Shown here piece by piece: positions 1-64,000 of a stretch of DNA of 64,000 nucleotides. The notes beneath the pieces are model-generated. The model saw nothing but the letters and a program-made list of their open reading frames with translations, did no database searches and was not told where the DNA came from. Position 1 is the stretch's first letter, and every line of letters begins with the position of its first letter. The stretch covers positions 186,001 to 250,000 of the forward strand of contig JAOAPY010000030.1 of NCBI GenBank assembly GCA_025463135.1. The letters run 5' to 3'. The stretch comes from Acidobacteriota bacterium (GTDB lineage: Bacteria > Acidobacteriota > Blastocatellia > Pyrinomonadales > Pyrinomonadaceae). The translations under genes were made by a program, and so were the position numbers.

Positions 1-1
1 G

Positions 2-130
2 TTTCGCCTGAAAGACGGCAAGATTCAATCCTTCAACTGCTATCCGTCAGGGACCGTGATGCTGGCGCAGCTGGGCCTCCTGGAAATCTCGACCGGCCGG
101 GATCAACGAACAGATCAGGTGAAGTTATGA
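2..130 (+). CDS. C-terminal end of a SnoaL/NTF2-like protein (partial)
   Basis: The reading frame is open from the window edge and ends at a TGA at 128-130; only about 42 residues are visible. The fragment (FRLKDGKIQSFNCYPSG and onward) has the pattern of the last beta-strands of SnoaL-like/NTF2-fold proteins, in which a 'DGKI...' turn precedes the final strand. Its stop codon overlaps the ATG of the next frame (ATGA), an arrangement typical of translational coupling. The next frame is an aldehyde dehydrogenase remnant, so the pair was probably once an operon. Family assignment is by motif only and the substrate is unknown. Confidence 0.55.
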   Translation, partial: FRLKDGKIQSFNCYPSGTVMLAQLGLLEISTGRDQRTDQVKL

Positions 131-295
131 CATCCACGCAAATCGAGGTGAAAGATTACCGCTACTTCGCCGGCAACCAGTGGTGAAAGGCTGCGGACGA
201 TCAGTTTTTCGAAGTTCACGAGCGGCTGCCTGGATGATTTCAGCGACGTGATTTGGATCAACTCGCACAGCGGGCAGCGTCAATATCCTTTCTGA
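127..295 (+). pseudogene. Aldehyde dehydrogenase scar (N- and C-terminal pieces)
   Basis: The frame starting at 127 reads MTSTQIEVKDYRYFAGNQW, then a stop, then KAADDQFFEVHE, the usual N-terminus of an NAD(P)-dependent aldehyde dehydrogenase. From 248, in a different frame, it reads VIWINSHSGQRQYPF and then stops. This resembles the conserved near-C-terminal segment of the same family (G-x-V/I-W-I-N ... P-F). The intervening 390 or so codons, including the catalytic Cys and Glu, are gone. I read this as a gene reduced by internal deletion plus a point stop; it cannot encode an active enzyme. Confidence 0.6.
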
Positions 296-368
296 TCGAA
301 GAGCGACCTAATTGAGAGTTAAAGGTTCAACGTATTAGAGATTCAAAGATGAAGTATTGGAGGCTGAC

Positions 369-1223
369 ATGAAAATCGGTGTAAGTGGCGCCAGCGGTCA
401 TTTGGGCAGGGCCACGGTTGCGGAATTCGTGCAACGGTCCGGCGGTCACGAAGTCGTGGGGATCTCGCGCACGCCCGAGACCATCACTGCGCCGGCCCAG
501 CAGCGGTTTGGAGACTACAACCAGCCCGAAAGTCTTGCGGAGGCCTATGCGGGTCTCGATCGTCTGCTCATCATTCCGAGCCTCGATGCCGGAAAGCGCG
601 GGGCGCAGAACGTCGCTGCGATCGACGCGGCCGTGAAGGCGGGCGTCAAGCATATCGTCTTCATGTCGGCCGCCGGCGCGCGCCAGGCCGAGGGGCCGGT
701 GCTCGGAACCCCCTACTGGTGGGGCGAGCAGCGTCTCATCGCCACGGCGCCGGCGTGGACCATCCTGCGCATGAACTTCTATGCCGAAAGCTTCGCGCAG
801 CAGGCGCAGATGTCGCTGGCCCAGGGCGTGCTGGCCGGGCTCGCCGAGAACCGGGTTGCTTTCGTGGCGCGCGGTGACGTGGCAGCCGCCGCAGCGGGAA
901 TCCTGATCGGCGACGGCCATGCCGGCGCTACCTACAACGCTACCGGCCCCGAGCGCCTGTCGGGTGGTGAACGCGCGGCCCTCGTCGCCGAAATTGCTGG
1001 TCGGCCGCTTGCGTTCCTTGTCATCACGGAAGAGCAATTACGCGCCGGACTGACGCAGGCGAGTCTGCCGGAGCAGGTCGTCAATACCGTCATCAGCATC
1101 CAGACGAGCTTCGCGGAGGGTGCGTTCGACATTTTGACCGGCGACGTCGAGCGCCTGGGCGGCTGGCCGCCCAAGCCTCTCCGCGACGTGCTTGCCGCGA
1201 CGCTGAAGTCTCCTTCGGCTTGA
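369..1223 (+). CDS. Atypical SDR / NmrA-like NAD(P)H-dependent oxidoreductase
   Basis: A cytoplasmic Rossmann-fold protein of about 284 residues. The N-terminus MKIGVSGASGHLG is the glycine-rich dinucleotide-binding turn of atypical short-chain dehydrogenases of the NmrA/quinone oxidoreductase 2 type. The central part (HIVFMSAAGAR, WTILRMNFYAES) also matches that family, in which the classical Tyr-x3-Lys pair is often lost. I chose the ATG at 369 because GGAGG at 359-363 sits 5 bases before it; a TTG at 357 is in frame but lies on the ribosome binding site itself. A second NmrA-type gene follows after a palindromic repeat element. Substrate is unknown; a role in quinone or electrophile detoxification is inference. 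Confidence 0.85.
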   Translation: MKIGVSGASGHLGRATVAEFVQRSGGHEVVGISRTPETITAPAQQRFGDYNQPESLAEAYAGLDRLLIIPSLDAGKRGAQNVAAIDAAVKAGVKHIVFMSAAGARQAEGPVLGTPYWWGEQRLIATAPAWTILRMNFYAESFAQQAQMSLAQGVLAGLAENRVAFVARGDVAAAAAGILIGDGHAGATYNATGPERLSGGERAALVAEIAGRPLAFLVITEEQLRAGLTQASLPEQVVNTVISIQTSFAEGAFDILTGDVERLGGWPPKPLRDVLAATLKSPSA

Positions 1224-1294
1224 AGGTTGAAGATTACCGTCGGCGCCGCCGGGGCGCGATTGAATCTTGGGTACTGGGGTAAATGTGTGTTGCT

Positions 1295-1485
1295 CTTCGT
1301 CGCAGAGCGATGGCTGACTTTAGCCCGGCCTTTTAAGGCCGGAGAACAGGGCGCGAGACTTAGGTCGTCGCGTGAGCGACGATTGAGAGTTCATTCCGTC
1401 GTCGCTATGCGACGAGAATGTATCGGTGCTTGTGATCCCGGCCTTAAAAGGCCGGGCTAAAGTCAGCCGTCGCTCCGCGACGAAG
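1295..1485. repeat. Paired-palindrome (REPIN/MITE-like) element with 48-bp inverted arms
   Basis: The arm at 1295-1342 is the reverse complement of 1438-1485 with about two mismatches; both contain the palindrome GGCCTTTTAAGGCC. The 95-base core holds further small hairpins built on GTCGTCGC...GCGACGA (about 1364-1383 and 1398-1415). No open frame of interest crosses it. The element fills most of the 330-base gap between the two NmrA-type genes. Two inverted palindromes around a short core is the architecture of REPINs or non-autonomous mobile repeats; the mobilising enzyme is not in the window. Confidence 0.75.
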
Positions 1486-1551
1486 ACTAACTACAACACA
1501 ATTACTCCACTACCAAATCTTGAATGATTGCAGATGAAAGGGAGGACCAAG

Positions 1552-2478
1552 ATGTTATCGAACAATAAAAAACTGATCGCCGTGATCGGTGCAACGGGAC
1601 AGCAGGGAGGCGGAGTTGTACGTGCCCTGCAAGCCCGCGGACAATTCAAGGTGCGAGCACTGACTCGCAATCCAGACAAGCATGGCGAACTCGCAGAGGA
1701 AGTCGTCGAGGCAGACTTAGGCAAACCGGACACACTCAAAGCTGCATTTGAAGCGGCACACGGAGTTTTCCTGGTCACCAATTTTCGGGAAGCAGGAGCT
1801 GATGAGCTCAAGCAGGCGACGGCGGCCATACGCGCCGCCAAAGATGCCGGGGTCAAACACTTTATCTGGTCAACCCTGCCTAACGTAGAAGCGATCAGCG
1901 GTGGCAAGTTCGACGTTCCCCACTTTACCGGCAAGGCCAAAATCGATCAGGTTGTGAAGGATGGCGGCTTTGAGAATTACACCTTCGTCATCGCTCCTTT
2001 CTACTACCAAAATCTAGCGGGCGCCCTTGGTCCGCACAAGCAGGCAGACGGATCAATGGGCTGGGCTCTTCCTCTTGATCCGACGCTGCGGGTCATTCAC
2101 ATGGGCGATATTAACGAACTCGGTGATATCGTGGCCGGCGCCTTCGCACACCCGGATGAGGCAGGCAATGGTCAGTATCTTCCACTCGTCGGTGATTTCA
2201 TGAGCTTTAATGAAATCGTTGAGACGCTAAATCGACAAGGGCATGACTTTTCATACAAGCAGGTCCCAAAGGAAGTCTTCGCGGGTTCCTTTCCAGGAGC
2301 AAACGAAATTGCTGAGATGTTCAGTTACTGGGAAGCCCATACTTATCTGGGTTCGGATTCGTCCGATCAAATTGCTCTCGCAAACAAAGCAGCAGGCCGA
2401 GAACCGACCCGGTTTTCGATCTGGGCTGGGGAGAATTTTCCCAAACCGCTCAACGCCACTGGCGGCGCACAACACTGA
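1552..2478 (+). CDS. NmrA family NAD(P)-binding protein
   Basis: About 308 residues starting MLSNNKKLIAVIGATGQQGGGV, the NmrA/HSCARG glycine motif (G-A-T-G-x-Q-G-G-x-V). Further family landmarks are VFLVTNF near residue 80 and KHFIWSTLPN near residue 110. These proteins bind NADP and act either as redox-state sensors or as atypical reductases; the sequence does not decide which. Start choice: AGGGAGG at 1539-1545 lies 6 bases before the ATG at 1552; earlier in-frame TTG (1528) and ATG (1534) codons precede this site. A truncated DoxX gene follows 40 bases downstream, suggesting a former small-redox operon. Confidence 0.87.
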   Translation: MLSNNKKLIAVIGATGQQGGGVVRALQARGQFKVRALTRNPDKHGELAEEVVEADLGKPDTLKAAFEAAHGVFLVTNFREAGADELKQATAAIRAAKDAGVKHFIWSTLPNVEAISGGKFDVPHFTGKAKIDQVVKDGGFENYTFVIAPFYYQNLAGALGPHKQADGSMGWALPLDPTLRVIHMGDINELGDIVAGAFAHPDEAGNGQYLPLVGDFMSFNEIVETLNRQGHDFSYKQVPKEVFAGSFPGANEIAEMFSYWEAHTYLGSDSSDQIALANKAAGREPTRFSIWAGENFPKPLNATGGAQH

Positions 2479-2518
2479 AATTGGTAAGGTTTTTGAAACT
2501 ATCGAAAAGGAAACGCGA

Positions 2519-2635
2519 ATGAAAATTGTCACCTTGATTGCACGCATTTTACTGGGGCTAGTCTTTGTTGTGTTTGGCCTCAATGGTTTCTTGAATTTTC
2601 TCAGCCTGGGCCCGATGCCGGTGGGATTGGCGTAA
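2519..2635 (+). pseudogene. Truncated DoxX-family membrane protein
   Basis: A 38-codon frame with a plausible ribosome binding site (AAAGGAAACGCG) encodes MKIVTLIARILLGLVFVVFG followed by LNGFLNF. This is the characteristic first transmembrane helix of DoxX-family proteins, which are normally about 130-150 residues with four helices. Translation stops at 2633-2635, and no continuation of the family is recognisable downstream in any frame. It is best read as a 3'-deleted remnant, although a short membrane peptide could still be made. Confidence 0.6.
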
Positions 2636-2748
2636 GGAAAGCAAGCTGTGAAGATCAAATGTGAACGCTACGTTGACGGACTGGAGCAACGCGCTATGTC
2701 TGGATGAGCCTGAAGGAGATCATAACAAGCCTTGAGCTGAGGGACGCG

Positions 2749-3033
2749 ATGACGTGCAAGATTGATCGACTACTTACTCCGGATGGCTTCGTCGTCTTGC
2801 GCGTAAGTGGACGAATTGACCGTGCTTCCGTCGAGGTGCTGCAGGAATTGACAGCGAATGAGGAGACAGCGAAGGGCAGTCTGGCGCTTGATCTCACACA
2901 GGTCACGGTGGTGAGCCTTGAAGCCGTAAGGGCGCTTACCGTTGCGGAGGCCAACGGAATCGAACTTCGAAACTGTCCGCCGTACATTCGCGAATGGATT
3001 TCCTGCGTGAGGGAACGTGGACTGCCCGAGTGA
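2749..3033 (+). CDS. Small STAS-like protein
   Basis: A 94-residue protein (MTCKIDRLLTPDGFVVLRVSG...). It has the alternating beta/alpha pattern of a STAS/anti-sigma-antagonist-like fold: two N-terminal strands, a helix, the strand LALDLTQVTVVSLEAV, then a helix and EANGIELRNCPPYIREWI at the end. Similar small proteins of unknown role are common in Acidobacteria, from general knowledge. GAGGG at 2739-2743 supports the ATG at 2749; an in-frame ATG at 2704 would add 15 residues but lacks a good site. No phosphorylatable Ser in the usual DxS context is evident, so anti-anti-sigma function is not claimed. Confidence 0.65.
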   Translation: MTCKIDRLLTPDGFVVLRVSGRIDRASVEVLQELTANEETAKGSLALDLTQVTVVSLEAVRALTVAEANGIELRNCPPYIREWISCVRERGLPE

Positions 3034-3055
3034 ACCAATCGAACTGAAGCAGGCC

Positions 3056-3251
3056 ATGCTTAGAATCGCTACTATCACCGCAAGCACCCGGCCCGGCCGA
3101 TGGGCGAAGCCGTGCCAGGTGGGCTTACGACATCATGCGAAAATTTACCGACGCCGAATTTGAATTGGTGGACATCGGAGCAATGAAAGCGAATTCAGAA
3201 TTGTGGCGATCCGGGTTATATCTTCAGCCGAAATGCCCGCTCCCTTACTAG
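3056..3251 (+). pseudogene. NADPH-dependent FMN reductase remnant
   Basis: Translation from the ATG at 3056 gives MLRIATITASTRPGR, the flavodoxin-like FMN-binding N-terminus (G/A-S-T-R-P-G-R). After shifts of frame the sequence continues as GEAV and then WAYDIMRKFTDAEFELVDIG, the next conserved part of the same family. The frame then degrades and ends at a TAG at 3249-3251. At least two frameshifts and loss of the C-terminal two thirds show a dead gene. It lies in a run of remnants that begins with the aldehyde dehydrogenase scar. Confidence 0.6.
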
Positions 3252-3380
3252 TTTTTGCATCGAATCATTTATTCTAAGCCAAGTGTCTTTTGCTGAAGGA
3301 AGCTGGGCGAGCAGGTGCCGACTGAGCGTTGCTCGACCCTCGCAGAGAACAGCGAAGCTACGACAACTGTGGAGAAATCA

Positions 3381-5777
3381 ATGGGTAAGCCTGAAGGAAA
3401 AACTGCACTCGCTGGCATGTCCGAGTTGCCTGACGATATCCTCGAACTTCAGCAATTGGCCTTCCGCTATTTTCTGGATCACACAAATGCTCGGAACGGG
3501 CTTGTGGCTGACAACACTCGCGAAGATTCGCCATGCAGCATTGCGGCGACGGGTTTGGGACTGAGTTGTTATCCGGTGGCGGTGAACAATGGCTGGCTAA
3601 AACGTGCGGACGCGGCCGAACGCGTTCTGACCGCGCTGCGATTCTTTGAGCACAGCCCGCAAGGGCCCGAGCCGGATACGACTGGGTACAAGGGATTCTA
3701 TTATCATTTCCTGGAAATGAAAGATGGTCGTCGCGCCGGACTGTGCGAGCTTTCGACAGTGGATAGCGCGTTTCTGCTGGCGGGGATGCTGTTGGCAGGA
3801 ATGTTCTTTGATGCGGACGCGCCGGTTGAACGTGAAATCCGCGAAACCGCCGACGCCCTTTATAGGCGCGCCGACTGGCAGTGGGCCTTGTACGGCGTTC
3901 CGAGCAACGAGAACGACTGGCCGACCATGAGCGTCGAAGATGTCACGATAGTCCACGGAGGCACACCAGAGACTGGCTTCATCAGTTATCGCTACCAGGG
4001 GTACGACGAATCGCTGCTGATGCACGTGCTGGCACTTGGCTCCACAACCTTCGCGCTGCCGCCGGAGTGCTATCGCGCGTGGCAGAAAACGTTCGACTGG
4101 CGAAAACATTACGGAATCGAATACCTCCACATGGGGCCGCTCTTTATCCACCAGCTCAGCCACAGCTGGCTCGATTTACGCGGAATTGTCGATGGGTTCA
4201 TGCAAGACAAAGGACTCGACTATTTCGAGAACAGCCGCCGCGCCACGAACGTGCAGCGCAGTTATGCCGAGGAGAATCCGCGAAAATTCCGAGGGTATGG
4301 ACCGCTCTGTTGGGGTGTAAGTGCCAGCGATGGCCCCGGCCCTGCGACAAAAACCATCGATAAAGTCGATCGAGTTTTCTGGATGTACGAAGCCCGTGGT
4401 GTACCCGACGGACCTGACGACGGCACCCTCGCGCCCGGCGCCGTCGCTGCATCGCTACCCTTTGCACCGGAGCTTGTCATTGACACGCTGAGAGAGTTGG
4501 TTCGCGCGCATCCCGGCTTGCGCAGCGAATATGGCCTGCGCGCCAGCTTTAATCCGACCTTCGGCGACTGGATCAGCTCGCTGAATTACGGCTTGGACCA
4601 GGGCCCGATCGTCATGATGATCGAGAACCACCGTACCGGTCTGCTGTGGAATCTCATGCGACGAAGCCCGTACATCTGGCGAGGATTGCAGAAGGCCGGG
4701 TTCACAGGCGGATGGCTCGAATCAGAACACGAACCGCAATGCCCAAAGGCCGTCAAGGGCCGGTGGCGCGAGCGGGGCACGCCATTCAGCAAGTTGTTCC
4801 AGGGCGCGAAGCAAAGCGAACGACCGGATCCACATCCGACGGCAACCATGCGCGCCGCGAGGATCCATTCCTACGGCGATCCAACCGGCGTCAAAATTGT
4901 TCGGGCTGCTCGACCAGAGCCGGCGCGCGGTCAGGCACTGATCAGAGTGAAAGCAACTGGCGTAAACCCGCTGGACTGGATGGTCGCCGAAGGTAAGGCC
5001 CGCTCGTGGCTCGACCACCGACTGCCGTTGACCCTGGGCTGGGAGTTCGCTGGAATCGTCGAGAAATTAGGCGACGTTGCTGGACGGTTCAAGGTCGGCG
5101 ATGAAGTCTTCGGTATGCTCCATCTGTCGGGAGATGGCGCCGATGCGGAGTTTGCCGTTGGCGACGAAATCGATTTGGCATTGAAGCCCAGCGGACTCGA
5201 TTTCCCCAGTGCGGCGGCCATACCCCTCGGCGCGCTGACAGCGTACCAAGCGCTTTTTGACGCAGCGGAACTGCTTGCGGGGCAGACGGTGCTTATCCAC
5301 GCGGCGGCGGGCGGAGTTGGATCGCTGGCGGTGCAACTCGCAAAGGCGCACGGCGCACGGGTGATCGGCACCGCTTCCGGCGCCGATCACCTCAAGCTGA
5401 TCCGAAAACTCGGCTGCGACGAAACGATCGATTATAAGAAGACTCGCTTTGAAGATTACGTTCACGACGTGGACGTTGTGCTAGACCCTCTGGGCGCTGA
5501 TTCGCAGAAGCGATCTTTCACAGTTCTCAAAAAAGGCGGGATTCTCGTGGCACTGATGGAGGAGCCACGGCAGGACCTCGCACGGGAAAGCGGCGTGCGC
5601 GCTATGATGATTGGCGTCAAGCCCGATGGCAAGCGCCTCGCGGACATAGGAAAGATCATCGACGATGGCAAACTGCGACCCCTCGTTCAAGAGGTTCTTC
5701 CACTGGAACATGCCAAAAAGGCACTAGAACTTAGTCGCAGTCGACACGTCGGAGGCAAGATCGTTTTATCTATCTGA
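3381..5777 (+). CDS. Glucoamylase-family domain fused to an MDR quinone oxidoreductase
   Basis: One uninterrupted frame of about 798 residues. The first 460 residues match the glucoamylase-like family (PF10091/COG5368): LAFRYFLDH, STVDSAFLLAG, GYDESLLMHVLALGS, LDQGPIVMMIENHRTGLLW. That family is normally a complete protein of about 430-460 residues. After a charged linker, MRAARIHSYGDPTGV near residue 490 begins a full zinc-independent medium-chain dehydrogenase of the NADPH:quinone oxidoreductase type. It contains GWEFAGIV, LTAYQAL and the cofactor motif HAAAGGVGSLAVQLAK. No signal peptide is evident. The ATG at 3381 has GGAG about 7 bases upstream; a GTG at 3315 is also in frame. Whether the two domains work together or the fusion arose by loss of a stop is unknown. 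Confidence 0.82.
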   Translation: MGKPEGKTALAGMSELPDDILELQQLAFRYFLDHTNARNGLVADNTREDSPCSIAATGLGLSCYPVAVNNGWLKRADAAERVLTALRFFEHSPQGPEPDTTGYKGFYYHFLEMKDGRRAGLCELSTVDSAFLLAGMLLAGMFFDADAPVEREIRETADALYRRADWQWALYGVPSNENDWPTMSVEDVTIVHGGTPETGFISYRYQGYDESLLMHVLALGSTTFALPPECYRAWQKTFDWRKHYGIEYLHMGPLFIHQLSHSWLDLRGIVDGFMQDKGLDYFENSRRATNVQRSYAEENPRKFRGYGPLCWGVSASDGPGPATKTIDKVDRVFWMYEARGVPDGPDDGTLAPGAVAASLPFAPELVIDTLRELVRAHPGLRSEYGLRASFNPTFGDWISSLNYGLDQGPIVMMIENHRTGLLWNLMRRSPYIWRGLQKAGFTGGWLESEHEPQCPKAVKGRWRERGTPFSKLFQGAKQSERPDPHPTATMRAARIHSYGDPTGVKIVRAARPEPARGQALIRVKATGVNPLDWMVAEGKARSWLDHRLPLTLGWEFAGIVEKLGDVAGRFKVGDEVFGMLHLSGDGADAEFAVGDEIDLALKPSGLDFPSAAAIPLGALTAYQALFDAAELLAGQTVLIHAAAGGVGSLAVQLAKAHGARVIGTASGADHLKLIRKLGCDETIDYKKTRFEDYVHDVDVVLDPLGADSQKRSFTVLKKGGILVALMEEPRQDLARESGVRAMMIGVKPDGKRLADIGKIIDDGKLRPLVQEVLPLEHAKKALELSRSRHVGGKIVLSI

Positions 5778-5894
5778 CCGACAACATCGGCGCGCTTTCG
5801 GAAGATGGCGAGGCGCAGAAATAGATGAGCGAGATCCGGCCGATTGACAACGAAAGAAAGATCAGGGGGCAGCCTAAAGGCCTGGCAACACCTA

Positions 5895-6156
5895 GTGTGG
5901 TGACTCTAAAGTCCTAAACATAAGTGCTGCCTCGCCGCAGAGCGGCGAAATGTTTATAGACAAGTAGCCGAAAATATTTCCTCGCTCCAGAGGAGCATAA
6001 TGTGCCTTTCGGAAACCCAATGTTTCGCTCCTAACGGAGCGATGAACAAGATTTTCCAACTGTCGAAGGCTATAAACATCTCGCCCCTAATGGGGCGAAG
6101 ACTACAACCTCGAAATTTTAGACCGATTTGTTGCGCGAACTTTGGAGTCAAGACAC
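5895..6156. mobile_element. MITE-like element with imperfect terminal inverted repeats and TA flanks
   Basis: The ends GTGTGGTGACTCTAAAGT (5895-5912) and ACTTTGGAGTCAAGACAC (6139-6156) are inverted copies with about three mismatches, and each is flanked by TA (5893-5894, 6157-6158). TA flanks are the target duplication of IS630/mariner-type transposons. Inside is a second inverted pair (AATGTTTATAG near 5949 and CTATAAACAT near 6070) and short hairpins such as CGCTCCTAACGGAGCG (about 6026-6041). No transposase is encoded, so it would be non-autonomous. It occupies about half of the 516-base gap between the fusion gene and the cytochrome gene; the rest shows nothing recognisable. Confidence 0.6.
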
Positions 6157-6293
6157 TAGCTACGGAGTGTGAATCACTGAGAGCCCGCAATCCGCAGCCC
6201 GCTTAGCAGTGTCAACGCTGTTCGTCGCTCAGCACGACATATTAATGGTGTTAGACTAACGGAAAACGACCAGTCGCTTCGCGGCCCTTGTTC

Positions 6294-6797
6294 CTACCGT
6301 TCATTCCAGTGCGCTTCAACCGCTGGAGGCAGGTCTTGTGAGTTCTTGAGGAGGCTTACGAGCTGCCAAATCTCATCGTCTGACAGCATGCCTCCCCAGG
6401 CCGGCATGCCGGTGTTTCTGATCCCGTGTTTGATCACCCAGAAGAGCTGCACCTCTGCGTATGGGTACATTCGTGCCGGAAGTTGCGGCGCCGGAGGGTA
6501 GAACGATTGACCGTAAACACTTGAGTTGCCGCCGGGCGTGCTGTGACACCTCGCACACATTGCTTTGTAAGTGTCCACCGCAGCTTTCAGATTGTCTTCG
6601 TTGAGAGGGACTGGATTCGTTTCTCCAGACGCATGGCGGACAATGGAAGCATGAAGCACCGCAGGCATAATCCGCGCTTCAAGATTTGAGTGAGGGCCGT
6701 CAGCGCTTACCGGCATCAAGCCGAGTCTTGTTATCGCGAGAGCTGACAACAACAGAAGCATAAATGTCAGAACTGAACCTAAGAGGATTTTTCTCAT
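6294..6797 (-). CDS. Exported monohaem cytochrome c
   Basis: A 167-residue protein with an N-terminal hydrophobic segment (MRKILLGSVLTFMLLLLSAL) acting as signal or anchor. The single haem motif CARCH is at residues 81-85, and a methionine in NTGMPAWGG near residue 129 is the likely axial ligand. The closing DDEIWQLVSLLK helix is typical of class I cytochromes c. It would act as a periplasmic electron carrier. It is the last gene of a minus-strand run after the CuA cupredoxin, separated by a 30-bp inverted repeat (6905-7001) that could weaken or end the transcript. The physiological partner is unknown. Confidence 0.85.
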   Translation of the reverse strand: MRKILLGSVLTFMLLLLSALAITRLGLMPVSADGPHSNLEARIMPAVLHASIVRHASGETNPVPLNEDNLKAAVDTYKAMCARCHSTPGGNSSVYGQSFYPPAPQLPARMYPYAEVQLFWVIKHGIRNTGMPAWGGMLSDDEIWQLVSLLKNSQDLPPAVEAHWNER

Positions 6798-6904
6798 GTG
6801 ACTTCTATTGGCGTTCGGTTATCCGCCACGGACAGGGTACTGGCCTAATTTTGTAATTGAGTGCCTAGAGAGTCTATGAGCGCCATCGCCGAGTTGGGCG
6901 ATGA

Positions 6905-7001
6905 AGTCAGTACCGGGAGCGGTAGCGACCGGGTTACTTTCCGGACGAACGCGACCCTGGCGCGACTTGAGACCCGGTCGCTACCGCTCCCGGTACAGAC
7001 T
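6905..7001. repeat. 30-bp inverted repeat with 37-base core (ACCGGGAGCGG family)
   Basis: Positions 6905-6934 and 6972-7001 are reverse complements with one mismatch, centred on ACCGGGAGCGGTAGCGACCG. The same motif occurs in the same paired arrangement at 44499-44607, so this is a dispersed family rather than a private hairpin. It lies between the cupredoxin and cytochrome genes, whose messages would fold strongly here. Confidence 0.8.
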
Positions 7002-7008
7002 GCGTAAC

Positions 7009-7386
7009 TCACTCAGTGACGATCACTGTTCCCGTCATCTCTTCGTGCCCATCACCGCAGAACACGTCGCATGAAAAGGTGAACTTGCCCGTCTTGTCCG
7101 GCGTGAATCGAATACGACTAACCTTGCCCGGCGAAATGTTGGCGCGCACACCAAAGGCCCGCAGGTTGAATCCATGTTCGCGATCGGCGGAGGATATCTC
7201 GAACACCACGGGCTCACCTTTTTTCAAAGTGATTGAATCCGGGCTGAAGTCGAATTTCTTGGCGGTGATGTGAATTACTCTCTCGGCCGGCACCGCGTTC
7301 GCTCTCGTATAAATTAGTAAGCCCGAAACAACTGCGCTCACCAACAGCACACCCGTTAGTAGAATTCTCTTTTTATTGTGATTCAT
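7009..7386 (-). CDS. Membrane-anchored CuA-type cupredoxin (cytochrome oxidase subunit II-like)
   Basis: A 125-residue protein with one N-terminal hydrophobic segment (ILLTGVLLVSAVVSGLLIY) followed by a cupredoxin domain. The C-terminal CDVFCGDGHEEM has the C-x3-C-x3-H-x2-M spacing of the binuclear CuA centre of cytochrome c oxidase subunit II. His71 (REHGFN) is the expected fifth ligand. The Glu usually found between the cysteines is Val here; that residue binds copper only by its backbone carbonyl. It lacks the two-helix hairpin of a true subunit II and has no subunit I gene nearby. It probably delivers or stores electrons or copper in the periplasm. It begins 2 bases after the metallophosphoesterase stop, indicating an operon. 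Confidence 0.85.
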   Translation of the reverse strand: MNHNKKRILLTGVLLVSAVVSGLLIYTRANAVPAERVIHITAKKFDFSPDSITLKKGEPVVFEISSADREHGFNLRAFGVRANISPGKVSRIRFTPDKTGKFTFSCDVFCGDGHEEMTGTVIVTE

Positions 7387-7388
7387 TG

Positions 7389-8312
7389 TTATGCTCCCGT
7401 AACATTGAGTTCTTTGATTTCGTACTTCGCTTGTTTTGGCTCAGCTTCGATACTCCTGAGGCCCAGACCTTTATAGGGCGCACTCGCGTCCCACGGCACC
7501 GGCGACTTCTTTGGCACCGAACCGGGCGCCGGCAACGGAAACATCAAAGACTTGGCCGAGTGGTGGGCGATGTGCCCCGTCAGGTGGTGGTTCTCCTGAT
7601 GAATGTGTCCATAGAACACGGTCACGTTCTTGTGCGGCATCAAGGCATCGATTACGGCTGAACCATCCTTGGTGGACCAATCCCAATCTGGGTAGAGATC
7701 GAAGAGCGGTCTATGCGTCAGCACCACAATGCGCGCATCAGTCTTTTGTTGCTTCAAGTCGGCTTTAAGCCAGTTGAGTTGCGATTCGCCGACGATGGCG
7801 CCCGGATCAGAGACGTTGTCGATCACGATGAAATGGACGCCCTTGTGATCGAAGGTGTAATTCAGTTTGCCGAACGCCTCCTGATACGCGTCGCCACGGT
7901 CGAGTGACGCGTCGTGTTCACCCGCCATAAAGTGAACTGTCGGGACTTTCAACCCGCTCACGATTTCTTTGAACTGCGACATTCTGTCTTTGCGGACTTG
8001 CACGTCGTCGGTGGTGTGAGTGAGGTCGCCAGTAAAGACTATGAAGTCCGGTTGCTCCTCGAGGCTGTTCACAGCTTGCACCGCTTTCTTTAGCGTGCCT
8101 TCGGCATCCGGATTCACCTTTGGGCCGGCAAAGCCCCAGTGCGTATCCGAAAGCTGGACGAAATAGAAGTCGTTCTCAACTTTTGCATTTGCATAATCGA
8201 CGACCGAGCCGAGGGCATTAAGACCGAAGCCTCGACTCAAACTTGAAGCGAAAACGATTCCACCGCCTAAGCCGGCGAGTTTTATGAAGCCGCGCCTGTC
8301 AAACTTGCTCAT
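7389..8312 (-). CDS. Tat-exported metallophosphoesterase
   Basis: A 307-residue calcineurin-like phosphoesterase. Residues 5-11 (DRRGFIK) followed by a hydrophobic stretch form a twin-arginine signal, so the enzyme is exported folded. The metal-binding motifs are in order: QLSDTHW, FTGDLTH, GEHD (GNHD with Glu for Asn), VLTHRP and YGHIHQENHH. The Asn-to-Glu change in the third motif affects a metal and phosphate ligand and may alter substrate choice. It is first in a minus-strand operon with the CuA cupredoxin and cytochrome c, divergent from an ECF sigma gene. Substrate is unknown. Confidence 0.87.
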   Translation of the reverse strand: MSKFDRRGFIKLAGLGGGIVFASSLSRGFGLNALGSVVDYANAKVENDFYFVQLSDTHWGFAGPKVNPDAEGTLKKAVQAVNSLEEQPDFIVFTGDLTHTTDDVQVRKDRMSQFKEIVSGLKVPTVHFMAGEHDASLDRGDAYQEAFGKLNYTFDHKGVHFIVIDNVSDPGAIVGESQLNWLKADLKQQKTDARIVVLTHRPLFDLYPDWDWSTKDGSAVIDALMPHKNVTVFYGHIHQENHHLTGHIAHHSAKSLMFPLPAPGSVPKKSPVPWDASAPYKGLGLRSIEAEPKQAKYEIKELNVTGA

Positions 8313-8466
8313 TCGTATCCTCCCAAATTAGAAGTTATCGACTCTCAAAGCATTCACTACTGACCATTACCGACTGAGCGTCGAAAAAATTCCCGCGCCT
8401 TCGACTAAGTTGAATTTGAAATGATTCCATCTGGTTTGAAGACCTCACGCGGCCTTTACATTCCTA

Positions 8467-8493
8467 TTACTGGTTTTCCACAATCAATATTCC
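8467..8493 (-). promoter_or_regulatory. Possible ECF-type promoter for the phosphoesterase operon
   Basis: Read on the minus strand there is GGAAT (8493-8489), an 18-base spacer and GTAA (8470-8467), which resembles the ECF -35 GGAA(C/T) with a degenerate -10. It lies about 155 bases upstream of the metallophosphoesterase start, in the divergent gap with an ECF sigma gene. This is pattern matching only. Confidence 0.25.
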
Positions 8494-8519
8494 CCGGATG
8501 AGAGATTGTCTAAAAGCCG

Positions 8520-8546
8520 GGAATAAAAGAGGACGAGAAACGGTCT
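8520..8546 (+). promoter_or_regulatory. Possible ECF-type autoregulatory promoter
   Basis: GGAAT at 8520-8524, an 18-base spacer and GTCT at 8543-8546 follow the ECF consensus (GGAAC/T, about 17 bases, GTC). It sits 35 bases before the sigma-factor TTG start at 8582, a usual place for autoregulation. The sequence GGAATAAAAG recurs in front of the di-haem cytochrome gene. Confidence 0.35.
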
Positions 8547-8581
8547 TACAGTTGATGTTGTGAAGTAAGCAGGAAGACAGA

Positions 8582-9115
8582 TTGGAAGGGCAAAACAAAC
8601 TCGCCAGTTTTGAGACAGCAGTCCTGCCCCACCTCGACGCCGCCTATAACCTGGCGCGCTGGCTGACGCGCAATGACGCGGACGCCGAAGATGTGGTGCA
8701 GGAGGCCTATCTGCGCGCCTTCAGGTTCTTTGGCGGATTTCATGGGGAGGATGGGCGCGCCTGGCTGCTGGGAATCGTCCGGAACACGAGTTACACCTGG
8801 ATGCAGCAGAATCGCTCGGCGCAGCTGAACACGCCGCTGGATGACGAAGTGCACGATGTTAGGAGCGACGATATGAATCCGGAAGCGCTGCTATTGCAAA
8901 AGGCCGATGCCCAAACGCTGAGACATGCCGTGGAAGAGTTACCGTTGGAATTTCGGGAGGTGTTGGTGCTGCGCGAGTTGGATGAAATGTCTTACAAGCA
9001 GATCGCGGCAGTGGCGGATCTGCCGCTCGGCACCGTGATGTCTCGTCTCGCGCGCGCTCGTAAGCGTCTACAACAGATTCTTACCAGTCATACGCAAACG
9101 GAGGTCTTGAGTTGA
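8582..9115 (+). CDS. ECF RNA polymerase sigma factor
   Basis: A 177-residue sigma-70 family member with only regions 2 and 4. Region 2 includes AYNLARWLTRNDADAEDVVQEAYLRAFRFF (residues about 20-49), and region 4 is LPLEFREVLVLRELDEMSYKQIA with the recognition helix GTVMSRLARARKRL. The TTG start has AGGA 7 bases upstream. Its stop overlaps the start of the anti-sigma gene (TTGA), so the two are translationally coupled. It is divergent from the metallophosphoesterase-cupredoxin-cytochrome operon, a likely target by position. Confidence 0.92.
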   Translation: MEGQNKLASFETAVLPHLDAAYNLARWLTRNDADAEDVVQEAYLRAFRFFGGFHGEDGRAWLLGIVRNTSYTWMQQNRSAQLNTPLDDEVHDVRSDDMNPEALLLQKADAQTLRHAVEELPLEFREVLVLRELDEMSYKQIAAVADLPLGTVMSRLARARKRLQQILTSHTQTEVLS

Positions 9116-9876
9116 GTTGTCAATTAACACAGGAGTTTCTTCATGCATACGTAGACGGCGAACTGGATCTGGCCAGAAGCCTGGAGGTCGAGCAGCACAT
9201 GCAGAATTGTCAGGTCTGTGCGAGCGCCTACCGCAACCAAACTGCGTTGCGTTCTGCTTTCAAGGACAGTTCGCTCTACTATTCTGCCCCAGAGAAGCTG
9301 GAAAAGCGCATTCGGTCGTCCTTGCGTCGTGAGGCAAAGTCTGAAGCCGGCCGGCGCTGGTTTGACTGGCGCTGGTTCCCAGTTGGAGTAATGGCTTTAA
9401 TACTCGTGCTAGGGTTGGTCATCTGGCGGACGGCGCCAAGTCTACGTCCTTCAGGAGATGAGTTCATCGCCCAGGAAATGGTTTCCAATCACGTCCGCTC
9501 GTTGCAGCTAGAGAGTCATCGCACCGATGTGATCTCGTCCGATCAGCACACGGTAAAGCCATGGTTCGACGGCAAACTCGATTTCGCTCCGCCGGTGAAG
9601 GATTTTTCCGGTCAGGGGTTTCCTCTATTGGGAGGCAGACTCGAATACCTTAACAACAGAGCTGTGGCCGCCCTCATCTACCAGCGCCAGAAGCATTACA
9701 TCAATTTGTATATCTGGCCGGCTGAGGAAAGCAACGCCACGAGTGAAGTAGCTACGAAGCGTCAAGGATATAACCTGCTTCATTGGACCAACTCAGGCAT
9801 GACTTATTGGGCCATATCCGATCTGAACGGTGTCGAGTTGCATGAATTCGCGCGGCTGGTGCAGGAAGCGCAATAG
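9112..9876 (+). CDS. Transmembrane anti-sigma factor with zinc-finger domain
   Basis: 254 residues. The N-terminus carries the zinc anti-sigma motif H-x3-C-x2-C (HMQNCQVC, about residues 28-35), which binds the partner ECF factor in the cytoplasm. A single transmembrane helix (VGVMALILVLGLVIW, about residues 91-105) leads to a periplasmic domain with WFDGKLDFAPP, LLGGRLEYLNNRAVAALIYQ and GMTYWAISDLN. The same outer domain is found in the anti-sigma factor at 15385, so the two pairs are paralogous. TTG start with a GGAGG-like site about 8 bases upstream. The outer domain is the likely sensor; its signal is unknown. Confidence 0.9.
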   Translation: MSCQLTQEFLHAYVDGELDLARSLEVEQHMQNCQVCASAYRNQTALRSAFKDSSLYYSAPEKLEKRIRSSLRREAKSEAGRRWFDWRWFPVGVMALILVLGLVIWRTAPSLRPSGDEFIAQEMVSNHVRSLQLESHRTDVISSDQHTVKPWFDGKLDFAPPVKDFSGQGFPLLGGRLEYLNNRAVAALIYQRQKHYINLYIWPAEESNATSEVATKRQGYNLLHWTNSGMTYWAISDLNGVELHEFARLVQEAQ

Positions 9877-9892
9877 GCGCCCGGGCCGTTGA

Positions 9893-12112
9893 TCAGTAAT
9901 GAAAACGGTAACGCAACTCAACGTAGATCTGTCGCGGCTCATCGAAGTGCGTTCCGCCGAACGTGTTGGCGCTGTCGAGCAAGAATCGTCTGTTGGTCAG
10001 ATTCACGATTTGCAGGGCGACTAGCCAATCTTCTCCGAAGCCTTTGCCAAACGAAGCGTCAAACGTGGTATGGCCCGGCAGATGTCCCGGACCGTCGCCA
10101 TCGAGAAAGCCCGAACCAAAGCGGACATTTCCAGAAACGTAACTGCGGGATGGAAGATTAACCGTGCCGCCGGTACTCAAGGTGTCGCGCTGATCGTGAT
10201 CGAGGAAGAAGAGATCTGTCGGCGGAGAGAAGTCCGTCAGCCCGCCATTGACGACGCCCCGTCCCTGCGCATACTGGTGCGAGTAGGCGGCGTAGAACTG
10301 GCCACGTTTGAGCAGTTGCGGCGAGCGCGCCGTCATCTCAAACGCACGAATGCGCGCGCGTTCGATGGTCAGGGGAAAGAAGATGTTCGAGTTGCCAAGC
10401 GCGTCATGATCAAAGAAGTTCCTCGCGGCAGTATGGAAGTAGCCTGCATCAATAGCCCAACTCTTGATCGGAAGGGTCGCCCCGAATTGATATTCTTCAT
10501 CGCGTTCGCCGCGTAAAGGAATGAAATCAACGCCCTGTGCGAGTGCGAATTGGAGCAATGGCCCCGAAAGCGAGGACAGTGGAGGGGCTTGATAGAAGCG
10601 CCCATAGAATCCGTGCAGGATGATGTTTACGCGTGGAATGCGAATGGCTAACCCCGCACGCGGACTTGTCGCGTTCTCAGTCAGTGAGCCATGAAACCTC
10701 GTGAACCGCAGACCGCCGCTCAGCGTCAGCCAAGATATCGGCTTGTACTGATCTTCCACGAAGAACGCGGCCAGATTCCCGTGCGGATTCTCACGTTGCT
10801 GTAAGTTGACGGGGTTGGCGTTGGCGTCGAGCCCCTGCAAACTGAAGAGCGCCGAATCGCGTTGCCAGAAACCATAGAACCCGGCCTTGGCATTGTGTTG
10901 GCGTGTGAGCGCGCTCAAGACAATTTGCGCGCCGCCGTATTTCGAGCTGCGCTCGTCGCGCGCAATTACAGGTGTGTCCGTCGGCCCGCCGATGAACGCC
11001 GCGCGATTGTAGTGATAGAACGGCGCGACGGTCAGAAGCAGTTTTGAGTTGATGGTGCGCACCCAGGAGAAATTTATGAAGGCGTCACGCTCGCGTTCGA
11101 CATCGCGAATGCCGGCATCCTGCGCATCCTGATCGTTCGGCACCTGAAAGAAATCCCGGCGCACTGCGGCTACCAACCGAAACTGATCTTTCGGATTGGC
11201 GTTGAAGATGAAAGAGGCAAAGCCTCCGAAGCCGTTGCTTTGATCATGCAACACTTGCCGGACCGGAGTTTCCAAACCGTAATCACTGCGGTTGCCATTA
11301 ATGCTGGCGTAGTAGGCGAAACGCTTTGTGTGATCGCCGAAACTCAACTGCTCATTCGTTTGATTGAAGTTGCCGTAAGAAATGAGCAACTCCGCTTCGC
11401 GGTCACGTTCGAATCCGCTACGCGGCACGACATTGAACATCGCATAAGTGCGGTCGCCGTATTCGGCTGTATTACTGCCGCGCTGCACTTCGAGATAATC
11501 GATGTCTTTGGGATCGAACTGCGGCCCAACTGTATCGGCGATATTTGTGTTGGGAACGGGAACCCCGTCTACGAGCCAGGTGACCTGATGACCACCGCGA
11601 ATGTGAAGTTGATTATGAGTGACTACAGCGCCGGGTACGTAGTCGGTGATCATCGCGAGGCTGTTCGTGCGACTCGCGCCTGGCGTTTGCGCAATCTGCT
11701 TGCGGCTGACGAGCGTGACTGGAGTAGGCGAGCCTGAATCCACCTGTCCAGCGGTGGTCCTAATCTCAACCTGTTGCGACACCGGCGCAATCTTGAGTTG
11801 CACGCTCAACCCAGTTGTGCGATCAGACAAGACGATCAGCGCCAATGTAGATTTGCTGAACCCGCTTGATTCAACTGTGACCGTGTACTCACCAATCGGC
11901 ACGGCGCGAAAAGAGAACGCACCGTCGCTATCGGTTGCGGTCGTTCGCGAAAAGGACGACGTACGAGAAAGCAGACCGACTTTTGCGGCAACAAGTGGAT
12001 GTTGTTGTGGATCGAGCACAGTACCTTTCACGTCACCAAATACGGACGCGTGAGCTGCGGCAACACTGAGAACGATAAGAACGAAACTGGATAAGAGTCG
12101 ATTGATGTTCAT
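9893..12112 (-). CDS. TonB-dependent receptor with carboxypeptidase-regulatory domain
   Basis: About 739 residues. A signal peptide (MNINRLLSSFVLIVLSVAAAHA) is followed by a carboxypeptidase-regulatory Ig-like domain (GDVKGTVLDPQQHPLVAAKV), a plug domain (HIRGGHQVTWLVDGVPVP; YLEVQRGSNTAEYG) and a 22-strand outer-membrane barrel. The barrel ends in an aromatic-rich strand (VELRYRFHY). It should import a ligand across the outer membrane using TonB. GAGGGAGAAGTA precedes the ATG at 12112. It lies in the redox region next to a Cys-rich exported protein, so a metal or metal-complex ligand is possible, but the sequence does not show it. Confidence 0.9.
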   Translation of the reverse strand: MNINRLLSSFVLIVLSVAAAHASVFGDVKGTVLDPQQHPLVAAKVGLLSRTSSFSRTTATDSDGAFSFRAVPIGEYTVTVESSGFSKSTLALIVLSDRTTGLSVQLKIAPVSQQVEIRTTAGQVDSGSPTPVTLVSRKQIAQTPGASRTNSLAMITDYVPGAVVTHNQLHIRGGHQVTWLVDGVPVPNTNIADTVGPQFDPKDIDYLEVQRGSNTAEYGDRTYAMFNVVPRSGFERDREAELLISYGNFNQTNEQLSFGDHTKRFAYYASINGNRSDYGLETPVRQVLHDQSNGFGGFASFIFNANPKDQFRLVAAVRRDFFQVPNDQDAQDAGIRDVERERDAFINFSWVRTINSKLLLTVAPFYHYNRAAFIGGPTDTPVIARDERSSKYGGAQIVLSALTRQHNAKAGFYGFWQRDSALFSLQGLDANANPVNLQQRENPHGNLAAFFVEDQYKPISWLTLSGGLRFTRFHGSLTENATSPRAGLAIRIPRVNIILHGFYGRFYQAPPLSSLSGPLLQFALAQGVDFIPLRGERDEEYQFGATLPIKSWAIDAGYFHTAARNFFDHDALGNSNIFFPLTIERARIRAFEMTARSPQLLKRGQFYAAYSHQYAQGRGVVNGGLTDFSPPTDLFFLDHDQRDTLSTGGTVNLPSRSYVSGNVRFGSGFLDGDGPGHLPGHTTFDASFGKGFGEDWLVALQIVNLTNRRFLLDSANTFGGTHFDEPRQIYVELRYRFHY

Positions 12113-12285
12113 TACTTCTCCCTCACAAAGAGTCTGCTCCCCGATTGCTGCTGGGCAAGCGCCTGTCAAGAGCAAGAGAAACCCATTGATGATGCGCCTA
12201 AAGCGACAGCCGTCCCAGGCAGCGTCGATTATCGATATGCCTGAGCGGACTTCGGCCCGTGTTTATGTTCTGTTAGATCGACGAA

Positions 12286-12903
12286 TCAGGAAGCAGAAAT
12301 CGGAGGACCGCGTGGACGTGAGCGTCGGCATAAGGCATCCAATGTCTGCGCGCGGCTGAATGAGGAATGCTCATATCCTTCGGTTGAAGGTGGACGCGGT
12401 TTGTCTGCGTGAGAGGTTGCGCAGGAGTCGCGCGGGCGGCTCTGACTCGATGAAATAAATGCTCCCGCGCCGCAGTCTGGTTGGCAAGGTCTGCCAAGTG
12501 TCGACGTGGACACGCTGGCTGCGTCCTGTGCGCCACTGCCACGCGATCCCTGGGATGAGGCGGCCAGTGTAGGCGCTGCAGATCCTCTCAACGACACCGC
12601 TGAGTTTCGGGTTGTGCTTCGCGGTAGGCCGCAGAGTTGCTCAGTTTCGTGAACTGGCAATTGAAGATGAACCTTTGGTTTCTTGGCGCGACCAGTTAAA
12701 ACCGCATGGCATGAACCGTTCATGCACGAGCCGGCCGCGTGAGGCGCTCTGCCGGCACAGCAAGCGAGCTTGCACGTTGAGCCCCTAGCGATAGTTGTAA
12801 GAGGAAGGCTGGCGGACAACAGCGTAAGCAAAAGCAGCGCCGCCAGAATTGTTCTTGCGACAAGTATGGGCGTTTGATGCAGAGGCTTGCTGTACTTATA
12901 CAT
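12286..12903 (-). CDS. Cys-rich exported protein of unknown function
   Basis: About 205 residues from MYKYSKPLHQTPILVARTIL; an internal hydrophobic stretch (TILAALLLLTLLSASLPL) looks like a signal or anchor. It is followed at once by STCKLACCAGRAPHAAGSC and MNGSCHA, that is C-x3-CC-x11-C-x4-CH, a dense thiol/His cluster suited to metal binding. The second half is low-complexity (Ser, Pro, Arg, Ala) with scattered cysteines. It lies 174 bases upstream of the TonB receptor on the same strand. I recognise no named family. The ATG at 12903 is preferred to one at 12954 because it places the hydrophobic segment near the N-terminus. Confidence 0.6.
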   Translation of the reverse strand: MYKYSKPLHQTPILVARTILAALLLLTLLSASLPLTTIARGSTCKLACCAGRAPHAAGSCMNGSCHAVLTGRAKKPKVHLQLPVHETEQLCGLPRSTTRNSAVSLRGSAAPTLAASSQGSRGSGAQDAASVSTSTLGRPCQPDCGAGAFISSSQSRPRDSCATSHADKPRPPSTEGYEHSSFSRAQTLDALCRRSRPRGPPISAS

Positions 12904-13198
12904 TTCCGATGCGAGCAGAGGCGAGATTCTGTCATGGCCAATCTGACGGCGCAAGCCATATCAGACCACAAACCGTTCAAGGGAAATGAGGAGCCGCCTA
13001 CACAGCAGGGCTCACAGTCGTTCGACTAACGTTCTGCTCCAGACACTATCGATCTAACCAAGCGCCGAGTCTACGATAGCCAGCGGGCGATGTTGAGATT
13101 GATCGATCAATTAAGCGAATTTCAGGGACACCACACTAATGACGGGGACACGTCGTTCGACGCATCCTCCTTCACTTCGATTGGTTTTACGTAATTTA

Positions 13199-14599
13199 CT
13201 AAAGGACGCGCAGGAAGGCCACGAGATCAGACTTCTCCTGCTGCGTCAGATTCAGTTGCTGAAGCAGGTTGAAGAACTCCACCGCATCCTCGAGCGTCAG
13301 TAGCCGTCCGTCATGCAGATAAGGCGGCGATTCCTTAATGCCGCGCAGCGGGAAGGTCTTGATTGGTCCCTGCGCTGTAATCAACATGCCGCCTTCCATC
13401 CGCGGTTTGTAGAACCGCTCGACCTTCAGGTCGTGCATTGAATTGTCCGTGTAGAAGGGCGGCGTATGGCACGCCGCGCAATTTGCCTTGCCGAAGAAAA
13501 GGTCTTCGCCGCGCCCCTCGGCTTCGGTTGACTTCGTGCGATCGAGCCGACCAAGAATGTTCAGTTTGGGCGCCGGCGGGAAATCCAAGAGCTCCTGAAA
13601 CTCCGACATGTCATGGACCTGCGAACCGCGGTCGAGAATATTCAGGCCCTTCTTGGTGGCGAGGACCGGGTCGCCGTCGAAGTAGGCGGCGCGCTGCTCG
13701 AACTCAGTGAAATCTTCAACGGTCTTGAGCGCTCTTTGTGAACCAAACAGCCGTTGAATGTTGACCCCGCGCAAAGATGGCGTCTCAATGCGGCGGCGGT
13801 TTTCCTGTGGACGAATGTCTCCGACCAAATGAAAGGCTCCTGACGTGTGGCCGTTGACGTGGCAATCGAAGCAGGCCACACCCCGCATACCGTCGGCCTT
13901 CTCGGTTTTGCGATCGGCAGTAGCATTGAATTGCTGCTGCGGAAATTGTGTTACGAGCAGACGCAGACCATCGAGTTGCTTCGGATTGAGAATCCCATTG
14001 AACAGTTCGTAAAAATTATCAATCGTCACGACCTGGCCTTTAGAAACATCGCCGAGATCGGGCCGGGTGGTCAGGAAGATCGCGGCCGGAAATTCCGGCA
14101 GGAACCAGTCAGGCAAATCAAAGTCCATGTCGAAACGCTCGAGCCGCGCGAGAGACTTAATCTCGGTCTGCGGAAAGACCATGCCGCCGACCGGATGGTT
14201 AACATGTGGCAGCGGCAGAAAGGGAAATACACCTTTCTCTCTGATTTCATCCGGTGACATCCGGCCGAGCAATTCCCAGGTCACGCCGTTCTTGAGTCTG
14301 GCAGTAGGCCCTACCGGAATCGGTTTGCCGCGCGTCATCCGAACATTTTCATCGACGTGCCGCGTGAGATTGTAACGCTCTTCCAGTAGTTTGCGATGGG
14401 CCGCCATCACGGACGCTTTCGCTGCTTTATCGCGCGCCCTGACGACATCGAACGGCTCTTCTACGACGGGCGTGAAAGATGACGGTTTTGGATCCTGCTG
14501 CTTTTGCGCGCGAACTTGTCGCGTGATGAGCGTGCCGGCCACTATTGTCACCAGAATGATCAATGACATTAGAGTCTGTGTTCGCTTGTCTGTAGTCAT
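13199..14599 (-). CDS. Exported di-haem cytochrome c (CcpA/MauG-like)
   Basis: 466 residues with an N-terminal hydrophobic segment (LMSLIILVTIVAGTLI). Two haem motifs are visible: CFDCH near residue 242 and CAACH near residue 373. The C-terminal part (KTFPLRGIKESPPYLHDGRLLTLEDAVEFFN) is the conserved substrate-side segment of the bacterial di-haem peroxidase/MauG family. The protein is longer than classical CcpA (about 320-350 residues) because of N-terminal extra sequence. It probably works in the periplasm on peroxide or as an electron relay. GAAGGAGCG precedes the ATG. It is divergent from an ECF sigma/anti-sigma pair. Confidence 0.87.
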   Translation of the reverse strand: MTTDKRTQTLMSLIILVTIVAGTLITRQVRAQKQQDPKPSSFTPVVEEPFDVVRARDKAAKASVMAAHRKLLEERYNLTRHVDENVRMTRGKPIPVGPTARLKNGVTWELLGRMSPDEIREKGVFPFLPLPHVNHPVGGMVFPQTEIKSLARLERFDMDFDLPDWFLPEFPAAIFLTTRPDLGDVSKGQVVTIDNFYELFNGILNPKQLDGLRLLVTQFPQQQFNATADRKTEKADGMRGVACFDCHVNGHTSGAFHLVGDIRPQENRRRIETPSLRGVNIQRLFGSQRALKTVEDFTEFEQRAAYFDGDPVLATKKGLNILDRGSQVHDMSEFQELLDFPPAPKLNILGRLDRTKSTEAEGRGEDLFFGKANCAACHTPPFYTDNSMHDLKVERFYKPRMEGGMLITAQGPIKTFPLRGIKESPPYLHDGRLLTLEDAVEFFNLLQQLNLTQQEKSDLVAFLRVL

Positions 14600-14722
14600 G
14601 GGCGCTCCTTCTTTCTTCGCTGCAAAGTTGACCGTCGCCGGAGAGCAGTCGTCTTGTTAGGACCAAGCCCGCTCGAGCTGTTTCCCTGGCTCACGGACCG
14701 ATTGGAAATTAGCTCGTTGGAA

Positions 14723-14748
14723 TAACACGCGGGCCTCCCTTTTATTCC
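14723..14748 (-). promoter_or_regulatory. Possible ECF-type promoter for the di-haem cytochrome gene
   Basis: On the minus strand GGAAT (14748-14744) is followed after 17 bases by GTTA (14726-14723). The first ten bases, GGAATAAAAG, are identical to the candidate promoter of the ECF gene at 8582. Pattern match only. Confidence 0.3.
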
Positions 14749-14774
14749 GCTTTTCAGCAGCCGTTCATGGTGTT

Positions 14775-14800
14775 GGAATATTTTGGCGGGTGAAGTGTTG
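14775..14800 (+). promoter_or_regulatory. Possible ECF-type promoter of the second sigma gene
   Basis: GGAAT at 14775-14779, a 17-base spacer and GTTG at 14797-14800 lie about 32 bases upstream of the ATG at 14832. The position fits autoregulation; the -10 match is weak. Confidence 0.25.
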
Positions 14801-14831
14801 TTATAAGATAAGGCCAGACTAGGAAGAGTGA

Positions 14832-15374
14832 ATGAGCACCGCAACTTTCAGTCAAGCTGCGCTTGAGCATCTGGACTCGCTTTACGGTTATGCGCTAATC
14901 CTGACTCGCGACCAAACTGCGGCCGAGGATCTGGTGCAAGAGACGTATTTGCGGGCCGTGCGTGCGTTTGGACAACTCATGGCGAACAGCAACCTGAAGG
15001 GCTGGCTCTTTGTGATAATGCGCAACGCCTGGCTCAACCAGCTTCGTCATACGCGCAGTGGACCCCGCTTTGTGGAGCTGGATGACGAAAACGTGGAATC
15101 CTTTTACCAGAACGACCGGGTGAACGAAGACCCGCACGTGGTCTATTTGAGAAAGTTGGAGCGAGAGCAGATTCGGCTGGCGATCGCCGACCTGCCTGAA
15201 CTTTACCGCGAAATAATAGTTCTGCGAGATCTCGAGGGTTTCAGTTATCAGGAGATCGCCACGATGCTTTCGTGCCCAGCCGGTACCGTCATGTCTCGGT
15301 TGGGGCGGGCCCGAGCGAAGCTGAGGCGCGCGCTGGTGAGTTGGCAACCGAGGGCGGCTGCGAAAGCGGTTTGA
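14832..15374 (+). CDS. ECF RNA polymerase sigma factor
   Basis: 180 residues. Region 2 is LYGYALILTRDQTAAEDLVQETYLRAVRAF with GWLFVIMRNAWLNQLR. Region 4 is LPELYREIIVLRDLEGFSYQEIATML with GTVMSRLGRARAKLR. It resembles the sigma factor at 8582 in length and motif spacing. An anti-sigma gene follows 10 bases after its stop, indicating one transcript. It is divergent from the di-haem cytochrome gene, its likely target by position. Confidence 0.92.
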   Translation: MSTATFSQAALEHLDSLYGYALILTRDQTAAEDLVQETYLRAVRAFGQLMANSNLKGWLFVIMRNAWLNQLRHTRSGPRFVELDDENVESFYQNDRVNEDPHVVYLRKLEREQIRLAIADLPELYREIIVLRDLEGFSYQEIATMLSCPAGTVMSRLGRARAKLRRALVSWQPRAAAKAV

Positions 15375-15384
15375 AAAAATAGTT

Positions 15385-16293
15385 ATGAGTAACTGCGAAG
15401 AAATTCTCGAGCGGATGAGTTTGTATCTGGATGACGAACTGGAAGCGCGCGAGTGTGGAAAAATAACGGATCATCTGGCTGACTGCGCTTCTTGCCGCGC
15501 AAGTTTCGATAGTGAGCGACGCTTGCTTGAAAATGTTCGTGGGTGCGGTCCGCTTCACGTTGCGCCACCGGAATTACGCGCGCGTATGGAAAAGTTGGTG
15601 AACGATCGTCCGATGGCGCAGTTCGCTCCGCCTGAATTACGCGAACGGATACGCCGAACGGTCGAGCATTTCAGTTCACGCAGCCCAAGACTCCCGTTTG
15701 TGCGCCCGGCAATTGCTATGGCTGCAGTCCTGGCCGTTGCTATTTTGGTTGGCCTATGGCTCCTAAACAGAAGCAACCGGTCACCAATCTTGCACGGCCC
15801 ATCACAGTTTGCCATGATGGCCGCCGACACTCATCAGAGACATATTCGTGGACAACTCCCGCTTGAGCTCGTCACGGATGTACCCGAGCAAATCTCCAAC
15901 TGGTTCGCCGGCAAACTCCCTTTCACAGTGAAGCTGCCTAACTATCAGGAATCTTCAGGACAGGAGAAAACCTATCGGCTTGAGGGCGCGCGCCTCGTTG
16001 GTTACAAGAACGATTACGCGGCTTATGTGGCCTATCAGATGCGAACGCGTCCGATCAGTTTGGTAGTGACCTCAGACAAAGTCGCGCAGCCAACGGACGG
16101 TGAGCAGATAGTCGCCAGGGGAATCACGTTTCATTACAACTCCATAAATGGATTGAAAGTGCTCACCTGGTCTGACCGTGGGCTGACTTATGCTTTGGTG
16201 TCCGACCTGGAGGAGCGTGGCCAGCAGTCGTGCGTAGTTTGTCATCAGGGTGTAAAGGACCAGGATTTCATTGAGCCCCTCAAGCCCAGGTGA
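15385..16293 (+). CDS. Anti-sigma factor with a C-terminal haem-type CxxCH motif
   Basis: 302 residues. The cytoplasmic zinc anti-sigma motif HLADCASC (H-x3-C-x2-C) lies at about residues 30-37. An internal duplication (APPELRARMEKLV, then APPELRERIRRTV) precedes one transmembrane helix (IAMAAVLAVAILVGLWLL). The periplasmic domain (WFAGKLPFTVKLP, YRLEGARLVGYKNDYAAYVAYQ, GLTYALVSDLEERG) is homologous to that of the anti-sigma factor at 9112. Instead of ending as the paralogue does, it closes with CVVCHQG at residues 283-289, a canonical c-type haem attachment motif on the exported side. This suggests haem-based redox sensing next to a di-haem cytochrome gene; covalent haem is inferred, not shown. 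Confidence 0.88.
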   Translation: MSNCEEILERMSLYLDDELEARECGKITDHLADCASCRASFDSERRLLENVRGCGPLHVAPPELRARMEKLVNDRPMAQFAPPELRERIRRTVEHFSSRSPRLPFVRPAIAMAAVLAVAILVGLWLLNRSNRSPILHGPSQFAMMAADTHQRHIRGQLPLELVTDVPEQISNWFAGKLPFTVKLPNYQESSGQEKTYRLEGARLVGYKNDYAAYVAYQMRTRPISLVVTSDKVAQPTDGEQIVARGITFHYNSINGLKVLTWSDRGLTYALVSDLEERGQQSCVVCHQGVKDQDFIEPLKPR

Positions 16294-16914
16294 AGTACGA
16301 ATCGCACTACTGTCGCGTGTCCGGGATTGGTGCTCAATATGCGTTCTCCAATAGAGCGTTTTAAGATCAGCTGGGACTTGCGAAGTGTTTTGCGACGTTA
16401 CGGTTGCCACCTCTCACAATGGGACTCACCTCAAGGGGATCATCGACCGCCTCGCCGTCGCCGAGATCATGAAGGACAGCTAACGGAGCACTACCAGAGT
16501 GTTTCCAAGCATTGACAAAATATATGTGATTGGTGTCACTAATGATCTGATGTTCGCCGAGTCAAAAACACAAGTCACCAGAGATGGAATGGAATCGTTG
16601 ATGGAAATCAAATGAGCGATTATGCGAACGTTGGGAAAGAATCCTTAGTCGCTACCCGAGCTAATTTCGACCAGAGTAGATGCTTTCGCGGTCAATTGCA
16701 TCGTCTGACAGAGGCGCCGCGTTGGACGTGAGTGTGAACATCAATTACGGGCACCGTTGCTACCGCGAGTTCCACCTGTCGCCTGAGATGCGAACTGTCA
16801 GTCAGCAGTTCGAGTCCTACCGCACGATTTTCCATCAGATTTATCACTTCTCATTCCCTGCTCGCAACCTCAGAAGCTTGTGCGGCTCAGTCACAACGAG
16901 GGGCTGCACCGCGG
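16294..16914. other. Gap of about 620 bases without a recognised gene
   Basis: Short open stretches exist on the plus strand, such as about 16500-16614 reading SIDKIYVIGVTNDLMFAES, and one ending RLAVAEIMKDS near 16483. They have no convincing start, ribosome binding site or known family. They may be gene remnants. No inverted repeat comparable to the other spacers was seen. Confidence 0.4.
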
Positions 16915-18720
16915 CTACTTTTGCCTTGCTGCTTCTATCTCTTGATAGTATCGCTGCATTACGTAGAACGCCTTTTTCCTCTCGCCACGGTCAGAGATCA
17001 AGCCCTTACGGTTGTGGAAGTCCTGGATGCCCGGCAGGGGTCGGCGCGGCGAACGGAAGTCCATCAGAATCCAGGGAGTCGTCCCACGCAGAAAAGAGAT
17101 CCGCTTCAACATCTTCACCGTGCGCTGGTATAAATCCTCCTGGTATTCTTCGGTCCACCGCGTCAAAGGATCTCCATGCTTTCCGTAGAGCGCATCGCCG
17201 CCAAATTCACTCATGATGAGCGGCTTCTGATACTTCGTTTTCCATTCCAGCCGATCGGTCTTTTCCGGCAGACCGTCGTACCAGCCCACGTATTCGTTAC
17301 AACCGAGTACGTCCAGATATTCTCCGAGCGGGTCATCGATCATTTCCGTCCGCTCGTCGAGATAGTGACGCTCGAGCGCGGCCGAAATCAATCGAGTTGA
17401 ATCCAAAGCTCGGGCGCGGTCGACTAGTTTCTTGAGAAACGTGAGGCGCGCCTCGCCAATCGGTGTCTCATTGGCCATCGACCAGATAATGACCGCGGCT
17501 CGGTTCTTATCGCGCGCGATCATCTCGCTCAATTGTGTCTGTGCGTTCTCGAAGGTGGCTGGGTTCTCCCAAAGAATGGTCCAGTAAACTGGTATCTCGG
17601 ACCAGACCATCAGGCCCAGCTTATCGGCGAGGCGCACCATGGATTCGTTGTGGGGATAGTGGGCCAGGCGAACGAAATTGCAATCCAACTCTTTGGCCCA
17701 GCCGAGCAGCGTCAGCGCATCTTCCTTACTGTAAGCACGCCCGCCCCGAAAAGGCGCTTCTTCATGTATCGACACGCCGCGCAGGAAGATGGGCCGGCCG
17801 TTCAGCAAGATCTCCGAGCCTTTGGTCTCAATAGTGCGGAAGCCGATCAAATCCGGCACCCGATCGGTTTCTGTCTCTATCACTACATCATAAAGTTTCG
17901 GATTATCCGGCGACCACAAAGTCAGATCGGCGGTGAAGCTGATCTGCGCGATTCCATTCACATCAGTTTCGAATGATCTGCTGACCCTCGCTTCCGGAAT
18001 TTGTATCGTGACCTTTTGCTTGGGTTTGTCGCCATTCAGCTTCACCCAGCCACTGATCTGTTCATGCGAGCCCCGCTGGAGCTGAATGAAATAGTCCTGC
18101 ACGAAAGTTGTCGGCGTCTCGATTAGTTTCACTTCGCGAGTCAGCCCGCCATAGTTCCACCAATCAGTGTTCAAAGTCGGGACACCATCGCGATGGCGCT
18201 GGTTGTCTACTTTTACGATCAGAGAATTCGCTCTGTCTCGAACCAGATTGGTTATTTCAAAATTGAAAGGCGTGAATCCACCCTCATGTCGGCCCAGCTT
18301 CTCTCCGTTGAGGTAGACATCAGCCAGATAGTTCGCGGCGCCGAAATAGACGAAGAGACGAGTGTTGGGTGTTTTGTGATAGTCAAAAGACTTCCTGTAC
18401 CAGATGGTCCCTTCGTAAAGCAGCAGGCGCTCTTTTTGAGTGTTCCAATCTCCCGGTACTGAAAGCGATTCAGAGGTGTCGAAATCATATTCAATCAAAT
18501 CGCTTTTGGTCGTGGGTTTCGCATCTTTGAAATAACCGTTGGCACTGGGGAGATAGCGATAATCATAGTATCCGGTCTCGTAAGGATCGATGATCGTCTG
18601 CCATTGGCCATCAAGACCCAGTGCCTTTCGTCCATCACTGTTGGCTATGAGTCCGGTTTGCTGCGCTTGCAACGCAGGCACAGCAAAATACAAGAGTAAA
18701 AGAAACAGGATGGATTTCAT
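16915..18720 (-). CDS. Exported glycoside hydrolase family 2 (beta-glucuronidase/galactosidase-like)
   Basis: 601 residues with a cleavable signal peptide (MKSILFLLLLYFAVPALQA). The order is the sugar-binding jelly-roll domain (WYRKSFDY; VYLNGEKLGRHEGGFTPF), the immunoglobulin-like domain, and the TIM barrel starting at LNGRPIFLRGVSIHEE. The acid/base is Glu in WSMANETP (near residue 416) and the nucleophile is Glu in MSEFGGDA (near residue 502). Length and motif order fit the beta-glucuronidase branch of GH2, but the exact sugar cannot be read. GGAG precedes the ATG. A TonB receptor and a ROK regulator upstream on the same strand suggest a glycan-use locus. Confidence 0.9.
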   Translation of the reverse strand: MKSILFLLLLYFAVPALQAQQTGLIANSDGRKALGLDGQWQTIIDPYETGYYDYRYLPSANGYFKDAKPTTKSDLIEYDFDTSESLSVPGDWNTQKERLLLYEGTIWYRKSFDYHKTPNTRLFVYFGAANYLADVYLNGEKLGRHEGGFTPFNFEITNLVRDRANSLIVKVDNQRHRDGVPTLNTDWWNYGGLTREVKLIETPTTFVQDYFIQLQRGSHEQISGWVKLNGDKPKQKVTIQIPEARVSRSFETDVNGIAQISFTADLTLWSPDNPKLYDVVIETETDRVPDLIGFRTIETKGSEILLNGRPIFLRGVSIHEEAPFRGGRAYSKEDALTLLGWAKELDCNFVRLAHYPHNESMVRLADKLGLMVWSEIPVYWTILWENPATFENAQTQLSEMIARDKNRAAVIIWSMANETPIGEARLTFLKKLVDRARALDSTRLISAALERHYLDERTEMIDDPLGEYLDVLGCNEYVGWYDGLPEKTDRLEWKTKYQKPLIMSEFGGDALYGKHGDPLTRWTEEYQEDLYQRTVKMLKRISFLRGTTPWILMDFRSPRRPLPGIQDFHNRKGLISDRGERKKAFYVMQRYYQEIEAARQK

Positions 18721-18980
18721 CTTTCCGCTCCGTTAAGGTTTCGGTGAATTGCCGTCACTCGAATTCTCTGGTGCTTGTCTTGGACGATGGCAGGCCTTTC
18801 AACTTGGCCGAGAAGGCGGCGGGGTAAACGCTTGGTGCCGGGCCAGGCGGGGAAGACTCGATTCGAAAGCAGTGAAACGAGCGGAAGTGCTTCTCGTGTG
18901 TTCAAGCGTCGGGTTCCTCCCCGCCGCACACCCAATCTTGAAGCTTCCGCTCGCTTCGCAGGTTACTAAAGATCACGCAG

Positions 18981-21900
18981 TTAGAAGGTAAACCGCAAAC
19001 CGAACTGCAGGTTCCGCGCAGGGTTTACTGAAGTGATTTGCCCAAGGCTGCTTCCTATCCCGGTCGCCGGATTGCCCAGGTTAGTCCGATTGAATACATT
19101 GAATGCGTCCATCTGCAATGCCAGACTCATGCCTTCTCTGGGTAACTTGAAAGCCTTGCGCAGCGACAAGTCCCAATTGTAATAGCCAGGCCCAACGATA
19201 CCTCCGACGGGAGCGTTTCCGGCTCCAGTCGTCGGCGACACAACGTAGACCGATGGATCGAAGTAGCACACCTTTCCCGCCGGGCATGCGGCCCCGGTGC
19301 CAAGACTTGCACGCCGCGTGAAAGAAGTGACTCCGGTCCCTGCCGGCCCAATCGTCTGTGAGCCAGTAACCGTGAGCGGTGCGCCAGATTGGACTCGAGT
19401 AATGCCGCTCAGTTCCCAGCCGGATAAGACCGCGCCTGCGGCCCCTTTCAGCTTGCGAAAGAAGGGGACGTCATAAGTGTAAGTGGCCACAAAGATGTTC
19501 CGCCGATCGAAACTGAGCGGACCGTAATAGTAGTCTTCCCAGCTCATTACCTGGCCGTTTGCGAGTTGGCAGGTAAACGGACATTCAGGTTCCGGATTGT
19601 CGTTAATGCCACTGGCATTACCGAAAGCCCGCGAGTACGTGTAGCTGATCGTCGCTGTCACGTCTCCTTTGCGCTTGGCCGCATAGATTTGCAACGAGTT
19701 GTAATTGGAACTGGCATCACTGCGAAATTGGCTAATATCCAGGTACCCGAGGTAAGGCCGCTGCTGGTTCGTTGTCTTGCCCACATTGGCCGCCGCTGAT
19801 GCGAACGTCGGTGCATTGATATTCGGTTGTCGCACCAGATTGTGTCCACGATTTCCAGCGTACGCTATGTCCAGCATCACGCCGTGCGGCAGCTCACGCT
19901 GGACGCTGAGGCTGTACTGTATCGTGCGCGCAACGACAAAATCAGGATCCACCGCGCTCAGGCCATAAAGCGTCGGCGTGCCGGCAGCGCCGCCCGAAGG
20001 ACTGGACAGATTGCCATTTGAATAAGTCACGGCCTGCAGGAATGGCACCACGCCGGGTTGGCCAAAAATGACGTTGCCTTCCGGCTTGTCGAAGAATATT
20101 CCAAAGCCGCCCCGAATTGAGGTCTTGTCATCACCGAATGGCGAAAATGCGAAGCCCAGTCGTGGAGCAAAGAGATTCTCGGGTTTGTAGAAGCCACGAG
20201 CCGCCGTCGCCGGCACAACAGTGATGAAGGCGCTGTTTCCGCCTGGCACTCGCCCCAATTCACCGGTCGGCACAGCGCCAGGACGCACCAGTCCATTGAT
20301 CACGAATCCGTTGTCCAGGAATGGGCTGATGGGAATGTTATTCGTCCCAAACGTTGGCACACGCGTCGGGTCGAACTTGCTGGGATCGAAGTTAACCATG
20401 TTATTGGCTTGCGTGTAAGTGGGTCCGGTGTGTACGTAACGAACCCCCAGCTCCAGGCTCAGCTTCCGATTTAACTTCCAATTGTCGTTGATGTAAGCCT
20501 CTGTTTCGTTGAAGCGGAAATGCCCAAGCGGATCAGCTGACTGCTGGGTGAAAGTCTGAAAGTTCCCCATCAACGCATCGGCAAAAGGATCGCCAGTGGT
20601 GTTCGGATTTCCCGACGTGCCGAAATTGATTGCACCGTTATAAGAATTGGGACGTGAGTTTTGATCCTTGCGATTGCGAGCAAACTGGGCCCCAAACTTG
20701 AGGCTGTGACTCCCCACCTGCCAGGCGATGTTATCAGTTGCAGAGATATCCGTGGTTGGAGCGATCAAGGAAAAATACGGACCACTGAACTGCGTCGGTG
20801 CTGCGGTCGCAAAAGCGGTGACGCCGGTGTTGGAAAAGGTAACGTGCGGGATCCCATCGGGATAGGTTCCGACAAAACCGAGCGGCGGTGTGAAGGCAAA
20901 GCCGTATGTGCCGCGCTGCCAGGTTGTTCCGCTGGGCGGGATGCGCTGTTTGTTGAAAGAGACATTTAGCTTCGCTTCATTCACGACCCGCGGATTGACC
21001 GTCCAGACATCTCCGACCTGATAACTATACCCAGGGCGAATGCGGTTAGTAGGAGTGGTCGGGAGACCGCCGGGAGTAAAGGTGCCAAACGCGTCGATCA
21101 GGTTCAGGTTATCGTGAATGTAGCGACCATAAATGCTGTGCTTGCCTAGTTGATAGTCGAGTCGAATGATGTCCTCGCGCCAATTTTGCGGATTGTTTGG
21201 CTGGAACGTTGCGTTACCGGAAGTATCCGTATTGGTGAAAACACTAGCGTTCTTGGCCGCAAGCGCGTAGACCGCGGCAATTGCTTTGCCGTCGGCCGAG
21301 AGGCATTGTGCAGACATTATGTTGTTAACAATGGTGCAGCCAGCGGGCGCGTTGGCCGGCGCATGAAGCGTCACACCCGAGGCGCTGAAGTTGCCGGCCA
21401 GTTCCGCCGTAGTGGGCAGAGTCTGGACTTGCGGAGCGGCGAATTGTCGGATTCGTTTCCACTCCTGCCCGGCAAAGAAGAACAACTTGTTTTTCAGGAT
21501 AGGGCCGCCGAGGTTCCACCCGAAATCGTTGAACCGCAGTGGTGTCCTGACGCCATGGGCCGCGTTAGGCGATCTGTTGGGCGCTGCATCGAACCGGTTG
21601 TTGCGAACATATTCCAGAGCGCCACCATGAAACTGATTTCCGCCACTACGAGTCACCACATTAACCGACGCGCCATCGTTGCGCCCGTATTCCGCTGAGT
21701 AGTTGGAGGTTTGCACTGCGACCTCGCGGATAAAATCAAGGCCGACATTGTTCAGTTGCGTCGCATTCGAACCCCCATCCAGATTGAAACCGCCGTCCAC
21801 CGTGAAAAGATTTCCGTCAGCGCGGTTGCCGTTCACACTGGCGGCGGTAGTGGACATTCCGGTAGTGAGTGAAGTCTGATCAAAAACTGTGAGCGCGGCG

Positions 21901-22406
21901 CCGGGGATCAGCGAGACCAACTGTGCGTAGTTCCGTTGGTTCAAGGCCGCTTTCTGCACCTGTTGAGAATCAATGTGTCGGGCGAGTTCGCCGGAAGTGG
22001 TATTCACGGCCTCGGCACCCCCTTGCACCTCTACCGTTTCCGACGCTGTACCAACCTCGAGACTTAGGTTTACCGTTACGTGCGCGCCCGCCGCCAACCC
22101 AATTCCAGCCTTATACATTGTCTTGAAGCCGCCTTGTTCGGCAGTCACGATATAGGTGCCCGTGAGCAGATTATCCGCCACATAGAACCCGCTGCCGTCG
22201 GTCGTCCCCTTGCGTGCGACTTTCGTCGCCTCGTTGGTGATCGTAATCTTTGCGTTGGGAACGACAGCCCCCGCTGAATCTGTCACTGTACCGGAGATGC
22301 GCCCGAAGATATTCTGGGCTTGAATGCCAACGCTGCAACAGATCGTCACTAAGAGTACAGTGCCAATGTAGAAGCAGGGTTCCGATGATCTTTTTTTGCT
22401 TCGCAT
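18981..22406 (-). CDS. Large TonB-dependent receptor with carboxypeptidase-regulatory domain
   Basis: About 1141 residues. A signal peptide precedes an Ig-like regulatory domain (GRISGTVTDSAGAVVPNAKITI), a plug (LVSLIPGAALTVFDQ; DGGFNLDGGSNATQLNNVGLDFI) and a large barrel that ends in NLQFGLRFTF, an outer-membrane insertion signal. It belongs to the acidobacterial group of oversized 'OAR-like' receptors thought to import sugars. TTGGAGGT lies 8 bases before the ATG at 22406; an earlier in-frame TTG is part of that site. It sits between a GH2 enzyme gene and a ROK regulator, which supports oligosaccharide import. Confidence 0.9.
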   Translation of the reverse strand: MRSKKRSSEPCFYIGTVLLVTICCSVGIQAQNIFGRISGTVTDSAGAVVPNAKITITNEATKVARKGTTDGSGFYVADNLLTGTYIVTAEQGGFKTMYKAGIGLAAGAHVTVNLSLEVGTASETVEVQGGAEAVNTTSGELARHIDSQQVQKAALNQRNYAQLVSLIPGAALTVFDQTSLTTGMSTTAASVNGNRADGNLFTVDGGFNLDGGSNATQLNNVGLDFIREVAVQTSNYSAEYGRNDGASVNVVTRSGGNQFHGGALEYVRNNRFDAAPNRSPNAAHGVRTPLRFNDFGWNLGGPILKNKLFFFAGQEWKRIRQFAAPQVQTLPTTAELAGNFSASGVTLHAPANAPAGCTIVNNIMSAQCLSADGKAIAAVYALAAKNASVFTNTDTSGNATFQPNNPQNWREDIIRLDYQLGKHSIYGRYIHDNLNLIDAFGTFTPGGLPTTPTNRIRPGYSYQVGDVWTVNPRVVNEAKLNVSFNKQRIPPSGTTWQRGTYGFAFTPPLGFVGTYPDGIPHVTFSNTGVTAFATAAPTQFSGPYFSLIAPTTDISATDNIAWQVGSHSLKFGAQFARNRKDQNSRPNSYNGAINFGTSGNPNTTGDPFADALMGNFQTFTQQSADPLGHFRFNETEAYINDNWKLNRKLSLELGVRYVHTGPTYTQANNMVNFDPSKFDPTRVPTFGTNNIPISPFLDNGFVINGLVRPGAVPTGELGRVPGGNSAFITVVPATAARGFYKPENLFAPRLGFAFSPFGDDKTSIRGGFGIFFDKPEGNVIFGQPGVVPFLQAVTYSNGNLSSPSGGAAGTPTLYGLSAVDPDFVVARTIQYSLSVQRELPHGVMLDIAYAGNRGHNLVRQPNINAPTFASAAANVGKTTNQQRPYLGYLDISQFRSDASSNYNSLQIYAAKRKGDVTATISYTYSRAFGNASGINDNPEPECPFTCQLANGQVMSWEDYYYGPLSFDRRNIFVATYTYDVPFFRKLKGAAGAVLSGWELSGITRVQSGAPLTVTGSQTIGPAGTGVTSFTRRASLGTGAACPAGKVCYFDPSVYVVSPTTGAGNAPVGGIVGPGYYNWDLSLRKAFKLPREGMSLALQMDAFNVFNRTNLGNPATGIGSSLGQITSVNPARNLQFGLRFTF

Positions 22407-22547
22407 ATCAATGACCTCCAAGGAAAATTTCTGAGCTTCAGCAACCCATACGATCCGTACAACGGTGATTGGTTGCCCTACAAGTCCGGCTGAGTCCTTG
22501 TTCTCTTACTCCTTGAAAACGAAAAGCGACAAATGCTGTTAGGGAAT

Positions 22548-23774
22548 CTAGGCGACTCGTGGCGCCGCGAAGGTTGGCGCTGCTATCAGGGCCGCGGCTC
22601 CGCGCAATCGCGGATATTCTTGGGTAGAAGTTACGCGAAGCGGCGTGCGCGTAGCGGATTCCGTCAAGGCGCGCTCGGCAATCGCTTCTCGCACAGTGTC
22701 TTCGATCAGGTCCCAGGCGGTGGTGATCTCACCAGCCAGATAAATGCAATCGGGATTGACGAGGTTGATGATCGTAGCGATGCCCAGACCGAGGAACTGC
22801 CCGGTGGCCAGCACGGCGGCCAGTGCTTTGGAATCGCCGCTGCGGGCACGGGCGACCAGATCGAGGACCGTGAAGGAGCTTCTCTTCGCCTCCTTCAAGC
22901 ATTTTGGACTGCGTTTGGACAAATTCGCGCCAAAATAACGTGACAGGATGGCAAGGTTGGAAATGTAGGCTTCCCAACATCCATTGTTGCCGCACATACA
23001 ACGTGGACCGTTCGGGTTTAGTGGCATATGCCCGAACTCGCCTGCGATGTGGTCCCGCCCCCGCAGCAATTCGCCGTTTACGACGAGGCCGACGCCGACG
23101 CCATCAGAAACGTTGATACAGGCGAAGCTCTGCGGACTCGCGGGGTTATTATTACTGAGCCACATTTGAGATAGGGCGCAGGCTTTCGCCGCGTTCTCGA
23201 CATATACTGGCAACCCGGTCGAAGCTGCCAACTTGTCGCGCACATCTACTCCGCGCCAGCCCAGCGTCGGGGCGTTGAGAATGCGGCCGGTGCGGTAATC
23301 GACCATGCCGGGAACCACCAGTCCAATACCTTCACATCTGGACTCCGCATTGTGTACCTTTACCAATCTGCGAATTCTGTCGCTAAGATCCTTAATAAAA
23401 TCGCCGATGTCAAAGATGGTGTCAAAAATCTCAAGCGCGATCTGCCGCCCGGCAAAGTCGCTGAGCATGATGTAGCTACGACTGAAACGCACATCAATCG
23501 AAACGACGAGACGATCTCGGGTCCGCACATGAAGAAACGTCGGCTTGCGCCCGCGCGCCGCGTCACCGGTCGCCCCTTCGTAGATTAGTCCCTGGCCAAT
23601 TAATTCATTTACGAGGGTACTCGCAACGCCGCGGGTTACCTTCATCCGGCGCGCAATGTCAGCCCGGGATATCGGCTGATGCTCATGAATCACATTTAAG
23701 GCGATGAGACTGTTGATCTCGCGCGAAGTGGAGCGCGTGGCAACACGAAAGTCGCACGTGTTAATTTTGCGCAT
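22548..23774 (-). CDS. ROK-family transcriptional repressor (NagC/XylR type)
   Basis: 408 residues. A winged-helix domain at residues 15-80 (INSLIALNVIHEHQPISRADIARRM, VTRGVASTLVNELIGQGLI) precedes a sugar-kinase-like ROK domain. The zinc-binding ROK signature CMCGNNGCWEAY is at about residues 256-267, preceded by HIAGEFGHMPLNPNGP. Such proteins bind a sugar or sugar phosphate and release DNA. It is on the same strand as, and 141 bases upstream of, the TonB receptor and GH2 genes, which it presumably controls. A pair of 15-base direct repeats lies just upstream of its start. Confidence 0.9.
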   Translation of the reverse strand: MRKINTCDFRVATRSTSREINSLIALNVIHEHQPISRADIARRMKVTRGVASTLVNELIGQGLIYEGATGDAARGRKPTFLHVRTRDRLVVSIDVRFSRSYIMLSDFAGRQIALEIFDTIFDIGDFIKDLSDRIRRLVKVHNAESRCEGIGLVVPGMVDYRTGRILNAPTLGWRGVDVRDKLAASTGLPVYVENAAKACALSQMWLSNNNPASPQSFACINVSDGVGVGLVVNGELLRGRDHIAGEFGHMPLNPNGPRCMCGNNGCWEAYISNLAILSRYFGANLSKRSPKCLKEAKRSSFTVLDLVARARSGDSKALAAVLATGQFLGLGIATIINLVNPDCIYLAGEITTAWDLIEDTVREAIAERALTESATRTPLRVTSTQEYPRLRGAAALIAAPTFAAPRVA

Positions 23775-23796
23775 CGTCGATCTCTAACCAGCTCTT

Positions 23797-23828
23797 GTTG
23801 GTATCTGACTGGTGTTGGTATCTGACTG
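23797..23828. promoter_or_regulatory. Tandem 15-bp direct repeat, possible ROK operator
   Basis: GTTGGTATCTGACTG occurs at 23797-23811 and again at 23814-23828, a 17-base period, beginning 23 bases upstream of the ROK regulator start codon. Two identical sites so close to a repressor gene suggest an autoregulatory operator. A simple local duplication is the alternative. Confidence 0.4.
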
Positions 23829-24069
23829 TATTTTGTCCGGTGGATATACAATATGGGCAAATTGCTTGTCAAGGTTTTCTTCACATATTTTTCTCCACGT
23901 TTTCGCACCTTCTCGCTCCTGGCATAAAACCGGCCGCGCTGGCGACACTACCGTTGTCAGATATAGTGCCTGCATGGGATCGCTTTGTAACATTAGCCGG
24001 CGCCCAAGTGTTCTCAGAGCTTAACGCACCCACTAGTACAGAGTTCTTGCCGCGAAGATCCGACAGCGA

Positions 24070-24436
24070 CACCGAACGGCTGCCGCGGATCTGCGTGACT
24101 CAAGAGCACGACATCGATTGGCGGAAGGTCTTCGAAGCGCATGCCTGGAGCGCGATGTCTCTTGGACCGGCCCAGGTAAACGGACTAGCACGATCTGACC
24201 AGATTGGATCGGTCAGGATGTTCAAGCCGGCGGTTTGAATCAAAACTGTGGCGTGGTTGATAAACGTGATTCTTAACTTCTCACCGTCTACACGGTTCGG
24301 CGGCGGCGAACTGGGTTCAGCGTCGATCCACTTATTCCACTCACCGGGTTTGCCGGTTAATTTCCAACGCAGAAAATCGACAAACCCGCGTCGAGAGGGA
24401 CCTTCAAGGTTGCGAAACTTCCCGCCGTGGGCGATT
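24070..24436 (-). pseudogene. MBL-fold metallo-hydrolase remnant (NAPE-PLD/UlaG-like)
   Basis: Read on the minus strand, an open frame from 24436 gives IAHGGKFRNLEGPSRRGF, FLRWKLTGKPGEWNKWID, RITFINHATVLIQTAGLNIL and TDPIWSDRASPFTWAGP. This is the N-terminal third of the metallo-beta-lactamase family related to NAPE-phospholipase D. A frameshift follows, after which MRFEDLPPIDVVLLSH appears in another frame. The zinc motif HxHxDH expected next is missing, and an in-frame stop precedes the remaining N-terminus. The surrounding gap (23775-24757) holds no other recognisable gene. Confidence 0.65.
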
Positions 24437-24574
24437 TACCCCCGGTAACACATACTTTGTGGCCTTAGATTATCGGAAAACAAACGGTCGCTTCGATGCG
24501 CGGCTTCGTAGCGACGGACGAGTCAGTGAGAGCAAATAATTGCAAGAGGCGGCAAGCGGGAGTTTTGAGAAAAC

Positions 24575-24605
24575 GGTTCCCTCAATCATCAAACCGGAGC
24601 CTCGG
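24575..24605. repeat. Dispersed repeat, copy 1
   Basis: CTCAATCATCAAAC(C/T)GGAGCC followed by TCGG occurs here and at 28262-28293. Weaker similarity extends about 50 bases upstream in both copies, so they look like diverged copies of one sequence about 75 bases long. Function unknown. Confidence 0.5.
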
Positions 24606-24757
24606 GACTCGCTGCCAAGTCTGCGTTGAAACCCAAAGTGGAAAGCCCGTTTGACCATGGGAGGTTGGTGTCACGAAGAACCCACTCGTCCGAAAGCTGC
24701 TTAAGAACTCCCACTCTAATGAATAAACAATCCTTGGCAGCGTTTCGGTAAACTGCA

Positions 24758-26797
24758 TCACGGATGCAGGTCTTGCACAGCGTTATCGTCTGCCGCAAGG
24801 CGCTGTTTGAGCGATGGAACGAGCCAGAGTTGGAAGTCTGGCTGCACGGTGAGAGCTTGCTGCAATGCAGATTCGTAGTACGGTCGCGCTTCCGTTCGCT
24901 TGCCGAGCGCATCCAACACCGTTCCCATTACTGCATTCACTTGGGCGGAGTCTGGAGCCAGGGCCACCGCCTGTTGAGCTTCTTGCAGTGCCTCCGGAAG
25001 CTTTTTCTCACCAAGGAGGATGCCGGCTCTTTGGGCGTGAGCGAATGCCGCAGCAAGTGGAATCTCGAAGTGTCCGTCATACACGAAGACACTGGAGTCG
25101 ATGACATCTACAGGCGTCAGATTCTTGAACTGTTCATAGGGATTAAGTGGAGGCGGGCCGAATTCGAATCCCGTGAGATCCACGGCGCTGATGAAAACCG
25201 GACCATCGATCGCAGGCGTAGCATCTGAGAGTGTGCCCAGCCAAATTGACTCGACGGTCGGAAGCAGCTTACACGGGATTTTGTAGTAGTCGTAGTCGAT
25301 CACACCGGTTCCAAAGTAAACGAACCAACAGCGCTGAATGTTACGCTGGTCGGTGTATCGCTTTACGGCGTGCAATTGCTGAGCCCAGTCCGCACTCGAA
25401 TCGCTCAGATTTCTCCACACGTTCTTCGGGCCACCAAAGGCTTCGTTCGCATAGCCAATGTAGTTGGGAAATGTGCGCGTCACAGAGATTGCCTGAAACA
25501 ACAATAAGAGTACGACGGCATATAGCCAGTGACGGCGGCTCTTAACCAATACTGAGGTCGCGCCTGCGATCAAGATCGCAAGAAAAATGTAGACAGGCAG
25601 AATGTGGCGAATGCCAATGTTCATTCCGCCAAGCATCGAAGCTGCCAGATAGATCAGTGCAGGAATCAACAGAAACGCGAGTTCGCGCCATTTCTGAAGG
25701 CGACCGCTCGCAATTACCCAAACGCTAATCGCTAATAGGATCAAGAAAGTAAGGCTCGACTTCACTAGCATTGCCGCTGGGAAGTAAAACCAGACTGCGT
25801 GAGGATATGCTTTGCCGAAAGCATAACTGTTGAAACTCTTGGCGCTGAACAATACGTGAGCGAAGCCATAGATGTAAGACTCCGGTAACAAATGCAGCCG
25901 TGCAAACTCACCCAACACTCTCGCTTCTGTCGGACTTGGCACCTGTTTGAGTTGCGCCTCCATCGACGGATTCAACTTCAATTCGTTCCCGCGTGCCGAA
26001 TAGCGGAATCCATACGAGCCCCACAGAATTCCTACTGAAATCAGACCGACGATCAGCAGAGCAGCACCGAGACGAGCAGTGCGCTTACCAATAGAATCTT
26101 GCGATTCCATGTCCGCTGACCTTCGTCGGAATACCTCGATCCCTGCGAGCATCACCAGCATCGGGAAGACCAACACAGCACTGTGCTTGGACGCCAACGC
26201 CAATCCCACAGCAAGACCTGTGATTGCCAGGCGGCTTACCGAGGGCGCTTTGACATAACGATAGAATGCATAGATCGAAGCCAGCAGGAAACAGGCTTGG
26301 ATTGCATCTGTGGTCACCAACGCTCCATGCGCGAGCAGTGTTGGGTCAAAGACGAGCAGGCCCAGCGCCACGAATCCGGCAGTTGTGCCAAACATCTCCC
26401 GAGCGGTGAGAAACACTATGACCAGCAAAAGTAGCGTGAAGATCGAAGCCGCCATCTGCGCTCTAAAAACAACCTTGTCGGCGTCATTGTGAAAGATGAA
26501 ATCTCTTCCACCGAGAACTGCCTGCAATCGGTAATGACGATCCTGCAATTCTGGCACATTCAACTGCATGCCAAGCAGGGGTAGCGCGGCAACGAACTTG
26601 ACCAGTGGCGGGTGCTCGGGATTCAGCCCGAAGTCGCCCTTCCACGACATGTATCCGGAATAGATGTGATCGGGCTCGTCCCAGGTAACGGTGTTCGCGT
26701 GTGACGTCAGCGCCAAATGTATGGCAAAGAGCACTATGAATGCGCCCACGCCCGCAACAACCCGCCCACGTCGAGGGTTCTCTCGCAATTGAGTCAC
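24758..26797 (-). CDS. GT39-like membrane glycosyltransferase with C-terminal TPR
   Basis: About 679 residues. The N-terminal half has some ten transmembrane helices. The first periplasmic loop reads VTWDEPDHIYSGYMSW, the acidic pair expected for polyprenyl-phosphate-sugar GT-C transferases, then LNPEHPPLVKFVAALPLL. The C-terminal 100 residues carry a tetratricopeptide-like pair (EALQEAQQAVALAPDSAQVNAVMGTVLDALGKRTEARPYYE). It probably glycosylates proteins or lipids on the outer face of the inner membrane. I chose the GTG at 26797, with GGAGGT about 9 bases upstream; an in-frame TTG at 26827 precedes that site. Confidence 0.82.
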   Translation of the reverse strand: MTQLRENPRRGRVVAGVGAFIVLFAIHLALTSHANTVTWDEPDHIYSGYMSWKGDFGLNPEHPPLVKFVAALPLLGMQLNVPELQDRHYRLQAVLGGRDFIFHNDADKVVFRAQMAASIFTLLLLVIVFLTAREMFGTTAGFVALGLLVFDPTLLAHGALVTTDAIQACFLLASIYAFYRYVKAPSVSRLAITGLAVGLALASKHSAVLVFPMLVMLAGIEVFRRRSADMESQDSIGKRTARLGAALLIVGLISVGILWGSYGFRYSARGNELKLNPSMEAQLKQVPSPTEARVLGEFARLHLLPESYIYGFAHVLFSAKSFNSYAFGKAYPHAVWFYFPAAMLVKSSLTFLILLAISVWVIASGRLQKWRELAFLLIPALIYLAASMLGGMNIGIRHILPVYIFLAILIAGATSVLVKSRRHWLYAVVLLLLFQAISVTRTFPNYIGYANEAFGGPKNVWRNLSDSSADWAQQLHAVKRYTDQRNIQRCWFVYFGTGVIDYDYYKIPCKLLPTVESIWLGTLSDATPAIDGPVFISAVDLTGFEFGPPPLNPYEQFKNLTPVDVIDSSVFVYDGHFEIPLAAAFAHAQRAGILLGEKKLPEALQEAQQAVALAPDSAQVNAVMGTVLDALGKRTEARPYYESALQQALTVQPDFQLWLVPSLKQRLAADDNAVQDLHP

Positions 26798-27017
26798 GGT
26801 TTGTATACCTCCTAGAAAAGAACCCAAAAGGGATTTTCAACGACAGGGGAAATGTTCGGATCCGAGTGCAACGATCACGAGTCTGATAGGTTTTCGACTC
26901 TCGTTGTGTCACACGACCGACTAGATAGGCCGCAGATTCGGTTTTCGCTTTGGTAACTTGACCGCTAACCAGGACTAGGTTCCTGTTTGCACTTCTCTCT
27001 TGATCATGCCGCAGCTT

Positions 27018-27116
27018 TCAAGTCCGTTGACATCTTAGCATTCTGAGATCAAGCACGACGACGTCTGGGCGAAGTTTTAGAATCGCATCGATCAGATCTG
27101 CCGCATCGGATACGCG
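27018..27116 (-). pseudogene. Response-regulator receiver-domain remnant
   Basis: The minus-strand frame reads VSDAADLIDAILKLRPDVVV then LDLRML, the helix and strand around the phosphorylated Asp of a receiver domain (…RPDVVVLDLRMP). It is closed on both sides by stops within 33 codons, and neither the acidic N-terminal pair nor an output domain is present. The rest of the gap 26798-27404 shows nothing else recognisable. Confidence 0.55.
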
Positions 27117-27404
27117 TCAGACTATTGGATAACGTAGAGTTAACGGGCGCTGAGCGGTGTAGTCCCAATTGTAACTCCAACTATGTAGTTATCAACACGA
27201 TTGCTCCTGGAAATGGAACGGCCCGGAAATACTCCGCGCTCATCGCTAAGACGTAACCCAATAGCAACGTTGACTACCCAAACCGTCGTTTGCCAAAGAT
27301 GCGTGAATAAAACTGAGCCGTAACCGGCATCGAGTTGTTGGTCGATGGCGGCTTGGGTCAGATATAATCGGCGGTGTGCACTGAACGGAGAACGCGATGC
27401 AAGT

Positions 27405-27767
27405 GTGGACGATCTATTGAGAAACAATCTGGAAGCATTCGGCGAGCGCGACGCGGAGAAGCGGCGCATAGCCATATCGACGATCTGGGATTCTGACGGC
27501 GTATTCGTCGATCCTGACGGTCTGCACATTGGACCCGAAGCCATCGATATTGCTATCGAGCACCTCTTGCTAAAATTTCCCGATTTCGTTTTCACCGAGT
27601 TGGGTGTACCCGGCTCCCATAACGGAATAGGAAGGCTGACATGGGGCTTCGGCCCCGCGTGGAAAACACCGGCCGTCACAGGCCTCGACGTGATTGTCTC
27701 GAAGGCCGGCAAGATTAAGGCGCTCTACACATTCGTCGATTCCGTCCAGAGGTCAGCACCACACTAG
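27405..27767 (+). CDS. SnoaL/NTF2-like small protein
   Basis: About 120 residues (VDDLLRNNLEAFGERDAEKRR...). It has the NTF2-like pattern: an opening helix with GERDAEKRRIAISTIWDSDGVFVDP, HIGPEAIDIAIEHLL, then strands ending DVIVSKAGKIKALYTFVDS. Such cone-shaped domains act as isomerases, cyclases or ligand-binding proteins; no specific activity can be read. The family alignment favours the GTG at 27405; the open frame extends upstream to 27345 without a good ribosome binding site. An ABM-domain protein gene follows 70 bases later. Confidence 0.72.
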   Translation: MDDLLRNNLEAFGERDAEKRRIAISTIWDSDGVFVDPDGLHIGPEAIDIAIEHLLLKFPDFVFTELGVPGSHNGIGRLTWGFGPAWKTPAVTGLDVIVSKAGKIKALYTFVDSVQRSAPH

Positions 27768-27837
27768 CGGGACCCGACGACCGCAATAACACGGTCCTAT
27801 CAGGCACGGAGACGGGTTCCACTCAAAGGAGAAGGCT

Positions 27838-28152
27838 GTGTCAGACAAGATCACCCTCGTTGTTCGCTTTCGGATGGAAGAGCCCGCGAAGCAGGAGTTC
27901 ATCGCGAAGCTGCAGGATGTCTTCACAAACATTGTGAAGGAGGAGACGTTCGTTGAGGCCTCGCTGGTCCAGGACTTGCGAGACCCGGAGAGCATTCTGA
28001 ACTACGAGGTATGGAATGAGAGTCCGGAGTCCTTCATGAAGAACCAGATGAGCAAGGCCTATCGCAGAGAATTCGAGAAAATGATCATCGACCTGAAGAT
28101 TGATCGAACTCCAGCCTGGTATTCCACCATCGCACATTGGAAGAGAGCCTGA
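27838..28152 (+). CDS. Putative quinol monooxygenase (ABM domain)
   Basis: 104 residues starting at GTG with AAGGAG about 8 bases upstream. The order ITLVVRFRMEEPAKQEFIAKLQDVF, EETFVEASLVQDLRDPESILNYEVW and SPESFMKNQMSKAYRREFEKM is that of antibiotic-biosynthesis-monooxygenase (YgiN-like) dimeric ferredoxin-fold proteins. These oxidise quinols or small aromatics without a cofactor. It may share a transcript with the SnoaL-like gene upstream. Confidence 0.8.
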   Translation: MSDKITLVVRFRMEEPAKQEFIAKLQDVFTNIVKEETFVEASLVQDLRDPESILNYEVWNESPESFMKNQMSKAYRREFEKMIIDLKIDRTPAWYSTIAHWKRA

Positions 28153-28261
28153 ATTCCTGGAGCGAGCGATGAGCAAGTTTCCGATCTCTTACGTAAACTG
28201 AAGGAGTAGCTATTATTGGAAGTGACTAATCGAAGGAGGCGCAGTTCGGGGCTTTGAAAGA

Positions 28262-28293
28262 CGTTTCTCTCAATCATCAAACTGGAGCCTCGG
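28262..28293. repeat. Dispersed repeat, copy 2
   Basis: Near-identical over its core to 24575-24605 (CTCAATCATCAAACTGGAGC). The roughly 300 bases between the ABM gene and the tRNA otherwise show only a short open frame (28254-28454) with no recognisable product. Confidence 0.5.
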
Positions 28294-28454
28294 CAGTGCG
28301 TCTAGCTAAGTCGGACCCGCTGATGTTTGGCCCATCATTGGCAGATGTCTTTAGTGCGCCTGCCTACGACTCCAGAGTGTTAGGTCAGGAACAAAAGCCT
28401 GAGTTTGCGGTGACGCGGCTGCGCTCAGGCCCGCGCGAGATGGAGAAGGATTAG

Positions 28455-28530
28455 TGGTGGAGCAGAGGAGGGTCGAACTCCTGGCCTCCGCATTGCGAAC
28501 GCGGCGCTCTGCCAACTGAGCTACTGCCCC
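28455..28530 (-). tRNA. tRNA-Ala (anticodon CGC)
   Basis: The minus strand folds as a complete cloverleaf. The acceptor stem GGGGCAG/CTGCTCC has one G-T pair. The D arm is GCTC-AGTTGGCA-GAGC, the anticodon stem CCGCG/TGCGG encloses loop TTCGCAA (anticodon CGC, codon GCG), and the T arm is AGGAG-TTCGACC-CTCCT. The 3' CCA is encoded. It lies 417 bases downstream of the alanyl-tRNA editing gene on the same strand. Confidence 0.95.
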
Positions 28531-28896
28531 ACGCGGGAAGAATACAGTTTCAGGATTGAGGTTTCAAGTTTCGGGTTTCAGGTTCTGAGGCAGAAGTGCA
28601 GTTACTGGATACCAATCCGCAGATCTCGCAGATTTCGCCGCTCGAGCACTGAGCTTGCGCTCAATACTGGTCGCTCAGGGCGTGTTGTCCGTCAAACGGT
28701 TTTTATTAATTAGATAGACTCGCGGATGGAAGCTTTAGTCGCGTGCAGGATCGCGCGCGCTCGATCCTTACTGGTCAAGTCATGACAGAGATTGTGACAA
28801 AGCACGGGACTCGGGCAATAAAAACGGAGTCGGTGAAAATGCTTTTTGGAGCAAAACAGGTCTTTTCAGGGTTTATGAGGCAAAGCCGTTTATCCT

Positions 28897-28928
28897 GGCA
28901 GTGGGGCAGTGGGGCAGTGGGGCAGTGG
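28897..28928. repeat. Four tandem copies of GGCAGTGG
   Basis: An 8-base unit is repeated four times in the 417-base gap between the tRNA and the alanyl-tRNA editing gene. Next to the tRNA the same gap holds degenerate GGTTTCAAGTTTCGGGTTTC-like repeats. No gene was seen here. Confidence 0.85.
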
Positions 28929-28947
28929 TAACTATTGATTATCAGAT

Positions 28948-30156
28948 TCAAATAGAGAGAGCTTTGGCGGCGGACTCGATTGCTTCGTCAAGTCTTTCAA
29001 CATTCTTGCCGCCGCCCTGGGCCATTTCCGGCTTGCCGCCGCCGCGTCCCTCAATCATTGCGCAGGCGTCGCGCATCAGCGCGTTCATGTCGCCCGGAGC
29101 GTCGGATGACCGTGCAAAGACCAAACGCAATGCGTCTTTCTCAGTTGATCCCAGCAGCGCCACCACTCCGGTTTGGACGCTCAGCGCCTGAGCGAGTTGC
29201 TTCAGGGATTCGGCATCCCGGTTGTCAAATGTTTTCATGACGACTCGCAGTCCCGCTGCCGTCGTTTGTGCTTCGGCTAGCAACTCTGCCGCCTCCATCC
29301 GCGAGGCAATTTCTTCGAGCGCACGCACCCGGTGATGCAGTTGTTTGTTTTCCTCGAGCATGCGCGCAGCCAACTGGGGCGCATCATCACGCGCGGTGCT
29401 AAACACAGCGGCGATGTTGCGCGCGGTTGTATTTGCGCGCCTGTAATCCTCGAGGGCCCGGCGGCCAGCAACCCATTCGATGCGCGTCAGGCCTTTCGCT
29501 CGTTCCCAGGATCGCACTGCGATCAAACCAACCTCGCCTGTGTGTAATGCGTGAGTACCGCCACAGGGAGTCAAATCAAACCCTTCGATCTCAATTAGTC
29601 GCAGCGAGCCTTCGCGCGCCGGATCTTTACGCAGGGGAAGTTGCGCGGCTTCTTCGGCGCTGACCTCTTTAATGTTCAGCGGTCTGTCTTCCCAGATGAC
29701 GTTGTTGGCCAATTCGACCGCACGCTCGATGCGCTCAGTGGTGGGGGTAAGCAGGTCCACATCAATCTCGCAGACCTGGTCCATAACTCGAAAGCTGCGC
29801 GTTGGCGCATCGAATAGAGTTACAAATGCCTGCGACAAAATGTGCTGGCCCGTGTGTTGCTGAATATGATCGAGACGACGGGGCCAGTCGACTCGGCCTT
29901 TTATCTGGGCGCCGATTTTGGGCGTTGGTCCCAGTATGACGTGAAGAATAGTGGCTCCTTCATCAGTGCATTCGACTACACGGGCTCCATCCAGCGAACC
30001 GGTGTCGCTGGGTTGCCCGCCGCCAGTCGGATAGAAGGCAGTCCGATCGAGTGTGACCGCAGTCCAACCACTGACACGCTCGGTAATGTCGACGACCCGC
30101 GCGTCGAATTCGATAAGGTGCGAATCAGAGTAGTAGAGACGTTCGGTTGCCGGCAT
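28948..30156 (-). CDS. AlaX-type alanyl-tRNA editing protein (long form with DHHA1)
   Basis: 402 residues. It corresponds to the editing and C-terminal parts of alanyl-tRNA synthetase without the catalytic core. The zinc/editing motifs are HTGQH (residues 101-105) and CGGTH (198-202), preceded by FYPTGGGQPSDTG. A coiled-coil region (MLEENKQLHHRVRALEEIASRM) leads to a DHHA1 domain ending SDAPGDMNALMRDACAMIEGRGGGKPEMAQGGG. It hydrolyses Ser- or Gly-tRNA-Ala in trans. It lies next to a tRNA-Ala gene on the same strand. Confidence 0.92.
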   Translation of the reverse strand: MPATERLYYSDSHLIEFDARVVDITERVSGWTAVTLDRTAFYPTGGGQPSDTGSLDGARVVECTDEGATILHVILGPTPKIGAQIKGRVDWPRRLDHIQQHTGQHILSQAFVTLFDAPTRSFRVMDQVCEIDVDLLTPTTERIERAVELANNVIWEDRPLNIKEVSAEEAAQLPLRKDPAREGSLRLIEIEGFDLTPCGGTHALHTGEVGLIAVRSWERAKGLTRIEWVAGRRALEDYRRANTTARNIAAVFSTARDDAPQLAARMLEENKQLHHRVRALEEIASRMEAAELLAEAQTTAAGLRVVMKTFDNRDAESLKQLAQALSVQTGVVALLGSTEKDALRLVFARSSDAPGDMNALMRDACAMIEGRGGGKPEMAQGGGKNVERLDEAIESAAKALSI

Positions 30157-30480
30157 GGCTACCGATTAATAATCTAACCAGCCGAAGTACGCAAGCGTGT
30201 AAGGATGCAGGAATGACCGGAGGTCAGAGACTACTGCAATCAATTAATTAGTTCTGGACCATCAAGACTGAAGTAACAAGAGCGACACAATCTACCAACT
30301 CGTATCAACGGCACATGGTCTTTGGTAACCCGGGCTGCAAGGCAGATCTGCGTATTGACAAACCAAGAAGCCTTTCCTAGACTCTGGAACTCTCAAGACT
30401 CGCTGCTTACACAGAGACCTCTACTCTTCTTATTAATAGAGCGTGAGCCTGACTGGATCCTTGCGCATTTACTCAATGCA

Positions 30481-31443
30481 ATGGACTTCGTTATTTCAGG
30501 ATTAACCAGGAACCTACACCGGATCGCGCTTTTTTTGACGATTGGAGTTTCGCTGCTTACGAGCGCGTACGGTTCGGTGGAGATTACGAAAACAATGAAG
30601 GATCAAAAAGATGTTGAACTCTACTACGAGTCCCGCGGGGCCGGCGCGCCAATAATACTATTGCATGGATTCGGCGCAAATATTTGCACTTGGCGACACT
30701 TGATTGATCCCCTGTCAAAACAACATCAGGTGATAATGATAGACCTCAAAGGCTTTGGAAAATCACCGAAGCTTCACGACAACAAATATAGTGGTCAGGA
30801 TCAAGCGGATCTCATTATTAAGTTCATCGTTGCTCACCAGCTTACCAATCTTACCTTAATTGGACATTCCTTCGGCGGCGGGGTCGCGCTTCTAACAGCC
30901 CTGAGACTGATAAAGGAACAGCCACACTGCCTGAAGCGTCTTGTTCTCATTGATGCTGCGGGTTATGAGCAAAAGCTTCCATACTTTATTGGTATTCTAA
31001 GAGTGCCTCCGCTCGGCCGCCTGGCCGTTTCGTTGCTCTCCCCTAAGCAGCAGGTGCGTATGGTATTGAAGAAATCCTATTACGACGATTCAAAGATTAC
31101 TGACGATCAGGTCGCCGCCTACGCCGCACCCCTGGAATCTGCGGGAGGAAGGTATGCGTTGGTTAGAACAGCAGGATCGATCGTTCCTCGGGACATCCGG
31201 CAGATCTCCGCGCGATACAATTCAATAAATGTCCCTACTCTAATTCTGTGGGGAAGACAAGACGCCGTCGTACCAATTCAATTTGCTGAAAGGTTTCACC
31301 ACGACCTTCCCAGTTCTTCGTTAATCGTTATCGAGAATTGTGGGCATATACCCCACGAGGAAAAACCCGCTGATGCAATCGCAGCAATTTCTGCTTTCCT
31401 GAGCGCTCATCCACTAGACGGCAGCGCGAGTCCCTCAAAATGA
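30481..31443 (+). CDS. Exported or anchored alpha/beta hydrolase
   Basis: About 320 residues. From the ATG at 30481 an N-terminal hydrophobic stretch (IALFLTIGVSLLTSAYGS) could be a signal. The hydrolase core has the oxyanion segment IILLHGFGANICTW, nucleophile GHSFGGG, acid in LWGRQDAVVP and His in CGHIPHEEKP, a complete triad. Substrate is unknown. The start is uncertain: the frame is open back to 30322 and no strong ribosome binding site is seen; an ATG at 30595 would remove the signal. It stands alone after a divergent gap of about 320 bases in which I see nothing. Confidence 0.78.
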   Translation: MDFVISGLTRNLHRIALFLTIGVSLLTSAYGSVEITKTMKDQKDVELYYESRGAGAPIILLHGFGANICTWRHLIDPLSKQHQVIMIDLKGFGKSPKLHDNKYSGQDQADLIIKFIVAHQLTNLTLIGHSFGGGVALLTALRLIKEQPHCLKRLVLIDAAGYEQKLPYFIGILRVPPLGRLAVSLLSPKQQVRMVLKKSYYDDSKITDDQVAAYAAPLESAGGRYALVRTAGSIVPRDIRQISARYNSINVPTLILWGRQDAVVPIQFAERFHHDLPSSSLIVIENCGHIPHEEKPADAIAAISAFLSAHPLDGSASPSK

Positions 31444-31583
31444 ACTGGCGTCAATGCTATCGGGCAATCGCGCTTTTGCGCTGGCCGCTTACGGTTGGAC
31501 GCGCTGTCACGAAGACGTAATCGTCCCAAATTTTCTCAGAATACCCTGGGCCTTACGCTCGCTGTAAGAACATTGGAGATAAT

Positions 31584-32639
31584 ATGCAGACTTTCTGGAT
31601 CGGATTCGGAATTCCATTCGTCGTCGCACTGCTCTTTCCATTCTCGGTCGAGTTTTGTCTGCCACGCTCAACCAAACCCACCCGCTGGATACAGAACTGT
31701 CCTCCGTTTTCGGTCTACATGCTCGCGGCTTTTCCGATTGCCATGGGTATCTTCACGGCGACTATCTTCAACCTCAAAGAAATTAACGATATTAACGGAT
31801 TCGCCGTTAAGACTTATGGATCCGTATGGGCGCTTTATGCGTCTATCACTGCCTTGCTATTTCTGTTCGGGTTGGCTTCAAAGGCTGTGCTTCACGATTT
31901 TACGTCGCGTCCCGTTGGTCCTTATATCCTGCGCGGGGCCAGGGCTGTTGAAGCTTTTGATAAGGAAAAGAAGTTACGCGACGCAGCAAAGATAATCGGT
32001 GTCAGAAGCCGACATGACAGAACGAGTAGAAGAAAACGCGCCAGGGAATCGAAGCCGCCCTCCCCCTCACCTGAAATTAATGCTAGAGCTGAGTATCAGA
32101 AACTCGTTCAACTCAAGTCTCTTGGCGAAATATTCAAACACGGTAACCTCGTAGCTGCAGCATATCTAACAGTCGCGTGGGTGGGAACTGTGGGTTGTGT
32201 TTTCTACTTCTGGTATGTAGCGGTTCTGGTCCTGTCAAATCAAACCTTGCCCGTCGGAACGGTTACCAAACTGCTGATGGTCTTCATCTTGCTCATCACT
32301 TGGTTCCCGATGAGAGTCTACATGGACTGGTATCAAAACTATTTTCATAATCCAGCATGGCTAAAGAACTCGGATGGTTTGATAATGGGAATCTGCCTGG
32401 CACTGGCCGGCTTAGTCTTTGTTCTCTTCATTTCGAAGCCCGAAGCGATTGCAATCATCTGTGCCGTTGTGAACGCATTGGTGCTGCTGTTCGTCGGGGT
32501 TGCTGGAAGATTCAAACCACATTGGCTGCGTGCCGTTGCAGAGTCTCTTCAATCCCTACCTTTTTTCTATTTCTTTGCGGTCTATTTCGTATTTCTTTGC
32601 GTTACAGTCGCTATTGGAGTAAGAATCCTTAAGACGTGA
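31584..32639 (+). CDS. Polytopic membrane protein of unknown function
   Basis: 351 residues with about eight hydrophobic helices: four in the N-terminal third, then a long basic, Pro-rich cytoplasmic loop (RSRHDRTSRRKRARESKPPSPSP, split by charge), then four or five more. TTGGAGATAAT precedes the ATG, so translation is well supported. No transport, glycosyltransferase or signalling motif is recognised. Confidence 0.75.
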   Translation: MQTFWIGFGIPFVVALLFPFSVEFCLPRSTKPTRWIQNCPPFSVYMLAAFPIAMGIFTATIFNLKEINDINGFAVKTYGSVWALYASITALLFLFGLASKAVLHDFTSRPVGPYILRGARAVEAFDKEKKLRDAAKIIGVRSRHDRTSRRKRARESKPPSPSPEINARAEYQKLVQLKSLGEIFKHGNLVAAAYLTVAWVGTVGCVFYFWYVAVLVLSNQTLPVGTVTKLLMVFILLITWFPMRVYMDWYQNYFHNPAWLKNSDGLIMGICLALAGLVFVLFISKPEAIAIICAVVNALVLLFVGVAGRFKPHWLRAVAESLQSLPFFYFFAVYFVFLCVTVAIGVRILKT

Positions 32640-32673
32640 TGACTGAGTTCCTGATTGGACAACCGTACTGGAA

Positions 32674-34146
<1,473 letters not shown>

Positions 34147-34205
34147 TTAATTACTCCTTCAGATAAAGCCCCGCGGAATGAATACCATCACTATAAAACA
34201 GAACC

Positions 34206-34224
34206 GCCCGCCATTGAAGCGGGC
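34206..34224 (-). terminator. Possible terminator hairpin after the RodZ-like gene
   Basis: GCCCGC-TTCAATG-GCGGGC on the minus strand is followed by GGTTCTGTTTT. The stem is GC-rich but the T run is interrupted. It lies between the RodZ-like stop codon and guaB. Confidence 0.3.
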
Positions 34225-34232
34225 AGAGAATT

Positions 34233-34306
34233 TGTACCGCAGGCTGCTAGCCTGTAGATGTATGTTGCCACATATCAACCACAACAGGCTGGTAGCCTGT
34301 TGTACA
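34233..34306. repeat. Paired palindrome overlapping the 3' end of the RodZ-like gene
   Basis: The arms at 34233-34255 and 34284-34306 are imperfect inverted copies; each contains its own palindrome (CAGGCTGCTAGCCTG; ACAGGCTGGTAGCCTGT). The right arm supplies the last codons and the left side the region just after the stop of the minus-strand gene. Confidence 0.75.
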
Positions 34307-34763
34307 TTTCGTGACTAATCAGTAGCGTGGCGGTGCGTCCGTCCTCAGAGGCAGCAGAGACGCGTCGTTGATACCAGTGCACCGCGGCGAGCGCACCCAA
34401 CGTTAGAATCGCCAGAATTACTATGGCCAGAAAAACAGTAAGTAGCGGCGAACGGGTGGCCGAAGCCTCGTCGTAGACCTTTGAATAATGTGGAGTCGTT
34501 TCCACGTCATCGACGGATTGACCCTGTTCGCGCATGAACTGCGCATAACCTTCCAGGGCCTGCTTCTCATCAAAAGCCACACAGCGGGCGTAGGCCTTGA
34601 CGAAGCTGCGATTAAAAATTCCGCCGGGCAGTCGTTTGTAATCGTTGGTCTCGATCGCTTCGAGATAGCGCATGGAAATGCGTGTTTGGTTGGAGACTTC
34701 TCGCAGGGCGATGCCTCGCTCCTCGCGCGCGAGTCGCAACTGTTCACCGATCGTAGTTGCCAT
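34275..34763 (-). CDS. RodZ-like helix-turn-helix membrane protein
   Basis: About 162 residues. An N-terminal HTH_25-type domain (TIGEQLRLAREERGIALREVSNQTRISMRYLEAIE, about residues 3-37) is followed by FVKAYARCVAFDE and a transmembrane helix (LLTVFLAIVILAILTLGALAAV). RodZ proteins bind MreB and help set cell shape. This one is short, because the periplasmic part is replaced by about 30 residues. The last eight (NRLPACCG) are encoded by a palindromic repeat (34284-34300), suggesting that the native 3' end was lost to repeat insertion. An in-frame TTG lies 6 bases before the ATG. Confidence 0.8.
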   Translation of the reverse strand: MATTIGEQLRLAREERGIALREVSNQTRISMRYLEAIETNDYKRLPGGIFNRSFVKAYARCVAFDEKQALEGYAQFMREQGQSVDDVETTPHYSKVYDEASATRSPLLTVFLAIVILAILTLGALAAVHWYQRRVSAASEDGRTATLLISHEMYNRLPACCG

Positions 34764-35051
34764 TGCCAATCCGCGTTAGCCTTAGCGCCGGGCCGGGGTT
34801 TGTGGTCACTTGTATTTGCTCTGTCAGAGTTGGAACGGGACCATCCGGAGTTTTGCTTAATCGCTCGCTGAATCCAGGTCCCTTTCGCCGGACCGCCTTA
34901 ATTTTGGCCGAATCTTACTTGCACCGCAAAACCTTGTCAAACTTTCGAGGCGCAAAACTTTGAGCGTCTCTTGATTCTTCCTGCACACGGTGATACGTTG
35001 AGGCTACAAGATCCAAACAGTCCCTTTAACTTCTAAAACAGGAGACCGAGA

Positions 35052-35459
35052 ATGTCGCAGACGTTAGAAGCATTAGGCATGGTCGAAACCAAAGGCTTCG
35101 TGGGTGCGGTCGAGGCAGCCGACGCCATGGTAAAAGCCGCCAACGTTCAACTCTTGGGCAAAGAGTATATCGGCGCCGGCTACGTGACGATCTTTGTCCG
35201 TGGCGACGTGGGCGCAGTCAAGGCTGCAACTGACGCAGGCGCGGCAGCGGCCCGGCGAGTCGGCGAGCTAATCAGCGTGCACGTTATTCCGCGGCCGCAT
35301 ATCGAAGTCGAACGTGTGTTACCGGTCAACGGACGTACGGGCCTCAGCCCCGATGAGCGCAGTTTGCAGGGCGGCGCGCGCGGACAACTTGGTCAGGGCG
35401 AACAAGGACGCACTTTGCCGGCCGGGGCGCGTGATGCAGCTAAAGATCGGGCGAGATAA
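35052..35459 (+). CDS. BMC-H bacterial microcompartment shell protein (hexamer), copy 1
   Basis: 135 residues. A single BMC domain ([26 protein letters not shown] ... [19 protein letters not shown] ... VHVIPRPH) covers residues 5-85. In PduA-type shells the central pore is lined by K-I-G-S-G; here the same loop is YIGAG. A polar Gly/Gln/Arg-rich C-terminal tail of about 45 residues is longer than usual. It tiles the facets of a protein organelle. GGAGACCGAG precedes the ATG. It is the first gene of a plus-strand run with aldehyde dehydrogenase, BMC-P, ACT and PFL-family genes. Confidence 0.95.
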
Positions 35460-35489
35460 GTTTCGATTGCCGATTCCTGATCAGGTACT

Positions 35490-35585
35490 TTGAGCTTGGT
35501 TCTTTCTCCTTTGCAATGGCGTCGCGGCTTTCCAGCTTCCCGCGCTAGGAGCGAAGAACAAAGTACAAAGAACCAGGATCGCAGC
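35490..35585. repeat. Inverted short-repeat spacer between BMC-H and aldehyde dehydrogenase
   Basis: CTTGGTTCTTTCTCCTTTG near 35492 is mirrored by ACAAAGTACAAAGAACCAGG near 35558. An AAGAAC/AAAGTAC run of near-heptad units lies on the right side. The spacer probably folds in the message between the two genes. Confidence 0.55.
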
Positions 35586-35624
35586 TCAATTGAAAAAATT
35601 ATCGAGAACGTTGGGAGCGGGATC

Positions 35625-37460
35625 ATGTCTGTAGATAAAGACCTTATTTCTGTGCAGCAGGCGCGGGATCTGGTTGAAGCCGCACACAAGGCGCAGACTG
35701 AGCTGGCACGTTTCGATCAAGCCAGGGTTGATCGCATCTGCGAGGCGATGGCCAAAGCCGCCCTGCGAGAAGCCGCGCGGTTGGGTGCGCTGGCGGTTGA
35801 AGAAACCGGATATGGCGTTCCCGCTGATAAGCAGGAAAAGAACCGCTTTGCGGCCGAGGATGTTTGGAACTATTTTCGCGGACTGCGCACTGTCGGCGTG
35901 GTCTCGGAAACAAAAGACGTGGTCGAGATCGCCAGCCCCAGAGGCGTCGTCGCCGGCATCATTCCTTCCACTAATCCGACATCCACTGCAATATTCAAAG
36001 TTCTGATAGCGATCAAGTCGCGCAACGCGATTGTTCTTTCGCCGCATCCGTCTGCGGCCCGCTGTATCAACGAAGCAGTTCGCGTCATGCGTGAGGCAGC
36101 CATTAAGGAAGGATTGCCCGCGGATGCCATCGCCTGCATGACGACCGCTACGATTGAAGGCACCGAAGCCCTGATGAAGCACAAGCAAACGGCTGTCATC
36201 TTGGCGACGGGCGGCATTGGTCTGGTGCGGGCCGCTTACTCATCCGGTAAGCCGGCGTTTGGTGTTGGACCCGGTAACGTACCTGTCTTCATCGAAAGAA
36301 GCGCTGATGTTCCCAAAGCCGTGCAGGATATTTTGACAGGCAAGTGTTTCGACAACGGAACCATCTGCGCTTCAGAGCAGGCGGTCGTAGTGGATGCTCC
36401 GATTGAACAAGCAGTACGCGAACAGTTCAGGCTTCAGGGCGCACACTTCGTGTCGGCCGCAGATGCTGAGAAGTTGGGCAAGATCGTGGCTACGCCGCAG
36501 CGCTCGTTGAATCCAGCGATCGTGGGACGGTCCGTAGACGTCATCGCGAACATGGCCGGTATCAGCGTGCCGCCGGGCACTCGGTGTCTGATGGCCGATG
36601 TGGGTGGGGTCGGACGCGACTTTCCCCTGTCGATGGAAAAACTTTCACCTATCCTGGCCTTCTATGTAGTGGATGGGCTCGAGCGCGGCGCCGCACGTTG
36701 CTTTGAAATTCTGCGCTACGGTGGTATGGGCCACACGGCCGGCATTCACACGCGTTCACGCGAAGCCGCGGTAAGGTTTGGTGGCGAGATGCCGGCCTCG
36801 CGGGTAACCGTCAACACGCCGACAACGCATGGGGCCATTGGCTTTTCCACCGCACTGCCGCCGTCGATGACGCTGGGTTGTGGTTCATGGGGTGGCAACG
36901 TGACTTCTGACAATGTCTCGCCGCTTCATTTGATGGATATCAAGCGCGTCGCTTTTGAGACGCGACCGGTGAAGAGTGTTCGTCCGGCAGTGGCAACTTC
37001 AGCGGTTAGTGCCGCGAAGGCGCCGCCGACTTCACAGCGAGCGCCGGTAACGGCAGCCGCTGGAAAAATTGGGCGGGACGAGATCGCGGCCATCGTCGAT
37101 CGCTTTCTTGCGGGTCGCCGTGAAGAAGACACGGCTCAAGCACCACGGCAGTCAGCAGAGATAGAAGCCGGCAGCATGGATACAGGCGCCTTTAACCCCG
37201 CTCAGAGTTCATCAGCTTCGATGTCCTCAAATCGCTCGGCACCGGCAGGGAATGGTTCAGCGAGCGGCGAGGCTTCGACAAAGCCACAGCGTCCGGCGGA
37301 TTTTCCTACCAACGGCCGCACGGCGATCGATTTCGTCAGTGAAGATGACGTACGTAGGGCCATGCAAAAGGGCGAAAAGATTTACGTGAATGCCCGCACC
37401 ATAATTACGCCGGCAGCGCGGGACATGGGTGAACCGGCGGAAGTTTTTGCGAAAGTGTAA
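35625..37460 (+). CDS. BMC-associated acylating-type aldehyde dehydrogenase with long C-terminal extension
   Basis: About 611 residues. Residues 1-450 form a PduP/EutE-like CoA-acylating aldehyde dehydrogenase: [28 protein letters not shown], catalytic Cys248 in [11 protein letters not shown], and [11 protein letters not shown]. It would convert an aldehyde to acyl-CoA inside the shell. Normal members end near residue 460. Here an Ala/Pro linker leads to an amphipathic helix ([18 protein letters not shown]), a second Ser-rich linker, and a final 45 residues ([30 protein letters not shown]) resembling the short start of EutQ. The first helix is a candidate encapsulation peptide. GGGAGCGGGATC precedes the ATG; an open frame back to 35490 crosses repeat DNA and is unlikely to be coding. 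Confidence 0.92.
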
Positions 37461-37461
37461 A

Positions 37462-37606
37462 GGGAAGGTCTTTGGTCTTGGGTCTTTAGTCTTTGGTTTT
37501 TTGTACCGGAATGAACTCGGCATGGCTCGGAGCTAACTAATAGGTACCAGGAACCAGGCGCCAGGAACGAAAATCCAACAGACAAAGATCAAAGATCAAA
37601 ACGAAT
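37462..37606. repeat. Heptad-repeat spacer (GTCTTTG family)
   Basis: Five degenerate heptads of GTCTTTG run from 37469 to 37503, and the opposite end carries inverted heptads (GATCAAA, near 37585-37600). A central short palindrome-rich stretch lies between. It is immediately upstream of the BMC-P start codon. Confidence 0.7.
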
Positions 37607-37936
37607 ATGTTCTTAGGTAAAGTTGTCGGTACAGTTTGGTCTACGAAGAAGTCGCCTGATCTCGAAGGCGTCCGTTTTTTGATTGTGCATCCCTTCGATC
37701 TGGATAAAGAACCAAACAAAAGTATCGTGGTTGTGGCTGATCGGCTGGGAGCGGGAGCCGGCGAGACCGTCATGTGCGCTTTCGGGAAGGCGGCACGCAC
37801 AGCAATTGGTAATCAGGACATGGCTATCGAGGCGGCCGTGGTCGGCATTGTCGACCGTGTCGACCTGGCCGAAACCGTGTCAGAAGAATTGCGCGCGTCA
37901 GCGCGCGAATTGGCACGGGACAATGGGCGGGGCTGA
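37607..37936 (+). CDS. BMC-P microcompartment vertex protein (EutN/CcmL family)
   Basis: 109 residues, MFLGKVVGTVWSTKKSPDLEGVRFLIVHPFD, the standard EutN/CcmL start, with LGAGAGETVMCAFGKAAR (G-A-G-x-G-E-x-V turn) and AAVVGIVDRVD at the end. Pentamers of this fold cap the vertices of the icosahedral shell. It is the only BMC-P in the window, and its presence with BMC-H makes a closed compartment possible. No strong ribosome binding site is visible because repeat DNA abuts the ATG. Confidence 0.94.
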   Translation: MFLGKVVGTVWSTKKSPDLEGVRFLIVHPFDLDKEPNKSIVVVADRLGAGAGETVMCAFGKAARTAIGNQDMAIEAAVVGIVDRVDLAETVSEELRASARELARDNGRG

Positions 37937-37937
37937 A

Positions 37938-38030
37938 AGCCCGTGCTTTGCTCTGCCTTGGTTAGAGAACAAAGCACAAAGATCAAAAATCTGAAATTCA
38001 TAAGACAACAAATATCAATTGCATCTAACT
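37938..38030. repeat. Inverted repeat spacer upstream of the ACT gene
   Basis: GTGCTTTGCTCT (about 37941-37952) and AGAGAACAAAGCAC (about 37965-37978) form a hairpin, followed by AAAGATCAAAAATC units related to the GATCAAA heptads upstream of the BMC-P gene. Confidence 0.5.
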
Positions 38031-38031
38031 A

Positions 38032-38508
38032 ATGGCCAATGAAGAGTTGATTTACAAGATCACGCGTGCTGTGTATGGACGTTTGGGCATGGGGGCGGAC
38101 GAACAAACGGTTGAACAGTTGGTGACGGAAGTCTATCGCGAGATTGAGCCCTATCTTTCTGATAACGGCAGCTCCCCACGAAACCCTCAAGGACCAATGC
38201 ATACAGTGCCGACTGATTCGCGCGGCGAAGGCTCGTCCGATCGGATGGTAATTTCTGTGTTCGGAGTGGACCACCCCGGGATTGTAGCCGGCGTCGCGCA
38301 AATTCTGGCGGAGGCCGATTGCAGCATCGTGGACATTAACCAAACAGTGGTGCAGGGAAAGTTCGCCATGGTTATCATCGGCGACACCTTGCGTGCGCGG
38401 GAAAGTGCCTCGGAGCTCAAAGAACGGCTGAGACGCGAAGGCGAAAAGCTCGGCGTCCGCATTTATGCGCAGCGCGAAGATCTATTTAATGCGATGCACC
38501 GGATTTGA
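38032..38508 (+). CDS. UPF0237-family ACT-domain protein with N-terminal extension
   Basis: 158 residues. Residues 72-158 are a complete UPF0237 ACT domain (VISVFGVDHPGIVAGVAQIL, IVDINQTVVQGKFAMVIIGD, ending REDLFNAMHRI, the family's usual C-terminus). Ordinary members are about 90 residues and consist of this domain alone. Here 70 residues are added in front: two amphipathic helices (ELIYKITRAVYGRLG; VEQLVTEVYREIEPYL) and a flexible Ser/Pro/Gly linker. That layout, short helix plus linker, is that of BMC encapsulation peptides. ACT domains bind small ligands such as amino acids. UPF0237 genes usually neighbour UPF0210 (PFL) genes, as here. Confidence 0.88.
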   Translation: MANEELIYKITRAVYGRLGMGADEQTVEQLVTEVYREIEPYLSDNGSSPRNPQGPMHTVPTDSRGEGSSDRMVISVFGVDHPGIVAGVAQILAEADCSIVDINQTVVQGKFAMVIIGDTLRARESASELKERLRREGEKLGVRIYAQREDLFNAMHRI

Positions 38509-38808
38509 ATTTCGGATTGCGGATTTTCCGGAGCAATTTGAGGCTAATCATTCAGATTATCCTGGGAGAAATTTAGCTACGAGGACTAAAAATCCGCAAT
38601 CCGCAATCCGCAATCCGCAATTCGAAATTCTTCCTGCGGACTTGAATCGGATCTGAAATCAAGGATGCGGAGCGGCAAGTTACAAATCCGCAATCCGCAA
38701 TTCGAAATCCGAAATTCTTCTTGCGGACTTGAATCGGATCTGAAATCAAGGATACGGAGCGGCAGTTACAAATCCGCAATCCGCAATTCGAAATCCGAAA
38801 TTCTTCCT
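38509..38808. repeat. Repeat-filled spacer: AATCCGC heptads and two 87-bp direct repeats
   Basis: AATCCGC is repeated four times at 38591-38618, with inverted forms (GGATTGCGGATTT) near 38514. A unit containing GCGGACTTGAATCGGATCTG recurs with a period of 87 bases (starting near 38636 and 38723), each copy ending in AATCCGCAATCCGC. This fills the 300 bases between the ACT and zinc-ribbon genes and runs to within a few bases of the next ATG. Confidence 0.85.
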
Positions 38809-39330
38809 ATGTCTCAACCTGAAATATTTCGTCGTTGTGCGCACTGTGGCGCCTCATCCAAGCCGGGAGAATTGTTCTGTGCCCAATGTGGCCAAGCGCT
38901 GGTGACGGAAAAGATCGAGCAGACGGGAGAGCAAAATTCTTTGACCGAGGAAAGCGATCCAGCGGCGCCCGCGGCAAAGCAACAGGAACAACCCGAGGCA
39001 GCAGATTCTAAGCGGTCTCCAAATCCGATTTTGCAACGCAGTGAGGACGGAATCAATGAAGATGCGGTGCCGTCCTCAAACAAAACCACGGCTGCTGCGG
39101 TTAACGCGACCGTGGGCCAAAATCCCGGGCTGGCGAGTCAGCGGGTCGGCCTTGCCGCCCGCCGTGGGATGGCAGATCGTGGGAAACCGCGCCCGGATAA
39201 GCCGCGTCGTGTTTCCAGCGTCGTTCTAAACGAAGCAGCCTATGATCCGGGTATCCGCTTCATTCTCGTTGTCGGCGTTCTGTTCGTGCTTTTTATCGTA
39301 CTGCTGTTACTTAGTAAATGGATTGTTTAG
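38809..39330 (+). CDS. Zinc-ribbon protein with C-terminal membrane anchor
   Basis: 173 residues. CAHCGASSKPGELFCAQCG (about residues 10-28) is a two-knuckle zinc ribbon. The middle is acidic and low-complexity, then basic (RGKPRPDKPRRVSS, split by the sequence around it). The C-terminus is one hydrophobic helix (FILVVGVLFVLFIVLLLLSKWIV), placing the ribbon in the cytoplasm. No enzymatic motif is present. It is co-directional with the BMC genes, but a role in the compartment is unproven. The open frame extends upstream to 38665 through repeat DNA and is not used. Confidence 0.72.
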   Translation: MSQPEIFRRCAHCGASSKPGELFCAQCGQALVTEKIEQTGEQNSLTEESDPAAPAAKQQEQPEAADSKRSPNPILQRSEDGINEDAVPSSNKTTAAAVNATVGQNPGLASQRVGLAARRGMADRGKPRPDKPRRVSSVVLNEAAYDPGIRFILVVGVLFVLFIVLLLLSKWIV

Positions 39331-39346
39331 CTTTGCAGGTTTCGAA

Positions 39347-39430
39347 TCTCAGTCTCAGTCTCAGATCTCAGATCTCAGATCTCAGATCTCAGATCTCAGA
39401 TCTCAGATCTCAGATCTCAGATCTCAGATC
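39347..39430. repeat. Ten tandem TCAGATC heptads
   Basis: An exact 7-base unit is repeated ten times from 39361 to 39430, preceded by two TCTCAG hexamers. It lies between the zinc-ribbon gene and the PFL-family gene. Such exact repeats should vary in copy number between close relatives. Confidence 0.92.
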
Positions 39431-39508
39431 TGAAACTATAACGACTCTGGTATCTCAAATTAGACTCTCAGATCAACCAATCTGAAATCTGAATTCACCA
39501 ATCGAACC

Positions 39509-40870
39509 ATGGAATATAGTCAAGCCGAAATTCTGCAAACCGTGGCGATGACGGAGATGGAGCACCTCGATGTGCGCACCGTCACGCTTGGTCTCAGTTT
39601 GCTTGACTGCGCCAGCAATTCCATGACGGAAACAGCGGATCGCGCGCGGCAGAAGATTGAACGTGTCGCCGCTCGCCTGGTCCAGACCGTGGACCAGATC
39701 GGCGACGAGATCGGTTTGCGCATTGCCAACAAGCGCATTGCCGTCACGCCTGTTTCGCTGATTACGGAAGGCAGCGCCGGTGATCCCATTCAGGTAGCGC
39801 GGGCCATCGATGAGGCGGCGGCTACGGTGGGCGTGGATTTTCTCGGTGGCTATTCTGCGCTGGTCCCCAAGGCGGCGACGCGAAGCGAAACGGAATTCAT
39901 CGACTCAATTGCGGAAGCCTTAGCCTCAACCCGCCGGCTCTGCTCGTCGGTAAACGTGGCGACCACGCGCGCCGGCATCAATATGGACGCGGTGCGACAA
40001 GTGGGCCGAGTGATAAAGGAAGCCGCCGAGCGAACACGCGACCAGGGTGGACTAGCCTGCGCCAAGTTCGTTTGCTTTGCCAATGCAGTTGAGGACAATC
40101 CATTCATGGCCGGCGCCTTTCACGGCATCGGTGAGGCCGAGGCTGTCATCAATGTCGGCGTGTCAGGTCCCGGCGTCGTTAATAACGCGTTGCGGCATGC
40201 TGATGTAAACCTGCCTTTGCATGAGCTGGCCGAGATTATCAAAAAACTCTCATTCAAGCTGGCGCGCGCCGGCGAGTTGATAGGCAGGGAAGCTGCCCGC
40301 CGGCTTGGTCTTCCCTTTGGCATCATCGATCTATCGTTGGCCCCGACACCGGTGCCCGGCGACTCAGTAGCGGAGATAATCGAGGCGATGGGTTTTGAAC
40401 GGGCCGGCACTCATGGCACAACCGCGGCCCTGGCACTGTTGACGGACGCTGTTAAGAAAGGCGGTGCGATGGCCAGCGGTTCAGTGGGCGGTATGAGCGG
40501 AGCATTCATTCCCGTTTCGGAAGACGCGGCCATGATCGAAGCGGCGAGGGTAGGCGCGCTTTCACTCGATAAGCTGGAGGCCTGGACCAGTGTCTGTTCT
40601 GTAGGCATCGATATGGTGGCGGTGCCCGGCTCGACCTCCGCGGAGACAATCTCTGCAATCATCGCCGACGAGATGGCCATCGGCGTCATGAATAACAAGA
40701 CCACGGCCGTTCGCATTATTCCTGTGCCTGGGCGCGGAGTCGGCGAGATGGTCGAGTTTGGCGGTTTGCTGGGCAGCGCGCCAATCATGGCGGTCAATGC
40801 TTTTTCTTCAACAGCATTCATCCGCCGCGGCGGCCGCATCCCGGCGCCGATTCACTCACTAAGGAATTGA
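39509..40870 (+). CDS. PFL-family protein (UPF0210/DUF711)
   Basis: 453 residues, full length. The start [28 protein letters not shown] and the later [57 protein letters not shown] and the C-terminus [18 protein letters not shown] are hallmarks of this family. It is named for remote similarity to pyruvate formate-lyase, but no C-terminal glycyl-radical loop or activase is seen. The biochemical activity of the family is not established, to my knowledge. It often pairs with a UPF0237 ACT protein, found here 1 kb upstream. Its place at the end of a shell/aldehyde-dehydrogenase gene run makes it a candidate core enzyme of the compartment. Confidence 0.93.
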
Positions 40871-40938
40871 AAAAGGCCGGCCCCCTCGTCACAGCAGGGT
40901 TGTCATGAAGCTACTGCCCACGAGATCTTTTGTGGCGT

Positions 40939-41095
40939 TGCCGCCGGCCAGTGCGGTGAGGCGCTGCCTCACCGATGCATCCCCAAAAAGTTCAGAGGCT
41001 GCCCTCTTGTTCGCGGCGTCGCCTCTCACAAGTTTGATACAGGCAGGCGCGGTAAGGCGGACCGTGGCGGAGTCTTACCGCACTGGGCGGCGGCC
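40939..41095. repeat. Paired-palindrome element (CGGTGAGGC family)
   Basis: Outer arms near 40939-40962 and 41072-41095 are inverted copies (GCCGCC..CCAGTGCGGTGAGG). The left part includes the perfect hairpin CGGTGAGGC-GCT-GCCTCACCG. It fills the gap between the convergent PFL-family and GT-C genes. Confidence 0.65.
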
Positions 41096-41111
41096 AGGCC
41101 GCGAAAAACGA

Positions 41112-42842
41112 TTACTGTTGGCGCTCATGTTCCAGCGGGTAGGTCACCCAGCCCTTTCGCTTAATCGCGCCCTCTACCAGAGGGTTTTCCACGAGATAAA
41201 GGACTCGCAACTTGTATTTTGAATTGATCGGGATCTCGACGATCCTCGAGTTCGCCGGCAGGCTGTCGTTCTTCGTAATCTTTACGTAGAAATAATAGTC
41301 AGTCAACGCAACATCCCTGAGATCCGAATCAAGAGGGACCATTTGCGGATGTCCGATAAGCAGATTGACCTTTCTCTCAAGCAGATAATTGAGCGTCGCT
41401 CTTCGTTGATGTCCCGGTTTTGAAGCGATGATCTCTCCGTGACGCGCGACCCATACATCGTTGAGTCCCAAAATATCTATGGCCTTCAGATGCGAATAAA
41501 AAGGGATCGCTCCGCCGGCGGTAGTGGCGATACTGACGTTGGCATCATAAGCGAACGACTCGCCGAGGACTCTGCCAATCCCGCTCCAATCAGTCCTGTC
41601 CTGCGTAAGCAGATCAGAAAGCCCCTTGGTGCTCTCGATGTCGTAGTAACGCAGCGATGGGTTGGTAAACGTGAGTACGTGATGTAAAGAACCAGCCAGC
41701 ACCAGCAAGACGAGGACGACTTGCAGATTCACTCTGCGTATCGAAACAAAAGTTAGTCCGACGATTTGTATGAAAATAAACGGCAGCACCGGCACGATGA
41801 ATCTGAATTCCATAAAGTCGCCGCCTACCGCCACAACATAAAGGAGCCACAGGACAGTGAGGAGTAACAGCATCAGCCAGCCCCGATTGTGTTTGTATAG
41901 TCTCTTGCCGAAGATCGAAAACAAAAACGGAAAAAGCACAAGCCAATAAGACTGGAAAAACAGGTATACATAGATCGCTCCCCGCTTAAGCGAATTCAGT
42001 GATGCCACCCTAACGTAGAAAGTGTTGGGCAGCAGCGAACCATAAAAGCGCAATTTCCATATGAGCCAGGCGCCGACGATCAGCGTCAGGGGAGTGAGGA
42101 GGGAAATCGTTTGCACCGACTTTCGCGTTGAGGATTGTCTCCGGCGAAAGATACTAAACAGCACCACAGCTAAGACCACGAAGACCAGGAGCAAAGAGTC
42201 AAGCCTGGTTAACACGGCAAGGCTCAATAATACTGAAAGCAATAGAAGTCTGGCCGTGGACCAGTTGTCCTGCGCAACAGGTTCAGTCTTTACCATCTGC
42301 GTTAGCGGGCGGGTCTGGGATGCACGGGCGTCCAGTTGCAAGAAGCCACCCGCTAACGCAGGCCGTACTGACTCAACGAGCAGGAGCGTGCAGGCCAGGA
42401 ACAGACAGGTTTGCAACTGGGTCTCCATCCCGCTCGTGGCGTAGCTGCTAAAGCTGTGATTGGCGCCTAAGAAGATTACCGCCAGCAGAGCCAGGTTCCG
42501 CGATTGGAGGAGGGTGTTGGCGAGGCGATAAGTAAAATAGAGCGAAAGCTCGAACAGGCAGAGGCCGAGCACGAAAGCGAACTTCACCGGATCAAGTTTC
42601 AGATAGAGCGGGACACTTAGGATTATGGTCCAGAGAAAGTTCGTGTAACCTTCTACTCTGTCGATTGCGTTCCAGACCAGACCCTGGCCATGCACCAGGT
42701 TATCTGCATAGCGGAGTGAGATGAAGGCGTCATCCTGGATAAATCTGTTGGACCAGGCCAGGACTGCCAGACCCAGGAACACCAGAACCAGGATCAGCTT
42801 GAAATGAGATCGGTAAAAGTTTGCGAGCTTATGCACCACCAT
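41112..42842 (-). CDS. GT-C type membrane glycosyltransferase (AftB-like topology)
   Basis: 576 residues with about ten transmembrane helices in the first 400 and a C-terminal periplasmic domain. The first loop, FIQDDAFISLRYADNLVHGQG followed by VEGYTNFLWT, with SGMETQLQT later, is the pattern of polyprenyl-phospho-sugar GT-C enzymes such as the mycobacterial arabinofuranosyltransferase AftB. The double Asp is the expected catalytic/metal site. Residues PALAGGFLQLDARASQTRP in a loop near residue 165 are encoded by an inverted repeat (42297-42361), apparently an in-frame insertion. The acceptor is unknown. It interrupts the BMC gene order. Confidence 0.8.
   Translation of the reverse strand: MVVHKLANFYRSHFKLILVLVFLGLAVLAWSNRFIQDDAFISLRYADNLVHGQGLVWNAIDRVEGYTNFLWTIILSVPLYLKLDPVKFAFVLGLCLFELSLYFTYRLANTLLQSRNLALLAVIFLGANHSFSSYATSGMETQLQTCLFLACTLLLVESVRPALAGGFLQLDARASQTRPLTQMVKTEPVAQDNWSTARLLLLSVLLSLAVLTRLDSLLLVFVVLAVVLFSIFRRRQSSTRKSVQTISLLTPLTLIVGAWLIWKLRFYGSLLPNTFYVRVASLNSLKRGAIYVYLFFQSYWLVLFPFLFSIFGKRLYKHNRGWLMLLLLTVLWLLYVVAVGGDFMEFRFIVPVLPFIFIQIVGLTFVSIRRVNLQVVLVLLVLAGSLHHVLTFTNPSLRYYDIESTKGLSDLLTQDRTDWSGIGRVLGESFAYDANVSIATTAGGAIPFYSHLKAIDILGLNDVWVARHGEIIASKPGHQRRATLNYLLERKVNLLIGHPQMVPLDSDLRDVALTDYYFYVKITKNDSLPANSRIVEIPINSKYKLRVLYLVENPLVEGAIKRKGWVTYPLEHERQQ
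42297..42361. repeat. Palindromic repeat inserted in frame in the GT-C gene
   Basis: CTGCGTTAGCGGGCGGG (42297-42313) and GCCACCCGCTAACGCAG (42345-42361) are inverted arms around a 31-base loop. It is entirely inside the coding sequence without breaking the frame. Confidence 0.8.
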
Positions 42843-43067
42843 TCATTTTTCGGAAGGCCTTTTGTAGTTGCCGTTGGCGCCGCTTATCCTGCTATAAGCT
42901 CTGAGAAAATACAAAGTTCATTTCCAATAGGCTGAGAACAAATTTGGAGTGCGGCAGCAATCCCGCTGCACGGGAGACGGCTCCTTGAATCGGCTCAGCG
43001 TTAGAAATGAAAGGAAGAATCCAAAGGGCGTCGCTGCCGCCGCGCTCCAAAATGGGTAGCGCTTTGA

Positions 43068-44498
43068 ATGACCAGACAAAAATTCCCTTCGCAGTTGATC
43101 ATCGCGGCCGCTGTGTTAGAGCTGGGCTTGCTTGTCTATTCGCAGGCTGTTGCCTATTGGGGCGACGAGTCGCTCCATTTGGTAGCGGGTCAGTTGATGA
43201 ATGCGGGAAAGAGACCCTATCTGGATTTTTTCTATCATCATCCGCCGTTGTTCCTCTATCTCATCAGCGGCCTGATGCGCGTCTTCGGAGAAAACTGGCG
43301 TGTGGTCCATATCGCTTCAGCTTTGCTGTCAGGCGGTTGTTTACTGCTGACCGGGTCATATGTCTTTAGCAGGATACATAACGAAAAACTGCGGGTGAGG
43401 TCGGCGGCCATCGCGGCGTTTTTCGTCGGTGTCAATTCCTACGTCATCAGCTTTGGAACTGTCGCGCTACCCTATGGGTTCTGCCTTTTCTTCATGACCG
43501 CGGCATTCGTTCTTGTGACCGTAAGTGTCGATCGACCGAACAGCATCTTTGCGTTTTGGGGAGGCCTTTGCGCGGCGGCGGCCGCGGCTGCTTACCTGTT
43601 AACGGCGCCGGTGATTCTTGTGCTGTTCATCTGGATGATGCTCTATAACCGCAACGGAAAACGGTTCAACAAGAGTGTTGGCTATGTTCTCGGCGCCGCA
43701 ATAGCTTTCGTTCCGCTGCTATCACTTGCGCGCCATTCTCCGCAGCAGGTATGGTTTGACCTGGTCCAATATCACCTCTTTCACCGCGCCGGCAGCGACT
43801 TAGGTCTCTGGTTCAACTTGAGAGAAATTGCGGGATGGTTCATTTCGATTCAGGGAGCGATTCTATTAGTCCTGGCTGCGATCGGAACTAGAGTTATCAA
43901 GTGTCGGGAAGAAGCCGATGAGAGGCTGGGTTCGGAATTACGCCTGCTGACCTGGCTCATCGTCGCGCTGGGATTGGTGATCTCGATCGCTCGTCCGACG
44001 TCGTCTTTTTATTTTGTATTGATCACGCCCTTTCTTGCCATGCTGGCCGCCTGCGGCGTCTGTCGGATCCAGCTGCGGGTAACTTCGCGGATCGGTTTGA
44101 TATTGATGCTCCTGATCGGAATGTTGTACGTCGCCGGTCTCTCATCGCAAAGATATATCTGGCGCCGGCAGACCTCCTACACTGACCATCGCATCGTCGC
44201 GAATATTGCCGGAAGTGTTAGCGCAGTCACTGCCTCCGCGGGTATGATATACGCGTTTGAAGCAGTTTATTTTGAGGCGCACCGTCTGCCGCCGCCGGGG
44301 TTGGAGAACCGGTTCAATCCTAATTCCCAGGCAGACGAATGGTTAGCGGCCGGCCGCTTTGATACCGTTTGCATCGGCTCAACTAATCCAGGGATAGCGA
44401 CTTCTAAATTGCTGGAGCACTATGCTAAACGACAGACGATCAATATGAATGGCCAGACGTTCTATATTTTGTGGGACAGAATGCAGTGGGAAAAGTAA
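43068..44498 (+). CDS. GT39-like membrane glycosyltransferase
   Basis: 476 residues with about ten transmembrane helices. The first periplasmic loop contains YWGDESLHLVAGQLMNAGKRPYLDFFYHHPP, the acidic pair and the 'PY.DF...HPP' pattern of the dolichyl/undecaprenyl-phosphate mannosyltransferase-like GT39/83 families. The C-terminal 100 residues are soluble and periplasmic. It is divergent from the GT-C gene at 41112; together they form a cell-surface glycosylation pair placed inside the BMC region. The 225-base divergent gap shows no clear repeat. Confidence 0.82.
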   Translation: MTRQKFPSQLIIAAAVLELGLLVYSQAVAYWGDESLHLVAGQLMNAGKRPYLDFFYHHPPLFLYLISGLMRVFGENWRVVHIASALLSGGCLLLTGSYVFSRIHNEKLRVRSAAIAAFFVGVNSYVISFGTVALPYGFCLFFMTAAFVLVTVSVDRPNSIFAFWGGLCAAAAAAAYLLTAPVILVLFIWMMLYNRNGKRFNKSVGYVLGAAIAFVPLLSLARHSPQQVWFDLVQYHLFHRAGSDLGLWFNLREIAGWFISIQGAILLVLAAIGTRVIKCREEADERLGSELRLLTWLIVALGLVISIARPTSSFYFVLITPFLAMLAACGVCRIQLRVTSRIGLILMLLIGMLYVAGLSSQRYIWRRQTSYTDHRIVANIAGSVSAVTASAGMIYAFEAVYFEAHRLPPPGLENRFNPNSQADEWLAAGRFDTVCIGSTNPGIATSKLLEHYAKRQTINMNGQTFYILWDRMQWEK

Positions 44499-44607
44499 TT
44501 ACGGAACCGGGAGCGGATAACGACCGGATCCAACGGTCAATCTAATCATTTGAGCCATTCAGTATCGAATGCAGGATCCCGGTCGCTTACCGCTCCCGGT
44601 TCTGTAA
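44499..44607. repeat. Paired palindrome, second copy of the ACCGGGAGCGG family
   Basis: The arms at 44499-44531 and 44574-44607 are inverted copies with a few differences and share ACCGGGAGCGG...GCGACCGG with the element at 6905-7001. The left arm begins directly after the TAA of the glycosyltransferase gene. Confidence 0.8.
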
Positions 44608-44724
44608 GTAGCGATTTTGGGCCGGGAGATTCTCGAAGGCGGCAAAACCCAAACTGTACCAGCACTCGCGCGGACAGTTACCATTCAAGCGATACGAAAG
44701 ATTAGAGTTAGTCAGGAGATTCAT

Positions 44725-45048
44725 ATGGAAGAAGCACTCGGCATGGTGGAATGCAGGGGACTCGTCGCCATGATTGAAGCGGCGGACGCGATGGTTAAGT
44801 CGGCGAACGTGCGTCTGGTTGGTTGGGAAAAGATCGATGCCGGCCTGGTGACGGCCATCGTTCGCGGCGACGTCGCCGCAGTGCGCAGTGCGGTTGATGC
44901 CGGAGCCGCCGCGGCCAAACGCGTCGGCGAAGTCGTCGCTACTCATGTCATTCCTCGACCCCATGCCGAGGTGGACGCCGGTCTTCCGGTTTTGCACACC
45001 GGTGAGACCACCCGAAAAAAGATCAGCGGTTCGGTACCTTCAAAGTAA
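44725..45048 (+). CDS. BMC-H microcompartment shell protein (hexamer), copy 2
   Basis: 107 residues, one BMC domain ([26 protein letters not shown] ... [26 protein letters not shown] ... HVIPRPH). The pore loop is KIDAG, unlike YIGAG in copy 1, which would place an acidic side chain near the pore. The C-terminal tail is short and basic. AGGAG lies 7 bases before the ATG. It lies 3.9 kb from the PFL-family gene, across the two glycosyltransferase genes, and may be a mobile or duplicated part of the locus. Confidence 0.95.
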
Positions 45049-45071
45049 TAGCTGCGGTTCCCCGTATCAGG

Positions 45072-45896
45072 ATGCCACCCTGCAAAGCCATAAGTTCTCG
45101 TGGTTTTAAGATCATTTTCGCGTACTGCTTTTGGCTGGTGATCCTCTCGTCAAATGCCCGGGCGCAACAGCCCTTCTACACCGATAACGCGGATGTTACC
45201 GACAAAAAGAAAATTCACTTTCAGTTGGGTAATGAATTCGACATTCTCCAGCGGGTCGCCTATCCCAGCCTGCGCCAGAACACGACGGTGTTCGAACTTG
45301 ACTACGGCCTGTTGAATGGTGTGGAGATTGGCGTCGATGCGCCGTTGATCGCCATCTCAAACTCACATGTTGTGACTCCCATGACGGTGGTTGGTTTTGG
45401 CGACCTCGATTTCCACGTTAAGTACAACTTTCACAAGGAGCGCGAAGGCTCGAGACTTCCGGCGCTTACTGTGACCGTTAATGTCGAGTTGCCGACGGGC
45501 AACGCCCAGAAGCAACTGGGCTCCGGCGTAGTCGACTTTTTTGTTAATGGCATTGCGCAAAAGTCTTTGACCAAAAAGACCACTCTGCGAATGAATGGCG
45601 GAATTCTTTTTGCCGGCAACACGACGACTGGCGATATCGGGATCAAAGCGCGCGGGAGAGTTTTTGTTGGCGGTACTTCGCTCGTCAAACAATTTACACC
45701 GAAGCTGGATCTGGGAGTTGAAGTAACCGGTGCAGTCACCAACAGTCTGAAGTTAAGCCGTGGTCAACTCCAGTCTTTGGTTGGCGGTAACTATTCGCTA
45801 AGAAAAAATATGACGTTCGATTTTGGTGTAGTTGTGGGAAGGTTCGCCGCAAGTCCACGGGTCGGTGCGCAACTTGGGATCTCGCTGGACTTTTGA
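45072..45896 (+). CDS. Outer-membrane beta-barrel protein of unknown function
   Basis: 274 residues with a signal sequence (FKIIFAYCFWLVILSSNARA). The mature part is alternating amphipathic strands (GDLDFHVKYNF; LTVTVNVELPTGN; LDLGVEVTGAV; MTFDFGVVVGRF) and ends in phenylalanine (LGISLDF), as barrels inserted by BamA do. It loosely resembles the MetA-pathway/phenol transporter group. It starts 24 bases after the BMC-H copy 2 stop, so co-transcription is possible. Confidence 0.72.
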   Translation: MPPCKAISSRGFKIIFAYCFWLVILSSNARAQQPFYTDNADVTDKKKIHFQLGNEFDILQRVAYPSLRQNTTVFELDYGLLNGVEIGVDAPLIAISNSHVVTPMTVVGFGDLDFHVKYNFHKEREGSRLPALTVTVNVELPTGNAQKQLGSGVVDFFVNGIAQKSLTKKTTLRMNGGILFAGNTTTGDIGIKARGRVFVGGTSLVKQFTPKLDLGVEVTGAVTNSLKLSRGQLQSLVGGNYSLRKNMTFDFGVVVGRFAASPRVGAQLGISLDF

Positions 45897-45932
45897 CAGC
45901 TACGCAATCACAAACTTCAAGAGGAGGCGATC

Positions 45933-46403
45933 ATGGCGCGAAAAAAAAGTAATAAGCTGGGCCAAATCCTGGAACGCTTCTCGCGCAAAGCCACTGAGGC
46001 AACCGGAACATCGTCGGCCTTCATACTTGCTTTGCTGGTGATTATTATCTGGATACTGACCGGGCCGTTGTTTCATTTCTCAGATACCTGGCAGTTGGTA
46101 ATCAATACCGGCACCACCATCATTACGTTCCTGATGGTTTTTCTGATTCAGCGCAGCCAAAATAAAGATGCGCTCGCGATCCACCTGAAACTAAACGAAA
46201 TTGTCGCCGCGTTGGATGGCGCCAGCAACAGGTTGATTGACGTGGAAGATCTTACCGAGGATGAAATTAAGACGCTTCACGCCTACTACAAGAAGCTGGT
46301 CGAGATGGCTCGGAAGGATCTAAAGTTGACCGCGAGTCACTCAGTTGAAGAGGCCCAGGTCCGCCATGACCTCAAGCATCGGAAGCACAGACACCCTGCG
46401 TGA
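45933..46403 (+). CDS. Low-affinity iron permease-family membrane protein
   Basis: 156 residues: two transmembrane helices (AFILALLVIIIWILTGPLF; WQLVINTGTTIITFLMVFLI) followed by IQRSQNKDALAIHLKLNEIVAAL, the signature of PF04120. The C-terminal helix-rich tail is cytoplasmic. Despite the family name, iron transport has been shown only for the fungal member, so the role here is open. GAGGAGGCGATC precedes the ATG. Confidence 0.85.
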   Translation: MARKKSNKLGQILERFSRKATEATGTSSAFILALLVIIIWILTGPLFHFSDTWQLVINTGTTIITFLMVFLIQRSQNKDALAIHLKLNEIVAALDGASNRLIDVEDLTEDEIKTLHAYYKKLVEMARKDLKLTASHSVEEAQVRHDLKHRKHRHPA

Positions 46404-46416
46404 GGCTCGACCTGAT

Positions 46417-47259
46417 TTACTTCGAACCGAGACGTTTTTCCAGCATCGCAAACCGCGCCATCATGTTTTCGTAGATGCGGTCGGTCTTTTCGTGCAGATG
46501 GGCCACTTCGAGTTCGGCCTTGATGTTTACTTCATATTCGATATCGGACCGTACCTTATCTTTTTCCGCCTGGCGATTTTGACTGATCAGCACAAAGCAG
46601 GCGAGGAATATCGCTTCCAAAGAAACGATCATCGTCAGCAGCCCAAAAGGGAAAGGATCAAAGGCCCGATCTCTGAGGATAAATGTATTCAGTGAGACCC
46701 AAATTACAAACCAGAAAGTGTGCGAGATCAAAAAAGGCATACTGCCGCTGAACCAGGCCAGCCAATCTGCGATGCGCTCCAGGAAAGAGTATTGCTGCTC
46801 CATCTCCTCATTGACGTTGCGCGAGACGCGTGTGCGCAGCAACTCATCAGCTTTGCGCGTCAGGCCACTGAGGGCCGCCAGCATGTGCAGCGCAGACTCA
46901 GGCTTCTTCTGAAACAACAGCACGAGATCGTCACGATCCAGGATCAGTACTTCGGTATCCGTGAGCGCTACGGCGGTTGCCGTACGGGGTCCGGTGTCGA
47001 GCATCGCCAGCTCACCAAACATGTCGCCGTTTTGCGCCGTCGTAAGGACTATTTTTTGTCCGGCGGTGTCCTTGATGAAGAGCTCGATCTCGCCTGACTG
47101 GACAATGAACAGCGAATCCCCAGGATCGCCAGCCTGAAAAAGGGTGTGACCCTCCGGCACTTTCAGTTCGTCGACAACCTCGGCAAGCTCCTGGCGATCA
47201 TCCTCATTAAGCAATTCAAACATGTTAATGGAGGCCAGAAAGGCGGGATCACAAGGCAT
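46417..47259 (-). CDS. Cyclic-nucleotide-binding domain fused to DUF1003 membrane domain
   Basis: 280 residues. Residues 15-125 form a CNMP-binding beta-roll (GHTLFQAGDPGDSLFIVQSGEIELFI, GDMFGELAMLDTGPRTATAVA). The GELAML-x4-RTATA phosphate-binding cassette is nearly intact. Two transmembrane helices follow, with FLISHTFWFVIWVSLN and LLTMIVSLEAIFLACFVLISQNRQ, diagnostic of DUF1003, then a coiled-coil tail. A ligand-controlled membrane protein is inferred. It is convergent with the iron permease-like gene, which has a related two-helix layout. Confidence 0.88.
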   Translation of the reverse strand: MPCDPAFLASINMFELLNEDDRQELAEVVDELKVPEGHTLFQAGDPGDSLFIVQSGEIELFIKDTAGQKIVLTTAQNGDMFGELAMLDTGPRTATAVALTDTEVLILDRDDLVLLFQKKPESALHMLAALSGLTRKADELLRTRVSRNVNEEMEQQYSFLERIADWLAWFSGSMPFLISHTFWFVIWVSLNTFILRDRAFDPFPFGLLTMIVSLEAIFLACFVLISQNRQAEKDKVRSDIEYEVNIKAELEVAHLHEKTDRIYENMMARFAMLEKRLGSK

Positions 47260-47448
47260 AGTGACTCCTCGATTGAATAGGAAGTATTAGAACCGCAGGA
47301 TTATAGACTAAGTCCGGCAGATATGGGGTGCCAGAGTTTTGCGCAGGCCGGATATTTATTCGCTGATCTGGTTCTCAGTCCTTACGGGACCGATGCCCGA
47401 GCGACCGAGGATTCAGTCTCACAAGAACTTTGGACCATAGCTTTAGAG

Positions 47449-48762
47449 CTACGGCGACTTACCAGGTCCCGCGGGTGGGCGCGCAGTGCCGGTGCGATTG
47501 GTTGGCGCTTGGGGTGCGGCGCCTGTACGCGGCGCTACATAGCCCGCGCGAGTAAGAGCGATGCGTTTATCGCGCGATGGTCCCTCGTCGACTGTGACCC
47601 GAACCGCACGATACGAGCCGTCCCGGTTCTTGTTCGTGGGGTTATATGAAAGAACGTACTGCGTACGCAGATCGCGCACAATAGCCGCCGCTATTTCCGG
47701 CATCTCCGATATGGATTGGGGAAAAAATGCGCGCCCCCCGGTTTCGGTAGCCAGCTTGCTCATTAGGTTCACCGCTTTTTCTTTCGGACTCTTCTTAATT
47801 AACCCGGACTCTTTCTCGAGTTCATTTACGAATCCGATCAAATAAATCTGCACGTCCTCTTCACGCAGGCGTTGCAGCAACTGAGGCTCAGTATAGAAGC
47901 TGTGCCTATCCTCGCCATCTGTAATCACAATCAAAGCGCGACGGCGGCGATCGCTGTCGTTACCTTTGCGGTAATCGGCAACGTGTTCCGCGGCCAGATA
48001 GACGCCGTCGATTACCGCAGTCTGTCCGCCCTCGAGATAGAGATTATCTATTGCGTCAAAGAGTTCGTCTTTGCTTGCAGTAAATTCCTTTTCGATGTTT
48101 ATCTTGTCACTGCTGATAAACCGTTCAATAAAGGTTTCGTCGTCACGCTTGTTACTGTTGATGATGGTTTTGGCGGCATCGATCACACTCTGCAACTGAC
48201 TGCGCAGGGACAGGGAAGTATCGACCGCCAACCCGTAGCTGATCGGCACTTCTTCCTTTGTAAAGGATTCAATTGGTTGAGGCACGCCGTCTTCAAACAC
48301 GTGAAAGTCACTTTGACGAACGTTATCAATCGGCTTGTTATTACGATCGATCACTCGGACGCTGAGGTTCACTAATTGGGTGTTGATGGTAATCGTACTG
48401 TCGGAGCCAATTTCTTCAGATGGAGTCGGAGTTGGCTTTGGTCTGAACTTTGGCGGCGCCGGTGCGTCTCCAAGTTTGGGCCGCCCATTTTCCGTGGTGG
48501 TGGGAACCGGAGTCGGCGTCGGAGTTGGCGGCGTCGCGCGCGTGGGTAACGGTTGACTGGCAGGCTTTACCGGTGTTGGCGTCGGCGTGGCGGGCTTTAC
48601 CGGCGCCGTTTGCGTGGTTCGTCTGGGCCGACCGTCTTGAATCTTTGCGGCACTGAATCGCGTAGCGCTCAGCAGCAAAGTGAGCAGAACAAGAGAAGCT
48701 CCCATCAGGCAGAAGTGGCGCGCGGACAGTCGCGAATTACTTTGATTAAGATTCATTCCCAA
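47449..48762 (-). CDS. Exported VWA-domain protein (acidobacterial VWFA-related)
   Basis: 437 residues. A signal or anchor helix (LMGASLVLLTLLLSATRFSA) is followed by a Pro/Thr-rich stretch of about 80 residues (TPTPTPV units). Then comes a lead-in NLSVRVIDRNNKPIDNVRQSDFHVFEDGV, then a von Willebrand A domain with DTSLS in the MIDAS position, TDGEDRHSFY and ELRTQYVLSYNPT-like DLRTQYVLSYNP. The MIDAS is DxSxS with Leu between the serines. It is probably an extracellular adhesion or scaffold protein. The TTG start has AGGA 6 bases upstream; an ATG two codons later is an alternative. Confidence 0.83.
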   Translation of the reverse strand: MGMNLNQSNSRLSARHFCLMGASLVLLTLLLSATRFSAAKIQDGRPRRTTQTAPVKPATPTPTPVKPASQPLPTRATPPTPTPTPVPTTTENGRPKLGDAPAPPKFRPKPTPTPSEEIGSDSTITINTQLVNLSVRVIDRNNKPIDNVRQSDFHVFEDGVPQPIESFTKEEVPISYGLAVDTSLSLRSQLQSVIDAAKTIINSNKRDDETFIERFISSDKINIEKEFTASKDELFDAIDNLYLEGGQTAVIDGVYLAAEHVADYRKGNDSDRRRRALIVITDGEDRHSFYTEPQLLQRLREEDVQIYLIGFVNELEKESGLIKKSPKEKAVNLMSKLATETGGRAFFPQSISEMPEIAAAIVRDLRTQYVLSYNPTNKNRDGSYRAVRVTVDEGPSRDKRIALTRAGYVAPRTGAAPQAPTNRTGTARPPAGPGKSP

Positions 48763-49051
48763 ACAATTTCCTAAAAGTGAAAACGATTAATAGATGCGTT
48801 AGTCGAACTTTCCGTTCGATTGAAATTCCCGACGAGTAGTTTAAACCCGGATATAGGATATATCGCCGGGCCCGAGAATGCGAAACGCCGCGCTACCCTG
48901 ATAAAAGCACGGGGAGCGTGGCGCTAATGATCGATTTCTTTGGCGCTTTGCACGGGCTGGGGCAACCAGCGTCGCGAAACATTGCGTCCACTGCGCACAC
49001 CACAAAAGATGCTTGAGAAGGGGTGCTTCGTTGCCGCTGCCGGGTATGTGC

Positions 49052-50071
49052 TTACTTTGGCGCCACCAGCGAGTAGTAGCCGTCTTTGCTGCGCACAAAC
49101 AGCCGTGGCAAGCCTCTGGGTGGCGTAACTTTGACTTTTATGTGGTGCCACTTGCCGTCATTCACGAAGTTAGGCGGCTTGTAACCAATGGAATACTGGT
49201 GCCGAAGTTCGAGCGCGATCTGTTCAAAAATGTCATCCATCTCGGCTGCCGTGCGAGGAAAGAAGGCCTTGCCGCCGGAGACGTTGGCCAACTCATCAAG
49301 GATGCCCTGGCCTTCCATGCCCAGCCCACTGCCCGAATCGCTACCGCTCAGGATGCCGATACCGTACAGGACCACATCGGATTCCTTTAACAAGCGCCGT
49401 ACTTCGCTAAAGGTGTAGCGGGAGTCGTTGTCCTGACCGTCGCTTATCAAAAGCAGGGCACGCTTGGGATGCGCGCCTCGCTGTACCTTTTCAACTCCCA
49501 GGTAACAGGCATCGTATAACGCGGTGTTGTTACGGGTCTGCACGAAGGTGAGCTTATCCAGGACAGCGTTGCCGTCGCGCGTCTTGTCCAGCAAGAGTTG
49601 CGCTCGCGAGTTGAACGCGATCAGGAAATACTCATCGGCGTTATGACTGGTTTGAATAAAACGGGAAAGAGCTTCGCGAGCTCGCTTGATTTTATCGCCA
49701 CTCATTGAGCCGGAAACATCAAAGAGAACGCCCACCGAAACCGGAGCATCGTCGTCACTAAAGAAAGCGATGTCCTGCGGTTGCTTTTCGTCCAGCACAG
49801 TAAAAGCATTCTTATTCAAGCCGGAGACATAACGGCCATACGTGTCGGTTACGGTAACAGTAAACGTAACCAGATCAGTGTTGGTGATGACCGGGCCATC
49901 CAACAGTTTTCCGGTTTTTGGCGGTTCGGTGGTTGGCTTGGGCGCCGCCTGATCATCGCCCGCGGGCTTGTCCTGGGCTTTGCTATTGGCGGACCAGAGA
50001 ATTGCGGTAAAAACGAAAACTACACAACAGAAGAAGGCAGTTTTTGATGCGTGCCGGTGATTCGAACTCAT
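49052..50071 (-). CDS. Exported VWA-domain protein with intact MIDAS
   Basis: 339 residues, related to the preceding VWA protein. It has a signal sequence (TAFFCCVVFVFTAILWSANSKA), the lead-in FTVTVTDTYGRYVSGLNKNAFTVLDE, and a VWA domain with DVSGSMSG (complete DxSxS), LLISDGQDNDSRYTF and ELRHQYSIGYKPPN. A metal-dependent binding surface is expected. It lies 289 bases upstream of the other VWA gene on the same strand; the gap shows nothing recognisable. Confidence 0.85.
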   Translation of the reverse strand: MSSNHRHASKTAFFCCVVFVFTAILWSANSKAQDKPAGDDQAAPKPTTEPPKTGKLLDGPVITNTDLVTFTVTVTDTYGRYVSGLNKNAFTVLDEKQPQDIAFFSDDDAPVSVGVLFDVSGSMSGDKIKRAREALSRFIQTSHNADEYFLIAFNSRAQLLLDKTRDGNAVLDKLTFVQTRNNTALYDACYLGVEKVQRGAHPKRALLLISDGQDNDSRYTFSEVRRLLKESDVVLYGIGILSGSDSGSGLGMEGQGILDELANVSGGKAFFPRTAAEMDDIFEQIALELRHQYSIGYKPPNFVNDGKWHHIKVKVTPPRGLPRLFVRSKDGYYSLVAPK

Positions 50072-50585
50072 GTACCTGCGGCTCCTTTCGGAAGCTCCGA
50101 AATGACGGTAAGGGGTTCAGAACTCTTTTTAGACCCCAGATGCTGTTTGTTAACAGTGGTCCGTCCAGAGGCTTTTAAAGATTCTTCACCGGAACCGGCT
50201 AGCGAGGGAGACTGCCGCGCGCTTGTTCCAAGTTGTTCTGTATCGACGAGTTTCATTGTAGGCCAGCGCGTGGCTACAAGCAAGAAATAAGTGATGTCAG
50301 ATCTGTGCGCAAGGGCCGGAAAAATTCTTCGGATCGGTCTGCGATTTTTCGTATGCTCCTTCCTATGCTTAACGAGCGCGCCAATGCCGGCGGAATTGAT
50401 TTGAGGAGTGATGGGTTGGCCATCACTCACGAGTATCTGAACCTTGCAACTTTTGCTATCGCAGAGCGTGTATAGACTCGGGGATTCACCCGGTCTTCGC
50501 CGCGGATTGCGTGCTATACTTTTGCGCTCGGTCTCCATCCAAAGCCAGTTCTCAGAAGATTTATTTCAAAGGTTTATTTCATAAG
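50072..50585. other. Divergent intergenic region of about 510 bases
   Basis: It separates the minus-strand VWA gene from the plus-strand secretion cluster. A TATACT near 50515-50520 could be a -10 element, but I see no matching -35. The minus-strand open frame here has no recognisable family and overlaps the secretion operon's leader. No repeats were seen. Confidence 0.4.
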
Positions 50586-51824
50586 ATGGCTGAGTTTATT
50601 TGTCGTTTAGGCACGCCTGCCGGTGAAGTCATCACGCGCACGGTTGAGGCCCCGGGTATCCTCGAGGCGCGCGCTCACCTTGAACGCGAGGGGTTCAGGG
50701 TCTTCAATGTCACGCCTCCCAAAACTTCCGGCGTCGCGGCGTTAACGCGATTTGGTCGACCCGGCTCCAGCCCGCGCGTCAAGGCAAATGACTTTCTGCT
50801 ATTCAACCAGCAACTGGCAGCCTTGATTCGCGCCGGCATTCCCATCCTGCAGGCAATCTCGATGTTGCGAAAACGTGCGGCGTCAGCCCGTCTGCGGGCG
50901 GTGCTTGGAGATGTTGAGGATCAGATTCGCGGAGGCATGGCGCTATCTGAAGCCTTTGCCAGCCAGGGTGCACTCTTTCCAAGGATTTATACCGCGTCGA
51001 TTCTCGCGGGCGAAAGATCGGGCGCGTTGGACGATGTGCTGAGTCGCTATGTGACTTACATGCGCCGCAATGTGGCGCTGCGGCGCAAGATTCGCGGCGC
51101 TTTGGCTTACCCGCTGTTTTTGCTTTTTGCTTCATTCTGCATGGTTACCTTTCTGGCGATCTATGTGGTACCGCGCATGTCCGAATTGTTTTCAGGTTTT
51201 GGCAATCAACTTCCGCTGCCCACCAAGATCGTGGTGGGTCTGTCGAGTTGGCTCGCCGGCAATGTCGTCTGGTTCGGTCCGTTGGTTATCGGAGGCGCAA
51301 TCTTGTTTTTTCTATGGGCGCGCACTATCGGTGGCAAGCAAAAACTGGACGCTTTCATACTGAAGATTCCGCTGGCAGGTAAGCTGGTGGTGCAGTTGTC
51401 GGTGGCCCAGGCAACTCGTTCGCTGGCGACGCTGCTCGCAGGTGGCATTACCATAGTTGAGTCGTGGGAGATCGCCGCCGAGTCGATCACCAATCGCGAA
51501 CTGCGCCGGCGCAGTTCTGAAATCCTGCCCATGATTCGAGAAGGCCGGTCGTTTTCCGAGGGTTTGGAATCAGCCGGCTGGATTCCGGCGCTCGCACTCG
51601 ACATGATCGGAATTGGTGAACGTTCCGGTAGTTTGCGCGAGATGCTCGACGAAGTCGCAGTGTTTTACGATGCTGAATCAGAAGTTCGCCTTGAGCAGTT
51701 GACGACGACTCTTGAGCCTGCGATCCTTGTGGTCATGGGTGGGGTGGTAGTTACAATCCTCCTGGCCATTTATTTGCCCATCATCGGTTCAATCTCGAGT
51801 GGAGGAATCGGGGGCAGCCATTGA
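50586..51824 (+). CDS. gspF: Type II secretion / type IV pilus inner-membrane platform protein (GspF/PilC)
   Basis: 412 residues with two tandem T2SSF domains. The first is FNQQLAALIRAGIPILQAISML ... GERSGALDDVLSRYVTYM; the second is LATLLAGGITIVESWEIAAESITN ... IGIGERSGSLREMLDEVA. Three transmembrane helices sit at the ends of each domain. An N-terminal segment (MAEFICRLGTPAGEVITRTVEAP) is the usual GspF lead. It anchors the ATPase and pseudopilins in the inner membrane. The GspE gene follows 44 bases after its stop. The ATG lacks a strong Shine-Dalgarno sequence. Confidence 0.93.
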   Translation: MAEFICRLGTPAGEVITRTVEAPGILEARAHLEREGFRVFNVTPPKTSGVAALTRFGRPGSSPRVKANDFLLFNQQLAALIRAGIPILQAISMLRKRAASARLRAVLGDVEDQIRGGMALSEAFASQGALFPRIYTASILAGERSGALDDVLSRYVTYMRRNVALRRKIRGALAYPLFLLFASFCMVTFLAIYVVPRMSELFSGFGNQLPLPTKIVVGLSSWLAGNVVWFGPLVIGGAILFFLWARTIGGKQKLDAFILKIPLAGKLVVQLSVAQATRSLATLLAGGITIVESWEIAAESITNRELRRRSSEILPMIREGRSFSEGLESAGWIPALALDMIGIGERSGSLREMLDEVAVFYDAESEVRLEQLTTTLEPAILVVMGGVVVTILLAIYLPIIGSISSGGIGGSH

Positions 51825-51868
51825 TGATGGTCACTCCGAAAGCACCACTCAGAGAGTCCTGAGCAAAG

Positions 51869-53578
51869 ATGAAAGAGCTACTCGAAGAACCCGCTGAAAT
51901 CCTGCCGGCCAAGGGCCCTGTGGCGGCAGCGATCCCGAGCGAGCATGAGCCGCCTGAGGTGCGAGCCGCCAAAGAGCTCGCGCGTCGATATCGTCTGCCT
52001 TATATCGATTTGCTGCCGCACGAAGGCGAGTCGCCCATTGATTACAACTTATTTACCGAAGTTCCCGTCGACCTGATGGTGCGTCACCAATTCGTACCAC
52101 TGCGACGCGATTCCCGCGGACTGCACATCGCCATGGCGGATCCCACCGACCTGGAGCGCCTGGACGAGTTGGCCGGCGCTCTGCAGGGCCGGGTCGTTCC
52201 CTATGTGGCGACAGCGGGTGCGGTTGACGTTGTGTTGCGCCGCGGCGATACCACCCAGCGTGTCTTGCAGGAAGCAGCCTCCAGCTTCCGTATCTCGCTG
52301 GTCCGAGAGACTGAGCAGGGTGAAGAAGTTCTGGACCTGGATCGGTTGGCGACCGATTCCGATATGTCCCCCATCATCAAACTGGTGGACACGATTATTT
52401 ATAACGCCATGGAGTCGCGCGCCTCAGACATTCACATCGAGACTCGCGACACCGAGGTACAGGTCAAGTACCGCATCGATGGCGCGCTTTACGCAAAGGT
52501 TGACCCGATAGATCTGGCTTACCATCAGACGCTGATTTCACGCATCAAAGTGATGTCCGAACTCGATATTGCAGAGCGCCGCGTGCCGCAGGACGGCCGG
52601 TTTAGAGTTCGTTACAAAGGACGCAATGTCGACTTTCGTGTTTCGATCATGCCCACGATCCATGGCGAAGATGCGGTGATCCGTATCCTCGACAAGGAGC
52701 AGATAAGCGAAGAGTTCAAGAACCTCAATCTGGACGTGGTGGGTTTTGCGGAAGAGGACATGCGGAAGTTCCGGCGCTACATCGCCGAGCCGTACGGCAT
52801 GGTGCTGGTTACGGGGCCGACGGGTTCAGGCAAAACGACGACGCTTTACGCAGCCCTGAACGAAATCAGGAATGAAGAAGACAAGATCATTACGATCGAG
52901 GATCCGGTCGAATATCAATTACACGGCATAACGCAAATACCAGTAAATGAGAAGAAAGGCTTAACATTTGCCCGCGGTCTCCGTTCTATCCTGCGTCACG
53001 ACCCGGACAAAATCATGGTCGGGGAGATTCGCGATACAGAGACTGCCCAAATTGCTATTCAGTCGGCGCTGACAGGGCACCTGGTATTCACTACAGTGCA
53101 TGCCAATAACGTCATTGACGTGATTGGCCGCTTTCTTAACATGGGAGTCGAGCCTTATAATTTTGTGTCGTCTTTGAACTGCGTCCTGGCTCAGCGACTG
53201 GTGCGACTGTTATGCAGTGTCTGCAAAAGGGCCTATCGCCCTGCGGACGAAGAGCTGCGCGAATCCGGTCTGAAACCGGAAGAGCATCACGGTGAGGTGT
53301 TTTATTCGAGCGTCGGCTGCGATACTTGTAACCACACTGGATATCGTGGCCGGACGGCCATTCATGAGTTGCTCGATTTGTCCGACAATATACGCGAGAT
53401 GATTGTCGAGCGAAGGCCCGGCTCTGAAGTTAGACGAGCGGCCGAAGCCGAAGGCCTCAGGGGCTTACGCGAATCTGCCCTTAAGAAGGTTTTTGCGGGA
53501 CTTTCGACCTTGCACGAGATTAATCGCGTGACCTTTGTCGAAGAAATAAGCGTCGATACTGCAAAACCCAGGGCTTAA
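51869..53578 (+). CDS. gspE: Type II secretion / type IV pilus assembly ATPase (GspE/PilB)
   Basis: 569 residues. An N-terminal MshEN-type domain (YRLPYIDLLPHE; VPVDLMVRHQFVPLRRDSRGLHIAMADPTD) precedes the ATPase. Walker A is GPTGSGKTTTLYA near residue 315. The Asp box and Walker B region are around IITIEDPVEYQL and HDPDKIMVGEIRDTETAQ. A four-cysteine zinc motif (CSVCK near 449 and CDTCNHTGY near 484) is typical of extension or secretion ATPases and absent from PilT. It powers pseudopilus assembly on the cytoplasmic face. Confidence 0.95.
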   Translation: MKELLEEPAEILPAKGPVAAAIPSEHEPPEVRAAKELARRYRLPYIDLLPHEGESPIDYNLFTEVPVDLMVRHQFVPLRRDSRGLHIAMADPTDLERLDELAGALQGRVVPYVATAGAVDVVLRRGDTTQRVLQEAASSFRISLVRETEQGEEVLDLDRLATDSDMSPIIKLVDTIIYNAMESRASDIHIETRDTEVQVKYRIDGALYAKVDPIDLAYHQTLISRIKVMSELDIAERRVPQDGRFRVRYKGRNVDFRVSIMPTIHGEDAVIRILDKEQISEEFKNLNLDVVGFAEEDMRKFRRYIAEPYGMVLVTGPTGSGKTTTLYAALNEIRNEEDKIITIEDPVEYQLHGITQIPVNEKKGLTFARGLRSILRHDPDKIMVGEIRDTETAQIAIQSALTGHLVFTTVHANNVIDVIGRFLNMGVEPYNFVSSLNCVLAQRLVRLLCSVCKRAYRPADEELRESGLKPEEHHGEVFYSSVGCDTCNHTGYRGRTAIHELLDLSDNIREMIVERRPGSEVRRAAEAEGLRGLRESALKKVFAGLSTLHEINRVTFVEEISVDTAKPRA

Positions 53579-53728
53579 GCAGTGCGGGCATTTTCCTGGC
53601 TCGTATCGTCGGAACCGTAGTTACTCAAAAGCGTGTAACAATTAATGGCCAGCGACGTGTTCCCTGGCATTCAACAGCAGCCGATCGCGCTGCTGAATTT
53701 TGACCTCCTCTGGGAGAGATTGCTAATG

Positions 53729-56323
53729 AGATCCACAATCAAGATGCGCACACTGGTTTCGCTGCTTTTGACCGCTTGCCTGCTGCTAATGCCGTTAACG
53801 GTCATGGCGAAGAAGGGCGATTCGCACTTCAAGAAAGGTTTGCAGTTCGAGACAGCCCAGCAGTGGGAGAAAGCGGCGCAGGAATTTACGCTGGCTGTAG
53901 CCGCCGATCCGGCTAACACCGAGTACCAGTTGCATTTTCGCCGCGCGAGTTTTAATGCGTCGCAGGCTTTTATGCAGCAGGGGCGGGCATTAGCGGAGCA
54001 GCGCGATTATGTGGGCGCCTACAATTCCTTCCGCCAGGCGTACGGCTATGATCCGGTAAACACTCTGGCCGTATCCGAAATGGAACGCATGCTGCGGCTC
54101 CAGGCCATCAAGGATGGCACTGTACCGCCGCCAACAAAGGACAGCGAGGACAACGGCGGCGCCACGCCTGCACCCGGGCAGATGGCTTCCGATCCGAACG
54201 TGGTGCAGACTACGCACACCGAACAACTGAGAGTGATCAGCTACAGCGGCGATCTCAAAACTTTCATTCGCAAATTGGCGGACGAACTCAATCTCAACGT
54301 CGTTTTCGATCGGACCTCGTTCGCGCAACCACGCCAGATTGATCTGAATCTCAAGGAAGTTACGACCGGACAGGCGCTGGATTACATTTTTCTTCAGGAA
54401 GGTTTGTTCTTTCAGAAGTTGAGCCGCCGCACGATTCTCGTAGCGGATCAGACCAGGCGCGCTCAATACCAGCAGCTGGTACTGCGCACCTTCTTCCTTT
54501 CGAACACTGATCCATTGAAGGCCCGCGAGATCGTGGGCCAGGCAATCCCGCCGTCAGTAGGTCGGCCGCAAACCATCGTCGTGCCTGATAAGGACACAAA
54601 TACTCTGACCGTCCGGGACACGGCTGAAAATGTGCGTTTGATTGGCGACCTGCTGCAGAGTATCGACAAAGAGCGACCTGAAGTAGTCATGGATGTAAAC
54701 ATCTATGAAGTATCGAAGACAGACCTGATGCAATTCGGGAATCAACTCGGCGACAGCACCAGCCTGGTTTCTCTGGGAGGCGTTAGATCAACCGGATTGA
54801 CATTTGGTGGGCTCACGCGTGCAGTCACCGGCAGTGGGGCCGCCGCCGCGGTGATACCCGGCGCTTTTGGCGCCGCTTTGATCATGCCATCCTCGGCCTT
54901 GCAAATGTTCCAGAGCAAGAATAACGCGAGGCTGATTGCTTCGACTCAAGTACACGCCTTCAATAACGAAGAATCGACGGCGCGTATCGGCCAGAGAGTT
55001 CCGGTGCAAACTGCGCAGCAGTATCCGTTTGGGGTGCAAACAGGTACGGGCAGCGGCACTGGGACCGGTGGCTTTCCCACGGGTGGATTTCCTGTTATCA
55101 ATTATGAACCGACCGGATTGACACTTAAGTTCACGCCGTTGGTCTATCCGAATTTTGACGTGCAGGTGAAAATGTCGATTGAGTCAAAGGACGTGGCCGG
55201 CGCGAATTCGCTGACCCCGACCTTCACTGAACGCACTATCACCGGGACGGCACGCGTACAAAATAATCGAACCATGATGTTAGCGAGCGTCTCTCAGGAC
55301 GTGCAATCGAACGGTCGTCAGGGACTCCCGATTCTGGGCGGTCTGCCGATTATCGGGCGTTTGTTCGCCTCGCCTACGCGCGAGAACCGCCAGGTAGATA
55401 TTGTCATTGCAGTGACACCGCGCGTCCTGCGCGCACCGGCAGTGACGCCGCGTGACGAAGAGATGCGCCCCAGCGGCACCCTGTCGAATCCGACCACTGG
55501 CTCACTTGAAGCGATGATCAGGGAAGCGGATCGTGAAGACCAGATCGCCGCTGCGCGTAAAACGCCCAAGACGGAACGGACCGCGCAGATTGAGCCTTCA
55601 CCCTTCGCAGGCTCTTCGGATGGCCGGAATACGATTCCCAGTACCGCGAGTTCCGAGGCGCAGGCCAGAGCGGTCGCCGTATTACAGCCCACCGCTTCGG
55701 TTGAGATTCAACAGAAAACACAGGTCGCCATCGATGAGCCGCCGCCTTATGTTCCGGCTCCGAAATCGTTGATTAACAATCAAGCGGCCAGCGAGGTCGC
55801 CGCGGTCAACACGGGAGTCAACAGCAATGCACTGCTGACCAGTTTGACCAACCAGCCGCGGCCCATCGATGTCTCGATGGAAAAGACAGGCCCATCGAGA
55901 GTGGCCCAGCTCAAGCTGGCTGGCTCCGAAGAGACGTTGAAGGTTGGCGAAAAGCGTCGCATTGCCGTCGAGCTCAAGTCTGATGTGCCCCTGGGTCTTG
56001 CTGTTCTGACTCTGAGGTTTGATCCGCGGGTGATCAAGGTGAATGGCGTGTCCGCGGGTTCGATGTTTGGCGGCGGCAAAGAAACGCTGCCGGGAATCAG
56101 CCAATCGATTGATACGAGTGGTGTTTGTATGATCTCCATCTCAGCGCTTGGTGGCCTGGTCCAAATGAAAGGCACGGGAGTTATGCTGTTCCTCGAGGTT
56201 GAAGCGGTTGGCTCGGGCGACGGCACCATTCAATTCGATAAACAAAAGACCAATCTGATGGCAACCGATGCGCGCGATGTGGTGCTCGATCTGTCACAGG
56301 GTCAAATAGTGGTCAAGCAGTAA
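53729..56323 (+). CDS. gspD: Secretin (GspD/PilQ-like) with C-terminal cohesin-like domain
   Basis: About 864 residues. A signal peptide (LVSLLLTACLLLMPLTVMA) is followed by a TPR-like pair (residues about 30-110), a STN domain (ISYSGDLKTFIRKLADELNLNVVFD), an N-domain (DKDTNTLTVRDTAENVRLIGDLLQSID) and the secretin core (ESTARIGQRVPV, GLTLKFTPLVYPNFDVQVKM, GLPILGGLPIIGRLF). After a Pro/Thr-rich linker the last 125 residues (LKVGEKRRIAVELKSDVPLG, LTLRFDPRVIKVNGVSAG) match the cohesin fold. This fusion is seen in some Acidobacteria and Deltaproteobacteria. It forms the outer-membrane channel. An ATG at 53645 would extend it, but the signal peptide favours 53729. Confidence 0.92.
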   Translation, partial: RSTIKMRTLVSLLLTACLLLMPLTVMAKKGDSHFKKGLQFETAQQWEKAAQEFTLAVAADPANTEYQLHFRRASFNASQAFMQQGRALAEQRDYVGAYNSFRQAYGYDPVNTLAVSEMERMLRLQAIKDGTVPPPTKDSEDNGGATPAPGQMASDPNVVQTTHTEQLRVISYSGDLKTFIRKLADELNLNVVFDRTSFAQPRQIDLNLKEVTTGQALDYIFLQEGLFFQKLSRRTILVADQTRRAQYQQLVLRTFFLSNTDPLKAREIVGQAIPPSVGRPQTIVVPDKDTNTLTVRDTAENVRLIGDLLQSIDKERPEVVMDVNIYEVSKTDLMQFGNQLGDSTSLVSLGGVRSTGLTFGGLTRAVTGSGAAAAVIPGAFGAALIMPSSALQMFQSKNNARLIASTQVHAFNNEESTARIGQRVPVQTAQQYPFGVQTGTGSGTGTGGFPTGGFPVINYEPTGLTLKFTPLVYPNFDVQVKMSIESKDVAGANSLTPTFTERTITGTARVQNNRTMMLASVSQDVQSNGRQGLPILGGLPIIGRLFASPTRENRQVDIVIAVTPRVLRAPAVTPRDEEMRPSGTLSNPTTGSLEAMIREADREDQIAAARKTPKTERTAQIEPSPFAGSSDGRNTIPSTASSEAQARAVAVLQPTASVEIQQKTQVAIDEPPPYVPAPKSLINNQAASEVAAVNTGVNSNALLTSLTNQPRPIDVSMEKTGPSRVAQLKLAGSEETLKVGEKRRIAVELKSDVPLGLAVLTLRFDPRVIKVNGVSAGSMFGGGKETLPGISQSIDTSGVCMISISALGGLVQMKGTGVMLFLEVEAVGSGDGTIQFDKQKTNLMATDARDVVLDLSQGQIVVKQ

Positions 56324-57031
56324 ATGAACCGACGCAGCGAACAGTACGCGGTGACCGGGCAACGCGGTGACACGATTAAGGTGGTGCGCTCGAGTGGTCA
56401 CCGCGTTGTCGTGTCCGGTAGCGGAGCATCGGCCAGCCGGGGATTCACGCTCATCGAGCTGGTGATTGCGATCACCGTGATGACGATCTTGACTCTTGGT
56501 GTCGTGCCGCTGGTGAAAATGGCAGTCAAGCGACAACGTGAGCAGCAACTACGCGAAGCTTTGCGGACCATGCGATCGGCCATTGACCAGTTTCATCGCG
56601 AGGCTTTGATCTATAACTGCAATCTGCAGACGACCGGTCAACAGCAGCAACAGCAGCAACAACAACTGCCCGTCGATCCGCGAATCAAAGTCGCGATTAC
56701 CGATTGCACGATTTTTGGAGTCGACAATCCCGATCGCTTTCCGCCCGACCTGGAAACGCTTGTAAGTGGTGTCAATGTTATTCCAATTTCGGGAAGCGGT
56801 GGACGTGGTCAGCCGGGAGTGAATGCCACTCAGGTCGGGCAGTTGGCAACCAAGAAGAAAGTGTACCTGCGCGAACTCCCGATCGATCCGATGACGGGAA
56901 ACGCAGACTGGGATCTGCGGTCCTGCTATGACGCGGGTGATTCAGATTCCTGGGGTGGTGAAAACGTTTTTGATGTGCGCTCAAAATCCAAAGGCACGGC
57001 GCTAAATGGAGAGAAGTACAGTGACTGGTAA
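56324..57031 (+). CDS. Type II secretion pseudopilin (prepilin, GspH/G-like)
   Basis: 235 residues. An unusually long leader of about 39 residues precedes the prepilin peptidase site SRG-FTLIELVIAITVMTILTLGV. The soluble part contains a run of eight or nine glutamines (near residues 107-115, encoded by CAG/CAA repeats) and ends in SKGTALNGEKYSDW, a GspG-like calcium-binding end. It starts immediately after the secretin stop and overlaps the next pseudopilin by 26 bases. Confidence 0.88.
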   Translation: MNRRSEQYAVTGQRGDTIKVVRSSGHRVVVSGSGASASRGFTLIELVIAITVMTILTLGVVPLVKMAVKRQREQQLREALRTMRSAIDQFHREALIYNCNLQTTGQQQQQQQQQLPVDPRIKVAITDCTIFGVDNPDRFPPDLETLVSGVNVIPISGSGGRGQPGVNATQVGQLATKKKVYLRELPIDPMTGNADWDLRSCYDAGDSDSWGGENVFDVRSKSKGTALNGEKYSDW

Positions 57032-57488
57032 GGCACAGGTGGCAGTAGGCAGCAGGCAGCAGGCAGCAGGAGAACAAGGGCCGCGATTCCTGCCGTTTGC
57101 CGTCCGCCGTCTGCCGCCTGGCTTTACTTTGCTCGAGTTGATGATTGTCATAACGATTATCATCATTCTGGCGGCGATTGTATTGCCGCAATATCAGAAG
57201 ACAATCACCGCGGCGCGCGAGGCAGTGCTGCGAGACGATCTTTACAAGATGCGTTCTTTATTGGACCAATACGCTGCTGACAAAGGGAAATTGCCGCAAT
57301 CACTCGACGATCTGGTTAGCTCCGGCTACATGCGCGAGAAGCCCGTGGATCCATTTACCGATGAGGCGGACTGGAGTGTCTCGACCGGCGAAGATCCTGC
57401 CTCCAACACTGCTGAGTCGGGAGTCACAAATGTACACAGCGCGTCAACTGAGACGGGATCCGACGGTAAGCCGTATAGCGAATGGTGA
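57006..57488 (+). CDS. gspG: Type II secretion major pseudopilin (GspG-like)
   Basis: 160 residues. The cleavage site PPG-FTLLELMIVITIIIILAAIVLPQ is followed by the GspG helix and a C-terminal D-G-K-P-Y-S-E-W ending. The leader is about 38 residues, where 6-10 is usual. Its codons from 57041 to 57118 are two inverted arrays of four heptads (GGCAGCA and TGCCGTC types) around a 22-base core, exactly 26 codons. The ATG at 57006 is the longest start; a GTG at 57021 has GGAGAG 7 bases upstream and may be the true one. Confidence 0.9.
   Translation: MERSTVTGKAQVAVGSRQQAAGEQGPRFLPFAVRRLPPGFTLLELMIVITIIIILAAIVLPQYQKTITAAREAVLRDDLYKMRSLLDQYAADKGKLPQSLDDLVSSGYMREKPVDPFTDEADWSVSTGEDPASNTAESGVTNVHSASTETGSDGKPYSEW
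57041..57118. repeat. Inverted heptad arrays inside the GspG leader
   Basis: The first array (57041-57068) is GGCAGTA followed by three copies of GGCAGCA; the second (57091-57118) is TGCCGTT, TGCCGTC, CGCCGTC, TGCCGCC. The total of 78 bases keeps the reading frame. The same layout occurs in non-coding spacers elsewhere in the window. Confidence 0.85.
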
Positions 57489-57587
57489 CAGTCGTGAATT
57501 GCGAATTTCGAAATGCGTTTAAGATTCAACGGAGATCCTAAAGTGTGCGTTAAATAATTTCGCAATTCGAAAATCCGCAATTCTCCT

Positions 57588-58538
57588 TTGCCCAAACTCT
57601 TATCAAAACTCATTCAGCCCTGGTATCCCGCGACCGCACTGGGACTCGAACGGGGCGTGGCCTCAATGGTGCAGCTCGAAGGCGGGCGCAAAGGCGTGTT
57701 TACGCTGCGCCGGGCCGCGAGCATTACGCTGTCGGACTCTCTGATTACGCCCGGCTTTGACGATCCGAATATCGCCGACTTGTCCCAACTGGCTGAAGCC
57801 CTCAATGAGCTTGGCACCAGTGCCGGCTTGCTGCGCCAACGCAAGTGGTCAGTGTCCTTGCCCGAAGCGACCATGCGCACTCTGATCCTCACCATGGAAA
57901 ACCAGACCGGATCAAAGAGCGAAGCCGATGAGGTGCTCAAGTGGAAGATGGAACGCGGCTTTGGCGCGCCGCTGGATGAATTATCCATTTCCAACGAGAG
58001 CCTGCCACGCGACAGTCAGGGCCGGGAACGTTATCTCGCGGTCGGCATACGCCTTTCGGTGTTGGCGGAGTATGAGAGCGTTTTCGCAGTGCTGGGCTGG
58101 CGCGCCGGTCTTATTCTGCCCCGGCATTTGGGAGAAGCGCGCTGGCTAACCGGAAATGGCAGCACTGGTGATTCGTTGTTGCTGACGGCACATGACGATG
58201 GGTTTACGGCCGCTATCTTTCGCGATCGGGAACCGCTTATTCTGCGGACAGTGGTCTGCGAACCCGAAGAGCGCGAAGACGAATTTTATCGCCTGTTATT
58301 ATTCTATCGTGATAGACGAGCCGCGGAAGTCGAAGGCGCCGCGCAGCCGCTGACGAAGCTGCTGGTAGTGGGCAGAGGGTTTGGCAAAGAGCGAGCCAGC
58401 GAGATTGCCAGTGAGACATTGGGCTCACATATTCACGTACTCGGACCTGAAGACCTCGGATTACAGTTACCGGCAAGCGATTTGCGCTTTGATTCAATCG
58501 CCGCGCCCGCCGGTCTGGCGACCTTGCATTGGTCTTAG
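57588..58538 (+). CDS. PilM-like actin-fold pilus/secretion protein
   Basis: 316 residues from a TTG start. The N-terminus ALGLERGVASMVQLEGGRKG, then WSVSLPEATMRTLILTMENQ and DEVLKWKMERGFGAPLDELS, follow the PilM/GspL cytoplasmic actin-like fold. ERYLAVGIRLSVLAEYESVF matches its second lobe. It lies last in the secretion cluster; the PilN and PilO partners expected next are not found in the window. The 99-base spacer before it contains inverted AATTGCGAATTTCG/CGCAATTCGAAAATCC repeats, and no good ribosome binding site is visible. Confidence 0.72.
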   Translation: MPKLLSKLIQPWYPATALGLERGVASMVQLEGGRKGVFTLRRAASITLSDSLITPGFDDPNIADLSQLAEALNELGTSAGLLRQRKWSVSLPEATMRTLILTMENQTGSKSEADEVLKWKMERGFGAPLDELSISNESLPRDSQGRERYLAVGIRLSVLAEYESVFAVLGWRAGLILPRHLGEARWLTGNGSTGDSLLLTAHDDGFTAAIFRDREPLILRTVVCEPEEREDEFYRLLLFYRDRRAAEVEGAAQPLTKLLVVGRGFGKERASEIASETLGSHIHVLGPEDLGLQLPASDLRFDSIAAPAGLATLHWS

Positions 58539-58776
58539 AAAGGTTTTTTGACTTTGGTTTTTGGTCTCTTGCTCTTTCCATTTGATTGTCGCCGTTTTGA
58601 TAGCGCACTTGTGCGCCTTCGCTGGTAGAAACCAAGCCGGCTTCGACTTTCCAAACCTCCGCGGACAAGTTCTCCATCTAAATGGTCACGGTAAAGCAAA
58701 GACCGAAGACCAAGACCAAAGACCAAAATCCCATATTGAAACATTTACTGTTTTCATCGCGTAAAACCTAAACATC
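58539..58776. repeat. Heptad-repeat spacer (TTTGGTC/AAAGACC family)
   Basis: GACTTTGGTTTTTGGTCTC near 58549 faces inverted AAAGACC, GAAGACC and AAAGACC units at about 58698-58728. The family is the same as at 37469-37503 in the BMC locus. No gene was seen. Confidence 0.7.
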
Positions 58777-59388
58777 ATGACTTCGAGTGCAACCTCCGTC
58801 GCTTTTACCCCTTTTAATGCTGCGGTCGATCGTGACCTGGTGGCCAGTGCTGTAGCCGGGCATGAAGGCGGCTTTGAAGAATTAGTCAGGCGCTACCAGC
58901 GTCCCATCTCCGCGTATGTATATCGCATGGTCGGTGATTATGACGCCGCGCTCGATTTGACTCAGGAGATCTTTATTAAGGTTTATGGCTCGCTGGCTCG
59001 CTATCGTTCGGAATTCAAATTTTCGACCTGGATTTACAAAATCGCTCACAACTGCGCCGTGGACCACCTGCGTCGCCATAACGGTCGCGAACAATCCCTG
59101 GTGACGGGTGTCGAAGGCGACTCTTACGAATTGCCTCTCGAAAGCGGGCTGCTCAGTCCGGAACAGGAAAGCGAACGAAAGGAACGCCGGCTTGAGATTG
59201 AGATTGTCGTGCGGGCCCTGCCCGCAGCCTATCGCGAGCTAATCATTCTCCGCCATTCGCAGGACTTAACCTATGAAGAGATTGTGGAGGTGACCGGTTT
59301 GCCCCTGGGCACTGTAAAGAACCGGCTGTTTCGAGCGCGCGATATGATGCGACAGGAGTTTGTCCAACGAGGCATTACCGGCATTTAG
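58777..59388 (+). CDS. ECF RNA polymerase sigma factor
   Basis: 203 residues. Region 2 is FEELVRRYQRPISAYVYRMVGDYDAALDLTQEIFIKVYGSL with FSTWIYKIAHNCAVDHLRRH. Region 4 is LPAAYRELIILRHSQDLTYEEIVEVTGLPLGTVKNRLFRARDMMRQ. It differs in region 4 (GTVKNRLFRAR) from the other two ECF factors in the window and belongs to a more RpoE-like group. The anti-sigma gene begins 4 bases after its stop. Confidence 0.92.
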   Translation: MTSSATSVAFTPFNAAVDRDLVASAVAGHEGGFEELVRRYQRPISAYVYRMVGDYDAALDLTQEIFIKVYGSLARYRSEFKFSTWIYKIAHNCAVDHLRRHNGREQSLVTGVEGDSYELPLESGLLSPEQESERKERRLEIEIVVRALPAAYRELIILRHSQDLTYEEIVEVTGLPLGTVKNRLFRARDMMRQEFVQRGITGI

Positions 59389-59392
59389 GATT

Positions 59393-59977
59393 ATGAGCAT
59401 GAACATCGACCAGCCCAACTGTCAGCTCGAACAGATAGCCTCCTATCTGGACGGAGAACTGGACAACGGCGCCTGCCGGCTGTTTGAAGCTCACCTCAAG
59501 GAATGCTCGCACTGCGCCTTCGAGTTGGCTGGGCAGCGCAGACTGCTGGGTGCGTTGGATTCGGTCCTCAGCAGCGGCTCAACTTTGTCGCTGCCGAAAA
59601 ACTTTGCCCACATCGTTGCCACTAATGCTGAGAGTGATATGAGCGGGTTGCGCGAGCGTCGTGAGCATGGACGTGCATTGCAATTGTGCGCGCTGCTGGT
59701 AGCGGCTTCGTTGGCTCTCCTGGGAATGGCGGCGCGGGCCTACGTCTACAATTTCGTCCTCGCCGTTGGGCGTCCCGTTACGGCGGGTTTCGATTTGGTT
59801 TGGACGACGATCTATGATGCGGCTACCGGCTTCACGATCATTTCACGCGTACTAAGCAAAGGCTTTGCCCCAGGGTCGGAGATTGGAGGCTTGCTCGCTT
59901 TCATTCTCCTGGCATTCGCTGTTTTACTCCTCTCACGTTTGATTGCCAGCTATCACCGAACGCGCTTTATCGAATAG
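59393..59977 (+). CDS. Anti-sigma factor with zinc finger and two membrane helices
   Basis: About 194 residues. HLKECSHC (H-x3-C-x2-C, near residues 35-42) preceded by IASYLDGELDNGACRLFEAHL is the zinc anti-sigma domain. Two hydrophobic segments follow (LCALLVAASLALLGMAARAYVYNFVL and LLAFILLAFAVLLLSRLI), so unlike the other two anti-sigma factors it has no large periplasmic sensor. AGGA lies 3 bases before the ATG at 59393 and 9 before one at 59399; the latter spacing is better. The next gene probably belongs to the same operon. Confidence 0.87.
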   Translation: MSMNIDQPNCQLEQIASYLDGELDNGACRLFEAHLKECSHCAFELAGQRRLLGALDSVLSSGSTLSLPKNFAHIVATNAESDMSGLRERREHGRALQLCALLVAASLALLGMAARAYVYNFVLAVGRPVTAGFDLVWTTIYDAATGFTIISRVLSKGFAPGSEIGGLLAFILLAFAVLLLSRLIASYHRTRFIE

Positions 59978-59997
59978 GACCGGGCAGCCCGGTTAAG

Positions 59998-61011
59998 GTG
60001 GCGAACACCGGCAATATGTCTCTAGCAGCAATGGTAAATGATTTCGGCGGACTAAATCGGGCGCACACGTTTGCGCCGCGCAGGCTTTACCGTCTCGGCG
60101 CGATTCTCCTTTTATTACTTCTGACCGTAGTGGCGAGCCGCGCGCAGGTCAACAGTAACGCGCAGACTGATAATAAGAATGTAGAGGTGCTTGAGGGGGC
60201 AATCGACGGCAATGCATACGGCATCGGAAAGTCGATTCAGATCAACGGCGCGGTCAAGGACGGGGCCATCGCCTTTGGCGGCGACGTAATCATTCAGGGA
60301 ACCGTCAATGGCGATGTTGCGGCAATCGGCGGGTCGGTAATCCAGCTTGAAGGTGGCCGGATCGGCGGTGATGTAATCGTCATTGGCGGTACCTATCGAC
60401 ACGCTGACAAAAACCCGAACCGCACTCCCGCCAAAAGGACACTGCTGTATGCCGGCTATGAACAAGAACTGCGCGACATGATGCGCAATCCGACGGGACT
60501 TCTTTCACCGGCATGGTCGCCCACATATATCGGTCTGCGTTTACTCGCGGTTCTTTTTTGGTTTGTCATTGCGATGGTTTTGACGGCTGCGATTCCCGGC
60601 GCGGTCAGTCGGGGAGTAGCCCGTTTGCAAATGACCAGTCTGCGAGTTGCGGCCATAGGTTTTCTGGGCGCGATCGTCGTCGGCATGGGAGTCGAAGCCT
60701 GTTTGTTCCTCCTGCCCACTCCCTTCAGCACGCTCGTCGGATTGATGACCTTGATGCTGATTGTGCTGGCCGGAGTATTCGGTCGCGTCGTCATCTATGC
60801 GGCTACGGGACGTTGGCTACAGCGCCGGTTCCTGTCGCGCGGTCACCATTCTGAATCAATAGCGCTGCTCCTCGGCGCTTTGGTCTGGAGCGTCCTGTCT
60901 TCTTTGCCATATATTTGGCCATTCATTCTTGCTTTCACTCTCGTGCTTAGTCTCGGGCTGGCCTTGACCGCCGGACGCCGCAACACCTGGAAAAAAGTGC
61001 CCGCCATCTGA
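59998..61011 (+). CDS. Bactofilin-like polymer-forming membrane protein
   Basis: 337 residues. A signal or anchor (LGAILLLLLLTVVASRAQ) is followed by a beta-helical repeat region of the bactofilin/DUF583 type (IDGNAYGIGKSIQINGAVKDGAIAFGGDVIIQGTVNGDVAAIGGSV). Four hydrophobic helices follow in the C-terminal half. Placing the beta-helix outside the cytoplasm differs from classical bactofilins. It follows the ECF/anti-sigma pair by 20 bases. The start may be the GTG at 59998 or an ATG at 60016. Confidence 0.82.
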   Translation: MANTGNMSLAAMVNDFGGLNRAHTFAPRRLYRLGAILLLLLLTVVASRAQVNSNAQTDNKNVEVLEGAIDGNAYGIGKSIQINGAVKDGAIAFGGDVIIQGTVNGDVAAIGGSVIQLEGGRIGGDVIVIGGTYRHADKNPNRTPAKRTLLYAGYEQELRDMMRNPTGLLSPAWSPTYIGLRLLAVLFWFVIAMVLTAAIPGAVSRGVARLQMTSLRVAAIGFLGAIVVGMGVEACLFLLPTPFSTLVGLMTLMLIVLAGVFGRVVIYAATGRWLQRRFLSRGHHSESIALLLGALVWSVLSSLPYIWPFILAFTLVLSLGLALTAGRRNTWKKVPAI

Positions 61012-61070
61012 CCTCCTACTTATCCGAAGATCGGACAAACTCGGCTTCAAGGCATCAAAAGGTCGGCGGT

Positions 61071-61094
61071 CCGGGTAGGTAGCCCGGCTTTTCT
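61071..61094 (+). terminator. Possible rho-independent terminator
   Basis: CCGGG-TAGGTAG-CCCGG is followed by CTTTTCT, 60 bases after the bactofilin-like stop codon. The stem is short, so this is tentative. Confidence 0.35.
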
Positions 61095-61279
61095 GCAACG
61101 TTTACTGCCGCGCGGCGTGAATGAGAGTTTGGCGCCCCAAAAATGCTGAGGCCGAGGATTTATTGAGAACATTCGCGGAAGTCGATGCGTAAGACAACAG
61201 TGTTCTGAGTATTCCGGCCGTCTTATTTGTCATAAAACCAAATCGCGCGGTGTTAGAAAAAGAGAACGGGAGAGGACTG

Positions 61280-62521
61280 ATGAAACCGCTATTCTTGTTT
61301 ATTGCATTCGTGTTAGTGGCGGCGCTGAGTGGTCAGCGAGCTTACGGACAGACGCAGCCGGCACCCAGCACGACACAAACGGATTCGGGAATCACCGCGA
61401 CGCGCGTAATCGGCGAAGTAAGAACAATCGATTCCACCGCCAAACAACTCACAGTGAAAACCGACGCGGGGTCGGTAGTCGCTATCACCCTGGCGGATTC
61501 CACCAGCTACTCTCGTTTGCCTCCGGGAGAGACCACTTTGGCCAAGGCGACCAAGATCACTCTCGCTGATCTGGGCGAAGGCGATAGGGTTCTGGCGATG
61601 GGCAAGGTTGCCGATGACCATAAGTCGGCGACGGCGCGCACCCTGGTAGTAATGACCAAAGGCGATATCGCCAAAAAGCAGGAACAAGAACGACTGGAAT
61701 GGCGCCGCCGGGGAATTCTCGGTGTCGTCTCAGCGGTCAAGCCCGACACCAAAGAGGTCACAATCTCGACGCGCAGTGCCACGGGCTCGCAGCCCGTCAT
61801 TATTCCTATCGCTGAAAGACTGGACATGCGGCGCTATGCGCCGGACTCAATTAAGTTCAGCGATGCCAAGCCCAGCGTCTTCGAAGAGTTGAAAGTCGGC
61901 GATCAGGTTAGGGCACTTGGTGATAAGAGTGCTGACGGAACTCACTTTACTCCAGAGAAGGTAGTATCCGGATCCTTCCGCACCGTGGCGGGCACCGTGA
62001 CATCGGTTGATGCAACGACGGGCACGATCAAAATCAACGATTTGCAAACAAAACAACCGCTCACCATTGTAATCAAAACAGACTCCGTGTTGCGCAAATT
62101 TCCCGCCGAGATGGCAGCGATGATGGGCGCGCGCGGCGCGGGTGGTCCAAGTGCTGCATCGGGCGGACCAGGACAAGGGGCGCCCAGCGGCGCCAGACCG
62201 GCGCAGGGTTCCGGCGCTGGCACGGGTGGCCCCGGCCAGGGCCAGGGCGGCGGTATGCGAGCAGGTGGTGCGAACCTTCAAGAGATGCTTGATCGCTTAC
62301 CGACGATTTCCGCGGCGGACCTGAAGACGGGTGACACGATTATCGTTTCCAGCACCAGGGGTGCGGATCCATCCCGCCTGACCGCGATCACACTGATCAG
62401 TGGGGCAGACACGCTGCTGGCAATCATGGCTCCCAGACAGCAACCTGGAGCGGGACAGGGGTCTCCGAATCCTACCGCAGGTTTGGGTACAGGGGTCACA
62501 TTTGGCATTGGCTTGCCATAG
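61280..62521 (+). CDS. Exported protein with repeated DUF5666/OB-like domains
   Basis: About 413 residues. The signal peptide is MKPLFLFIAFVLVAALSGQRAYG. Three related beta units follow: VIGEVRTIDSTAKQLTVKTDAG, ILGVVSAVKPDTKEVTISTRS and VAGTVTSVDATTGTIKINDLQ. Each has the G-x-V-x-x-V-D-x-x-T-x-x-I/V-x-V pattern of DUF5666, and L-x-x-G-D-x-V/I recurs after each. A Gly/Ala/Gln-rich stretch (near residues 290-330) precedes the end. No catalytic site is apparent. GGGAGAGGACTG precedes the ATG; an in-frame TTG/ATG start at 61250 is less likely. Confidence 0.78.
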   Translation: MKPLFLFIAFVLVAALSGQRAYGQTQPAPSTTQTDSGITATRVIGEVRTIDSTAKQLTVKTDAGSVVAITLADSTSYSRLPPGETTLAKATKITLADLGEGDRVLAMGKVADDHKSATARTLVVMTKGDIAKKQEQERLEWRRRGILGVVSAVKPDTKEVTISTRSATGSQPVIIPIAERLDMRRYAPDSIKFSDAKPSVFEELKVGDQVRALGDKSADGTHFTPEKVVSGSFRTVAGTVTSVDATTGTIKINDLQTKQPLTIVIKTDSVLRKFPAEMAAMMGARGAGGPSAASGGPGQGAPSGARPAQGSGAGTGGPGQGQGGGMRAGGANLQEMLDRLPTISAADLKTGDTIIVSSTRGADPSRLTAITLISGADTLLAIMAPRQQPGAGQGSPNPTAGLGTGVTFGIGLP

Positions 62522-62636
62522 TCCGCGATTAATCGGTCGGGTTCAGTCGGGTCAGCAGGGAAATATTTTTTTCGCAGGGCGTTGAGCATTCGTGTTCTAC
62601 GCAGGCCAGCAAACTATTTACTCCCGGGACTTGTTT

Positions 62637-64000
62637 ATGTTTACAACACTCCTCCAACGCTATCTCAGAACGACTTTGGTGCTCGCGATCGCGGTGTCCG
62701 CAGCCTTTGGTCAGCAGAACCGAGCCTCCTTGCGCGGTCTAATCACCGATGAGTTGGGTGCGGCAATTGTGGGCGTATCCGTCACCCTTACTGACGCGAA
62801 CGGTCAGGCCAAGACGACCATCAGTAATAGCGAAGGCGTCTATCTGTTCAGTGGACTGGCCCCTGGCAAATACATCGTTCGCGCCGGGGCAAAGGGCTTT
62901 GCCCCTTCGAGTGATAACGAAGTGGAGTTGAAAGCGGGCGCACGCCAGTCATTGGATTTGACCCTGAAGGTAACAATTGACGAACAGAACGTGACCGTTG
63001 CGGGTGAGACGCCGGTGAGCACGGACGCTAACGCCAATGCGAACCAGACCGTCATCACCGGGAAAGATCTGGACGCCTTACCGGATGATCCTGATGAGTT
63101 GGCGGCGGCCTTGCAAGCGCTGGCCGGTCCATCAATGGGACCCAATGGCGGGCAGATCTTTATCGATGGCTTCTCCGGCGGCAGTATGCCGTCCAAGAAT
63201 TCAATTCGTGAAATTCGCATTAACCAAAATCCCTTCGCGGCTGAAAATGATCAGCCTTCGGGGCGCATTGACGTTTTCACCAAGCCGGGCACGGACAAGT
63301 TACGAGGCAGCGCGTTTCTCAACTTCACTGACGAGAGTCTCAATTCGCGCAACCCGTTTGCCAATACATCCCGCAAGCGCACGCCCTATCAATTTCGTCA
63401 ATTCGGCGGCAACCTCAGTGGTCCGCTGGTAGCCGGCAAGGCTTCATACTTTGTGGATTTTGAGCGGCGCGAAGTCAACGATAACGAGTTAGTTACGGCG
63501 ACGGTACTGGATTCCAGTCTCAATCGCCTGACGATTGGCAAGGGAGTGGTTACGCCCCGACGCTTTATGAATTTCAGTCCCCGAATTGACTATGCGCTGA
63601 ACACCAACAACACGCTGGTGATCCGATACAGCTACAATCATTCGAACCTGCAGAACAACGGCATAGGTAACTTCTCGCTGCCGGAACGCGGTTATACAGC
63701 ACTTTCGACGACCCACAATCTGCAGTTAACTGAGACCGCAGTCATCAATCCGAGCACAATAAACGAAACGCGTTTTCAATTTACGCGATCACGCAACGAG
63801 AGTTTGGGTGATAGTTCAAGAGGGACACTGATTGTGAGTGGGGCCTTCGTCAGTGGGGGCTCGCAAGTGGGCCACTTCATCAATACGGATCAACGCTGGG
63901 AGCTGAACAACTTCACCGCCATCCAGAAGGGACAACACGCTTATAAGATTGGCGGCCGCGTGCGCGGCTTGCACATCGACAATATCAATCCCTCGAACTT
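62637..64000 (+). CDS. TonB-dependent receptor, 5' part (cut by the window edge)
   Basis: An open frame from the ATG at 62637 runs to the end of the window, at least 454 codons. The signal peptide (LRTTLVLAIAVSAAFGQ) is followed by a carboxypeptidase-regulatory domain (ASLRGLITDELGAAIVGVSV, EGVYLFSGLAPGKYIVRAGA), a plug with GGQIFIDGFSGGSMPSKNSI and IRINQNPFAAENDQPSGRIDV, and barrel strands (LRGSAFLNF, YFVDFERREV). It has GGGA about 7 bases upstream. It follows the DUF5666-like gene by 115 bases and may be co-expressed. The ligand is unknown. Confidence 0.9.
   Translation, partial: MFTTLLQRYLRTTLVLAIAVSAAFGQQNRASLRGLITDELGAAIVGVSVTLTDANGQAKTTISNSEGVYLFSGLAPGKYIVRAGAKGFAPSSDNEVELKAGARQSLDLTLKVTIDEQNVTVAGETPVSTDANANANQTVITGKDLDALPDDPDELAAALQALAGPSMGPNGGQIFIDGFSGGSMPSKNSIREIRINQNPFAAENDQPSGRIDVFTKPGTDKLRGSAFLNFTDESLNSRNPFANTSRKRTPYQFRQFGGNLSGPLVAGKASYFVDFERREVNDNELVTATVLDSSLNRLTIGKGVVTPRRFMNFSPRIDYALNTNNTLVIRYSYNHSNLQNNGIGNFSLPERGYTALSTTHNLQLTETAVINPSTINETRFQFTRSRNESLGDSSRGTLIVSGAFVSGGSQVGHFINTDQRWELNNFTAIQKGQHAYKIGGRVRGLHIDNINPSN

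Follow-up and report, generated by a model that had tools for sequence, protein, structure and literature searches.

The window (the whole analysed stretch of 64,000 nucleotides from a Pyrinomonadaceae bacterium) carries shell genes of a bacterial microcompartment (BMC) and a gene for a UPF0237-type ACT protein. The genes are arranged in the order BMC-H, aldehyde dehydrogenase (ALDH), BMC-P4, ACT protein, zinc-ribbon protein, DUF711 protein, and BMC-H (Table 1). The listed ORFs of ALDH and the second BMC-H start at 35490 and 44617, and their ATG starts at 35622 and 44725 are inferred. The genome's main BMC locus, on contig C31, encodes BMC-H, a BMC-P triplet from which BMC-P4 is distinct, and a class II aldolase whose tail resembles an encapsulation peptide (EP). 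According to PMC8217296, the ACI-type BMC of Acidobacteria combines, at one locus, a class II aldolase with a C-terminal tail, a BMC-P triplet and BMC-H, and its AldDh is encoded on a separate satellite. In each of these components, the C31 locus and the window satellite correspond to this type. Beyond what is described there, the window satellite encodes the extended ACT protein, DUF711 and a fourth BMC-P; neither ACT nor DUF711 is mentioned in the main text of that BMC catalogue.

Table 1. Features of the satellite locus, with positions in the window.
Feature	Position	Strand	Evidence
BMC-H hexamer shell protein	35052..35459	+	PF00936, 100.6 bits
CoA-acylating aldehyde dehydrogenase with C-terminal EP-like tail	35622..37460	+	PF00171, TIGR02518-like
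BMC-P pentamer of a distinct fourth type (BMC-P4), adjoining the ACT gene	37607..37936	+	PF03319; orthologues
UPF0237-type ACT protein with N-terminal extension, 158 aa	38032..38508	+	ORF; NF001220, PF13740; Foldseek best match
Two-helix N-terminal mini-domain, residues 1–43, proposed shell-docking/targeting module	38032..38160	+	AlphaFold2; conservation
Variable Ser/Pro/Gly/Ala linker, residues 44–70	38161..38241	+	Low pLDDT; identity 0.18
ACT domain, residues 71–158	38242..38505	+	NF001220 match; pLDDT about 95
DUF711/UPF0210 protein, the usual UPF0237 partner, without extension	39509..40870	+	NF003700; PDB 2ha9
Second BMC-H shell protein	44725..45048	+	PF00936, 104 bits

An in-frame TAA is present two codons 5' of the ATG of the ACT gene, and thus the start cannot be further upstream. 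The model NF001220 (PRK00194) matches the ORF with 93.5 bits (cut-off 74) from position 3 to 90 of 90, at residues 71–158. This whole-profile match places the protein among the UPF0237 ACT proteins. PF13740 matches the ACT domain with 52.3 bits. The best Foldseek match is PDB 1zpv, a 91-aa ACT protein (84 columns). It is aligned to residues 71–158 only, which indicates that about 70 N-terminal residues are extra. The ACT domain, the conserved C-terminus and the DUF711/UPF0210 neighbourhood are shared with UPF0237/PRK00194 proteins such as 1zpv, but the known members are about 90 aa long and do not have the extension; outside Acidobacteriota, this comparison covered 1zpv and the NCBIfam model of 90 positions.

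AlphaFold2 models based on 28 homologues contain a helix at residues 2–18, a second helix at residues 24–43, a disordered region at residues 45–63 (pLDDT <50) and the ACT fold. Residues 1–43 modelled alone give a confident two-helix unit (pLDDT 91). The original prediction, made for 38032–38250 (residues 1–73), was that about 70 additional residues with helices and a linker precede an intact ACT domain. This architecture is borne out by the profiles, 1zpv and AlphaFold2.

The two-helix mini-domain is conserved in all 28 homologues from the same class. Their mean pairwise identity is 0.79 in helix 1, 0.64 in helix 2, 0.73 in the ACT domain and 0.18 in the linker. The helices are conserved about as well as the ACT domain, and therefore the extension is not a product of chance. 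In the deeper families f10, f20 and f36, the two-helix pattern is present and much diverged. Helix 2 is strongly amphipathic and helix 1 moderately so: their hydrophobic moments are at the 99th and 93rd percentiles (medians over homologues), and at percentiles 98.7 and 84.2 in the window's own protein. The hydrophobic positions of the extension are 6/7, 10, 14/15 and 18, followed by 27, 30/31, 34/35 and 38. They fit the alternating-pair pattern described for EPs (PMC12108088). A Foldseek search with the isolated mini-domain gave nothing significant in the PDB. Among the proteins of 60 genomes, no other carrier of the extension was seen beyond one match at E 0.029. A weak match of the extension in G028:C701 falls in a protein read as XdhC-like, and was treated as chance.

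Among 396 genomes of Acidobacteriota, UPF0237-type ACT proteins are seen in 29, and BMC-domain genes in 172. All 27 extended ACT proteins are from genomes with BMC genes. The two unextended ones, from G353 and G375 of one genus, are both from genomes without BMC genes. The hypergeometric p for the co-occurrence of the extension with BMC is about 5e-11 if the genomes are independent; because the genomes are related, the p-values here overstate the evidence, and the extension may have arisen once, in which case the genomes are not independent. The extension is absent from the homologues without compartments, which are few and from one genus, and 1zpv does not have it either. It had been proposed that the extension should track with shell genes, and that an extended UPF0237 protein in a BMC-free genome would speak against the idea. 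No such case was found among the 396 genomes of Acidobacteriota, where the tracking is strict.

The only sampling of other phyla was a scan of 84,980 species; its motif was that of the ACT type in the window and is biased to the FAM-type ACT. The scan detected 62 loci, each matching nearly the whole query, extension included. Based on their labels, all are acidobacterial except two records: one is labelled Actinomycetota, with a contig name that says Acidobacteria, and the other Aminicenantes. At 51 of the 62 loci, the DNA retrieved around ACT contains a shell gene, with the genes arranged as BMC-H, ALDH, (BMC-P4), ACT and DUF711. The link of the extension to the shell is well supported.

BMC-P4 shows a similar distribution. 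Among 60 relatives, 28 with the extended ACT and 32 without it, a BMC-P4 orthologue (71–86% identity) is seen in 27 of the former and none of the latter, in which the best match is below 48%. The association corresponds to a Fisher p of about 3e-16 if the genomes are independent. In two genomes (G038 and G042), the BMC-P4 and ACT genes are on different contigs and yet both present, indicating that close linkage alone is no explanation for their co-inheritance. Both genes are absent from a clade of Pyrinomonadaceae, some f6 genomes and f2. In the ALDH tree, the sampled ACT-negative Pyrinomonadaceae form one clade, and the absences in f6 and f2 are separate. This grouping implies that a few joint losses, not 32, are behind the count. 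BMC-P4 as a universal partner was ruled out, since f8, f10, f20 and f36 have extended ACT proteins without BMC-P4. The extension is thus not a partner of BMC-P4 only.

The extension was originally likened to an EP. The EPs of metabolosome cargo such as PduP, PduD and PduL consist of a terminal amphipathic helix and a variable disordered linker attached to a folded protein (PMC12108088, PMC12339742, PMC11157265). The AlphaFold2 models of the ACT protein likewise have terminal helices and a disordered linker before the folded domain, and, as with these EPs, the extension is present in compartment-associated homologues only. Such architecture and phylogenetic pattern are those that first revealed the Pdu signal sequences (PMC12108088). 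However, known EPs are single helices of 15–20 aa with poorly conserved sequences (PMC12339742, PMC12108088), whereas the extension has two helices in about 40 strongly conserved residues. Its carrier is a putative regulatory ACT protein and not an enzyme. PduM and PduB also have signal sequences on non-enzyme components (PMC12108088); they are other proteins, and the ACT extension is longer and more conserved.

No likeness to the EPs of the same organelle was seen: PSSMs from the aldolase and ALDH tails score the ACT protein of the window at the 56th and 10th percentiles of background N-termini, respectively, which is weak evidence, EPs being poorly conserved. An apparent resemblance to the aldolase tail, EEL(I/V)..(I/L)T.A(V/M), was dropped because the tail PSSMs gave no signal above background. 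PduE is a known example of an EP-like extension that does not act in targeting (PMC12108088). The comparison with EPs therefore holds for the helix-linker architecture and the co-occurrence with BMC, and fails for the conserved two-helix unit and the likeness to the organelle's own tails. As the design is EP-like but the unit has two conserved helices unlike those tails, the extension is called a probable BMC docking module rather than a typical EP. The most likely interpretation is a BMC targeting module of a new variety.

The gene order differs among lineages. Most Pyrinomonadaceae have BMC-H, ALDH, BMC-P4, ACT, DUF711 and BMC-H in this order. Pyrinomonas methylaliphatogenes K22 also carries the locus (L171). 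In f5, f6 and f8, ACT is encoded within or close to the shell genes, and DUF711 is elsewhere or outside the fetched DNA. The order in f20 is BMC-H, ALDH, ACT and DUF711, and the ALDH and ACT genes are only 2 nt apart. This proximity would fit an extension that acts as an interaction module not with the shell but with a cargo enzyme, such as the upstream-encoded ALDH, or in self-assembly of the ACT protein. The extension would then follow BMC genes because its partner is a BMC cargo. The predicted two-helix unit, with its conserved polar positions T11, D23 and E28, is consistent with such a module, and EPs reportedly also make cargo proteins associate with one another (PMC12339742). Still, this reading is unlikely: in Blastocatellia the co-inheritance is with BMC-P4 and not with ALDH, and genomes with BMC-H and ALDH but without BMC-P4 also do not have ACT.

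The DUF711 protein of the window matches NF003700 over its whole length (688.9 bits) and PDB 2ha9 (SP0239) with an E-value of 9.6e-156. The genomes of f3, f10 and f36 have shell genes, but none adjoins the ACT gene, which speaks against a docking role. Where shell genes are missing locally in f10 and f36, only the ACT-DUF711 pair is retained. This observation and a possible single origin would be compatible with an extension that is an intramolecular element, or one that binds DUF711, and changes ACT/DUF711 assembly, with the BMC link due to one ancestral event. We consider this improbable. The unextended ACT genes of G353 and G375 are directly upstream of DUF711, indicating that the extension is not needed for the pairing. 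Extended ACT proteins are present in G040, G041 and G058 with DUF711 far away, and the disordered linker also argues against such an element.

It is very improbable that the BMC link is incidental, with the extension being a lineage trait of a single ACT subfamily whose host families have retained BMCs by coincidence: all listed genomes of f10, f20 and f36 have BMC genes, so that presence and absence are inseparable within those families, but genus g39 (in the family of G038 and G042) has neither BMC nor ACT, the joint absence of BMC-P4 and ACT is repeated elsewhere, and the ACT gene is located inside shell operons.

Our preferred reading, to which we give a probability of roughly two in three, is that the extension is a docking or targeting module that links ACT with the ACI-type BMC. 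The two short helices on the disordered tether would attach the protein to the compartment, probably in the lumen rather than on the outer side. EPs are thought to bind the grooves between hexamers at the luminal side (PMC11157265). The best guess for the dock is a hydrophobic groove between hexamers on the shell's inner face, or else the vertex formed by the co-inherited BMC-P4. The ACT dimer might be a ligand-sensing subunit acting on DUF711, and the untagged DUF711 would probably be brought in together with the ACT protein by piggy-back. It can be further speculated that the two-helix unit represents a new class of docking module, placing a ligand-sensing ACT protein at BMC-P4 vertices for control of the BMC or an enclosed DUF711 enzyme by a metabolite; this is rather unlikely.

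The ACI microcompartment, one of the major BMC types in soil Acidobacteria, has no known substrate, and the widespread UPF0237 and DUF711 proteins have no known function. The shell-linked tag connects the three. The ACT protein might be a small-molecule sensor in or on the organelle. No case of BMC regulation by an ACT domain came up in the literature searched.

Several other features of these loci were observed. The ALDH tail contains an EP-like helix (17 residues) and, as a second element, a conserved motif at the C-terminus (15 residues, then ....TIITPAARD). The zinc-ribbon protein, encoded at 38665–39330, has a C-terminal hydrophobic segment and is a candidate membrane tether. Its relatives are present in the ACI satellite locus even without BMC-P4, ACT and DUF711 (L098–L100). 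Tandem repeats are seen between ACT and DUF711 at 38591–38808 and 39346–39431, with an 87-bp unit (2.4 copies) and the heptamers AATCCGC and ATCTCAG. Rfam gave no RNA at the ACT locus, and no match for these repeats. In f8, an uncharacterised protein of 428–474 aa is encoded between ALDH and ACT (L097:9911–11197 and L204:8507–9931). In f36 (L195 and L197), the ACT-DUF711 pair is directly 3' of an ORF of approximately 1,060–1,160 aa, away from the shell genes.
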